Part shown: positions 1 to 64,000 of the stretch, one piece after another
How the letters are laid out: each line of letters begins with the position of its first letter
Numbering within the stretch: position 1 is the first letter of the stretch
NCBI GenBank assembly: GCA_916610825.1
Contig: OU744446.1
Span: 1,111,501-1,175,500, forward strand
Length of the DNA stretch: 64,000 nt
Source of the DNA: Haliclystus octoradiatus
Taxonomy: Eukaryota > Cnidaria > Staurozoa > Stauromedusae > Haliclystidae
Direction of reading: 5' to 3'
Notes under the pieces: generated by a model
What the model was told of the DNA's origin: nothing
The model's database searches: none
Seen by the model: the letters and a program-made list of their open reading frames with translations, nothing else
Program-made: the position numbers and the translations under genes

Positions 1-3000
1 TATGATATGAGCCCTATGATATGACTATGATATGAGCCCTATGATATGACTATTATATGAGCCCTATGATATGACTATGATATGAGCCCTATGATATGAG
101 CCCTATGATATGACTATGATATGAGCCCTATGATATGACTATGATAAGAGCCCTATGATATGACTATGATATGAGCCCTATGATATGACTATTATATGAG
201 CCCTATGATATGACTATGACATGAGCCCTATGATATGACTATGACATGAGCCCTATGATATGACTATGATATGAGCCCTATGATATGACTATGATATGAG
301 CCCTATGATATGACTATGATATGAGCCTTATGATATGACTATTATATGAGCCCTATGATATGACTATGATATGAGCCCTATGATATGAGCCCTATGATAT
401 GACTATGATATGAGCCCTATGATATGAGCCCTATGATATGACTATGATATGAGCCCTATGATATGACTATGATATGAGCCCTATGATATGACTATGATAT
501 GAGCCTTATGATATGACTATTATATGAGCCCTATGATATGACTATGATATGAGCCCTATGATATGACTATGATATGAGCCCTATGATATGAGCCCTATGA
601 TATGACTATGATATGAGCCCTATGATATGACTATGATAAGAGCCCTATGATATGACTATGATATGAGCCCTATGATATGACTATGATAAGAGCCCTATGA
701 TATGACTATGATATGAGCCCTATGATATGACTATGATATGAGCCCTATGATATGACTATGATAAGAGCCCTATGATATGACTATTATATGAGCCCTATGA
801 TATGACTATGACATGAGCCCTATGATATGAGCCCTATGATATGACTATGATATGAGCCCTATGATATGACTATGATATGAGCCCTATGATATGACTATGA
901 TATGAGCCCTATGATATGACTATTATATGAGCCCTATGATATGACTATGATATGAGCCCTATGATATGACTATGATATGAGCCCTATGATATGACTATGA
1001 TATGAGCCCTATGATATGACTATGATATGAGCCCTATGATATGACTATGATATGAGCCCTATGATATGACTATGATAAGAGCCCTATGATATGACTATTA
1101 TATGAGCCCTATGATATGACTATGACATGAGCCCTATGATATGAGCCCTATGATATGACTATGATATGAGCCCTATGATATGACTATGATATGAGCCCTA
1201 TGATATGACTATGATATGAGCCCTATGATATGAGCCCTATGATATGAGCCCTATGATATGACTATGATATGAGCCCTATGATATGACTATGATATGAGCC
1301 CTATGATATGACTATGATATGAGCCCTATGATATGAGCCCTATGATATGACTATGATATGAGCCCTATGATATGACTATGATAAGAGCCCTATGATATGA
1401 CTATGATATGAGCCCTATGATATGACTATTATATGAGCCCTATGATATGACTATTATATGAGCCCTATGATATGACTATGATATGAGCCTTATGATATGA
1501 CTATGATATGAGCCCTATGATATGACTATGATATGAGCCCTATGATATGAGCCCTATGATATGACTATGATATGAGCCCTATGATATGAGCCCTATGATA
1601 TGACTATGATATGAGCCCTATGATATGACTATGATAAGAGCCCTATGATATGACTATGATATGAGCCCTATGATATGACTATTATATGAGCCCTATGATA
1701 TGACTATGATAAGAGCCCTATGATATGACTATGATATGAGCCCTATGATATGACTATTATATGAGCCCTATGATATGACTATTATATGAGCCCTATGATA
1801 TGACTATGATATGAGCCTTATGATATGACTATGATATGAGCCCTATGATATGACTATGATATGAGCCCTATGATATGAGCCCTATGATATGACTATGATA
1901 TGAGCCCTATGATATGAGCCCTATGATATGACTATGATATGAGCCCTATGATATGACTATGATAAGAGCCCTATGATATGACTATGATATGAGCCCTATG
2001 ATATGACTATTATATGAGCCCTATGATATGACTATGATATGAGCCCTATGATATGACTATGATATGAGCCTTATGATATGACTATGATATGAGCCCTATG
2101 ATATGACTATTATATGAGCCCTATGATATGACTATTATATGAGCCCTATGATATGACTATGATATGAGCCTTATGATATGACTATGATATGAGCCCTATG
2201 ATATGACTATGATATGAGCCCTATGATATGAGCCCTATGATATGACTATGATATGAGCCCTATGATATGAGCCCTATGATATGACTATGATATGAGCCCT
2301 ATGATATGACTATGATAAGAGCCCTATGATATGACTATGATATGAGCCCTATGATATGACTATTATATGAGCCCTATGATATGACTATGATAAGAGCCCT
2401 ATGATATGACTATGATATGAGCCCTATGATATGACTATTATATGAGCCCTATGATATGACTATTATATGAGCCCTATGATATGACTATGATATGAGCCTT
2501 ATGATATGACTATGATATGAGCCCTATGATATGACTATGATATGAGCCCTATGATATGAGCCCTATGATATGACTATGATATGAGCCCTATGATATGACT
2601 ATGATATGAGCCCTATGATATGAGCCCTATGATATGACTATGATATGAGCCCTATGATATGACTATGATAAGAGCCCTATGATATGACTATGATATGAGC
2701 CCTATGATATGACTATTATATGAGCCCTATGATATGACTATGACATGAGCCCTATGATATGAGCCCTATGATATGACTATGATATGAGCCCTATGATATG
2801 ACTATGATAAGAGCCCTATGATATGACTATGATATGAGCCCTATGATATGACTATGATATGAGCCCTATGATATGACTATGATATGAGCCCTATGATATG
2901 ACTATGATATGAGCCCTATGATATGACTATGATATGAGCCCTATGATATGAGCCCTATGATATGACTATGATATGAGCCCTATGATATGACTATGATATG

Positions 3001-6000
3001 AGCCCTATGATATGACTATGATATGAGCCCTATGATATGACTATGATATGAGCCCTATGATATGACTATGATATGAGCCCTATGATATGACTATGATATG
3101 AGCCCTATGATATGACTATGATATGAGCCCTATGATATGAGCCCTATGATATGACTATGATATGAGCCCTATGATATGACTATTATATCAGCCCTATGAT
3201 ATGACTATGATATGAGCCCTATGATATGACTATGATATGAGCCCTATGATATGACTATGATATGAGCCCTATGATATGACTATGATATGAGCCCTATGAT
3301 ATGACTATGATATGAGCCCTATGATATGACTATGATATGAGCCCTATGATATGACTATGATATGAGCCTTATGATATGACTATGATATGAGCCCTATGAT
3401 ATGACTATGATATGAGCCCTATGATATGACTATGATATGAGCCCTATGATATGACTTTGATATGAGCCCTATGATATGACTATGATATGAGCCCTATGAT
3501 ATGACTATGATATGAGCCCTATGATATGACTATGATATGAGCCCTATGATATGACTATGATATGAGCCCTATGATATGACTATGATAAGAGCCCTATGAT
3601 ATGACTATGACATGAGCCCTATGATATGACTATGATATGAGCCCTATGATATGAGCCCTATGATATGACTATGATATGAGCCCTATGATATGACTATTAT
3701 ATCAGCCCTATGATATGACTATGATATGAGCCCTATGATATGACTATGATATGAGCCCTATGATATGACTATGATATGAGCCCTATGATATGACTATTAT
3801 ATCAGCCCTATGATATGACTATGATATGAGCCCTATGATATGACTATGATATGAGCCCTATGATATGACTATGATATGAGCCCTATGATATGACTATGAT
3901 ATGAGCCCTATGATATGACTATGATATGAGCCCTATGATATGACTATGATATGAGCCCTATGATATGACTATGATATGAGCCTTATGATATGACTATGAT
4001 ATGAGCCCTATGATATGACTATGATATGAGCCCTATGATATGACTATGATATGAGCCCTATGATATGACTATGATATGAGCCCTATGATATGACTATGAT
4101 ATGACTATGATATGAGCCCTATGATATGAGCCCTATGATATGACTATGATATGACTATGATATGAGCCCTATGATATGACTATGATATGACTATGATATG
4201 AGCCCTATGATATGACTATGATATGACTATGATATGAGCCCTATGATATGACTATGATATGAGCCCTATGACATGAGCCCTATGATATGACTATGATATG
4301 ATATGAGCCCTATGATATGACTATGATATGAGCCCTATGATATGACTATGATATGAGCCCTATGATATGACTATGATATGAGCCCTATGATATGACTATG
4401 ATATGAGCCCTATGATATGACTATGATATGACTATGATATGAGCCCTATGATATGACTATGATATGAGCCCTATGATATGACTATGATATGACTATGATA
4501 TGAGCCCTATGATATGACTATGATATGAGCCCTATGACATGAGCCCTATGATATGACTATGATATGATATGAGCCCTATGATATGACTATGATATGAGCC
4601 CTATGATATGACTATGATATGACTATGATATGAGCCCTATGATATGACTATGATATGAGCCCTATGACATGAGCCCTATGATATGACTATGATATGATAT
4701 GAGCCCTATGATATGACTATGATATGACTATGATATGAGCCCTATGATATGACTATGATATGAGCCCTATGACATGAGCCCTATGATATGACTATGATAT
4801 GATATGAGCCCTATGATATGACTATGATATGAGCCCTATGATATGACTATGATATGAGCCCTATGATATGACTATGATATGAGCCCTATGATATGACTAT
4901 GATATGAGCCCTATGATATGACTATGATATGACTATGATATGAGCCCTATGATATGACTATGATATGAGCCCTATGACATGAGCCCTATGATATGACTAT
5001 GATATGATATGAGCCCTATGATATGACTATGATATGAGCCCTATGATATGACTATGATATGAGCCCTATGATATGACTATGATATGAGCCCTATGATATG
5101 ACTATGATATGAGCCCTATGATATGACTATGATATGAGCCCTATGACATGAGCCCTATGATATGACTATGATATGAGCCCTATGATATGACTATGATATG
5201 AGCCCTATGATATGACTATGATATGACTATGATATGAGCCCTATGATATGACTATGATATGAGCCCTATGACATGAGCCCTATGATATGACTATGATATG
5301 AGCCCTATGACATGAGCCCTATGATATGACTATGATATGAGCCCTATGATATGACTATGATATGAGCCCTATGATTTGACTATGATATGAGCCCTATGAT
5401 ATGACTATGATATGAGCCCTATGATATGACTATGATATGAGCCCTATGATATGAGCCCTATGATATGACTATGATATGAGCCCTATGATATGACTATGAT
5501 ATGAGCCCTATGATATGACTATGATATGAGCCTTATGATATGACTATGATATGAGCCCTATGATATGACTATGATATGAGCCCTATGATATGACTATGAT
5601 ATGAGCCCTATGATATGACTATGATATGAGCCCTATGATATGACTATGATATGAGCCCTATGATATGACTATGATATGAGCCCTATGATATGACTATGAT
5701 ATGAGCCCTATGATATGACTTTGATATGAGCCCTATGATATGACTATGATATGAGCCCTATGATATGACTATGATATGAGCCCTATGATATGACTATGAT
5801 ATGAGCCCTATGATATGACTATGATATGAGCCCTATGATATGACTATGACATGAGCCCTATGATATGACTATGATATGAGCCCTATGATATGACTATGAT
5901 ATGAGCCCTATGATATGACTATGATATGAGCCCTATGATATGACTATGATATGAGCCCTATGATATGACTTATGATATGAGCCCTATGATATGACTTATG

Positions 6001-7335
6001 ATATGAGCCCTATGATATGACTATGATATGAGCCCTATGATATGACTATGATATGAGCCCTATGATATGACTATGACATGAGACCTATGATATGACTATG
6101 ATATGAGCCCTATGATATGACTATGATATGAGCCCTATGATATGACTATGATATGAGCCCTATGATATGACTATGATATGAGCCCTATGATATGACTATG
6201 ATATGAGCCCTATGATATGACTTATGATATGAGCCCTATGATATGACTATGATATGAGCCCTATGATATGAGCCCTATGATATGACTATGATATGAGCCC
6301 TATGATATGAGCCCTATGATATGAGCCCTATGATATGACTATGATATGAGCCCTATGATATGACTATGACATGAGCCCTATGATATGACTATGATATGAG
6401 CCCTATGATATGACTATTATATGAGCCCTATGATATGACTATGACATGAGCCCTATGATATGACTATGATATGAGCCCTATGATATGACTATTATATGAG
6501 CCCTATGATATGACTTATGATATGAGCCCTATGATATGACTATGACATGAGCCCTATGATATGACTATTATATGAGCCCTATGATATGACTATGATATGA
6601 GCCCTATGATATGACTATGATATGAGCCCTATGATATGACTATGATATGAGCCCTATGATATGACTATGACATGAGCCCTATGATATGACTATGACATGA
6701 GCCCTATGATATGACTATGATATGAGCCCTATGATATGACTATGATATGAGCCCTATGATGTGACTATGATATGAGCCCTATGATATGACTATGATATGA
6801 GCCCTATGATATGACTATGATATGAGCCCTATGATATGACTATGATATGAGCCCTATGATATGACTATGACATGAGCCCTATGATATGAGCCCTATGATA
6901 TGACTATGATATGAGCCCTATGATATGACTATGATATGAGCCCTATGATATGAGCCCTATGATATGACTATGATATGAGCCCTATGATATGACTATGATA
7001 TGAGCCCTATGATATGACTATGATATGAGCCCTATGATATGACTATGACATGAGCCCTATGACATGAGCCCTATGATATGACTATGATATGAGCCCTATG
7101 ATATGACTATGACATGAGCCCTATGATATGAGCCCTATGATATGACTATGATATGAGCCCTATGATATGACTATGATATGAGCCCTATGATATGAGCCCT
7201 ATGATATGACTATGACATGAGCCCTATGATATGACTATGACATGAGCCCTATGATATGACTATGATATGAGCCCTATGATATGACTATGATATGAGCCCT
7301 ATGATGTGACTATGATATGAGCCCTATGATATGAC
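1..7335. repeat. Satellite array, 25-bp bipartite monomer, left block
   Basis: Uninterrupted tandem array that runs off the left edge. The monomer is a 14-bp half (TATGATATGAGCCC) followed by an 11-bp half (TATGATATGAC). The halves mostly alternate, but 14-14 and 11-11 neighbours also occur. Single-base variants recur: TATTATATGAG, TATGATAAGAG, TATGACATGAG, GAGCCTTA and TATATCAGCC. They cluster, so the array has local higher-order repeats. For example, a block with two TATTATATGAG monomers then GAGCCTTA recurs about every 324 bp near 1427-2500, and an extra TATGATATGATATGAG form marks about 4290-5010. There is no coding potential; stops fall in every monomer. Function is unknown; a heterochromatic satellite is the simple reading. 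Confidence 0.97.
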
Positions 7336-7340
7336 TGTAG

Positions 7341-7383
7341 GAACCTTCCTGAACCATCTAGAACATTCTAGAACATAGGAGAA
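7341..7383 (+). promoter_or_regulatory. Extended heat-shock element array in 5' LTR A
   Basis: Nine consecutive 5-bp steps read GAA(7341), TTC(7346), GAA(7351), ATC(7356), GAA(7361), TTC(7366), GAA(7371), TAG(7376), GAA(7381). Two perfect nGAAnnTTCnnGAAn triplets lie at 7340-7354 and 7360-7374, in phase with each other. This is the established binding site of heat-shock factor trimers. It sits about 70-115 bp upstream of the TATA-like box at 7455, which is a promoter-proximal place in U3. Heat response itself is inference. Confidence 0.75.
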
Positions 7384-7454
7384 CCTACATGACTCCCCGC
7401 ATGACTCACAATGACCGTGCATGATCTAGCAGCTTCTAGCATTTATCTAAACAC

Positions 7455-7460
7455 TATAAA
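7455..7460 (+). promoter_or_regulatory. TATA-like box of LTR A
   Basis: TATAAA followed by TACAG, downstream of the heat-shock elements. The same box occurs in the other three LTRs. It is the probable U3 core promoter. Confidence 0.45.
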
Positions 7461-7617
7461 TACAGTAAATGAAAACTATGAAAACTATGAGAACTTAATG
7501 TACAGTCTACTATCAACATGTCAACTTGGAATTAATATTATTATTCATAAGAAGAAATATACAAATCAATTCAACCTACGTTGTTATTATTATTTCTTCA
7601 ACATAATTCTACAGTTC

Positions 7618-7749
7618 TCATCAATTGGTCCGTCGAATTATAAGAACAACTCATCAATTGGTCCGTCGAATTATAAGAACAACTCATCAATTGGTCCGTC
7701 GAATTATAAGAACAACTCATCAATTGGTCCGTCGAATTACAAAAACAAC
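7618..7749 (+). repeat. 33-bp x4 tandem repeat across LTR end and primer-binding site, copy A
   Basis: Four exact-length 33-bp units (7618-7650, 7651-7683, 7684-7716, 7717-7749). Each unit begins TCATCAATTGGTCCGTCGAA, and the last has drifted near its end. The LTR terminus falls 6 bp into unit two. Each unit therefore contains an LTR end followed by a TGGTCCGTCGAA candidate primer-binding site, and the first candidate after the LTR starts at 7659. I could not match this site to a named tRNA. Confidence 0.8.
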
Positions 7750-8806
7750 TAATTATGAATAATCTTCAAGACTTTACAACATAATTTAAAATCTGAAAGT
7801 ATTTTATTACAACATGGAATTGAACACAACATTTTATTCACGACCGCGGCATCAAAACAATATAACTAGATTGATTTCCACACTGAAGAACAATGGCATT
7901 TTACGTAACTAATCAAAATACGCAGAAAACACAAGAAATGGAACTAAACACAAGAAATGGAACTAAACACAAGAAATGGAACTATAAACACAAGAGTGGA
8001 ACTATGGAACTACACACGAGAAATGGAAATAAACACAAGAAATGGAACTGAACACAAGGAATTGGATTACCCAAAACTGAAGAGACTGAACTAAAAAAGT
8101 AAGATTTTAAAATACTGAACATAAACCATTGAACATTCCAACATTTTGGAACTTTTAAATATTGAACACTAAACATTGGACATTCCAACATCATAAAACT
8201 TTTAAATATTGAAACATTCAACATTCAACTAAGAACATTGAAACACAATGAACACACTAAGAATACTAAACGAACTAAGAAACACACTAGAACACACAAC
8301 AGAGTTTAAAATTAAACACACAAGAATAAGCAACAACTCAAGAAAATACTGAATTCATCAAACACACAAGAATAAGCAACAACTCAAGAAAATACTGAAT
8401 TAATCAAGCACACAAGAATAAGCAACAACTCAAGAAAATACTGAATTCATCAAACTCACAAGCAAAAAATATGACTATAAAAGAAACATTGAAGATTACC
8501 AAGCTCATAGAAGAAACTGAAATTAAACCAAATATAACACTTGTATGAAAATTTCTTTTTCTGGAAATCCAAAGCAATTAAACAAATTGGTATGCACCAA
8601 AATTGTAATGAATTTTCTCATTAACTGTTATGCAATTAGTCTATAAGCATATCTAAAACCTTCATTAATAGCTTCTTCTACTATACCATAATTACTTACA
8701 TTTATATTTACATACATTTATTATTTACAATTTAGCATATATTAAAGCATTAATCTTTCTCATTTTTAGCCTATATCATGCACCTTTATTTATGGCTCCG
8801 CCATCT

Positions 8807-8818
8807 GGCGGGGGGAGT
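8807..8818 (+). other. Polypurine tract of copy A
   Basis: A GGCGGGGGGAG purine run ends 3 bp before the 3' LTR that starts at 8821. This is the usual plus-strand primer position of LTR elements and fixes the orientation of the element. Confidence 0.7.
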
Positions 8819-8820
8819 TA

Positions 8821-9141
8821 TGTAGGAACCTTCCTGAACCATCTAGAACATTCTAGAACATAGGAGAACCTACATGACTCCCCGCATGACTCACAATGAC
8901 CGTGCATGATCTAGCAGCTTCTAGCATTTATCTAAACACTATAAATACAGTAAATGAAAACTATGAAAACTATGAGAACTTAATGTACAGTCTACTATCA
9001 ACATGTCAACTTGGAATTAATATTATTATTCATAAGAAGAAATATACAAATCAATTCAACCTACGTTGTTATTATTATTTCTTCAACATAATTCTACAGT
9101 TCTCATCAATTGGTCCGTCGAATTATAAGAACAACTCATCA
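8821..9141 (+). repeat. 3' LTR, copy A
   Basis: Matches 7336-7656 throughout the bases compared. It is followed at once by TGAC and satellite. Its own heat-shock array is at 8826-8868. Confidence 0.82.
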
Positions 9142-10166
9142 TGACTATGATATGAGCCCTATGATATGACTATGATATGAGCCCTATGATATGACTATGA
9201 CATGAGCCCTATGATATGACTATGATATGAGCCCTATGATATGACTATTATATGAGCCCTATGATATGACTATGACATGAGCCCTATGATATGACTATGA
9301 TATGAGCCCTATGATATGACTATTATATGAGCCCTATGATATGACTTATGATATGAGCCCTATGATATGACTATGACATGAGCCCTATGATATGACTATT
9401 ATATGAGCCCTATGATATGACTATGATATGAGCCCTATGATATGACTATGATATGAGCCCTATGATATGACTATGATATGAGCCCTATGATATGACTATG
9501 ACATGAGCCCTATGATATGACTATGACATGAGCCCTATGATATGACTATGATATGAGCCCTATGATATGACTATGATATGAGCCCTATGATGTGACTATG
9601 ATATGAGCCCTATGATATGACTATGATATGAGCCCTATGATATGACTATGATATGAGCCCTATGATATGACTATGATATGAGCCCTATGATATGACTATG
9701 ACATGAGCCCTATGATATGAGCCCTATGATATGACTATGATATGAGCCCTATGATATGACTATGATATGAGCCCTATGATATGAGCCCTATGATATGACT
9801 ATGATATGAGCCCTATGATATGACTATGATATGAGCCCTATGATATGACTATGATATGAGCCCTATGATATGACTATGACATGAGCCCTATGACATGAGC
9901 CCTATGATATGACTATGATATGAGCCCTATGATATGACTATGACATGAGCCCTATGATATGAGCCCTATGATATGACTATGATATGAGCCCTATGATATG
10001 ACTATGATATGAGCCCTATGATATGAGCCCTATGATATGACTATGACATGAGCCCTATGATATGACTATGACATGAGCCCTATGATATGACTATGATATG
10101 AGCCCTATGATATGACTATGATATGAGCCCTATGATGTGACTATGATATGAGCCCTATGATATGAC
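9142..10166. repeat. Satellite block between the two retroelement copies
   Basis: Same 25-bp bipartite satellite. It is the duplicated counterpart of about 6311-7335, including the same order of variant monomers. Confidence 0.95.
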
Positions 10167-11972
10167 TGTAGGAACCTTCCTGAACCATCTAGAACATTCT
10201 AGAACATAGGAGAACCTACATGACTCCCCGCATGACTCACAATGACCGTGCATGATCTAGCAGCTTCTAGCATTTATCTAAACACTATAAATACAGTAAA
10301 TGAAAACTATGAAAACTATGAGAACTTAATGTACAGTCTACTATCAACATGTCAACTTGGAATTAATATTATTATTCATAAGAAGAAATATACAAATCAA
10401 TTCAACCTACGTTGTTATTATTATTTCTTCAACATAATTCTACAGTTCTCATCAATTGGTCCGTCGAATTATAAGAACAACTCATCAATTGGTCCGTCGA
10501 ATTATAAGAACAACTCATCAATTGGTCCGTCGAATTATAAGAACAACTCATCAATTGGTCCGTCGAATTACAAAAACAACTAATTATGAATAATCTTCAA
10601 GACTTTACAACATAATTTAAAATCTGAAAGTATTTTATTACAACATGGAATTGAACACAACATTTTATTCACGACCGCGGCATCAAAACAATATAACTAG
10701 ATTGATTTCCACACTGAAGAACAATGGCATTTTACGTAACTAATCAAAATACGCAGAAAACACAAGAAATGGAACTAAACACAAGAAATGGAACTAAACA
10801 CAAGAAATGGAACTATAAACACAAGAGTGGAACTATGGAACTACACACGAGAAATGGAAATAAACACAAGAAATGGAACTGAACACAAGGAATTGGATTA
10901 CCCAAAACTGAAGAGACTGAACTAAAAAAGTAAGATTTTAAAATACTGAACATAAACCATTGAACATTCCAACATTTTGGAACTTTTAAATATTGAACAC
11001 TAAACATTGGACATTCCAACATCATAAAACTTTTAAATATTGAAACATTCAACATTCAACTAAGAACATTGAAACACAATGAACACACTAAGAATACTAA
11101 ACGAACTAAGAAACACACTAGAACACACAACAGAGTTTAAAATTAAACACACAAGAATAAGCAACAACTCAAGAAAATACTGAATTCATCAAACACACAA
11201 GAATAAGCAACAACTCAAGAAAATACTGAATTAATCAAGCACACAAGAATAAGCAACAACTCAAGAAAATACTGAATTCATCAAACTCACAAGCAAAAAA
11301 TATGACTATAAAAGAAACATTGAAGATTACCAAGCTCATAGAAGAAACTGAAATTAAACCAAATATAACACTTGTATGAAAATTTCTTTTTCTGGAAATC
11401 CAAAGCAATTAAACAAATTGGTATGCACCAAAATTGTAATGAATTTTCTCATTAACTGTTATGCAATTAGTCTATAAGCATATCTAAAACCTTCATTAAT
11501 AGCTTCTTCTACTATACCATAATTACTTACATTTATATTTACATACATTTATTATTTACAATTTAGCATATATTAAAGCATTAATCTTTCTCATTTTTAG
11601 CCTATATCATGCACCTTTATTTATGGCTCCGCCATCTGGCGGGGGGAGTTATGTAGGAACCTTCCTGAACCATCTAGAACATTCTAGAACATAGGAGAAC
11701 CTACATGACTCCCCGCATGACTCACAATGACCGTGCATGATCTAGCAGCTTCTAGCATTTATCTAAACACTATAAATACAGTAAATGAAAACTATGAAAA
11801 CTATGAGAACTTAATGTACAGTCTACTATCAACATGTCAACTTGGAATTAATATTATTATTCATAAGAAGAAATATACAAATCAATTCAACCTACGTTGT
11901 TATTATTATTTCTTCAACATAATTCTACAGTTCTCATCAATTGGTCCGTCGAATTATAAGAACAACTCATCA
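10167..11972 (+). mobile_element. Non-autonomous LTR retrotransposon, copy B
   Basis: Counterpart of copy A at offset 2831 with no difference noticed: LTRs 10167-10487 and 11652-11972, heat-shock arrays 10172-10214 and 11657-11699, 33-bp repeat 10449-10580, purine tract 11638-11649. TGAC follows at 11973-11976. Because satellite flanks are duplicated too, copy B came from segmental duplication and not from a second insertion. Confidence 0.85.
10172..10214 (+). promoter_or_regulatory. Extended heat-shock element array in 5' LTR B
   Basis: Same seven perfect GAA/TTC pentamers in a nine-step array as in LTR A. Repeated again in the 3' LTR at 11657-11699. Confidence 0.72.
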
Positions 11973-14416
11973 TGACTATGATATGAGCCCTATGATATGA
12001 CTATGATATGAGCCCTATGATATGACTATGATATGAGCCCTATGATATGACTATGACATGAGCCCTATGATATGAGCCCTATGATATGACTATGATATGA
12101 GCCCTATGATATGACTATGACATGAGCCCTATGATATGACTATGACATGAGCCCTATGATATGAGCCCTATGATATGACTATGACATGAGCCCTATGATA
12201 TGAGCCCTATGATATGACTATGACATGAGCCCTATGATATGACTATGATATGAGCCCTATGATATGAGCCCTATGATATGAGCCCTATGATATGACTTTG
12301 ATATGAGCCCTATGATATGACTATGATATGAGCCCTATGATATGACTATGATATGAGCCCTATGATATGACTTTGATATGAGCCCTATGATATGAGCCCT
12401 ATCATATGAGCCCTATGATATGACTATGATATGACTTTGATATGAGCCCTATGATATGACTATGACATGAGCCCTATGATATGACTATGACATGAGCCCT
12501 ATGATATGAGCCCTATGATATGACTATGACATGAGCCCTATGATATGACTATGATATGAGCCCTATGATATGAGCCCTATGATATGAGCCCTATGATATG
12601 ACTTTGATATGAGCCCTATGATATGACTATGATATGAGCCCTATGATATGACTATGATATGAGCCCTATGATATGACTTTGATATGAGCCCTATGATATG
12701 AGCCCTATCATATGAGCCCTATGATATGACTATGATATGACTTTGATATGAGCCCTATGATATGACTATGATATGAGCCCTATGATATGACTATGATATG
12801 AGCCCTATGATATGACTATGATATGAGCCCTATGATATGACTTTGATATGAGCCCTATGATATGAGCCCTATCATATGAGCCCTATGATATGACTATGAT
12901 ATGACTTTGATATGAGCCCTATGATATGACTATGACATGAGCCCTATGATATGACTATGATATGAGCCCTATGATATGACTATGATATGAGCCCTATGAT
13001 ATGACTATGATATGAGCCCTATGATATGACTATGACATGAGCCCTATGATATGACTATGATATGAGCCCTATGATATGACTATGATATGAGCCCTATGAT
13101 ATGACTATGACATGAGCCCTATGATATGACTATGACATGAGCCCTATGATATGACTATGATATGAGCCCTATGATATGACTATGATATGAGCCCTATGAT
13201 ATGACTATGATATGAGCCCTATGATATGACTATGATATGAGCCCTATGATATGACTATGACATGAGCCCTATGATATGACTATGACATGAGCCCTATGAT
13301 ATGAGCCCTATGATATGACTATGACATGAGCCCTATGATATGACTATGATATGAGCCCTATGATATGAGCCCTATGATATGAGCCCTATGATATGACTTT
13401 GATATGAGCCCTATGATATGACTATGATATGAGCCCTATGATATGACTATGATATGAGCCCTATGATATGACTTTGATATGAGCCCTATGATATGAGCCC
13501 TATCATATGAGCCCTATGATATGACTATGATATGACTTTGATATGAGCCCTATGATATGACTATGACATGAGCCCTATGATATGACTATGACATGAGCCC
13601 TATGATATGACTATGATATGAGCCCTATGATATGACTATGACATGAGCCCTATGATATGACTATGACATGAGCCCTATGATATGAGCCCTATGATATGAC
13701 TATGACATGAGCCCTATGATATGAGCCCTATGATATGACTATGATATGAGCCCTATGATATGACTATGACATGAGCCCTATGATATGACTATGATATGAG
13801 CCCTATGATATGACTTTGATATGAGCCCTATGATATGACTATGATATGAGCCCTATGATATGACTATGATATGAGCCCTATGATATGACTATGATATGAC
13901 TATGATATGAGCCCTATGATATGACTATGATATGAGCCCTATGATATGACTATGATATGAGCCCTATGATATGACTATGATATGAGCCCTATGATATGAC
14001 TATGATATGAGCCCTATGATATGACTATGATATGACTATGATATGAGCCCTATGATATGACTATGATATGAGCCCTATGATATGACTATGATATGACTAT
14101 GATATGAGCCCTATGATATGACTATGATATGAGCCCTATGATATGACTATGATATGAGCCCTATGATATGACTATGATATGAGCCCTATGATATGACTAT
14201 GATATGAGCCCTATGATATGACTTTGATATGAGCCCTATGATATGACTATGATATGAGCCCTATGATATGACTATGATATGAGCCCTATGATATGACTTT
14301 GATATGAGCCCTATGATATGACTATGATATGAGCCCTATGATATGACTATGATATGAGCCCTATGATATGACTATAATATGAGCCCTATGATATGACTAT
14401 GATATGAGCCCTATGA
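11973..14416. repeat. Satellite array, right block
   Basis: Same satellite with a different set of variants: TGACTTTGATATGAG and ATCATATGAG forms, and 11-11 neighbours. A block with ACTTTGATATGAG, then two 14-bp halves, then ATCATATGAG recurs near 12365, 12675, 12840 and 13465, showing separate higher-order structure. The array ends abruptly at about 14416 in unique sequence. Confidence 0.95.
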
Positions 14417-14723
14417 GGCCGTTGTCAAGTTTCCAGAATGAATGATAAGTAACTTTTTTCCTTTTTGACGGGTGCAGTACACACGATAATAATCAAACAC
14501 GCCTTCAAAACTATGGGCGTATATCTTAGATTTTGCGATCGACATGAGCTTAGAGGCGTGCCAGAAATATTTAGCATGGCTCATGGAGAGAAAGGCTTAT
14601 GCGTGTAGTGGTGAGCTGAAATTTGATCTTTAAAAGGCAAAATTAAATTAATGTCCCCACAGTTCCGTTTCCACGATCTTTCCTGTTCTGCACAAGACGC
14701 GAGTGACACATTAATTACTGATA
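14417..14723. other. Unique spacer between satellite and ATP-grasp gene
   Basis: About 300 bp of unique AT-rich sequence. It presumably holds the 5'UTR and promoter of the next gene; a possible 3' splice site (CCCCACAG) ends near 14661. No clear promoter motif was seen. Confidence 0.4.
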
Positions 14724-15743
14724 ATGAAATATATTGTCTTGAACAAACCCTTTATCTACATTGAGAATTCAATTCCAAAGTCATGGAAAGACAAAGCTGA
14801 GGTAGTTCATCTTGAAGAATGGGAAAACGTGCATAAAGATATATCCAAAGATGAATTTTTCGCTATTAATGATAGTGGGTATAGTGCAGTCTCAGCGCAC
14901 GTTGGACCTGATCGTGGTTTTTGCAAAAAGCTTGATAAATTAGCAAATAACAAGTTTATTGCTAGGTCTACACTGAAAAGCTTACAAGATATACCATATG
15001 TGTTATGTGATGATAATGTTGTCAAATGGCCTTACGGATCCAACGATAAACTATTTGCAAAACCAGTGGATGGATTCGCAGGAAAAGGCAGCATTAAAAA
15101 TGTAAAGAATGGAGATGTTCTACCAGACATTGGACAACCTTACTTGATCGAGAAATACATTGACGATAAGCACCAAAGAATACTCGTTGACGGATATATT
15201 TGCGGAGACGAAATCGGAATCCTGACTACGGGGGACAACATCTATCTCGACACGAAAAAAATTCAGTATCATTATCTTGGATTTCCTAGTAAATATCACT
15301 CACATCCAAAGCTCAAAGAGAAGTTTTTAGAAGTAATGAGAGAGTTGAAGGAGGTCACAGGATGTGACAACCAAATTATTGATGTCGAGTTCTTCGCTAT
15401 TGACGGTACATTTTCTGTAATGGAAATCAATCCAAGAATTACATGCAACGCTGTTCCTCTCTATCCAGAAATTATTGGCGTTAACGTGTGGGAGTTCATG
15501 GCAAATCTTCTCAGAGGCAAGGTGATGGCATACCCAAAGAAGCCAGAAAAGACGGGGGTTGTAAGATATACCTACACGTACAGCGACCAACCGAAGTTTA
15601 TTCAACATAACGAAACTACGTTTTCAATTTATCTCACAGATTATTCGCATACGTACTCGTTCTGTGAAATTACCACTCCTCATTTGGAGCTGATTAAAGA
15701 AATTGATGGAAAATATCCAATGAGAATGCCACTGGATGATTAA
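14724..15743 (+). CDS. ATP-grasp domain protein, intronless
   Basis: 339 residues in one exon. An in-frame TAA at 14712 precedes the ATG, so the start is well supported. It has ATP-grasp fold signatures: K113 in FAKP and a glycine-rich loop (G117, G120, G122) for ATP phosphates, the hinge-like IEKY at 142-145, acidic D220 and E222 in IDVEFF, and the metal-binding EINPRI at 234-239. Enzymes of this superfamily join a carboxylate to an amine or thiol through an acyl phosphate, but the substrate cannot be read from the sequence. The first 80 residues would be the pre-ATP-grasp part. No signal peptide or membrane segment is seen. The gene borders the satellite. Lack of introns is unlike the split genes further right and fits a retrocopy or transfer from a microbe; codon use looks as AT-rich as its surroundings. 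Family call sure, function unknown. Confidence 0.86.
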   Translation: MKYIVLNKPFIYIENSIPKSWKDKAEVVHLEEWENVHKDISKDEFFAINDSGYSAVSAHVGPDRGFCKKLDKLANNKFIARSTLKSLQDIPYVLCDDNVVKWPYGSNDKLFAKPVDGFAGKGSIKNVKNGDVLPDIGQPYLIEKYIDDKHQRILVDGYICGDEIGILTTGDNIYLDTKKIQYHYLGFPSKYHSHPKLKEKFLEVMRELKEVTGCDNQIIDVEFFAIDGTFSVMEINPRITCNAVPLYPEIIGVNVWEFMANLLRGKVMAYPKKPEKTGVVRYTYTYSDQPKFIQHNETTFSIYLTDYSHTYSFCEITTPHLELIKEIDGKYPMRMPLDD

Positions 15744-16449
15744 CTATGAATAGTTTAGTTTTGCTGTAAAATTATTGCCTTTCTACAAGTATAATAATCA
15801 AGGTGTGCGATCGAGTGGAACTAACTGGATAATAATCACAACAACATTTTATTTCTTGTGTATGATGACGCGATGATCGATAATGATTAAATTTTTCAAC
15901 TGTATAGCAACTTAGACAGTGATATACATATGATTTTTAGTGTTGAACTTTGATTTAATTAAATAAGGATAAATTGCGTTACATTGGATCTCATTTGAGT
16001 AATTTCTAACTTTCACACTCAAAGAATATTGTATTCTACAATACGGTATCTAAATACGAAGATATTTGAAACAAATGTCTGCTTCCGCTAGTGCCTCTGG
16101 TAACTGCTTTGCAAATGCCTCTTGGAGAGACAGGCTGACTATGACAAATGTTCTAATGTTGTTGAATTGTTCCTATCGGGTCTCCCATGCACCCACATTA
16201 GATCCCACATGCATTAATACGCTGTACAGCGCAGTATTTTCATAAAAAGCTAATTAACTGAAATCTCGAAGAGTTAATACTTCAAATTTGTCTGTGTGAT
16301 AATGGGATTTTGGAAAAGGTTGTGATAATGTTTAACAAAATTAGTATGAGTTGTACTGTGGTGTCTGATATGACAAAATTCGTGTTCCCATTTTCCCGTT
16401 TTTAGAAAATGATGATATCTTACTAGTTCAAGTAAATCTGTATTAGTTG
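15744..16449. other. No gene recognised
   Basis: AT-rich sequence with the presumed 3'UTR of the ATP-grasp gene. A 56-codon open frame from 16076 was seen, but it has no recognised similarity or splice context. Confidence 0.4.
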
Positions 16450-16616
16450 TAGATTATTTGTCATACATCATCGAATGTTGTCAGTGGGGTTTCTCAGGGT
16501 TTTGTCTTAGGGGGCCATTATTGTTTATCAATGTTGACATTGTATGTTGTATCAAAGCTGGTGATTTTTAAGTCAGCTTGTTTGCAGATGATGCCAAATT
16601 TTATTGCTCCCGTGAC
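16450..16616 (+). pseudogene. Decayed non-LTR retrotransposon reverse-transcriptase fragment
   Basis: Translation across two frames gives SSNVVSGVSQGFVLG, then after a one-base shift PLLFIN, then a stop, then LFADDAKFYC. These match the conserved RT blocks of Jockey/CR1-type LINEs (SGVPQGSVLGPLLF and the catalytic FADD). At least one frameshift and one stop show it is dead. Only about 170 bp can be recognised, and the 5' and 3' parts of the LINE are not evident. Confidence 0.72.
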
Positions 16617-18417
16617 GAAACAATTCGAACCGATTTTAACACATACATTAGCAAGTCTTTACGAATTGTCTCAAACACGGCAGCTACGGATAGCTTTCGA
16701 AAACTGTCCAGTTCAACTACCAACAAGCAAAATGTAGACGCTATTGGATACACTTTGGGCTTGCTCGATGATATCAGCAAAAGCATATTCAAGATCCTAT
16801 CTTATCATGAAAAGCTTTACTTCAAGGAAAACAGTTCTTCTAATAAATGCATTTAAGCTCTAAAACATTCCAAATAATCATCAATTTTCCTTCAATATCA
16901 TTTTTATGTTAATGTTATATTTCATATTGTATTAGGCTGTTTGTAAGTGGAATTATTTGTGAAGAAATCCCCTGTATTTGCTTGTTATATTTTATATGAC
17001 GAATATATCAAAATCAGACGAAAGTAACTCCATTGCATTGAAGATAGCAGAAGATTATTAATACATGTTTACAAATCAAATTTATTCGAAATAACTACCG
17101 GATTCTTTCTGTGCAGAGTACTCATTCGGGTCATCCGGACGGAAATTTATGACTCCGCATCCCTCTGACTGAAAATCGTCGGGACGGAATCCACTGCACT
17201 TATCTTTCATTTATGTGTTACTGTATATCTGCTATGTATGACCAAAGGCTATCCCCCCACAAACGAACACTTCATACAGCGAACATGCTATAATCACACA
17301 GTAATAACAACCGCTGAAATCTAATAACCGGAGAACTCAATGTTGATGATTTTTATGACCATGATTGATCCGACAATATACATATTTAACTTTACGGTAA
17401 GGAGCCGCGCCCAACGTTCTGCAGTATTGCAATATCTCCTGCGGGGAATAAACAGTAAGTTATAGTCTCAGCGCATTAATTCGCTCTAACCCGGTATTTT
17501 GATAATGTCAGCATGTAGGGATTGTTTGCGGTATTTCAAAAATCACTGATGTTTTCAACACGTCCTGGATTTATATATCCCTCCATCCATGAACACAATC
17601 TTAACATCAGACTAATATATTTTGTGTATCCCTCAACTCTTACCTCCAAATTAATTTTATTTGTATATTTTTGGAGCAATTTATTTTCCCTACATATTCA
17701 AATCCATCACGTCTCGGTTTGATTGACGGATGTTTTTTTCATAGGAGTAACCAATGAAAAGCATGTTGCAAATGATTTTGCATGGTGGTACCAGCCTGAA
17801 TAAGTTTTTGAGTACGGAATTATTTTCTTTGGCTAACATTTGACAATTCGCTAAGGAAATTCCGTGGATTGCGAAGCAATCTTTCTGGAGCGACACGACA
17901 AGGCCCCGGGTGCAGGCCTCAAACCTATAGGGCTTGTCATTATCTGTCTACAAAACCTTGTTGTTGTTGGACTGACTGGGACTTAACTTTCAGGATCTTC
18001 AATTTCATTATCTGTGATTTGCAAGGGCTCTCAAAGTTTATGAACGTGATATGGGACACTCTCGTTAATTTTCATACTTTTTTTAAATTTTCAAGTTGTA
18101 TTAACTATTCTTCTTATAACTTTGTTATAGTAAACATGTGCTGTTCCACGTCCACAAAATTCAATTAATTACCCATGAGATGTTCATGAAGATTTTGCAA
18201 AGTGCTGATGAAGTTTTTATGACTTGTTTATATAAAGTTCTTTTTGAATTGTTCATGAACTGTAAATGTAATGCTCGTGAGTTCATGAACTACTCATAAA
18301 GTTTCCCAGTTTCTTTACTCTGTATATATATAATCCCAACAGCAATTCTGACATTTGAATTTTGATGATATACTCAAGACACAAATAACTAACTAAAGCG
18401 TTTTTATTTCATAACAG
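16617..18417. other. No gene recognised; possible TPGS2 intron
   Basis: AT-rich sequence that should lie in or upstream of the TPGS2-like gene. I searched by eye for the missing upstream TPGS2 exons and did not find a convincing one. A GTTCATGAAC-rich dispersed repeat lies at about 18180-18305 (also seen near 53640). Confidence 0.4.
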
Positions 18418-21052
18418 ATTTCCAAGAAGTGTCTCCTTGTTTTGACGAAAAACATAAAATCTTTGAGCTTGTTACCTGTGCTGATGGTAGTGGAAAAGTG
18501 TGTTTGGTTTATAGATCTGTAAAGGCAGGTAATTCTAACACAGGCCACGATTACCACCATGGTATAATTCAATATACATTGAGTTATTTTTAAACGTGTT
18601 GATTATGAAACTGGAAATCAATTATCATGTTGAAACTTGTTCATCTTTTAATAATAAACATTTAGATTGAACGAATAATTGAAAATTAATGAACATGAAA
18701 CAGCACACTCTTTATCAACCGCTACGACAGTATCTCCCCATCAACTTATTCGTTCTAAAGAATAAATATTCGTTTTTACTTTGCCATCATTGAATTGAAC
18801 AGAAGTAATATCACATTTAACACTTTGAATCAACTCCTAACATTATTTGGGCATCATCCCAATTGGCACTCGAATGCCACAGCCTTCAATAATGTATTTT
18901 CCTTTTGATTTTTCAACTTCCTTCTGTCATGTGTCAACAACCATCACATCATGCATCATACCATGAAAATGACAAATCTCTGTAATCGTTTTTTGAATTT
19001 TGAATGTGTTCTGTAAAATTGTCGCTAATACAAATTGAAAGCACAAATAAAATGGACCAGGAAATTTTATTTCTTACAAGATGTAATATATCTATTTGAA
19101 TGCTTTAGAATGTAAGGAATCCCTTTGTGTATTTAAAGACAGTTCAAATTTTGAAGTAAAAACCATTTCCTTAAAATAATGTGATTAATATATGATTGAT
19201 TTGTGTCTGTGTTCGTTCCAGGACTGACAATCAGTAGGCCAACCATTTGGTTTTTAGATCGTAGTTTGTCATGGTCATACCTATCACAGTCGTTCACTGT
19301 GTATGTCCGAATGATGAGTGTTCACTTAGGACTATTCAACTGGCAATACTTATTCACTGAAGATGGTATCGATCCACAACAATTGGTGAGTGAGTCTTAG
19401 ATCACCACATTGTTTTTTTGGCCTACCCTCATCCAAGCTAGTTCATGAGCTTTCAATGACCTGTTTTTGTGAACAGTTTCATTGACTTTTCATGGTCTAT
19501 TTATAAAATTAAGAACAAAACAAGCACCAATTGGGACACGCAATTAAAGGGAATAATGATGCGAGCAGTTAGTCAGGCATGTTACAATTTTATTAATTGT
19601 TTATTTACTAATTACATATACTTGGGGACAATTATAAATGGTCGTCTAATTTTAAAACTAATTTTTATACAAATACATATTTGTGATTTGACGCAATAGC
19701 TAACAGCAAATAGATTTATTAATAATTCTTTTTAATAAATCTATTTGCTGTTAGCTATTGCGTCAAATCATTGTCTAAGAAGACTCTTATTGAACATATT
19801 TGTGAGACACAGTTAACATTAAATGGTCCATGGCTATACTCAGGTGAACATACGAGGGTCTCTATAGGCAGGTGGCTGCAAATCACAGGTCAAAATGACT
19901 AATTATTCCTAAGTATGATATGTGTTTGTGGTTTTGTTACACATACAATGTTTTGTCTTTGCATTTTGCATTTTTTAATCTTCATAACAAACAATTTACA
20001 CCTCACCAAAACAAAGAATCAGATTACAATAATAACGCACTAAATGATAATAAAACCCTCTTGGGATCAACTATCTGTAACGTATTGTGCGATAACTACG
20101 TGATAACGTATTATTCAATAATGATTAGTTGACTTTGACCGCATTTCGGCCGGGACAAAAATAATTTAACGCATTACGCGATAAAACGTATTGTACGATA
20201 ACGTATTATGCGATATTGACTGCAGTCACATGCTCATTCTACAAATGGCTGAGATTTGTAACATTTTGTAGATTGTTTCATAGGTGTGAAATATTAATGA
20301 ATCGGATGAATATTTTTAAAAATATCAATTAAGCATATTTCTCTTTTTAATAAACCATTAGTTTGTTTATTTCTTCATAATAACTATGGAATACGTGCAA
20401 ATGCAGAATGAATGAACAGTCAGTTGCTTCTTTGATAAATTTACTTTTGCGAAACTTTAAATTCCTCTATAACAATTGTACAGTAGGAGATGAGCATTTA
20501 ATTCTACTTTATGACCAGTTGAGCTGGATAAAATGCACCAAAATATCATCTAGAGACCTACGGGTTTGAAATTCAATGTAGCTGTTCATCACTCAAACAA
20601 TTCGATAAAGACACATCTATTCGAAAAATAATTTTGGTTTAAAACTCAAAATAATTATTTTAAAGCGATATGTAGATTTTATCGATCGAAATGGCGCTAT
20701 AAAAATGCATATTATTATGATACGGTATTATTATTATTATTATTATCATCTTAAAACAGATTTATTTACGGATATGCAAGCTACATACTAGCTTAATCCT
20801 TCGTCTAATCCGATATCCTCCATTCTAATCCCCTGCATTTCTCCGTAGCATTGGTTCAGATTACTTGTGCCACAATGTGTTCTATCAACCAATGAAGATG
20901 AACATTGTAACGAAATCGAATCACCTATCAACGTTCTTGATAGAGAGCGCCTCTTTAAAGGGAAAGAAACAAAATCTAGAAGCGAGGGCATGCGGACAAA
21001 AAACAAAACTAAAAAGAGCATGGGAAAGAATACCCAACATCCAATGCTGTAA
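18418..21052 (+). CDS. TPGS2: TPGS2-like tubulin polyglutamylase complex subunit 2, C-terminal exons
   Basis: Three exons with GT-AG borders and matching phase: 18418-18528, 19222-19385 and 20849-21052 (stop TAA at the end). The first reads KIFELVTCADGSGKVCLVY, the second contains TIWFLDRSLSWSYL and HLGLFNWQY, and the third starts HWFRLL and ends in a Lys-rich tail. This order matches the second half of vertebrate TPGS2 (IFELDSCNGSGKVCLVYKSG, IWFLDRALYWHFL, HLGLPQWQY, QWFSMY, basic tail). TPGS2 is a non-catalytic subunit of the TTLL1 complex that adds glutamate chains to tubulin in cilia and neurons. The N-terminal exons are not identified; they may lie in 15.7-18.4 kb, before the satellite, or outside the window. 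It converges on the minus-strand gene at 21469-26100. Confidence 0.87.
19684..19770. repeat. Perfect 39-bp inverted repeat with 9-bp loop
   Basis: Arms 19684-19722 and 19732-19770 are exact reverse complements. The hairpin lies in the intron between the second and third TPGS2-like exons seen here. No clear target duplication. It may be a small foldback element or a hairpin RNA source. Confidence 0.85.
20075..20220. repeat. Clustered ACGTATTNTNCGATA motifs
   Basis: Five or so diverged copies of ACGTATTGTGCGATAA and similar lie within about 145 bp of the last TPGS2-like intron. It may be the subterminal part of a DNA transposon. No termini identified. Confidence 0.4.
20726..20748. repeat. ATT microsatellite
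   Basis: About seven ATT units in the last intron of the TPGS2-like gene. Confidence 0.7.
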
Positions 21053-21222
21053 AATATCAATCTGTGACATGTTTATGACTTGCTTATTCTTCCATTTCTA
21101 TGTCACGGAAAGATTGTATGTATGTTTATCTTTATCATTTGATATGTTAGACACAAATTGATCTTTAAAACAAGACATAAAAAACAATTTTGAATTATAT
21201 CTATTCTGATAAATTTCCTGAA

Positions 21223-21228
21223 AATAAA
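21223..21228 (+). terminator. Polyadenylation signal of TPGS2-like gene
   Basis: AATAAA about 170 bp after the TPGS2-like stop. The opposing gene's signals start only about 30 bp further on, so the two transcripts probably end almost together. Confidence 0.5.
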
Positions 21229-21258
21229 ACGTCTAGCTGATATGATGGGCAATGTATT

Positions 21259-21268
21259 TTTATTTATT
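21259..21268 (-). terminator. Polyadenylation signals of the minus-strand disordered-protein gene
   Basis: Two overlapping AATAAA hexamers on the minus strand, about 200 bp after the stop at 21469. Confidence 0.5.
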
Positions 21269-21468
21269 ATATTTTCTACATTGCTATAAATTATTTCATG
21301 TCGTTGTCTCTAATTCACTTTTTAAAAGTTTACTATTGAACTATTAACAATTCTCTTTGTTGTGTATAAATAAAAACAGTTGCGTTAAGCCTCTTCTTTG
21401 TCTGTCTGATGAACTGAATGGCATAATAGTTCTCGTACTCTCTTTCGTTTGCATGTTCTGTTATTCTC

Positions 21469-24400
21469 TCAGTAAGCTCCAAACTGCAAAGCATGCGATC
21501 CTTCCTGCATTGCAATTGGCGGTTGATTTTCTGTGTTGTTTTCACTGTATTGTTCATCTAATTTATCATTTTGTAGATTTTCATTCGTGCTGCTTTGGTC
21601 ACCTAACTGTGAATCGCATTCAGAAGAAACCTCGCTTTCATCCGTTGTATTTCCAGTATCTTGTTCATTACCATGATAACTCACTGTTTCATTAATCAAG
21701 ATAGTTTCACTGCCCTCCAATTCATCGTTGCCTTCTTTACATATGATAGTCTCGTATCGTGTTGTGTCTTCATCTGTTGTCATGACGCTATGTTCCACCA
21801 GATAGCTGCTTTCTTGCGAGGTGTCCATTTTTTCCCATTGCATTAATGATGATGACGTTACATCGCCTCCTATTTGTTTATGTTCGTCACTTTCCTCTGT
21901 ACCGATGCTTGGTGTTTCTATTGTTCTCTGTTCATCTTCGTTAAATTCAACATCTAATGACATGCTTCTTGGCTGCTCATATAAGGAACCTCTTTTCTCA
22001 CCCCTCGTCTCTTCTTCCTCTCCGCTTTCCGTTTCTGCTGCGAGATCTTCTGTAGCCTCATCCTCATCATTTGTAACCTGATCTTCATGATGTTCCTGAT
22101 CAGCCTCCGTTGCTTCATTTTCTACTTCTTCGCTTTGTTGAAGACTTTGTTCTACTGATGACTCTGGTTGTTCATTTTCAATCACATCACTATTTGTGGT
22201 TCTCTCTTCAGTCTCCACCCTCGTCTCAGCTTCGTAATAATCATTTTCAATTTGAATGTCTTTTTCTGTCTCCTGTTGTTCAGTGACGTCACCTTCTTCA
22301 TCTAATTGATGATTCTCGATCTCCTCATGGGTTGTTGCAATATCAAATAATCTTGTGTTACTATCCTCGTTATTGATTGAGTATCTAGATTGATGATCTG
22401 ATTGACTTTCTTCGTCGTTGTTACTTGTATAACTCGCATATTCTGTTTCTCTTTGCTCTTCGTTGTCTGTGTGGATTGGTTGAGTGGGTTCGTTACTATC
22501 ATAATTCGTTACTTGCTGTTCGATAACTGAGTCTGTTTCACTGTCGTCCTGTTCCTTCTCCAAATCATCCTCATTATCTTCCTCGTTATCAGGTGATATT
22601 CTCTCATCGACATCAAATGTTATATTGCGCATTACAGATGATGGCCTCTCTGTTTCCATGGTGAAATCATCATTTGCTATTGTCTCATCTCTTCTTTCAA
22701 TTTCATCATCCATTTCTGTAATTATATTTGTTGTTTCTTTGATAATATCATAGCTTGTTACTTCTCCATCTGACATCACTGATGAAGATGTTCTAGACAA
22801 CACTTGTTCGGCTTCATTGCATTCCATATTATTTTCAGCATTACCTCCGTTCAATTCATCACCTGTATCTTCGTTTTCTTCTGGTTTGCTTTCCGTTGTT
22901 TCAAGTAAGCTATCGTTTGAACCATAATTGTTTTCTCTTTCTCCGCTGTGTCCCATTTCCTCATCATCAAAACTTGTCCTTTCTTCTTCCTTACATAGAA
23001 TCCCTTCATCTGACTGTGTATCAGCAACGAGGCCTTCTATATCTGATATGTGCGTACTTTCTTCTATTACTTCAACATTTCCATCCATTGAGATTTCGTC
23101 TACTGTTGTTGTTGTGACAATTGTTCGTTCCCCTTCAGCTTCTGCCTCTTCTTCCCTTGCATAAAATATGCGTGATGATTCCATTTCTTCGTTATTGTTT
23201 CTGGTATAACTATTTTCTTCGTCCGCTTGGCTTTCCTCGACAACAACAGTATCAGCTGAGATGAGCGCTTCTTCTTCATATATTTGTTCAGCGTTTTGCT
23301 CCACTTCAATTTCATTTATTTTATCGTCTTCTTGTGGATGACTTTCTGCAGGAGAAACAATGCTTTGTTCCATTTCTTCTTCGTTGCTTTCAACATCTTC
23401 CCGATTCTGCGTTTCTCCAATTTCGCTTTCCTCAATATTTACTGAGATAATCGTTTGCTCTTCATAATTTGTGTCATCATTTTTCTCTAGCACATTTTCC
23501 CTTCTTTGGTCTTCCTCTTGAGGCTCATTCTCTACAAAATCAACTTTGATTTCTTCTAATACTTCTTCTTTGCTTTCACTTTGTTGTATCTCTTCTTCAG
23601 GTTGTGTATCCCTTGCTTGGGTCTCCTCGACGCTAACTGTTTCTTGCTCAATTTCTATTTTCTGTTGTTCCTCTAGCAAGTTACTATTTGTGTCATCAAA
23701 TATGCGTGATGATTCCATTTCTTCGTTATTGTTTCTGGTAAAACTATTTTCTTTGTCCGCTTTGCTTTCATCGACAACAACAGTATCAGCTGAGATGAGC
23801 GTTTCTTCTTCATATATTTGTTCAGCGTTTTGCTCCACTTCAATTTCATTTATTTTGTCTTCTTCTTGTGGATGAATTTCTACAGGAGAAACAATGCTTT
23901 GTTCTATTTCTTCTTCGTTGCTTGCAACATCGCTTAGTTCTTCCCTATGCTGCGTTTCTCCAATTTCGCTTTCCTCGATATTTCCTGAGATGATTGTTTG
24001 CTCTTCATCATTCTGTTCTTGCACAGTTCCCCTTGTTTGGTCATCTTTTTCTTTGTTAATTTCTTCAAGATCCACATAACTTGATTGCTCCAGTTCTTCA
24101 TTGCTTTCAACATCACGTGGTTGTTCTACTTCTGTCGGCGTTGATGCTGTTACCTCTTCTTCATAAGATTGATTACTGCTTCGCACTTCTGTAACTTCCT
24201 CTGTTAGATCATCCTGTGGTGCTTTGCTTTCAGTTAGCTCTACAATAGTTTGTGGTCCGATGTCTTCTTCTTCTTGGATGAGAGATTCTGATAGTTCATT
24301 CAAAATTGTATCTATACGTGGAATACGATCTGTAATAATTAGATCTTCTTCGTGACTAGATAATTCTTCCTGTGACGATACAAGATTTTCTACTCTGTTG

Positions 24401-25793
24401 TCTACTTTCTCTAATGATTGGTGCTCAATGTTATCTTTCGTTGCTTCACCATAATTCATGATCTGTTCGTCTTCGTTGTCGTTGTCGTATCGTTGTTGTT
24501 GTTCGCTTGGTACCACCTCTGTGGTCTTTTCTTCTGTACAAACCACCGATGCTGCTGTTGACTCATACATGGCTATAGCCTCAGAATGAATGGATACTTC
24601 TAAATCTGAAGGAGCAGTACTGTTTCTTTGATATTCTGTTGTCGTAATTACATGTGTCGTTGTTTCGTGAATCATTTCTTCGTTGTTTGTTTTCGATGTT
24701 TCGTCTTCTGTTTCTGTCTCATCTGTGTCTCCATGCACTGAAGGTACTATTATAGACACCCTTTTCTCAATAGTCTTAACTTCAACTTTTTCAATTACAA
24801 CTGGTTCATTTTTCTCTTCAACTTTCGTTTTGTCCTCTTTCTTTTTATCTTTTGTAATTGCTTTTGGTTTAGATGGTTCTTTACTTTTCGTTGTTGTTGT
24901 TTTCTTTGCTCCTGGTTTTGTGGACGTGGCTGGTTTTTTAGATAATGAGCTTTTAACCTCTACTGTCTTTGTTGGTTTGACTTCTTTCTTTGCCGTTTTT
25001 ACTTTGGGGGTTGCTGCTGCTGCTGTTGCTGACACAGAGGTTGTTTTCTTGGTAGTTGGTGTTGTCTTCGTTGCTGAAGGCTTCGTACCAGGTCGTGTTG
25101 CTGAAGGCTTTGTTGCACTGCCATTTGCTTTCGGTTTTGTTTCAATTGTGGTCTTTGGAGTGCTTGGTTTCGTCTTTGCTGCAGAATCTTTTGGTTTTGC
25201 TGCAATCTTTGCTACAGTTGTCTTTTCAACTCCCTGTGGTTTATCATTACCTCGTTCTCCTGTCCTTTCCATTGCTGTTGTCTCTTTGGTTTTTGTTGTC
25301 TTGCCAACCGTTTTAGTCTTCGTCCGATCAGCTGTTGATGGCGACGGTTTTTTTGCTGCTGCCGATGTTGATGCAGTTGTTGTTGTTTTTGATGTCGCTG
25401 TTGATTTTGTTATCTTTTTATCGGCATCTTTAGCTGGTTGTGATGTTGTCAAAGTTTTTGTCTTTTTCGCAACAGCTGATGGCGATACTGTCGATGATAT
25501 ACTTTTCTTTGCTGTTGTTGCACTCTTTGTTTTCGCGAGAGGATCTTTCTTTGCTGCCGTGCTGCTTGTGGATGAACTGGGAGCACTAGCTGTCCTCTTG
25601 GTTTCTGCTTTCTTTACTCCTGCAGTTGCCGTTGAGGGTCTTGTTGGTGTTTTCTTTGCTGCTACTGGATCCGATTTCTTAATTCCTGGTTTTGTATCTT
25701 TCGATGTCAATGTTTGTTTCACCGTCTTTGTTGCTGTTTGTAATGTCTTTGTTGGTTTTGATGCTGTCTTCTTTGTATCGATCTTTTTGGTTT

Positions 25794-25824
<31 letters not shown>

Positions 25825-26100
25825 TGTCTTCGTTTTCTTTTCCTTGATTGGCTTCTCATTCTCCACATCTTTTTTCGTCGCCTCAGCCGATACAGCATCG
25901 ACATTATTTAGCTGTATATCTATCACGCGATTAGAAGTTGAGTTTAACTCTCCACCACAATCATTCGTCGCCTCAGCCGATGCTGCATCGACATTATTTA
26001 GATGTGTATCCGTCACGTGATTAGAATCATTGTGCTGCCCTGTTATAGTTGTAGTCGATGCAATGCCATAAGTTAAATCATTGTTTTCAACCGTCTCCAT
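21469..26100 (-). CDS. Large disordered protein, Lys/Thr-rich head and Glu-rich tail
   Basis: 1543 residues in one uninterrupted exon. An in-frame TAA 18 bp upstream fixes the ATG at 26100. An upstream splice acceptor (TTTCAG, exon starting at 26151) shows a spliced 5'UTR. Residues 28-45 and 58-75 are a duplicated segment (LNNVDAASAEAT and LNNVDAVSAEAT). An 11-Thr run (92-102) comes from a CGT microsatellite. Residues about 83-440 are rich in Lys, Thr, Ala and Pro with AKK/KKT motifs, and about 450-1543 are very acidic. A unit of about 100 residues is repeated (SEIGETQ ... EQNAEQIYEEE ... NNNEEMESSRIF). No folded domain or membrane segment is seen. Composition recalls microtubule-associated or neurofilament-type proteins, but that is a composition argument only. 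Confidence 0.82.
23166..24011 (-). repeat. Internal 534-bp-offset coding duplication
   Basis: About 310 bp at 23166-23478 and 23699-24011 are close copies within the same reading frame. They encode the repeated acidic unit ending in ESSRIF. High similarity points to a recent internal duplication or gene conversion. Confidence 0.8.
25795..25823. repeat. CGT microsatellite inside coding exon
   Basis: About nine CGT units, read as poly-threonine (ACG codons) on the minus strand. A likely site of length variation in the protein. Confidence 0.85.
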
Positions 26101-26547
26101 TCTGCATCCAGAGTTTTACGCCGCTCTTGTTTTCTTCTCTTCTCGTGGTACCTGAAACAGAAAAACAGCTGCTGTTGGATCTATCCGTAATTATAAAACG
26201 TAACTGACTAATCAATATTGATGTGTTATAATATACCGCAGATTAAAATGTATTGTTACCACATTACACTACTCTATGTGCACAAAATAATAGTACAGTT
26301 GGTTATTAGCATAATGCTAATTAGTGCTTGAAGTCGATTAAATAGAAGTTTTGTTGCTTATGCTAAAACGCTTATACACACAATACACACAACGATTTTT
26401 GTTTGATATTTCATTTCGTTTATTTAATCGAAATGCAAAAATATTGGAGCGTCACATTGTCTCGCTTCAACTATGCAGCCAGTATATTTACAAAAAGTTA
26501 ATTATATAGTACTAATCTAAAACTAATAATAATTATGGACATGAATC

Positions 26548-26715
26548 GGCCTGGCAAAAGTGGGAATCCAGCAATTATACAGATCCAAGAAGTGTTGTGC
26601 AAAGTAATTTATGTGTTTTTATTTTACAATCCAAGCTTCAACATCAAAGTTTATATGAAAATTTCTTAAATGTTCTGGAATTCCAGAATGCTCAACTTAT
26701 ACTTCCAGACCTTGC
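26548..26715. mobile_element. Degenerate hAT-like MITE
   Basis: The ends resemble the better preserved copy at 53075-53256: CAAAAGTGGGAATCC at the left, and TTCCAGAATGCTCAACTT at the right as its inverse. Old and diverged. Confidence 0.45.
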
Positions 26716-26726
26716 ATATATGTACT

Positions 26727-26854
26727 AAATAAATAAATAGAGTCAATGACCACTCATTTTTTCTGTTATTCAGAGTTTCACGCTTTATGCGATCTTCAGA
26801 CATAAAAAAAAAACAGAAAAAATATGTAGTGATTGACTCTAAATTTATTTATTT
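26727..26854. repeat. Imperfect inverted repeat, about 41-bp arms
   Basis: Arm 26727-26767 and arm 26812-26854 are near reverse complements built on TAGAGTCAATGACCACTCAT. About 44 bp lies between them. Probable foldback element. Confidence 0.7.
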
Positions 26855-31181
<4,327 letters not shown>

Positions 31182-31411
31182 GATGTGACAGATGACGGTT
31201 GAAATATTGTGGGAGGATGAGTTGACGAGGATGAGACGTCCGATACTATGTAAAAATATATCTATTGTAAATCTTTATATATCGACTGCACGTGATTGAG
31301 CAATATAAACAAAGTATTATTGCAGTTTTAATTATAAATTATATCGTTAAGAATGATGCTATAATACTTTAAAATTGATTTAGATGGTTACGTAGTGTAA
31401 CACATGATTCC

Positions 31412-31417
31412 AATAAA
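31412..31417 (+). terminator. Polyadenylation signal of ZNF474-like gene
   Basis: AATAAA about 230 bp after the stop codon, followed by a T-rich stretch. Confidence 0.6.
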
Positions 31418-32420
31418 AATTTGTTCTTTTTTTCAAAAATATGCATTTCTAAGTTTGGCGGTTGTTTTCAAATATTCAATATGATGGCGTTGTAGTACTG
31501 TATGTGAACTTAATTCTTGCCATTGAAGTTGATTAGTCAATGCAATGCCCTAAAATTTAATACAATAATAACGTTACCATTAGCATTACTAGATTAAAGC
31601 AAACCAAGCTAAGATTACAGTACATGTTACATTTCACAGTATGTGTAAACGATTAAGCCTACATTCTTGAAATTCAACACACAAGAAAATAACATGCTAG
31701 AAGATGTATTGCCTGGGGCAAATTAATAGAGGAAAGAGGCATTGTGACGCACCCTATGTCATATCCTACTAAGCAAACAGTACAACCAAGAGTAAAACAA
31801 AACGCAAACTCACTAGCTGAAGGATATGACACAATATCTTATTTGGTTTTCAATAAAATTACTTCCAAATATATCAATGATTCTGAGGTATACACAATAC
31901 TGAAAATAAAAGTTGCTAAAAGTTTGAAGCTGATCTTATAATAAATGACTGAGATATTGATATTTTAATATGTCTCTTCTGGCGCTCGTTTATTGTCAAT
32001 ATCAATAATTTTCTTCAACTAATTTAAAATAATGAATATTGATATGACAAAAATAGACGCGAATAGACATGTTAAAAATAGACGCGAATAGACATGTTAA
32101 AAATAGACGCGAATAGACATGTTAAAACAATAATAAATGTATCTTCGTCATTCCTTATTGGATCATTTTTTCAGTTGATAGAAAAATCAGGATTATTAAT
32201 TTATTTGTAAGAGATTTGAAACCACCTATTACTTCAAACGTTTGATATTTGAAAAAGCTATGTTTTGTAAACATATATTTCAAAACTTGGCTCTATTATA
32301 CATTTCTACTAAGAAATTTGATCAAATCTGCCTTAAATCTCATAAACATAAAATGTTGGCGCCAGAGATAAAAGAATAGTTATAGGCCTACATACACATA
32401 CATACGACTTGAAAACTTAC
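31418..32420. other. Convergent spacer; expected terminal TRPM2 exon not found
   Basis: AT-rich region in which the last NUDT9-H exon (about 40 codons) of the channel gene was expected on the minus strand. None was recognised. Contains the 25-bp tandem repeat at 32050. Confidence 0.4.
32050..32124. repeat. 25-bp x3 exact tandem repeat
   Basis: Three identical units of AAAATAGACGCGAATAGACA plus TGTTA. Unrelated to the satellite at the left despite the equal length. Confidence 0.95.
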
Positions 32421-35400
32421 AGTTGGACAGTAATGAGTAATAACATCTCCAATCTCATCATGATAATTCATAACAATGGTTTCAATCCATGCGTTATCAG
32501 TGTTACGTGAATCATCAACATAACCTTTGTGTATCTGTTAACAAAATAAAAAATATAATTCAACTCCTACAAATTATATCTTCATATTAAGAAATTATTC
32601 ATGTAACACGAATTACCTGTAAGCCATTTTTAAGAATTTTGTCAAGATCTGCCTCCAAGGTATTTTTCATTAGAGCTGGAAGCATCGACTGAGCATGATT
32701 CAATTGCTGTCGCAAGGCCTTTGGTAGGAAATCATTTCCTTCCAACATTCCCTGGAAACAAAGACAGAATTTTAATCAACATTATTCCAAATGTTAGCAT
32801 GATATCATGACTGTACTGCATTAGAGCTTTAGGTCAAATTTTGTTGTAGTTCACCCATCTTAATTGCCTTAACGACCACATGTGTAGACTATAAAGGTAA
32901 CCAATCTATTGAATCTCTCAATAAGCAGGCAGACTTACAAATACTGTAATACGTAATTCAGACTATCCGTATGCGCTGTATAAGTATTGAGAAATAATAG
33001 AGTTAAACCTGTATATAACAACCAGCTATGTAGATGGCCTTTGTATACAGGGTTGATTCAATAGAAAACTATTTTAGATATGGCTAGCGTGGCCACTATT
33101 AAGCAATTGCTGCACATAGTTTCCCATGAGCTATAGCTTTATGGCATACAAAAGGTCTTGCAAGGGCAGTTGAGAAGGCAGGTTTTACATGACTTCCTTA
33201 TTCATAAAATGCAATCAGCTCCTGTTTCTGAGAAATCGTGATCAAATTTGACATTTTCAATCATGATCTCAAAATCGAACTTCAAGATTGATTGCGTTTT
33301 CAAACATGGTTTTGCTCTGTGTTGATATAATGATTTGGCGTCATGACTCTGAACCAATCAGATTGATCAATTCAATTTCGTTATTACTGTATACAAAGAC
33401 AGGCGGCCGCTGTATATAGAGGTAACTGTATTGCTCATAATATATCACTTCAATAGAACAACAACTACAACATTGTTGGCATCAACATACCCCTGGTATC
33501 ATCCACTCTGATGATCCTTTCCTTGGTATAGCAAGTAATTCAAGGACATCCTTATCTTCTCTCATGTAGCGCACACCAGAACCCGTTCTCTTCCATCTAA
33601 ATAAATAACAAACAAGGTTAAGATATATAAAATAAACATGCTCAAGCAGGGCAGGTCTAAAGCCGAACACAGATAAATTTCCATTGTCCTTCCGTATCTC
33701 AAAAACTCACTTGACAGTTAATAAAATAATTCTGGAAAATCATGTTGAAACAAACATGTTGCTCTGTCAATAGCCAAGGAAGACGTTCAACAATATGCTG
33801 TGTTCACTGGATGTTGTTTCTGCCTCTGAACACGAGTTATTTGGAAACAGAACTTCGAGATTAGAAAGAACAATGGAATTTAATCTGTGATTTTTATCCA
33901 GAATTGTATCTGTGTCCGGTTTAATGCCTGTCGCGCTTAAGTGCAATTCGGATACTGGTAAATGAAATTCCAGCTTATCTGCAAATTGGATTTGAAACCC
34001 AATAAACATATTTTGTGGTCAAGTCATAGTTAAGGAATACATGCAATAAACATTGTTGGCAAGAATTAGACTTGCGATCAATTGAGTGGATAACACTGTA
34101 ATAGCAAACACCATTTCAAAGTCTAAACAAAGATGTTTTAAACTGTTGGCATATGTATTTCAATCATTAATATCCCCAAAGTCAACAAAACTTACAGCTG
34201 TACAGCATCAAGAAAACGTTGATCAGTAGAAAACAGATGATTTTAAAAACTAGTGATTGTAACGATACCATTAAAAAAAATTGGTTAGAAAATGACTAAT
34301 TGATGGATAAACATACAATTTGGAAGCAGTTGAGAATGGTACAGTGTGTCCACGTGGCATTCCTTGTGTGGCAAATATATAGCCTCATTCATACCATCAA
34401 CCAAAAATATAGTGTGCCCAAATATAGATTGATGGCTCTGGTTACAATGATGGCACATTCCTATAGTGTGACTGTCTATATTACTACTATACATACCTGC
34501 TGATTATAACATCTCCAGCATGGTTGCAGCCCCATCGCGCAAGATGACCACGTCCTTTAATACCAGTACGACCCATTGGGTTTCTGGAAATGAAACAAAA
34601 AACAAATCAGCTTACTTATGGTTCACACTTCCTTTAAAGGATGTACCGTATGCACAATGGGACATGCGTCTTGCAGATCACCTTGGTATGCCACACATTA
34701 CTTGATACTCTCCAAGATGACTTTTCCTATTGATTGGTCCGTCATTTTGATTAAAATACGGGACAATACTCCTACAATTGACAACAAACAAATATGAATA
34801 AAAAATGTTGGAAAAAGTAGAATAATAATAAATATTTATAAAGATCCACAATCTGAGAGGGATAAGCCACAACTGGTAAGCAAATATTTCTCATGTAAAT
34901 TAGTAAATTAATTAAATAATTACTTTAATTATATATAAATGTATACTGTACAATAATAAGATTGATAATACTCAAGAGAGTTAAGTAACATTTTAAAACT
35001 GTTGATGATATATTTGGAAAGTGATAATTGTGGCAATCTAATAGTTATATTCAATACAAATTTAGTGTGGGAACATTGTGAATGAAACCAGAGAAGCAAA
35101 GTTACAGAAAGCTTGAATGACAACACCAACACGGCCATTTCTTCTCCAGCCGGTCTGAATTCTAATGGCATTGTTTTGTGGTATTCGTGTAGCCATGCAC
35201 ATTGTACAAACTAGTAACATTTCTGTATTTTACCTCTGTATCACATATATTAATTTGTTTATTATTGTGAAGCGCTTAGAGAAATGCTGTATAGGCACTA
35301 TATAAATTTATAATTATTATTATTATACTCAAGTCAGTTCCTAACGTGTAGCATACCGAACAAACTATTGGATTTTCAAAGTCGACTGTGTAACGGTGCA

Positions 35401-38400
35401 AAAGTACCGCAAATACAAATGTTTCATTTTTATCGATGTGGCAAAAAGAACAATCAGAGGGTAGATGCATAACATATACCATAGATGTTGACCTTGCACC
35501 GTTTTCATGATGAACAAAGTAGTTTTGGCTAACCAATAATAGTGAGACTCAACTAAAGTTAAGAATTTATCAATATATTTGTTGATGATATGAAAGTGTT
35601 ACATACTCAGTGTCTTCTGGGTCTGCCCAAGCGGGGTTTGAAGTAATTGTTAGTGATGTGTAGGATGGAGGGTCATACTCTTGGAAATCAGCCTGTCCAA
35701 AGAAGAATAGAAAGAAGATAATAAATACATCCCATGACTGACACTAGAACTGGTTTGGTAATCATAAACTGTATGTAATGTACCTCCCATTTAGTAAACT
35801 TTTCTGGGACAGAGAATCTAGAGCATTCAGAAAGTGGATAAAGAGGCGAGCGTGACATCGAGGGTGCACGGTTGCGTTTGATATCTCCATCAAGTTCATC
35901 CATGCGATACGATGGATCAAAAGATTTTTGTCTAGGAAGGAGACGTTTCAGACTTCCCTGTAACAACAGAAATATAAAAGTAAATAAAATCATATTTGTA
36001 TAGAATCACAGAAAATGCAACCAACAAATAATAGAACCAGTACCAGTAAGCAGCTACATCAGATTTAAAATAGTTAATCAAAACACCTTAATTTAAGTTG
36101 AAATGTAAACTAAATAAACACACCTAGCAGCAGCTGATGATGTAATAGGTTATCATACAATATTGTGATCATGTACATAAACTGCCAAAAGATAAATAGT
36201 AATTAAACAAAGAGTTCTGTTTCAGTTGCAGTCATTTGAGTTAAGACTCTTGTTACTAGGGATTGAAGGTTGGTTTGCCAAATGTAGCATTTTTATGCAA
36301 ATGATTTACCTGTCTTTTTGTTAATCCTTCTCCTGGTTTAAGTGCACCACCTGAGTTTGTCCTCTTTCTCATGTGTCCTGAAATCAATGAACTGCGTCGA
36401 TACTCTGCTGTACCCTTGGTGATGCCAATCCTCTTAGAAGGCAACGGCTGGACATTGATACTTGATTCACTATGCCGCTTTCCACGTTTCCTTGATACAA
36501 CTGGTAACAAATGAACTTTGCTGATGGAATTATCTGAGTCTGGGTTATCATCTGATGAATCTACTAAGGGTGTATTTATAGCCACCGCATTTGCATTAGC
36601 AGTCTCGAGCATAGTTTTCGTTTCTTGAAACATTTCTAACGTCATCTGCAAAGAGCTTTCTAATCGATTCATCTTGTCACAGATTGTTTTGAAATTTTCT
36701 TTTGTAAAACGTTCTCGTAGAAAACTGTCTTTAATAAAATCAGACAATTGTGCGTTCATGCAGTCGGTTCTGCAGGAAACAGAGAATAAAATTAATAACT
36801 ACGATCAAATCAAGAAGTAGATAATTATTATATAAAGTCAATCTTACCTTTCTGAAATCATTCTGACTTTTTCTTCTTGTGTCGCAAGTAACATGGAATC
36901 CATTTGACGTAATAAATTGGCAACACATTCCTCTTCAAAGAGACTTAACTGTGCATCTTCTTGTTTATCAAGGAATCTCTCTGTGAACAAATAGCAGAAA
37001 TGTTTACAAAAATGATAAAGTGTTTATATCCAGTAGAGTATCAGCAGAGTCATTTGAAATTATTCAGATTCATTTGAAATATTTCTTACAATTGACACGG
37101 AATATATAATAAACTCTACAATTACAAATATCAAAGAGACATATCCTTACTCAATTTTTTCTCCGTAAATGATCTCCTTCCTCGACAGCAGAAACATTTA
37201 TAATAAATAAACTTTGAAAGAATATATAAATGAGCCAGCAGCACAAAGGGGGGAATAAAAGTTGGACGATTCGCATATTCCATAATGAGATGATAACGTT
37301 GAAATTTCCAGATTTGGTTTGAGTTAGCTTGGATGGATGAGAATGTGTTACTGAAATAAAAAAAAACAGACAAAATAAATACTATAGACAGTATTGCCGT
37401 ACCACCCATCTATTCGCATCTAAGTTTTTTCTTATCGCTCAGAGAAACGAATGTTAGTACTCATTACTGATTTCAGATGCAATCCTGAAGATCAATTACA
37501 ACAGTATTCATAGCAGATAGACCTTGATTAGTGGCTGGTTTCAGAGGAAAGATTTTATTGCTGTTTGTATGTCAAAATCATATTGTATCATCACTGGTGC
37601 CTGCACTCTTTGCAGGACACCGTTGTTCGATTCCTCATCAGTGCACATGCATTTTCGTAATTAGTAATTGTAATTTAATCTTATTGCTAGCTTGAAATAG
37701 TACGTCCTCCAAATAAATAGACAAGAACTTGTGAGCGTCAGTCATATCATACGTAACATTCAAAATATGATTGAAACACTATTATACATTTCACTTACTT
37801 GAAAATTGCAATTAGTAGATTGAGTAGAAGAATGTTGGCAATAACTAAGAATACGCTCATGATGACTATAACAGCCCCTTGGCCGTAAACAGTATGAACA
37901 GGTGTACCAAATATAGTCTCGTTAGGATTGGCTACGGAAAATTAAATAACAAACAATACGCATCACGATCTATGTGACAACAAACAAAAATGTGTCAAAG
38001 ACATTTGATAGAGAAGAGGTTATTTGGAGTGATTAAGGTTAAACTCAACTAGATAATTATGTTTTTTGGAAGATCTGACATGCATTAAGACTTGGGCATG
38101 TGTAATCCACACAGGAAATGATCGTTATCAGAACTGTTAAACAATGGCATGTGTAAATGCTAATTTATTTACTTACCGGGGACACGCTCTGTGAATAATT
38201 CACCATAGATTTGAAAATATGGAACAAAGAAAACTTTGCCAAATAAATCCCAAGATGCGGTGGCATCAGGCTCCAATATAGCGTGACGAGCCACGCCATA
38301 GGCAATAACAAAAACAATTAGAATGAAGATAAAGTAGGCCAGATCCAGTGTCTGAAAAAAGGAAACAAAAACACACTTAATGAAAATTGAAACTATTCTA

Positions 38401-41400
38401 TTAAAATATTTCTCTCCGTAATCCATCCCTCTTTTTCGTCCCAACATGCGAGCAAAACATTGTAGATTTACGCTCCTAAAAATGGCTGCTCTTGTTCTGC
38501 TATCAATTGCTACAGTTTCCCACAACTAAAAATGGCTGCTCTTGTTCTGCTATCAATTGCTACAGTTTCCCACAACTTGTTTTTATGGATATAAAACTAT
38601 AAAACACAGTAAATAAGAGTGAACAACATTAAAACTTGCGTCAAATATGTGTCACACTATCGATATTTAATGTGTCTTAATTTTTAAAATATGACTTTTA
38701 TCAACCAATTTACGATACTATACTAATATTTTTGAAGAGGGTTTCAAGAGTGCATAATATGCTGCAGGCCAACAGTTGTTTGGAAGATCAAAATCAATTT
38801 GCATTAGAAAATAGTTATTAATAGATCACAGTTTGGGAAATAAAATTGACAATTTCAAATTATAAAATCATAGGTAAAATATATAGTGTAACCAACGGTC
38901 AATTTTCATTTATCCAAATTTGCACTTATCGGAAATTGTATAACCACGACTTCATCTTCACCAGAACATAGTTAAAAGGGTTTCAAATCCAGGTTGCAGA
39001 TAAGCGGAAATTTCACTTATCCGAAATGTATTTAAACAGGTTAAACAGGTTACACTGTAATCAAAACAGAACTCACCATTCGCCATATCATGACAACGTA
39101 GGGACCAAGATGTTTATTAACTGAAAATATATCTAACAATCTAACAATCCATAGCATAATATCAATAGCGTAGATTAAATTAGCAACACCAAGATGAGCT
39201 TCAGAGAAACGTAATCCAACAGCAACGTAAAATAACAGAATAGCAAATGCATCACATATATTCCATTTGCTGCTGCTCCAATGTTTGATTTTCTTATCGA
39301 ATGATGCTCCCTCTGAAGTCAATAACTAGTAAAACAAGAACAATTAGTTAAGTGCTGCTTGTAGGATGACATCAGACGGAATACTAATTACATTAAAGGC
39401 TGATCTGACTCAAGTAAAAGCTACTCTATTAACTGTTGATAGGATTAGTTCATAGAAGAGTCCTTGAATTACCAAGTGTCGGGTAAACTATATCTGTAAT
39501 CAATTATACATTTATAGTATATTACAGTCAAACCTGCTACAATGACCACCTCTATACAGCAGCCACTAGTCTATAATGGCTACTCTACATATTTCTAAGA
39601 GAATAATTCTATTGAATCAATCCTGTATATAAAGGCCACTTGCATATACAGTGAAACCCCGTTAATATCACCTCGGTTAATATCACGACCCGCCTATTAT
39701 CACGATTTTTCCGAAACCAGTGAAAATGAAATTCAACTAATTTTACCCGCTTAATATCATTCTCGATAATATCACGATTCCGTTTTTTATCACGATTTCT
39801 AGGCGGCTTTTTGATTGAAAACCCGCTTGTGTCACGATTTCTAGGCGGCTTTTTGATTGAAAACCCGCTTTGTGTCACGATTTCTTTGAATTTGATAACA
39901 TTCTGCAAGTTATTCAAACAAAGAAGTGCTATTAATTTCTAGGTTGACTTGTGACTTCAGAAAGTATTTATCACACAGTTTGTTGTTCTTTAGAAATTGA
40001 ACACAAGTACTGTATTCGTGTGCGATTTTTCTTTTCTTTCAGTACATGATAGATACATGGTTTGTTTCCTGATTGGCGGAAAATTTTCTTTTAGGTTTCA
40101 CTCTTTTTAGCCATAGATTGACTAGACAAAATATAAAATAGGAAACAAACACACGACAAATATTTCAAAGCGACGTCTTTTGCATGTTTAAATGTTTGAA
40201 TGGCGGGACTTCCCCTAATTACCATAACAAAGAAAATCTCAAGTTACGCGCCATTAGTTGTATTTCAGACTCTGTTGCTATGACAATTAATTAATCGAAC
40301 AGATGTGATGAAACATGAAGCGCGTTGAATCCATCACATGAATTCTGTAAACTAATGTCGAAGGAGACTGACTCTGGGCAAACAAACCATTTTAAATTAC
40401 TAATTTATATTACATTTATTCTGTACAGTACTTATTGTTATTTCTATTCTTGATTTTATTTGAATGTTTTCTAATTGTTTGTTTACAAAAATGTCTATTT
40501 TGTTACCCGCCTCAGAACTTTGGATTATTATTTCTGCGTTCGCCATTTCTATTGTTTCTTTTGTCCTCTATTGTTTCATGAACTATTTGCACTCCCTGTG
40601 GTCAATCCGCTTAATATCACGATTTGCTTAATATCACGATTCTTGCTTGCACCGCCGTCGTGATATTAACGGGGTTTCACTGTAGTGGTCAATTTATCTA
40701 CCTATCGTAACTGGATGTTATATGCAGGTTTCACTTCATCTGTTCCATATTGTATTGTATCTCTACAACCATCACGAATTGATAGGTTGCATTAAGTATT
40801 ACCAATTTGAATTAGTATACAAAGATAACATTTTGAGCAATCTTTATTTTCAAAATCAACTTTATGACGCATCTGGAAACATCATTTGCAACACTTTTTC
40901 AATGGCACTCGATGTGTAGAAGCTTACCTTGCGATATTATCACAGTATTGTTGATAGATTACCTGGCGAAGTTCTTCTGATGTCAATGAGACAACAAAAC
41001 CAATTAAGACCCATTCTTGGATTGATGGCCACACAGGTAGTTTGAGCAACACTACTGATGAGTAAAGACCAAGGAAAAACAGATAGACAATCTGCATGAA
41101 ACAAGATATATAAAATATATCTTTCAATAAACATAAATTTTAATTAGGCAATAGATACATACATGATAATCAAACTTTGAACAACAAAGCTTTTATTCAT
41201 GGATTGAAATCTACTTCTGTCAATTATTAATTACCAAAATAATGCAACCCTGATCGGTCAGACTTACCACATTGGCCCAAAACTTTGCAATTGGAGCACA
41301 ATAGAACTCTTTATATTTGTTGTACCATTCTAATTCACTGCAAGTTGCACGGCTTTGTGACTCCTCACCAGATGAAATAGTGAAAACTTCTTTGTTTTCA

Positions 41401-44400
41401 TCGTTAGTGAGAGATACGGTTGATTGAGCAAAAGATACATTGCCAGAGAACGTATCTCTCAATGGACTACAAAACAAATGCAATCACAAGTAGGATCATT
41501 TGAAAATCCTGTTTGAGACTTGGACGTTTACTACTTGTAAGTAGAATCTTACAATGATGTTTTCTATTAAGTTTCTTCAAACTTTTCTCTCGTTTCCTAT
41601 TGTTTAATAGAACATTGACAATTTGTAGAGTCTTTGGACGTGACATTACAAAATTTTCACTTTTCACAGTAAAGATTTACTAAATTAACAGAGCATATAA
41701 AGAGGAAATATAAAGAGGAAAACGGGATACAAATTAACTCTACAACGTTCAAGTCTTTAAATTATGAACACATATTTAAACAAATTTGTTGCGATGAATT
41801 CGTAATATTTCTCATAACACAGCTGTTCTTGAATAATTCATGGGATTAATTAAGGTATGGATTACTGATAAAACAATTATCAAACTGGATTTCGCATGAC
41901 ATTGAGAATTTATCAGGCCTCGGCTTGCATTATCCGCCAATAGTTCCCAGTGCCACGCTCAATCTCATTTGATAATTGTTAAATGCCATGCAATTACAAG
42001 TTTTATTAGCTGTGTCTGACAATGATCACTGGCATTCATTGTGTAGAATGTTCGTTAAAATAGGGACATCAGATTCTTATGATGTGAACGTCTACATGTT
42101 TGGTTTATTACCTAAGAGGATCATTATCTGTTGACGTCAGTATCCAGCTATACAGCATTTCAATTTAATCAACAATCGTCAACAGAACCCAATGAGAATT
42201 AACAATCATCTCGACTAGTAAATAAATATCAAAACCTACATTTCTTTTCTTTTTTTTACCTCATTTCAATATCTGTTTCCTCGTTGCTGTTCTTCTCGCC
42301 AGAAACAAGATTTTTCTTTTCTGTTTCTGTAATTGCTCCATTGTCGTTATGGAGAATGACATATTTTTCATCTTCGTCATCAAATTCGTCATCACTGCCA
42401 TTACCTGGATCTTCTTCTGTCATCGGCATCTGTTTTAACTCCTGTTTTGAACGAAACTGAAGAGCCAAAACACCAGGAAAGAAGCACAAGGAAGCAACAG
42501 TCTAAAAAGATACAATTACATCAAAACATCAAACAATTACAAACAAATAAAATGGCAGTAAGAACAAAAACATGAAATAAAATAGAATAGAGAAAAGTAG
42601 GAAGTGGAGTACTGCTTGATGTCTGGCCTTCCTACTTACTATACAATGCCTGCATGTATTTTTATGCATTAAATAGCAATTTTTATAATTATTTTTTCAA
42701 TGGTACTAATATGCCCCATATTATCTAAATAGAGCTATTGTTTGTATAAGCATTTGGATGGCTAGAGCACAGCATTACCTTCAGCGATTGGTGAGCATTC
42801 AACTTCAAAGCCCCATACCACATTTCACTAAGCAATGCCTGGCAGCATGGATGTGCAACAAATACTTCATGCTGAGTTTGAACAGCCAAACTAAGAACGG
42901 TCTGTTTACCCCAATTGTCTAACTCGTTTGTTAGTAAGTATTCAGCATAACGTTCATTTGAACGAAAGCATTCATCAAGAAGCTGAACAGACAGTTTCAT
43001 GAACTCCCTGAAATCATTACAAAGAAAATATATCAATTGCAGTCACTTTGAGTAGCATCTCTGTGACGTAATGAGGAAATTTGTTTCATGTAGTATGTTG
43101 CTCGGCTCCAAAAACCGGGGGATCCTACAGTCATAGATGCTGGAAGACTAGAACAGATTCAGAAGAAAATTGATATTTTTTTTATTCAGATCTCATCAAA
43201 ATTTAAGAAGAAAAATATTGGAAATCTTCTAGGATTCTGGAAGGTTCAACATTTTGTCAGCCAAACGTTCTACTTTAAATAACATCAATGCTGAATACAT
43301 CAATATCATAATTGTGCCTGCATTATTGAAATACGAGATGCTAGTTTAATATACTGCAGTACGACATACAATGAGTTTTGTTTGAATTCTTCCACTAGAT
43401 CATCTTGCAGTTTTGATAAATCTCCCTTTCTTGCCATTTCTTTGTACAACCATGAACCAACTAATGCTTTGGCTAACATATCTTGTCCGTTTCGCCACAT
43501 ACATAAAGCCATCGCTTGCATGTTATTCAACACGGCCCAAATAAACAACTCATTGAATGCAAATGGAAAGAATACTGCCTGAGGGTTTGATGCTTGAGCC
43601 ATTAGTTTTTGAGATGAGAAAATGAACTGAAAAAAGAAAGTTATGAATTAGATCAAAATTACAAATTTCCAAACAAACCAATTTGCATTAGAAAAAGCAT
43701 TTCCATCAGAACCTTTTCGAATAAGCGTCCAGTTGTGACGTTATGTGGTGCATGTTGATTACCTTATATAGTAAGAATACATTTCAAGGCCAAAACAAAT
43801 AAAAAACTGTGTTTTTTTAGCAAAACTATCAAAATAATGAACTACCAGGCTGGTGAAATACAAGCTTTATTTATTTTTACACATTTTAAATAGGATCTTT
43901 CATGATCTTTAACCTAAAATGCAACATTTGGCAACAAAAGAAATACTAAGGGATGTCACAAATGGTCATTGAAAAAACTCCAAACGCAAACATGAAAAAA
44001 AGTTGTTAGCTTTATCAACATTCAATAGACCATTTTGGTAGCACTTTGAAGCCAATCTTAAATTTGTAGCGATTTTCAATGTGCACATTCAAACGATATT
44101 TTCTATGAAATTCTTCGAATTGAGACAGTTGCAACAATCAATGTTTCAAAGATCAACAAAAACTTGGAAACAGCTGTCAAATATATATATTTAGTCATCG
44201 TATGAATTTTAGTTTTTCAATTTCTTTTGATGAGTAATATGTCACCTTGTCCGCATTATAGCTACATTTTACCTTTTTCAGACTTCCTCCTTCTTTCATT
44301 CCACCTAACACACCACCCGTCAGATTATGAAGGATAATACCAATATCACGCAAACCAATGGTCCCCATTCGAGCCTAGACAATGATCAAAATTCAATAAC

Positions 44401-47400
44401 ATGTTTAAAAGCCTACATTATTGCAGTGAAACGTGTATTTAACAGGCAGCTATGGGAGGTACAAAAATTGACCACTATATATACACATGGCATTTATAAA
44501 CAGGGTTGATTCAATAGAACATACTATTTTAGACATTGCAAAGGTGACCACTATAGACAGGTGGTCGTTATAACAGGTTTTACTGTATATGTTTCAATCA
44601 ATAGCGCCATTTCCAGTATTGCTGTTCAAAGTTATCACTCCTATAGACAGGTGGTAGGCAAACTTGATCAGCAATCTCAAGTCGAAACAGGCTTGGTAGT
44701 TTTCAAAATGTTTGATTCAAGTTTCAAATTTGAGACACAGACATAACAAGAAACAAGAAACACATCATAAACATGCACAGAATTCAAGCAAGGTTTAGCC
44801 TCTTCCAGAATGTTGTTTATATGATCATGCAGTTTGATATTAGTTAGCTAGGCCTGCCAATTCTATCAGCAGTAATGTAAATAGTTTCATAGAATATCTT
44901 GTGTCTTGAAAGCAGTTCAAAATCAAATACTGTACTTGAAGTTGTCATTACATTCTCAATCTTACAATCAATAACATACCTTCTCTGAGCCCACCATCAT
45001 TTTAATGAAATTAGCTCCTTGATTTGCACGCTAAAAGAGAATCATAGACAGACTATCAATATGTATCTAATTGAATTAAGTGATCACTATAGACCTCTGT
45101 GGATTTTCGTAGGGAAACACAGTAAACTTGTTTTGCTGAACAAAATAAAAGTTTCAAACAGACAGACTCACAATGTTATAGAGATCTTCCAGGCGTGTGA
45201 TGGAGATGTAAGACTCCATACTAACACCATTTTCAAGTAACAACTCAACAAATTCGACCTTGTCTGTTGAAAGTGCTGTTCTCATTGCCATTTCTAAATC
45301 GCTGTTCTGAAAAAACACAAACAACAATGCAGGGTTTCAAACAGGTTTCAGACACAGACGTCTCATTAATCTAAGTGTGTTCAAGGGTAACATCTTCAAC
45401 AAAATTAAAGAGAAGCTATCAAAGTTATACAGTGAAACCTGTATATAACCGCCAGCTATGAGAGTTAGATGATAAAGTGACCATTATATATAGGTAACCT
45501 TTACATAGGGTTGATTGAAAACAAAATACTATTTTAGACATTGCAAAAGTATAAAAGTGGTTGTTATAAAATGTTTGATTGTATATTGACTTCAGAGTGA
45601 TTTATTTTTAGCTTTTAATACAAAGTATGTTTGAACTCTGAATTTGATTATATTCAATAGACTCAATGAAAATATAATTGAAAATAATTTAAATCAATAT
45701 TGATTGGCTTTCTGGGATCCGGCACTACTATAGCATACAGGATCATAATGATATCGGTAAGAGGTAATCAGCCCTTACATTCCAATTGTGTTCCTCAATG
45801 AAGATTTGATTACGAGCAATGTCAGCCCTGTCCCAACAAAGAGCAAGGTTGAGCTGCTCATACAAAGATGTGTTCTGACCTAACAACACAACAACAAAAT
45901 ATTTAAATAAATCAAAGTATGCATCTATCAAATATCATGGCATTAACGTAGTCATACATTTGAGCAGGGCAGTAAGCATTGCTTGATCGATATCAGCGCC
46001 TCCTTCTTCCATCTTGAATATTGTGATCTTTAAAATAAATAAATAGATAAAGAATACCCTTCTTAATGTACTCAATATTTACTAGATAAGATGGAGTTGT
46101 GCTTACATATTCTTTTTTTCCAACACATTTTAGTATATTGTAATAGACTTCAAGGCACTTCTCGTAGCTCAGTTCAGGAAAACAAGCTTCAACACGTTGT
46201 AATAATTGAGTATGTTGTACGACATCATTCATGTCATAGAGTGGTCTAGAAAAAAGCAAGATGATTAGAACTGAGCTTTGTTAAATCATACAACATCCAC
46301 GTATTGACCACTATAAACAGGTGGCCTATATATACAGGGTTGATTCAATAGAATAGGTCGGCATTAGTTCATAGTCAACATTGATTTCATCAGGGCCTAT
46401 CTTAACTGTTTCATATATCACATCGCTCTCTTTTTGGAAGCGCAAGTGTATAACAACTATTTAGAAACCTTGAACTTTGTTGAAAAACGGAATTAAATTA
46501 ATAAATTAAAATAAATAATTCTTTAAAGTGGATTCGAACTAGAACAATCCAGTTACGTAGTCTCCACCGTAGCTATGATGGATGTGAGCTTCTAAGGTTA
46601 CACAAAAGTAGATAAACATGACAGGTTGTATCACATGGTATTGACCGTAGCCGTAACCCTAACCAGAGACCCTAACTTCCTAACGAGTGAAACACGTGCT
46701 GAGGAAAACCCGTGATTGGATTTTAGTCCCAATCAACTAGCGTGATACCTCAGAAAGGATCGGTGTTGACTATGAATATTACTGAAGTGGCCACTATACA
46801 CAGTGGTCTTTATATACAGGGTTGATTCAATAGAATAATGCTTTTCTGGAGTGGCAATGGTAGACAGGTGACCACTATAGTATGTACATACCCTTCACCG
46901 TGCTGTAGAGTGTGTGCATAGGCAAGAAGATCAGCAGCCCTGCCACTATCTTGAATAACAACAACAGGGATTGCTGGGTCATTAGTAACTGCTTCATAAA
47001 CGGTTTTGATAGAATTTGGACCCCCTTCAAGTAGCAACAACACAGCTGGGACACCTCCACTTGACCGATCTACAGGATAAAAACAATCATCAGTAAATCT
47101 ATATTTCTACACACAATTATTGATATATACTAATTTATAATGACAATTCCTACTTTTATCAATCCTCATTTCTAAGATGCTTTTCTCTAGCTTTGCTCTT
47201 AGAGAGATCTCTGCGCCATACTTATTCGCAGTGCCATTGTCAACAAGCAAAAAATGGGTGTGGTTATGATCTAGACACGCCCCTTGTGAACCAATACTGC
47301 TTGTAACGTGGTAAGGTACTGGTTCCTAGAAATTAAAAAAACAATTATCAAAGTATCAAGAAATCATGTTAAGTAGGTAGGCCTATGTACTCGTATTCAT

Positions 47401-50400
47401 AAAGTGGAACTCATCATAGATGTGAGCAAAACACAATGAAAATGGTCTGCAATTAAGGAATTAGTCCTTGATTTGATTTATTTATCAGAATGAAAAGGAG
47501 TCTAAAAACTTTATTCTCCATTTAAATACATACAGCCTTGAAAACATTTAAGTAACAAAAATTGTAACTTACTGCTAAATGATTAATGATAATCAATATT
47601 TATCTATATTGCTTTAAAAATTTAGGGTTTAGAGCTACGGTAACAATATTCTTTGACAAGGCATTTCCCCAGTGGTATTACGCAAGGACCGAATAGATGC
47701 TTGGTAGTATCAAGGCGTGGCATTTTTAATGCTTTCAATTTAAGATGATGCTCATATACTGTGATATAGGTCATATATAATTGACAACTGTATCCATATT
47801 TAGATCTACAGTACTAAGTTATGGATGATTTTGAATAACATCGCTAAATCAGCTTCTACTCGTCTTAATGCCAATGATTCTAGCTGAAGAATTTGTAATT
47901 GATGCCATTTGTATTCCCATGGAAGAAGGAAAAACAGATGTATATAGCAGCAACCTGTCTATAGTGATCAATTTATCTATGATAGATAGTACATAGGTTT
48001 CACTACCGTCTGAAGGTGTTTATCTCAAATTGACTAACCTTCTGGTTTGTCATTGTATGCTTATGATTGACAATGCCCCATGTTGCTATACCAATGCAAT
48101 AAACACGTCGTCTTCGATGCGGTCCGAATACTTGCGTCCTTTGTGCGCCTTGTAATGCCTCGCCGACATGTTTCATGACCCCAGTGTTTGTCCCACCAGT
48201 TGTGACCCATGCTCCTGTGCTCTGGGCAACCTTATCAAAAAACAATACCAATTCAATATCTTCAACAATCTAAAACTTCAGTTAGAATTTTCAAATTCAT
48301 AATACAAAGAATAACATTTAATTCAACAAATTTTATTTCATTTGATGACGTTTCAGCGTCAATTTTTGACATTTTCAATCCATGATGACAAATTTAAACT
48401 TGAGTTTACAAGTATATTTATATTAATTTACAAAAATCGTTAAATAAAATAAAATTTGTTCAAATAAAGTTTATTCTTTGTATAATCTTAAAACTTGATC
48501 ATTTTAATAATATATAAATACTCATAAATACTTACCTTCAAAAGTCCTTGTCGAAACAGCTGCTTGAGTTTTGGAGGAAGTCTAAAGTTCTTAGCACCGC
48601 CGGTTACAGAAATCAATAATTTGGGATACTCTAGTTTCCATTCTCTGCAAAGGAGACGAAGAACAGTTCTTGGGTCTGAATCATCTGCCAACCTCACAAA
48701 CTAGAAAGAAAATCAAAAATATGATGAAAAAACATTCCAAAAGAAGGCAGACACAACAATGCAATTAGATATTCAATCAACTTTTGTAAATTATTCATTT
48801 TATACTTTCTGTTTAATAAAGCTGTTAAATTCATTCTACATTCCTGATAAAATTCAATGTCACAAGTCAATGAGACAGACAATGAGGTAGGATGCGATCC
48901 AAAACAAATCCAAGCAGAACTACTGATGAATACGTCATGGTCCTTGCTGGTGAATTCATCCCATAGCACAGCTAACATAAGTTCAACCAGCAGTTACATA
49001 ATCAATAAAATTAATTTTATTAAAAATAATTGAGTAAGACAGCAGGTCGACGGTGAGAAAAGAAACAAACATTAACAATAAAAGGCTTCAAAAAGATCAT
49101 AAAAAGTGTAAATAGAAGACAACACACAGATGCAGAATGCCCTCCTTGCGTAAAACGATAAAGCATGAAATTACATGTAATGATCACTAGAATCAAATAG
49201 AAGTAGGCATATAGACACATCAGACAATAATGTTTTAACAATGTGCTGTCCCTTTTTGCCTAAAATATTTGTTACACAAATAAAGTAGATTGACACTTGT
49301 AAAATAGATAATTCACTAAATAAAGCATTATATTGTACAATACTGTCAGACCAATGTCCATGCCCTTCACAATATATCATTGAAATAGTTCCAACTGCAA
49401 AGTAATTTTGTTAAGTTCCAAATTGCTATTAATTACCTTGGCTCTTGTGCGATTACCAACGCCTTGGAACTCTAGTTCACCATATGCATTAGTGGGTCGA
49501 TATTGAATATGTTCAATTGGGTCCCATTTGCTACCACTAACATAATTAGATGTGTTACCATGGTGATACTGCTTCTGGCGTCCACAGCAACAACTAGAAA
49601 AAAGTTTTATCGGTATAAAGAATGTGTAGCTTCCAGTTACTATTTTCATTATAAACAAGGATTTTGTTTTTAACAATTTATTGATATTGTGACACATTAT
49701 AAATCAGCTGACCAAGCACAATAGAAAGAACGAATCATATTCTCATGTCCGTCACGCAAAATCTTTCACACCCGACTGACCTTCAGTTCTATTGTTTATT
49801 TATCATTTGGGTTAACTTAATAGCAATTAAATTTCCTATATTTTAATTTTCAAATTTCACCCAGCGGAGCGGGTTCACTTCACTATTAGTAGTTAATATT
49901 TCTATAAACTATAGGGTAACAGCTATGTTACAAACAAATAATTAATTCACCTTGGATCAGATACACTTTTTGGAATGTATTGAACACATGTCTTGCGCTT
50001 GAAAGAGGATGACAAGTAGAACGGGTCCTATAAATAATTAATAATTTAATAAACATTACTCCATATTAAATTGTCCTTAATATATCCTTATACATAATTA
50101 TATCAGAACAGTGGGAATGACTAGGTTTGTATTAATTAACGATCAATGACTGCAAAAATGTACAACTGCTTACAGAGAGAGGGTTCAATCATCACTTTAA
50201 CTGCATAACCTGTTGACTTGTAGGCTATAGGTATTTTAGTTTACATTTTGAAGAAATGTGACAGGCAACATTTGTGAAGTTGTCACATGTGTAACCGATA
50301 TTCCATTTTCAAAAGTAGGTATACAAATTGTAGATATTCCAAATTGAGATTTAAAAATAACGAGATTTTTGTATTATGAAAATAAATTATAGAGGTCAAC

Positions 50401-51540
50401 CTGAAGGGGATGCCTAATTCCTACTAAAAGTAGTCCTGTATGATTCCTCAAATCTTAAACAGGCCAATCAGATACAAACTCATGTGACGTGATGGGAATA
50501 TGTTACAGTTCGTTGATTGTAAGATTGCGAGGATACAAAAGGGGCAGTGACATGTTAAGCGGATCGAAATACATGCAATCACAGCTAGATAGTTTTGACG
50601 TCAAACACTTTTTATTTAGTTGATTGAGCGGGACAACTTTTACCAATCAGTTGCGTTAACCAGTATGCTGAAGGTCTGATGCAATCATTAATGGAGTTTG
50701 CTTATATAGCACATGCTCAAGGGGAGATCACTTTCGTGAGTATGAACTTCAGAGGCATGTTTTGGTGAGCGGGAAGTGAGGAGTTTTGAAATGCGGAAAC
50801 AACCATTTCCTCCTTAGGGAAGTAGCCCCCTTGGATGGAACAAAGGGGAACAACATTGCATTACGTTAGATTCAAAGATCAAGAATATCCCGCTGTTTTG
50901 AATTTGTGACAATCTCAAAATAGTTTTATTACAAATTCGGAAACTTAAAACTTAAATATTGTGAAAACATCGTAGAATGTATTGCTATCAAAATGAAAAC
51001 ACACAGGGTCGCCACAGTGCACAAATTATGACGACTCTGACGAGTTGAAATATATTTACTTTTAGTTTTGATATCTGACCTTGAATTTTGAAAGTGTTCT
51101 TGTCAAACAGAACACAGTTTTTAAATAGATCAGAATTGTCTGTTAATATTGACAAGTACAGTAATTCAGTTTTGATCCTTCACTTCAGTAGCAATTAAAA
51201 TATGTAGTGATCGTCATCAATTATTTACGAGAAAATAACATTAATTTTGTGTTGTTCTTTTTCCAGAGAGAGGAGAGCGGTCTGTAGGCCTATATAGAAA
51301 AATAGGTACAATTGCAGCTACTTGCAATTTTACAACTATGTACAGCTGAACTACAGACAGACCTGTTACAGTTTTGCTTACCCTCCGTTTTCTCATATCG
51401 TAGACAGAAGCAACTGTTGATGATATACGTTCAGTTGGTTCTCCATTTTGGGTTGCTTGCCGAGGGATTATTGGTGTAGAAGTTGCGCTGTTGTCCATCT
51501 TATGATTGACTGAGCCTCTGGTTGGTACTTTCAGAGACAT
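32421..51540 (-). CDS. TRPM2: TRPM2-like cation channel with NUDT9-H domain (31 exons, C-terminal exon missing)
   Basis: Exons in coding order: 51540-51382, 50027-49951, 49593-49437, 48700-48536, 48230-48039, 47325-47154, 47069-46892, 46245-46107, 46027-45958, 45879-45779, 45306-45172, 45030-44980, 44374-44273, 43626-43370, 43007-42779, 42501-42260, 41466-41268, 41091-40963, 39325-39077, 38351-38177, 37931-37799, 37350-37151, 36980-36848, 36769-36310, 35957-35784, 35692-35607, 34771-34682, 34583-34497, 33596-33491, 32751-32617, 32534-32421. All borders are GT-AG and phases join without a break (1632 codons). TRPM homology regions fill residues about 60-800 ([48 protein letters not shown]). 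S1-S6 lie at about 855-1105, the TRP helix ([11 protein letters not shown]) in exon 22, a coiled coil in exons 23-24, and NUDT9-H from exon 25. The start follows an in-frame TGA. It should be a plasma-membrane Ca-permeable channel gated by ADP-ribose. Confidence 0.95.
33006..33432. mobile_element. TIR-type MITE remnant in TRPM2-like intron
   Basis: Starts AAACCTGTATATAACAACCAGC and carries the family body (ACAGGGTTGATTCAATAGAA, GTGGCCACTAT). It ends near GCTGTATATAGAGGTAACTG. Same family as the copies at 44424, 45430 and 55982; longer, so probably carrying extra sequence. 22-base quotes are avoided; see 55982 for the best preserved ends. Confidence 0.5.
35190..35326 (+). mobile_element. Retroposon 3' tail (GAAGCGCTTAGAG / GCACTATATAAAT / ATT repeat)
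   Basis: The sequence GTGAAGCGCTTAGAGAAATG then AGGCACTATATAAATTTATA and a run of ATT is a 3' tail common to LINE/SINE retroposons of marine invertebrates. Sits in the TRPM2-like intron 26. The body upstream was not classified. Confidence 0.6.
38478..38577. repeat. 50-bp x2 exact tandem duplication
   Basis: 38478-38527 and 38528-38577 are identical. In the TRPM2-like intron before the pore exon. Recent slippage or duplication. Confidence 0.95.
38884..39057. mobile_element. pogo/Tigger-like MITE beside a splice donor
   Basis: TIRs TAGTGTAACC (left) and GGTTACACTG (right), flanked by TA on both sides (38882-38883 and 39058-39059). The body has TTATCCGAAA-type subterminal motifs. Its end is 19 bp from the exon that ends at 39077. 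Confidence 0.65.
39525..40736. mobile_element. Older MITE copy split by a younger element
   Basis: Left part 39525-39648 begins CAGTCAAACCTGC; right part 40683-40736 ends GCAGGTTTCACT, its inverse. The two halves join at the TA target of the inner element. Confidence 0.7.
39649..40682. mobile_element. Non-autonomous pogo/Tigger-like DNA transposon
   Basis: 1034 bp with TIRs of at least 23 bp: CAGTGAAACCCCGTTAATAT and its inverse at the right end, flanked by TA (39647-39648 and 40683-40684), the Tc1/mariner target. AATATCACGATT subterminal motifs are present at both ends. A 42-bp direct repeat lies near 39790-39880 (GATTTCTAGGCGGCTTTTTG twice). No transposase frame remains. Confidence 0.8.
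43102..43263. mobile_element. hAT-like MITE, degenerate
   Basis: Shares GGGATCCTA, GATGCTGGAA, GATTCAGAAGAAAATTGA and the CTAGGATTCTGGAAGGTTCA right part with the copy at 53075-53256. In TRPM2-like intron 14. Confidence 0.6.
44424..44585. mobile_element. TIR-type MITE (CAGTGAAAC family)
   Basis: 162 bp: CAGTGAAACGTGTATTTAAC at the left, GTTATAACAGGTTTTACTG at the right, and the family core GGGTTGATTCAATAGAA. In TRPM2-like intron 12. Partial relatives lie at about 46290-46360, 46788-46885 and 47945-48002. Confidence 0.65.
45430..45581. mobile_element. TIR-type MITE (CAGTGAAAC family)
   Basis: 152 bp from CAGTGAAACCTGTATATAAC to GTTTGATTG, flanked by TA on both sides. In TRPM2-like intron 10. 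Confidence 0.65.
46530..46575 (-). repeat. Possible tRNA-derived SINE promoter (A and B boxes)
   Basis: The minus strand has TAGCTACGGTGG (A-box-like, 46575-46564), then 23 bp later AGTTCGAATCC (B-box-like, 46540-46530). The spacing is shorter than in a tRNA, so it is not a tRNA gene. A SINE head is possible; its limits are not defined. Confidence 0.3.
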
Positions 51541-52554
51541 TTTCAATCAATTAATTATCTAGTCTTTCTTGAAGTTTCATAACAAATCAATGTCCATTAA
51601 TCAAATTATCTGATTTCGAAACTTTGCAAATGATAGATGCAGGATAATGTGAATTTTGAGCAGTAAGTATTTGGTTTCTCCCTGTCAATCACCAATTAGT
51701 ATCGCTGCGGGACGCGTACAGTTTAAAGAAGTCACGACATGAAATCTGATGTTTATGCCGAAGTAACAAGACGAAGCAAAGTGATAATGGATATAGTTTT
51801 TGGGAAAGAAAAAGTTGGTATCAAATAATATTCCGTGTCTTGTTTTGTTATAACGGGAACTCGCATTAATCTATTGTTTGCTTCTAGTTTGGTTGAGAAG
51901 GCACCCATTGAAACACCCATTGTAATGTCATTGTTTAGTAATATATTGTTCAATTTCGTATTTTCGTAGGTGAAAACCAAGCAAATTTATTTATGCTGGT
52001 ATCTTCGTTTATTTAGAAAATCCAATTATGATTCATACACGTACAAGATCATGACCCACTGTCGCTGTCAGGCTGCAGCATAATCGGTGAATACTAAAAT
52101 AATTGAACATGAAATCGATGTTGTTTTACCTGTGTTAACGGTCACCTCTGGTTAGAAACCACACACAAATTGATCCATTTCCCCTTCAAATATAATATTT
52201 CAAACATTTATTTCAAAAATAAAAAGCAAAAAAGAGAGTCACACATAACAACGTCACATAAAAATGTGGTATATTATTAAAAAGTTGAAACTTTGATTTA
52301 TTGTTAAAGAACGCACTACGCAACTATTAGACATCCACTCGTTCAAACATTTGTTTCATTTATAATCAAATTGACATTTTAACCTTGCCAAGGTTAACAT
52401 AAATTTACAGGCACAATTGGCCCAGCCAATTCTATAGTCATATAAAACATTTCATTTATTTATTTATCTTTATGTAATACTGATGGCTTTCAAAGTACAT
52501 CAATTCCTATATTTACAAAATAATTTATTTGTACCTGTATATTGAGGGCTAACT
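51541..52554. other. Intergenic, TRPM2-like 5' side and HDHD5 3' side
   Basis: About 1 kb of AT-rich sequence, presumably TRPM2-like 5'UTR and promoter. No defined motif was found. Confidence 0.4.
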
Positions 52555-52560
52555 TTTATT
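52555..52560 (-). terminator. Polyadenylation signal of HDHD5-like gene
   Basis: AATAAA on the minus strand 41 bp after the stop codon at 52601. Confidence 0.6.
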
Positions 52561-52600
52561 TCTAAAAAAATATACCACATCTTATTGAGTAATCTAGACA

Positions 52601-55600
52601 TTAATTCTGCTTGCAAATCATTTCAACAGCAGTTAAGATGTTATCCGTTACGTAGTTTGGTTTGCGTAACGATGGAACAAACGGCATATCCCTATGTAAA
52701 TGATTCAAATTTTGTGGCGCAGTGATGTCTCTATCTACTTGAGATACTCCTGTTCGTACTAATATAGAATGCATTTTCTTTAGACTTTGCGGGAACGGAG
52801 CAGATAAAACTTTAGAAGCAAGATGGCAATTTGTTGAAGCTTCATTATCTTGATTTGATGCATTGCCAGATATAAATTTATGAAATAGATTTGCACCGTA
52901 AATGTCTGTATCTAAATTATCCCTGAAATCAAAATTGAAGTAAAATTGTCAAAACATAGATGTCGTTGCCAACAGAAGCAACAAGAACATTTTACAGTAA
53001 GTTCACTAACTCTCACTTTTGCACAGTATTAGCATAATTTATTTCAATTAATCGTAATAAGTATGGCGTGCCATCAGGGTCCGACAAAAGTGAGATCCTG
53101 GGATCCTAGATGCCGGAAAGGCTAGACAGAATTCAGAAGAAAATTGAATTGATGTTTTTAATGATTTATTGGTCAAACATCAACAAAAGAATTCAGAAGA
53201 AAATTTTGAAATGCCTTAACTAGGATTCCAGAAGGCTGAACCTTTTGTCGGACCCTGCGCGTCATCATCAGCATTTATTTATCCAAAACATCACACTCAA
53301 CTGCATAATCCCAACAACTATGCATGGTGTGTTTTACAGAAATGCTGAGTAAAACAATATCACAACCACATTAAATTCAAACAAATAACAGTTCAACATT
53401 TGATTATTTTATGTTTTCACATACATATCTCTGCTGGACCTGCCTTAATAATTATGTTCAATGCTTTTCATGTGATATTGTTTCAGTCAAACCTGTTATA
53501 ATGACACACATGTTTATAAAGGTCACTTCATCAATGTCAAATTTAAAACTTATTGCATTGGATCAAGCCTTTGCAAGTGCCCTATCTTGTATTTAGGGGT
53601 AACATGTATTCCATCAAAGCCCTTGCAAAAAATTAGTTGAGTTCACGAACGTTAAATGACCCAATTTATATGAACTTTTTTCATGTACTGTTCATGAAAA
53701 TAAAGCTGTTGAACAGTTCATGAAAATTAGGCAAATTAACGTTCATGAACTGTTTTCACAGAGGTACTAATGTTAATCAATCACGAACTATTGTATACTA
53801 AATTTATTGGAATTTAAATCAATGATAATTCTTAACCACAACTATTAATTGTCATAACGCACCCAATAGTATAAACACATTGATCAACATCGTCATCATC
53901 GGTTACTGTCTTTCTAGCTAATGACATCAGCTGCATACAGGCATATTCATATGTCAATAAACTTGGTTTGCCAAGAATACCAGTATATTGTAAAGGTGAC
54001 CCAGTTAATTTCTACAAAAAGAAAACAAACAGGTTCCAAAGATAATATTGTTATATGTATTATCCAATAACTGGACAAATGAGGAAATATTTCATACCGC
54101 ATACAGACTTTCAAGACAGAGCAAAAATGCACCATTGCCAAACCTAACGAGAAATGATTATGAAATTGGTCATTAGTAAATGAGATACCCAGTGATATTT
54201 AGGCAATACACAAATCTACATCTAAATTTAGCATCTGGAGTAAATTTGAGTTGCTGCTTAAATAAAATTCAAATATGTTTTCAAATACAAATGCGGTCTC
54301 CAGAATTGGCCCCAAAACTTATATGTTACAGTAGAACTTGCTTAATATACCCCCTCTGGATCAGATAAAAAGTGTGACATAAAAGGAGGTGGGATATTAA
54401 TTGAGGTACGAGAGTCTTAATGGAGAAAGGATTCTGGAAATCACTTTTATGTAGGGATATCAAGCCGCAAGGTGTGACATTAATAAGAGGGGTATTAGCC
54501 GACTTAGACCATAACATCATATTCAATTTTAATACCTTGGATTTGGTGCTTCGCCCATCCACAGAAAATCTGTGTTAACAGCAATGAGAGGTATATGTGA
54601 ACCATCATTTGAGGTTGAGTGTGCTCTGTCAGGTTTCCCGTTTGACACAAGGATATCGAGAATGATTTGCATATGTGCTTCCCATAGAATTGGTTCGCCC
54701 ATTAAAATCACAGCTAGAAATGAAATAATGAATTACTGTAGTAAAATATACTAATGTCTAATGTACATGTCTGAATAATTATTTGTCAATGAAAAAGATA
54801 GGCTGGCAACTCCGCAGGGAAGAGGTTCGTTGGAACATATAAATTTATTCTACTTAAGTAATATCTTGGTAAAAGGGTGATTGACTCTTCTCAGACATGG
54901 TATCAAATGAAATGCTCTGGTTAACGAGGAATTGCTGTATGCCCCCATGTTTTTGTTTTTGAAATAGGCAAGTCATGAAGCTCGATCTGTAAAAGAGATT
55001 TCAAATGACAGAGGGTTGAGCTCTTCTGTTATTTTAGTGCATACAAATGACAACCACGGGAAAAAAAGTTTGTAGCTGATAAGGTTTCCAAATAAATAAA
55101 TACATGTAATGATGCAAATGATAATTAATCATGGTTTGTATTATAGAGATGACATGGGTACTGTAAAACGCACGGCTAAAATGATCAAGACGTGCTATCA
55201 CACACCATCAGATGATTGTTGTCATGACAACATGCGCTATGATTATCAGTTGTCCTGGTTTTTTCATCACCTTTGCTGGTAAATCCGAACTCGGTGGAAT
55301 GAGCATGCCTCTCTGTTCAAGTAATTGTCCAGCAAGTTGAATTAGAATCATTATGATAGTAGATTCAAGCTCATTGAATAATAAATAATAACAAAATAAA
55401 ATAGGAACTTGAAATGAGATTAAAATATGTCATCAGAATCAATAAACTTTATGACGAAAAAATCAAAATCTTCTTTTTTCAAACATCATGACGTGGCATG
55501 CGATCAATTGCATGCGTCGGAGTGTTCAGACGTGCGTGTGTGATTGCACGCCTTATAGTACAATCCATGTAATTAATGTCAAAAATGCATGATGCAAATT

Positions 55601-58600
55601 GCAAAATGCAAATGCCATCCAATCAAATTGCTTATTGTTTTACTTCATAACCCCTCAAGAAACCCAAAAATGCCATGCCATGAATAATAAGCAACCGTAC
55701 CTTCAATTTCTGGAATTTTCTGGCCAGACGGAATGCTCTAAAAACAGACAGTCAGACATTTGTGAAAATTTTATCCAACTAAATCAAGTAACTATGACGA
55801 CTGCAAATTGTGTTTGTTATTAGCCTATTTTTCTTTGCCAGTTAAATGATGCTCTAAATACAAGTTTAGCCTCAACTTAAACATCTACGGAATATAAATT
55901 AGGATGTTTGATTCATCTTCTCCCATATACAATATCCATGTGTATGTTAACAATCGTACTACAAAAAATATATACACCATACAGTTACACCTGTTATAGT
56001 GGTCACCTTTATATAGCAGCCACTAGTCTACTATACCTTGTGTACTGTACCATTTCAGAATTTTAATGTAAAAAACAGTATTATATTAAATCAACCCTTC
56101 ATATAAAGACCACCTGTCAACAGTGGTCAATTTATATATGATTATTACAGGTGACTGTAACCAGTTTTGCTCAACCACAACAACAATTCCAACAATCTGA
56201 TTTATTGAGATGTAAATGGTACTTTACTAGAAAACATTATCAGACAAATTCTTTAGTTCCCAATTTTTGTTCAAAATCTCTATTTTAAAATTGTTTCTTA
56301 TTCCTTATAAGCTAATTTCGTATCAATTAAATGCGAGATGCAATTAATTTCAGATCTGAAAGAAGGTCCACAAATGTTTAAAATAGACTAAAACTAGAAT
56401 GAAAAAAGAATCTATTTCTGATAGGATTTCCATAATAAAATGACAAATTCTACACTTTAATATCAAGGTAGAAAATGAATGAAGTTTGCCAAAAGACTAA
56501 ACAATTTAATGTCTGAATTTGCTTCTCTAGTGCTATAAACATGACAAAACTCTTGAGTGAATTACAAACAATCAGGGGTACATGACTTTAAGGAGATCAA
56601 ACGGAAAAACCACTTATTGGATAATGATTTTGTTGGAAAGTGCAAGTCGTCACTAGACACTTGGCAAATCAACTCATGTGGCACGGCAAAACTAACAACG
56701 TGCTGTGCAACTAGTTGAGTTCACAGCTGGCGTAACAAGAGTGACTTGCGATTATTGTGAGGATAGATCAGATGACCGTGTAGCTCGAAGGCTCTAGAGC
56801 ACTGGACCGGACATTCAGATCCAAGGATTGATTGGTAAACAGCTGTATGCTTACATTGGAAAATGCTCTTTGCCGATCATTTGTATTCAGAAAAGGGAAT
56901 GCTTCTATTAAATCTTCAACGGAATAAACATTGTTAAAACCACATCTTTTAAAAGCAATTAAGGTAAACAAACACACGAGAGAAACTAAATTAGGAATTA
57001 ATCAATCTTATAATATATATATAAGAGGTTAAAACAATAATGTTAAAAAACGTAAGAAGAATGAGAACATGAAAATATAAATATTTCAACAAGGTCTTTT
57101 GGTCTATGTGCATCATTTCACATTTAATCATATATACAAGATAAAATTTCATGCAGACAAGGGAGAGTATTTGAAGTTAATTATTTTACTTGATGTGGGG
57201 TTAGAGCTAAGGTTAGAGCAAGAGGTGGATCCAGCTAGCCTGCGTCACAGACCAAAACATTTTTAGAACGTTCTAAAAATGTTTTGGTCTGTGACGCAGG
57301 CTAGATCCAGCTTCCAACTGATATTAATAATATAATGTATACAAATGTTATGATGTAAATTGTTCAAGGACAAAATGAAAGAACATTTTCAACATAAACA
57401 ATTTTATTCTTATTCTTATTCATATTATAATAATTACTTATAAATCCCAGAGGGTATGTACCTAATTAATTAAGCAGAATAATTATATAATTTAATTTGT
57501 TGCTACTGTTTATCTCCAGGCTATAGTTTAGTTTTATAATCAGTGGTGATGATAAATATATAGAAATCAATGCTAATGACTAAATAAATGATATATCTGT
57601 ATGCTGAGATGTTTGTTGAAATGTTCACATATCTTAAGTTCAAAAATGATTCAAAAAGGATACGATCTTGCAATTTCAGAAACATCTCCTTGGCCAGAAA
57701 CAACCACATTTTTATCATGCAAAAATCTAAGAAGTCGAATTGGACTATGAGATAAAACCATTTGATTTTCATTAATCTGTAATTAATAAACAGAGATAGA
57801 TAAAGTTAATTATGATGTTGTAGCTATCAATGATGATGCAGATATACTCTGTGGTAGCTACGAGTTCAATCATAAGATACTGATCTAATTCGTGTCTGTG
57901 TTAGCGTAGGTTGTACTATATTACAAGCTGATCATCACAATCAAGATCAAATAATACCCCGCACGTACGGTGATTCATTGACCACATTGCTATGAATTGA
58001 TTCGTTCATTCAAATTCTGTTGTTGACAGTAGTTTAATCCCAATGTGGTAGGCTTTTCTAACTAAATATATCTTCTAGGTTTCATTTTATATTGCTTTGG
58101 CAATGAATTGACAAAGGTGATAGCAATGTTTGGATTTTCAATAATATATATCATATTTATACCGGCTCGTTCAATGACCAAATCATAAACACGAAGTAAA
58201 CAAACGAACCAAAAAATATATTGTACAATAGTTTTTCCTTTCGGTATGAAAAAGCCGACATCAGTTTTAGAATTTAGATTACTCGGAACTGAAAGGCCAC
58301 CTATAATGCTACTGCTTATGAAAGCAATATTTCCAATTTCCTAAGGCCAAGAAAAGAAACGAAAAAAAATAACAAACAGTCTAGTTGTTCATTGGTTGCT
58401 AAGGAAACGTGAATTGATTGACGTAAATGAAGAAAATCGATCGAAACCATAGTAGTGCAGTGGAAAACAATTTTGTTTGTGTTGCTTTTAACATTCATAC
58501 CCACGGATAGAATAGTTAAATGTAAATACTAAATCGTTATTCGAGGAGAAAAGTACCAACGTCATAGGAAGGTAGATGGCAGATGGCTTTGAAATAAATA

Positions 58601-59101
58601 TGAGCCCCTTTCCCCGTTAAAACATTGAATACCGAATATATGGACGTAAGGGGGATCTTCTTGTTAGAAAAACTTACCTTATTTACTCAGCTTTTAGCTA
58701 CACGACAAACGGGCAGAGTAGGATTTCAAATAACTTACCGGTAGCCCTATTAATTTTGACAAAGTACTCGCTTTATATTCTTCTGTTTCGCAACCACTGT
58801 TTGTTAGAAATAAGAACGGAATGTCATCGTCTAACAGCTTTTCGATTGCCTGCCGAGCAGATGGTAAAAGTTTTCGTCCTCTAACTACTACACCGTCGAT
58901 ATCTATTAATACGCCAGCAACACGCTTGCTCTTTACAATATTTAATAATTGTGAACGATGTTGATGATCATCGTTATAAAGTGATGCGACTGAAGCTGCA
59001 CTCGTAGAATAAATTCGTTGACATAATCGTACATTCACGGCTCTTCGTAGTTGACTTTGGCGCCGGCAAAATAAACCAGTCAATGGCAATGACGAGGACA
59101 T
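52601..59101 (-). CDS. HDHD5: HDHD5 (CECR5)-like HAD-superfamily hydrolase, complete
   Basis: Eight exons with GT-AG borders and continuous phase: 59101-58739, 57776-57664, 56945-56855, 55737-55701, 54713-54536, 54143-54098, 54011-53863, 52922-52601; 432 residues, close to the 423 of human HDHD5. The Arg-rich, Asp/Glu-free first 40 residues look like a mitochondrial presequence. HAD motif I is DIDG (D67, D69), motif II is FLTNSG (T100), motif III is probably K291 in GKPS, and motif IV is GDNLDTD (D327, D332). Other family blocks are VLSHSP, VSGQGDV, LMGEPILWE and FLWMGEAPNPRFGNG. All catalytic positions are present, so it should be active. The substrate of HDHD5 is not firmly known. Exon 4 is only 37 bp. 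Promoter region is shared with the LRRK1-like gene. Confidence 0.95.
53075..53256. mobile_element. hAT-like MITE, best preserved copy
   Basis: 182 bp with TIR CAGGGTCCGACAAAAG and its inverse CTTTTGTCGGACCCTG. Flanking 8-mers CGTGCCAT (53067) and CGCGTCAT (53257) differ by two transitions, consistent with an aged 8-bp hAT target duplication. In HDHD5 intron 7. Confidence 0.75.
53636..53762. repeat. GTTCATGAAC-rich dispersed repeat
   Basis: Several GTTCATGAAC palindromes and half copies in about 125 bp. Related sequence is seen near 18180-18305 and 19440-19490. Confidence 0.5.
54331..54510. mobile_element. Degenerate TIR element near an HDHD5 splice donor
   Basis: Left CAGTAGAACTTGCTTAATAT, right GGTATTAGCCGACTTA, which is its approximate inverse. 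Lies about 25 bp from the exon that ends at 54536. Confidence 0.45.
55982..56157. mobile_element. TIR-type MITE (CAGTGAAAC family), intact ends
   Basis: 176 bp from CAGTTACACCTGTTATAGTG to TTACAGGTGACTG, with TA at 55980-55981 and 56158-56159. In HDHD5 intron 3. Confidence 0.7.
57228..57312. mobile_element. Loopless 70-bp palindrome with flanking 9-bp direct repeat
   Basis: 57235-57304 is a perfect palindrome (35-bp arms, no spacer; centre AGAACGTTCT). GATCCAGCT occurs at 57228-57236 and again at 57304-57312, so a 67-bp palindromic insertion with a 9-bp target duplication fits. Near the ends CTAG also allows a TA target. In HDHD5 intron 2. Confidence 0.75.
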
Positions 59102-60061
59102 TATAGCGTGAAGATTTATTCCACATCAAATTGAAATATTATACTCCATTCTATAATTTCTCTCCTTTAGTGTACATCGGAAATACTGGCAACATATTCG
59201 TAGACAGACACATTGATGCTTATCTCACAACGGGCTGACGAAATAATATTTTAAATCTCAAATTTCTTTCACGTTGAAGTCCCATGCATTTGATCACGTG
59301 GTATGCGAAATATCTAACGATTGGTCGATTTCTATCTTTGTGATAGGTCCAGACCGCCACGGACCCTTCAGTCTATCAATGTAACAAAAGGTGGCCAGCA
59401 AAAGGTCTACATTGCATTGTTTAAACGAAACAAAACATTCTCATTGTTACACATCATTGAATGGCACAACATTCCATACAAAATAAGACTGTACTATCAT
59501 GGAGCCATAGATGGAACACAGCCGAATTCGTTGATGAGATTATATTATGACAAGGGGCGTGACTTTCTATATCAGGTCTATGCTTGATTAATACATTGTT
59601 GTGATAGGTAAGTCAGTAAGTGGTTCATGAATTTGCTTTCAGAATCCCTGTCTTTCAGTTTTCAGACTTACTGTCAGATAGAGACTTCAGAGTTCTTTTC
59701 GCCTGCCAAAGGTTCATTTTGACAGAATATATCAAATCAAAACATTCGCAATGTTCGCAATGTAGATTCTAGCCCATAGAGGTACTAAATACGATCTAGC
59801 CTGCGTACAGACTTGTTAAGTTTGTTTTGATAAGGCCTCGTATCATTTTGTAATTCATCAATCAGAGGCGTGGTGCGCAGCAGAGAACATCAAAAAATTT
59901 GAGCTGACATTGTTTTCGATTGAAATGACAGACTTGGTGCTACATATCAATCCTGCGATGGTATAGATTATCAATTAAAAATAATATATATATTATGGTT
60001 AATTATATGGTTTTGCCATTTCTTATTTGATGGCTTTATCCCAGGGCGGTAAGTAGAAATC
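59102..60061. promoter_or_regulatory. Head-to-head intergenic region, HDHD5 and LRRK1-like
   Basis: About 960 bp between the HDHD5 start (-) and the candidate first LRRK1-like exon (+). It may be a shared promoter. No TATA box or specific site was recognised. Confidence 0.35.
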
Positions 60062-60185
60062 ATGCCGAAGGCACATGACGTTGAATCGAAAGAATTCATT
60101 GTAATTTCATTTGAGGTTGACAAGATCTCTCAGGAGAATCTTCACCCGCCGCACGATAAAACCGATATGCCAAGATACTGGTTGG
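60062..60185 (+). CDS. Candidate first coding exon of LRRK1-like gene
   Basis: ATG at 60062 opens 41 codons starting MPKAHDVESKEF, ending at a weak donor TTGG/GTTATA. The leftover base count (one) matches the phase needed by the exon at 61508. No similarity recognised; phase fit alone could be chance (one in three). Confidence 0.3.
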
Positions 60186-61507
60186 GTTATAGGCTATAGC
60201 TTGCCACTGCTTTCAGAATTCTGCTATATTTGAATGTCTCCTATGTTTTGCCACTCATAGGGCCACTGTCTTGCACCGTCGCACGGCACGGCCACGGAAT
60301 AGTAGAGACAAGCAAGTGTGATTTTTGGCTAGCCTATGGCCCTATGCCAGAATGATAGGCCAGGTAGGGCTAAGCGTGCCTGCTACTCAATGCTTATAGG
60401 CCTACTTTATATTCTGTATCTGCTCTACTTTTTATCTTCAGACTTGTCAAATTTCAATGTAACACTTCAAATAGCGGCATAGCCTTTAACTATATAGTTA
60501 TATATAACTATATAGTTTAACTTTAACTATAACTATACAGACATTCACAGCTTATAGAGAGGGCAAGGTGTTATATGTTGATGTTCTTTAAGACGGTCTC
60601 CAGATTATGGCAGAGCCGCCTTTAAGATAATATTTCAAGCATCTCTAGCCGCATGCAAACATTTCCTCTGGGAATTTTTTAACTACTATTTATGTGTAGA
60701 ATATTGTTTTTCCGCCCACGGAGAACCAACATCTGTTAAAGCGCCCACGCCTGCAGGCGAGTATTTCGTTGCCACTCCCGAGATGTCGTTGAAAGTGACA
60801 AATTTATAGTTAAAAGGGCAAACCCATTGCTGCCTGGCTTTCAAAGCAACGCCATAACAAATAGTAAAACAAACCTACAGTCACAACGATTAATGTCCAC
60901 GCAACTGGGTGGTGTTTGATGAAGCATTCTAATTCCTTTTTTATTTCGTTGGAATTCCTTCCTGTGTTTTGAGATAATAATCATTAGTTATACTGTATTT
61001 TTACATTTGAACATTTTGTAGTGTCTTTCTGTAAGATTATTATGTAAAATAGTTATTACGTAGTTTAGTATATGTGCTAATTGAAAGCAGATGTATGCTT
61101 TGACAGTATTTTGTATCCCGCTGATAACTGCTACATTGAAACATTGTATCCGCTTTCATTTTCAGTGCTCATTTGATCTCGAGAAGAGATGTATTAAGGT
61201 TTTACTAAAGTTGTTTTTGTGACATTCGATCATGTGTGTTTTCATTCGTATTTAGTTTATTATACTTTCTAATTCCCTTCTTAAGTTTGACTGTAAAAGC
61301 TGTTGTAGTTACATAGTAACTGCATTGTTTGATCGATCTTACACCTTGACGGTACTTTGCAAATTAAAAACAAAATTCAAAAGAAGAATTCAAAATAAAA
61401 TTAATGGAGAGCCCCGATCTGGTTTTAGTCTTCATAATTTAAATATCATATATATATATATATTGTAGCATGATTTTGCTTACATTAGTTGCTTTTTCTT
61501 CTTCTAG
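60186..61507. other. No gene recognised; probable first intron
   Basis: AT-rich. Holds a perfect 30-bp palindrome at 60488-60517 built from AACTATATAG. Ends with the polypyrimidine tract and TAG acceptor at 61507. Confidence 0.4.
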
Positions 61508-63769
61508 TTATTCATGCACAACTGACATCAGCATGTTTAGAAGGAGATTTAGATGCGTTATTGAAGTTGTATTATTTTCACACCAAGACAGTGGAGAGTT
61601 TGATAACAAATGACGAGGATCATGATGTGTCTGAATCACAACTAATCAATGATATTAAACCTGGAGAGTATGCCAATGCCGCTTGTCTTAACAGACATTC
61701 AGGGCTGCTACGTCAACTGCATAAGTACAACGCAGATTTTACGTTAGAGTCCTCTCATGGCAGCCCACTGCAAATAGCATGCAAAAATGGTGATGTTGAA
61801 ACAATAAAGATTTTGGTTGAATTAGGTGTGAAACTAGATGAAACACATTTGGATGATTTTGAAACTCATTGCATATTTCTTTGTTGTTTTCATGGCCACA
61901 AGGGCTTACTTGAGTACCTGATGTCTATGCTGCCTGACTATGTCTCACGTTTGGAAAATGGTGTACCATTGGGATCTCATCTGCTGTGTGTCGCATGCCG
62001 TCATGGTCATACAGATATTGCACATGTTTTAATTGAAAAAGGAGTTGATATGAATGCACTGGTACCGTCATTTCAGACTGGTGTCATTTGCAGCCCTTTG
62101 TATTTGGCACTAGAAGCCTGTCACATGGATTGTTATACTTACCTTCTGAGTCACTGCCCTGAAATACAAACCGATGTTGTCGATCATTTTTTTGAAGATT
62201 TGAAACCTTATGTTTCAAGGTAGGAAAACATCAATTAATTGGTGATAAGTTCTATTTTTTATGTTTCGACTAGAGGGATTATCAGCATATTGTAGTTGCT
62301 TGACATTGTGTTTCATTGCTAAAATGTTGATCTCGTAAGTCATATCATTTAATCACAAACTCATAACAGCATGACGAGAACATCATCAAAGTTATAAATA
62401 AAGAAGCACTACAAATTTTGAAAATTTGAAAACATACTGAAAACTCAGTGAATAGGGTACTATAATATGAAATATCTACATTCATCTGCCTAATGAATTT
62501 TAATTCCGTTTCAGTAGGCCTACCCAATACCATTCAAATAGGTTTTCAGTGGGTTTTCAGTAGGTATATCCCACATCCCAGATTCATAGTGAAGAGTGGC
62601 CTAGGTAGACAATCGTAAAATGTGAATGTCATTTGACTGTTGTTAAGCTACTCAATCAATTTGATGCTTGCGTTGTTCTGCATCATACAAGAGTAAACTA
62701 AATTTTTCTTTAATTGCGGTTGGCATTAATGTAAACACTAATATTATTTATTTCTTATTTACAGATTTATACGTCCTGCTCTGTCGTTATCAAATAACCT
62801 TTTATCGAATGCTTCTCAGTTAGACCGCTCAACTTCCTCTGGTATTGGTTTATCTTTAAATGAAAAAAAATTATACGCAGTCCATGTGTCGTGGTTCGTA
62901 GGTGTTACGCAATGTCTACGCACTATTAATTTGCACCACAATCGGTTGTCATTTCTTCCTAAGTCACTTTTTACAGATGTTCCTAATTTGGAAGAACTTG
63001 ACGTCTCTGATAATCTATTGCGCTCTCTACCATCAGAGGGTCTCCTAACTGCAAAGTGAGTAATATGTTAACATAGCTACAGGTAACCCAGGATAATTCT
63101 GAAACAGACCAAAACATCTTGAAAATGTTAGAGATTGGTCAGTCTTGCGGAAAAAACTTTTCAGTTTGCTAAGTTCTGAATAAATGATGATGATGATGAT
63201 GATAATGATGATCTGTTCTCAAAATATTTCGATCTGTGACATAGTAATATTGAAAGTATTATGCGTACTGTTGAATAATTGAAAATTGAATTCAACAGCA
63301 ACATTTTTTCTCCACATGTAATGCCATTGTTACATAATATTACAGTGAACTCCTGTAAGAGATGTAATCCTGTGACTTACATCACCCTTTACAGTAACAC
63401 ACAGTTAAGGCGAAGTCTGTTAGGAATTGATTTATGGTGTAAACTTTGTGTAGGATTGGCTACCTTTTGGCATCTTGTAATCAGTTATCATCTCTTCCTG
63501 GTGAATTATTTTACAACCCTCACATTATGAAGTTGGATGCATCAAAGAATTCCCTTACTTCTTTCCATGCCCCTTTCAATCTTTGGGGCAATGATCACCA
63601 CACATCAAGTGAATCGCCATGGCAATGCACAAGATTAACAGTGTTGTTGTTAGATTATAATGAAATTGAAGTTGTGCCTATTGGTATCCACGGAGCTAAA
63701 TCACTTGTTAAATTACAACTTGGACATAATCGCATCAATGATTTTGTACCTGCCTGGTCCTGTCCACTT
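61508..63769 (+). CDS. LRRK1-like kinase gene, N-terminal ankyrin and LRR exons (partial)
   Basis: Three exons with GT-AG borders and continuous phase: 61508-62219, 62765-63055 and 63454-63769; the gene runs off the window. Exon one encodes ankyrin repeats (GSPLQIACKNGDVETIKILV, LLCVACRHGHTDIAHVLIEK, SPLYLALEACHMDCYTYLL). Exons two and three encode leucine-rich repeats (TINLHHNRLSFLPKSLF, ELDVSDNLLRSLPSEGL, LLLDYNEIEVVPIGI). Ankyrin followed by LRR is the layout of LRRK1, where ROC, COR and a Ser/Thr kinase domain follow; none of those is in view. LRRK1 phosphorylates Rab7 in endosome trafficking. Another ankyrin-LRR protein cannot be excluded. Confidence 0.72.
63184..63213. repeat. GAT microsatellite
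   Basis: About nine GAT units with one interruption, in the intron between the two LRR exons. Confidence 0.9.
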
Positions 63770-64000
63770 GTAAGTATCAGTCTGGTTCAGTAGTTTGCAT
63801 GATTATTAAAAATACTGCTAATGGTTTTAGATTTTAGAATATTCACTTGTTTCAATTCATTGCCTTTATCTTGCCTCAATATCAAGTTACAAATGCAGGC
63901 GTTTTCATGTTATGCAAAAGTTTATGGAAAAATTATTGTTGTTTTCAAGTTAATTTGGGGCATGATATTTATTTTCAGTTTCCTAAATCTTTATTATTGG
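63770..64000. other. Intron sequence to window end
   Basis: AT-rich sequence after the GTAAGT donor at 63770. The next exon may begin after the TTTTCAG that ends at 63979, but too little is visible to judge. Confidence 0.4.

Follow-up and report, generated by a model that had tools for sequence, protein, structure and literature searches.

A regular heat-shock-element array opens the LTRs of a non-coding retroelement family of Haliclystus octoradiatus and also stands alone in the genome

The window analysed here, a stretch of 64,000 bp from Haliclystus octoradiatus (C1:1111501-1175500 of a 261.9-Mb assembly in 33 contigs, in which all genome-wide searches were run), contains an element with the organization of an LTR retroelement, as had been predicted. 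Its 5' LTR (7336..7623, plus strand) and 3' LTR (8821..9108, plus strand) are identical direct repeats of 288 bp of the TG...CA type, starting with TGTAGG and finishing with CTCATCA. They enclose a non-coding internal region of 1197 bp (7624..8820, plus strand), in which a 12-nt primer binding site, TGGTCCGTCGAA (7626..7637, plus strand), complementary to a tRNA-Tyr-like 3' end with CCA, lies by the 5' LTR and a polypurine-like tract read from the sequence, GGCGGGGGGAG (8807..8817, plus strand), lies ahead of the 3' LTR. A short target site duplication, TGAC, flanks the whole, with its left copy at 7332..7335 and its right copy at 9142..9145 (both unstranded), the latter beyond an extra 33-bp primer-site unit (9109-9141); the element extends from 7336 to 9141, that is, over 1806 bp.

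Two further LTRs, identical to the first two, are found at 10167..10454 and 11652..11939 (both plus strand). These belong to an exact tandem duplication with a period of 2831 bp (6314..12031, unstranded), whereby the segment 6314-9200 is repeated at 9145-12031; because this duplication copied the element together with flanking satellite, the four window LTRs count once, and treating them as four independent cases was rejected in favor of one insertion, with its target duplication TGAC. The satellite itself, a 25-bp repeat (ATGAGCCCTATGATATGACTATGAT), occupies about 10 kb in three blocks between window positions 296 and 14416, part of it duplicated with the element. It is adjoined by an uninterrupted open reading frame of 342 codons (14715-15743, plus strand) with an ATP-grasp domain (PF02655), for which a bacterial origin is possible, though this is a guess. 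A search of the 64-kb window with Rfam at gathering scores gave no match.

After the 5' LTR, four 33-bp units carrying TGGTCCGTCGAA follow one another in tandem (7624-7750, with starts at 7624, 7657, 7690 and 7723), and the insertion ends after one such unit (9109-9141), as if LTR length changed with the primer site used; priming from the second site would have lengthened the LTR to 321 bp. Genome-wide, 11 tRNA-like loci match the primer site at their 3' end once CCA is appended (control 0). Two of these loci were retrieved and have the form CCGTCGATAGCTCAGTTGG...GACTGTAG-intron-...GGTTCGACTCCGGTTCGACGGA, with the intron after GTAG; from our own reading of the two we take the primer for a tRNA-Tyr, and ARAGORN in bacterial mode called the same two loci Thr and Leu. 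A scan for open stretches detected neither gag nor pol genes, the longest stretch wholly contained in the internal region having 80 codons (115 across the LTR and the primer-site repeats); the element is non-coding and hence non-autonomous, which is all that we claim in this respect. TRIM elements have a total size under about 1 kb. A non-coding interior with primer site and polypurine tract is found here as in a TRIM, and the element is TRIM-like only, because its 1806 bp exceed that size. As described in the consulted portion of PMC3532108, PbTRIM of the harvester ant resembles it in being non-coding and in having a tRNA primer site, a polypurine tract, 4-bp duplications and solo LTRs, whereas the Haliclystus element is about 1.8 kb long, uses a tRNA-Tyr-like rather than a tRNA-Leu primer, has tandem primer sites and carries an array of heat-shock elements (HSEs).

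This array lies at the very start of the LTR. Nine 5-bp steps can be read at 7340-7384 (unstranded), of which seven are perfect GAA/TTC pentamers in alternation, with cores GAA 7341, TTC 7346, GAA 7351, GAA 7361, TTC 7366, GAA 7371 and GAA 7381 (7341-7383 overall) and with ATC 7356 and TAG 7376 as the interrupting steps; this description, including two GAAnnTTCnnGAA sites at 7341 and 7361, bears out the original prediction. The same prediction had placed the array in all four window LTRs, where it is indeed found, identical, with starts at 7341, 8826 (cores 8826-8868), 10172 (10172-10214) and 11657 (11657-11699), but these occurrences stem from one insertion that was tandemly duplicated. Part of the regularity is due to a 10-bp direct repeat, TCTAGAACAT, present twice. 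The array is nevertheless not a chance product, in agreement with what had been anticipated, because shuffles never exceed four pentamers as against seven: when the dinucleotides of the 288-bp LTR were shuffled 3000 times, four were reached in 4 cases, and 20,000 shuffles of the 54-mer that holds the array gave four in 3 cases; genome-wide pattern counts (below) likewise speak for the array. In the internal region of the element the best pentamer run is three. A TATAAA box (7455..7460, plus strand) begins 72 bp past the end of the last core and 114 bp from the start of the first, matching the predicted distance of about 70-115 bp, and the arrangement of an HSE series upstream of a TATA box supports the textbook layout of a putative heat-shock promoter. 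In terms of the 3P and 4P site classes, which come from a Brassicaceae classification in the part of PMC5059998 consulted, the array consists of two 3P sites plus one extra pentamer; it does not qualify as a 4P site, since the run is broken at ATC and at TAG.

On its left the array is bordered by TGTAGG (7336..7341, plus strand; LTR positions 1-6), which is the left end of the LTR, and on its right by CCTACA (7384..7389, plus strand; LTR positions 49-54), an inverted copy of that end. Further downstream lies TGACTCA (7402..7408, unstranded), which by name we take to be a consensus AP-1-like site and whose relevance is weakly indicated.

The genome offers an internal standard for judging such a layout. 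A PF00447 profile search returned three HSF_DNA-bind loci above the cut-off. On C7 the profile is matched only in part, and the aligned stretch contains one stop, which we read as an exon edge; the open part of this locus (L151) encodes an exon sequence of 36 letters, with SFVRQLNM, and its best match is to HSF4 chains (E 5.8e-13), followed by HSF1; judged by this similarity, the host has an HSF1/HSF4-like HSF. A PF00012 search gave three intronless hsp70 frames, each full-length, free of stops and 640-641 codons long; two of them diverge, with match ends 508 bp apart and a common promoter (L152). As a positive control, the three hsp70 promoters were read and found to carry TTCnnGAAnnnTC runs with TAAATA downstream: L152 has TTCcaGAAtaaTCtcGAAcaTTtC at 288 and AATAAATAG at 384, its other strand has a run at 290, with the fourth core changed (GTA), and AATAAATAG at 386, and the promoter of the third gene (L153) has TTCtcGAAtagTCtcGAA at 232 and AATAAATAG at 327. 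The distance from the last perfect core to TAAATA, the hsp70 box by our own choice, is 81, 91 and 80 bp, as compared with 72 bp to TATAAA in the LTR; from the first core to the box it is 98, 98 and 97 bp, as compared with 114 bp. The hsp70 promoters are therefore like the LTR in having, within the same genome, a series of HSEs placed a comparable distance ahead of a TATA-like box, and unlike it in having at most three perfect pentamers in nine steps instead of seven and TAAATA instead of TATAAA, the latter being absent from all three promoters read. A weak resemblance may also be seen between ATCTAGAACATTC of the LTR and ATCTCGAACATTTC of hsp70. In its architecture the LTR thus appears to resemble an extended host heat-shock promoter with similar, not equal, spacing.

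The array has spread with the family throughout the genome. Its central 29-mer (one position free) has 443 sites at up to three mismatches (reversed control 0), the 24-mer around the TATA box has 365 (control 4), and the pattern GAAnnTTCnnGAAn7GAAnnTTCnnGAA occurs in 439 places (reversed control 0); among 100 of these 439 that were listed, about 59 were judged by eye to be LTR family and about 41 other repeats. Among 19 solo LTRs, 12 are surrounded by exact 4-bp target duplications, as are 6 of 9 LTR pairs; of the other three pairs, one joins LTRs of different elements and two are truncated where the locus ends. Whether copies of the LTR conserve the pentamers had been set beforehand as one test of the original prediction, with loss as the refuting outcome, and the prediction withstands it. 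Among young copies, sampled as the first 30 listed of the 365 TATA sites (24-mer exact, the four window LTRs included), 28 of 30 keep at least six of the seven perfect pentamers and 16 keep all seven; when each element or duplication contributes one LTR, the respective counts are 18 and 9 of 20. Cores change no slower in these 30 young copies than the rest of U3 does (15/628 versus 38/1449). Five of them (L050, L051, L054, L055 and L067) share a GAA-to-GCA change that breaks the third pentamer, thereby providing a natural mutant series for HSF binding.

Older copies were sampled through the R-U5 region of a diverged copy, for which 20 of 41 rows were fetched and 11 were usable; L097, L098, L099, L101, L107, L110, L111, L112 and L115 were dropped, with the 5' end missing or internally deleted. 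In these 11 copies, differences from the window LTR amount to 10/218 in cores, 23/280 in spacers, 45/488 in other U3 and 182/1708 in R-U5, and cores are kept better than other U3 (p 0.034) and than R-U5 (p 0.004); cores do not differ significantly from spacers (n=11, p 0.15). At least six perfect pentamers are retained in 6 of 11 and all seven in one, and in two copies (L113 and L114) 10-bp deletions leave the 5-bp phase intact. There is hence modest evidence that the array has been kept over the history of the family, with the reservation that LTR starts may also be conserved for integration: the longest conserved stretch of ONSEN is its first 25-30 bp, according to the portion of PMC5059998 consulted.

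Several other repeats are intertwined with the family. Nine loci (L071, L072, L118, L119, L122, L127, L129, L131 and L136) share a common left flank of the LTR copy, and it seems that here an LTR copy with its array was multiplied as a passenger of another repeat; L071 also has PIF1 helicase and Helitron_like_N matches. L083 and L084 contain RVT_1 open reading frames between or within LTRs, that of L084 inside the 5' LTR; as candidates for the element's own pol these reverse-transcriptase stretches were rejected, being by our own reading LINE-like insertions. No autonomous partner was found among the loci read. A second repeat family (L014, L026, L031 and L038; L022 and L030) has CCTGCGAAA-type ends and TTCATGAA palindromes, 19-22 per 3-kb locus in the first four loci, 4 in L022 and 8 in L030, and its long GAA/TTC runs, in the form of GTTCATGAAC palindromes, also match the HSE-array pattern; the part of L031 that was read has no long open reading frame. 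This second family may bind HSF, or its palindromes may be transposase-site repeats. Because of its GTTCATGAAC runs, it must be granted that transposons can acquire GAA/TTC runs for which no role in a promoter is known.

The most surprising part, absent from the original prediction, is that the piece between TGTAGG and CCTACA appears to insert alone elsewhere in the genome. Six loci hold this 53-54 bp piece only (L070, L074, L090, L095, L121 and L148) and seven are composite: two units lie in L081 and in L135, inverted pairs occur in L089 and within L092 and L141, in L093 a piece of LTR is fused to a second unit that has CCTACA as its end, and L123 is a degenerate inverted form of the unit. 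The 13 scored loci are a partial census. L070, L074 and L081 were found by the array pattern; L089, L090, L092, L093 and L095 by a pattern excluding T after CCTACA (11 places: two in one full element, two in L089, and one each in L081 and L090-L095); L141, together with L140, by a looser no-T pattern (13 places); L121, L123 and L135 by a GAAAC-variant pattern (32 places, all read); and L148 by a T-then-not-G pattern (3 places). L091 and L140 stand outside the 13, their left boundary not being scoreable, whereas L123 stands inside and is counted as a miss; L094 and L147 were rejected as ordinary LTRs. The loci were read first and the unit boundaries then placed by eye, with left starts entered by hand and the right end taken as the last CTACA in range (the first for the six simple loci).

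Outside TGTAGG/CCTACA, exact 4-bp duplications are present at 10 of the 13 loci (five of six simple, five of seven composite), namely GTTT, TGTG, ACTA, AATG, AGCA, ATAG, TATT, AGAG, AGTA and AGTG, while a flank-exchange control yielded no exact and 16 one-mismatch duplications in 156. One-mismatch duplications are found at L090 and L093 and prove little, because 16 of 156 exchanged flanks match equally well; L123 fails, with three mismatches by the last-CTACA rule and one (CACG/CACT) with an inner CCTACA.

Such units may be accounted for in other ways than by the integration machinery of the retroelement. They could be independent miniature DNA transposons, Ginger-like and with a Gypsy-type transposase, captured at the start of the LTR: TGTNR-type ends and 4-bp duplications mark Ginger too in the portion of PMC2836005 consulted, and L089 has the appearance of an inverted-repeat element of 135 bp flanked by the duplication AATG. 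The same source gives duplications CCGG, CCGT or ACGG for Ginger1 and the target RTATAY for Ginger2, and none of the ten exact duplications is one of the former or TATA, the middle of the latter. The composites L093, L140 and L141 hold further LTR or polypurine-side sequence, with L141 containing the element's 11-base polypurine-like tract in reverse, and in L081 the TTA before the second unit equals the three bases preceding the 3' LTR; on account of L141 and L081 the composites look retroelement-derived, and with different targets and further retroelement sequence in some units we give the Ginger explanation little credence. Equally improbable in our estimation is that each small unit was once a solo LTR and later lost, by deletion, the stretch from the CA at 53-54 to the CA of the LTR end. 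Both sites do end in CA, and a deletion guided by microhomology would preserve the target duplication made at insertion; it would, however, have to use the same pair of breakpoints at several loci whose exact duplications differ, and the inverted-unit composites L089 and L141 are not simple deletions.

A broader alternative concerns the array as such, whose GAA/TTC regularity could be a structural by-product of a dyad-rich U3 terminus (TGTAGG...CCTACA) that is recognized by integrase and has grown by 10-bp slippage and fold-back, with its likeness to HSEs being incidental. The array fills exactly the piece between the inverted ends and is kept in the stand-alone units, the 54-mer is more self-complementary than its shuffles (24/54 versus a mean of 14.8, with 186 of 5000 shuffles as high), GTTCATGAAC runs are carried by other repeats, young copies are without core constraint, and cores are kept no better than spacers. 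Ordinary integrase ends, on the other hand, need only a short terminal sequence, seven pentamers stand in one 5-bp register before a TATA box at roughly the hsp70 spacing, and in older copies cores are better kept than neighboring U3; we consider the by-product explanation unlikely, though it retains some weight.

The reading that would best bring together the array, its spread with the family, the retroelement anatomy, the hsp70-like layout and the stand-alone units with their duplications is that of a non-autonomous LTR element that is driven by HSF and inducible by heat, and whose enhancer also moves independently, to which, arguing from sequence, we assign a probability of roughly 0.57. 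The idea of a heat-activated, HSE-driven LTR element, as originally put forward, is to that extent partly supported. On heat or protein stress, HSF trimers would occupy both GAA-TTC-GAA sites together with the pentamer beside them and thereby activate transcription at the TATA box, which lies 72 bp further downstream; an autonomous partner element would supply reverse transcriptase and integrase. The integrase would apparently take the internal CCTACA (LTR 49-54) as a right end, so that pieces consisting of U3 alone, 53-54 bp long, or composites made from them by fold-back, would insert with the 4-bp duplication usual for the family, and promoterless HSE cassettes would thereby be scattered; the inverted composites could arise if, in reverse transcription, the strand folded back at the TTCTAGAA palindrome. 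More tentatively, and at less than even odds, we propose that the array between its two integrase ends is a detachable enhancer, a 54-bp HSF-binding cassette that inserts while lacking a promoter, a primer site and any coding sequence, and would seed bare heat-response switches that could put nearby genes under HSF control. It is also conceivable, albeit somewhat unlikely, that the array binds HSF in a family that is silenced, so that the motif is without present effect. The window copy sits in satellite, and genes with HSEs from worm Helitrons show more repressive histone marks in the consulted part of PMC6927752; recent activity is nonetheless indicated by the identical LTRs of the window element and by at least eight further genomic places that match the first 300 bases at 100% identity among the matches listed.

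Among known systems, the closest analogy to an HSF-driven LTR element is ONSEN. In the portion of PMC3907296 consulted, nTTCnnGAAn heat-responsive elements (HREs) lie in the LTRs of all Arabidopsis copies, HSFA2 binding is shown in vitro, and ONSEN requires HSFA1/HSFA2. ONSEN/COPIA78 and heat-responsive Brassicaceae COPIA elements are like the Haliclystus element in having adjacent nGAAn motifs in the LTR (PMC3907296 and PMC5059998, in the parts consulted); the strong HRE of ONSEN arose through duplication of a half-site, in the part of PMC5059998 consulted, and the Haliclystus array also has a 10-bp repeat. HSEs in the LTR upstream of the promoter are thus found here, as sequence motifs, in the ONSEN manner, and by analogy the element may work like ONSEN, family membership not being implied. 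ONSEN is unlike it as a plant Copia element with HSFA2 binding and heat induction shown in what was consulted of PMC3907296, as opposed to a non-coding animal element with a longer but interrupted array, the piece that holds this array also standing alone.

Helitrons lack target site duplications, and a Helitron with HSEs was rejected as an identity for the family, 4-bp duplications being found at stand-alone units, solo LTRs and LTR pairs. The HSE Helitrons of Caenorhabditis are nonetheless comparable in that a transposon family scatters HSE clusters in an animal genome, 61.4% of HSEs in C. elegans lying in Helitrons; they are unlike it as DNA transposons with HSF-1 occupancy shown, in the part of PMC6927752 consulted, whereas the Haliclystus element belongs to the LTR type, makes 4-bp target duplications and has the HSEs in its own promoter. 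Heat-inducible LTR elements occur in C. elegans lacking HRDE-1 according to the consulted part of PMC4714518, and a term search of its main text gave neither 'hsf-1' nor 'heat shock element'.

HSF-controlled, heat-activated LTR elements were known before in plants, as ONSEN, and Helitrons that scatter HSEs were known in worms; within the open-licence literature, searched by titles and the beginnings of abstracts, no animal LTR element with a promoter HSE array was found, and the fuller literature may hold one. What is new is that the array is bounded by TGTAGG and CCTACA and that this piece of 53-54 bp occurs separately as well, singly or in composites, with target duplications of its own. If confirmed, the family would provide an animal case with an internal yardstick, the hsp70 promoters of the host, along with a natural series of arrays with seven, six or fewer intact pentamers. 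The stand-alone 54-bp units, in turn, would make the rewiring of the heat-shock response by transposons testable at single enhancers that are almost free of other transposon sequence.
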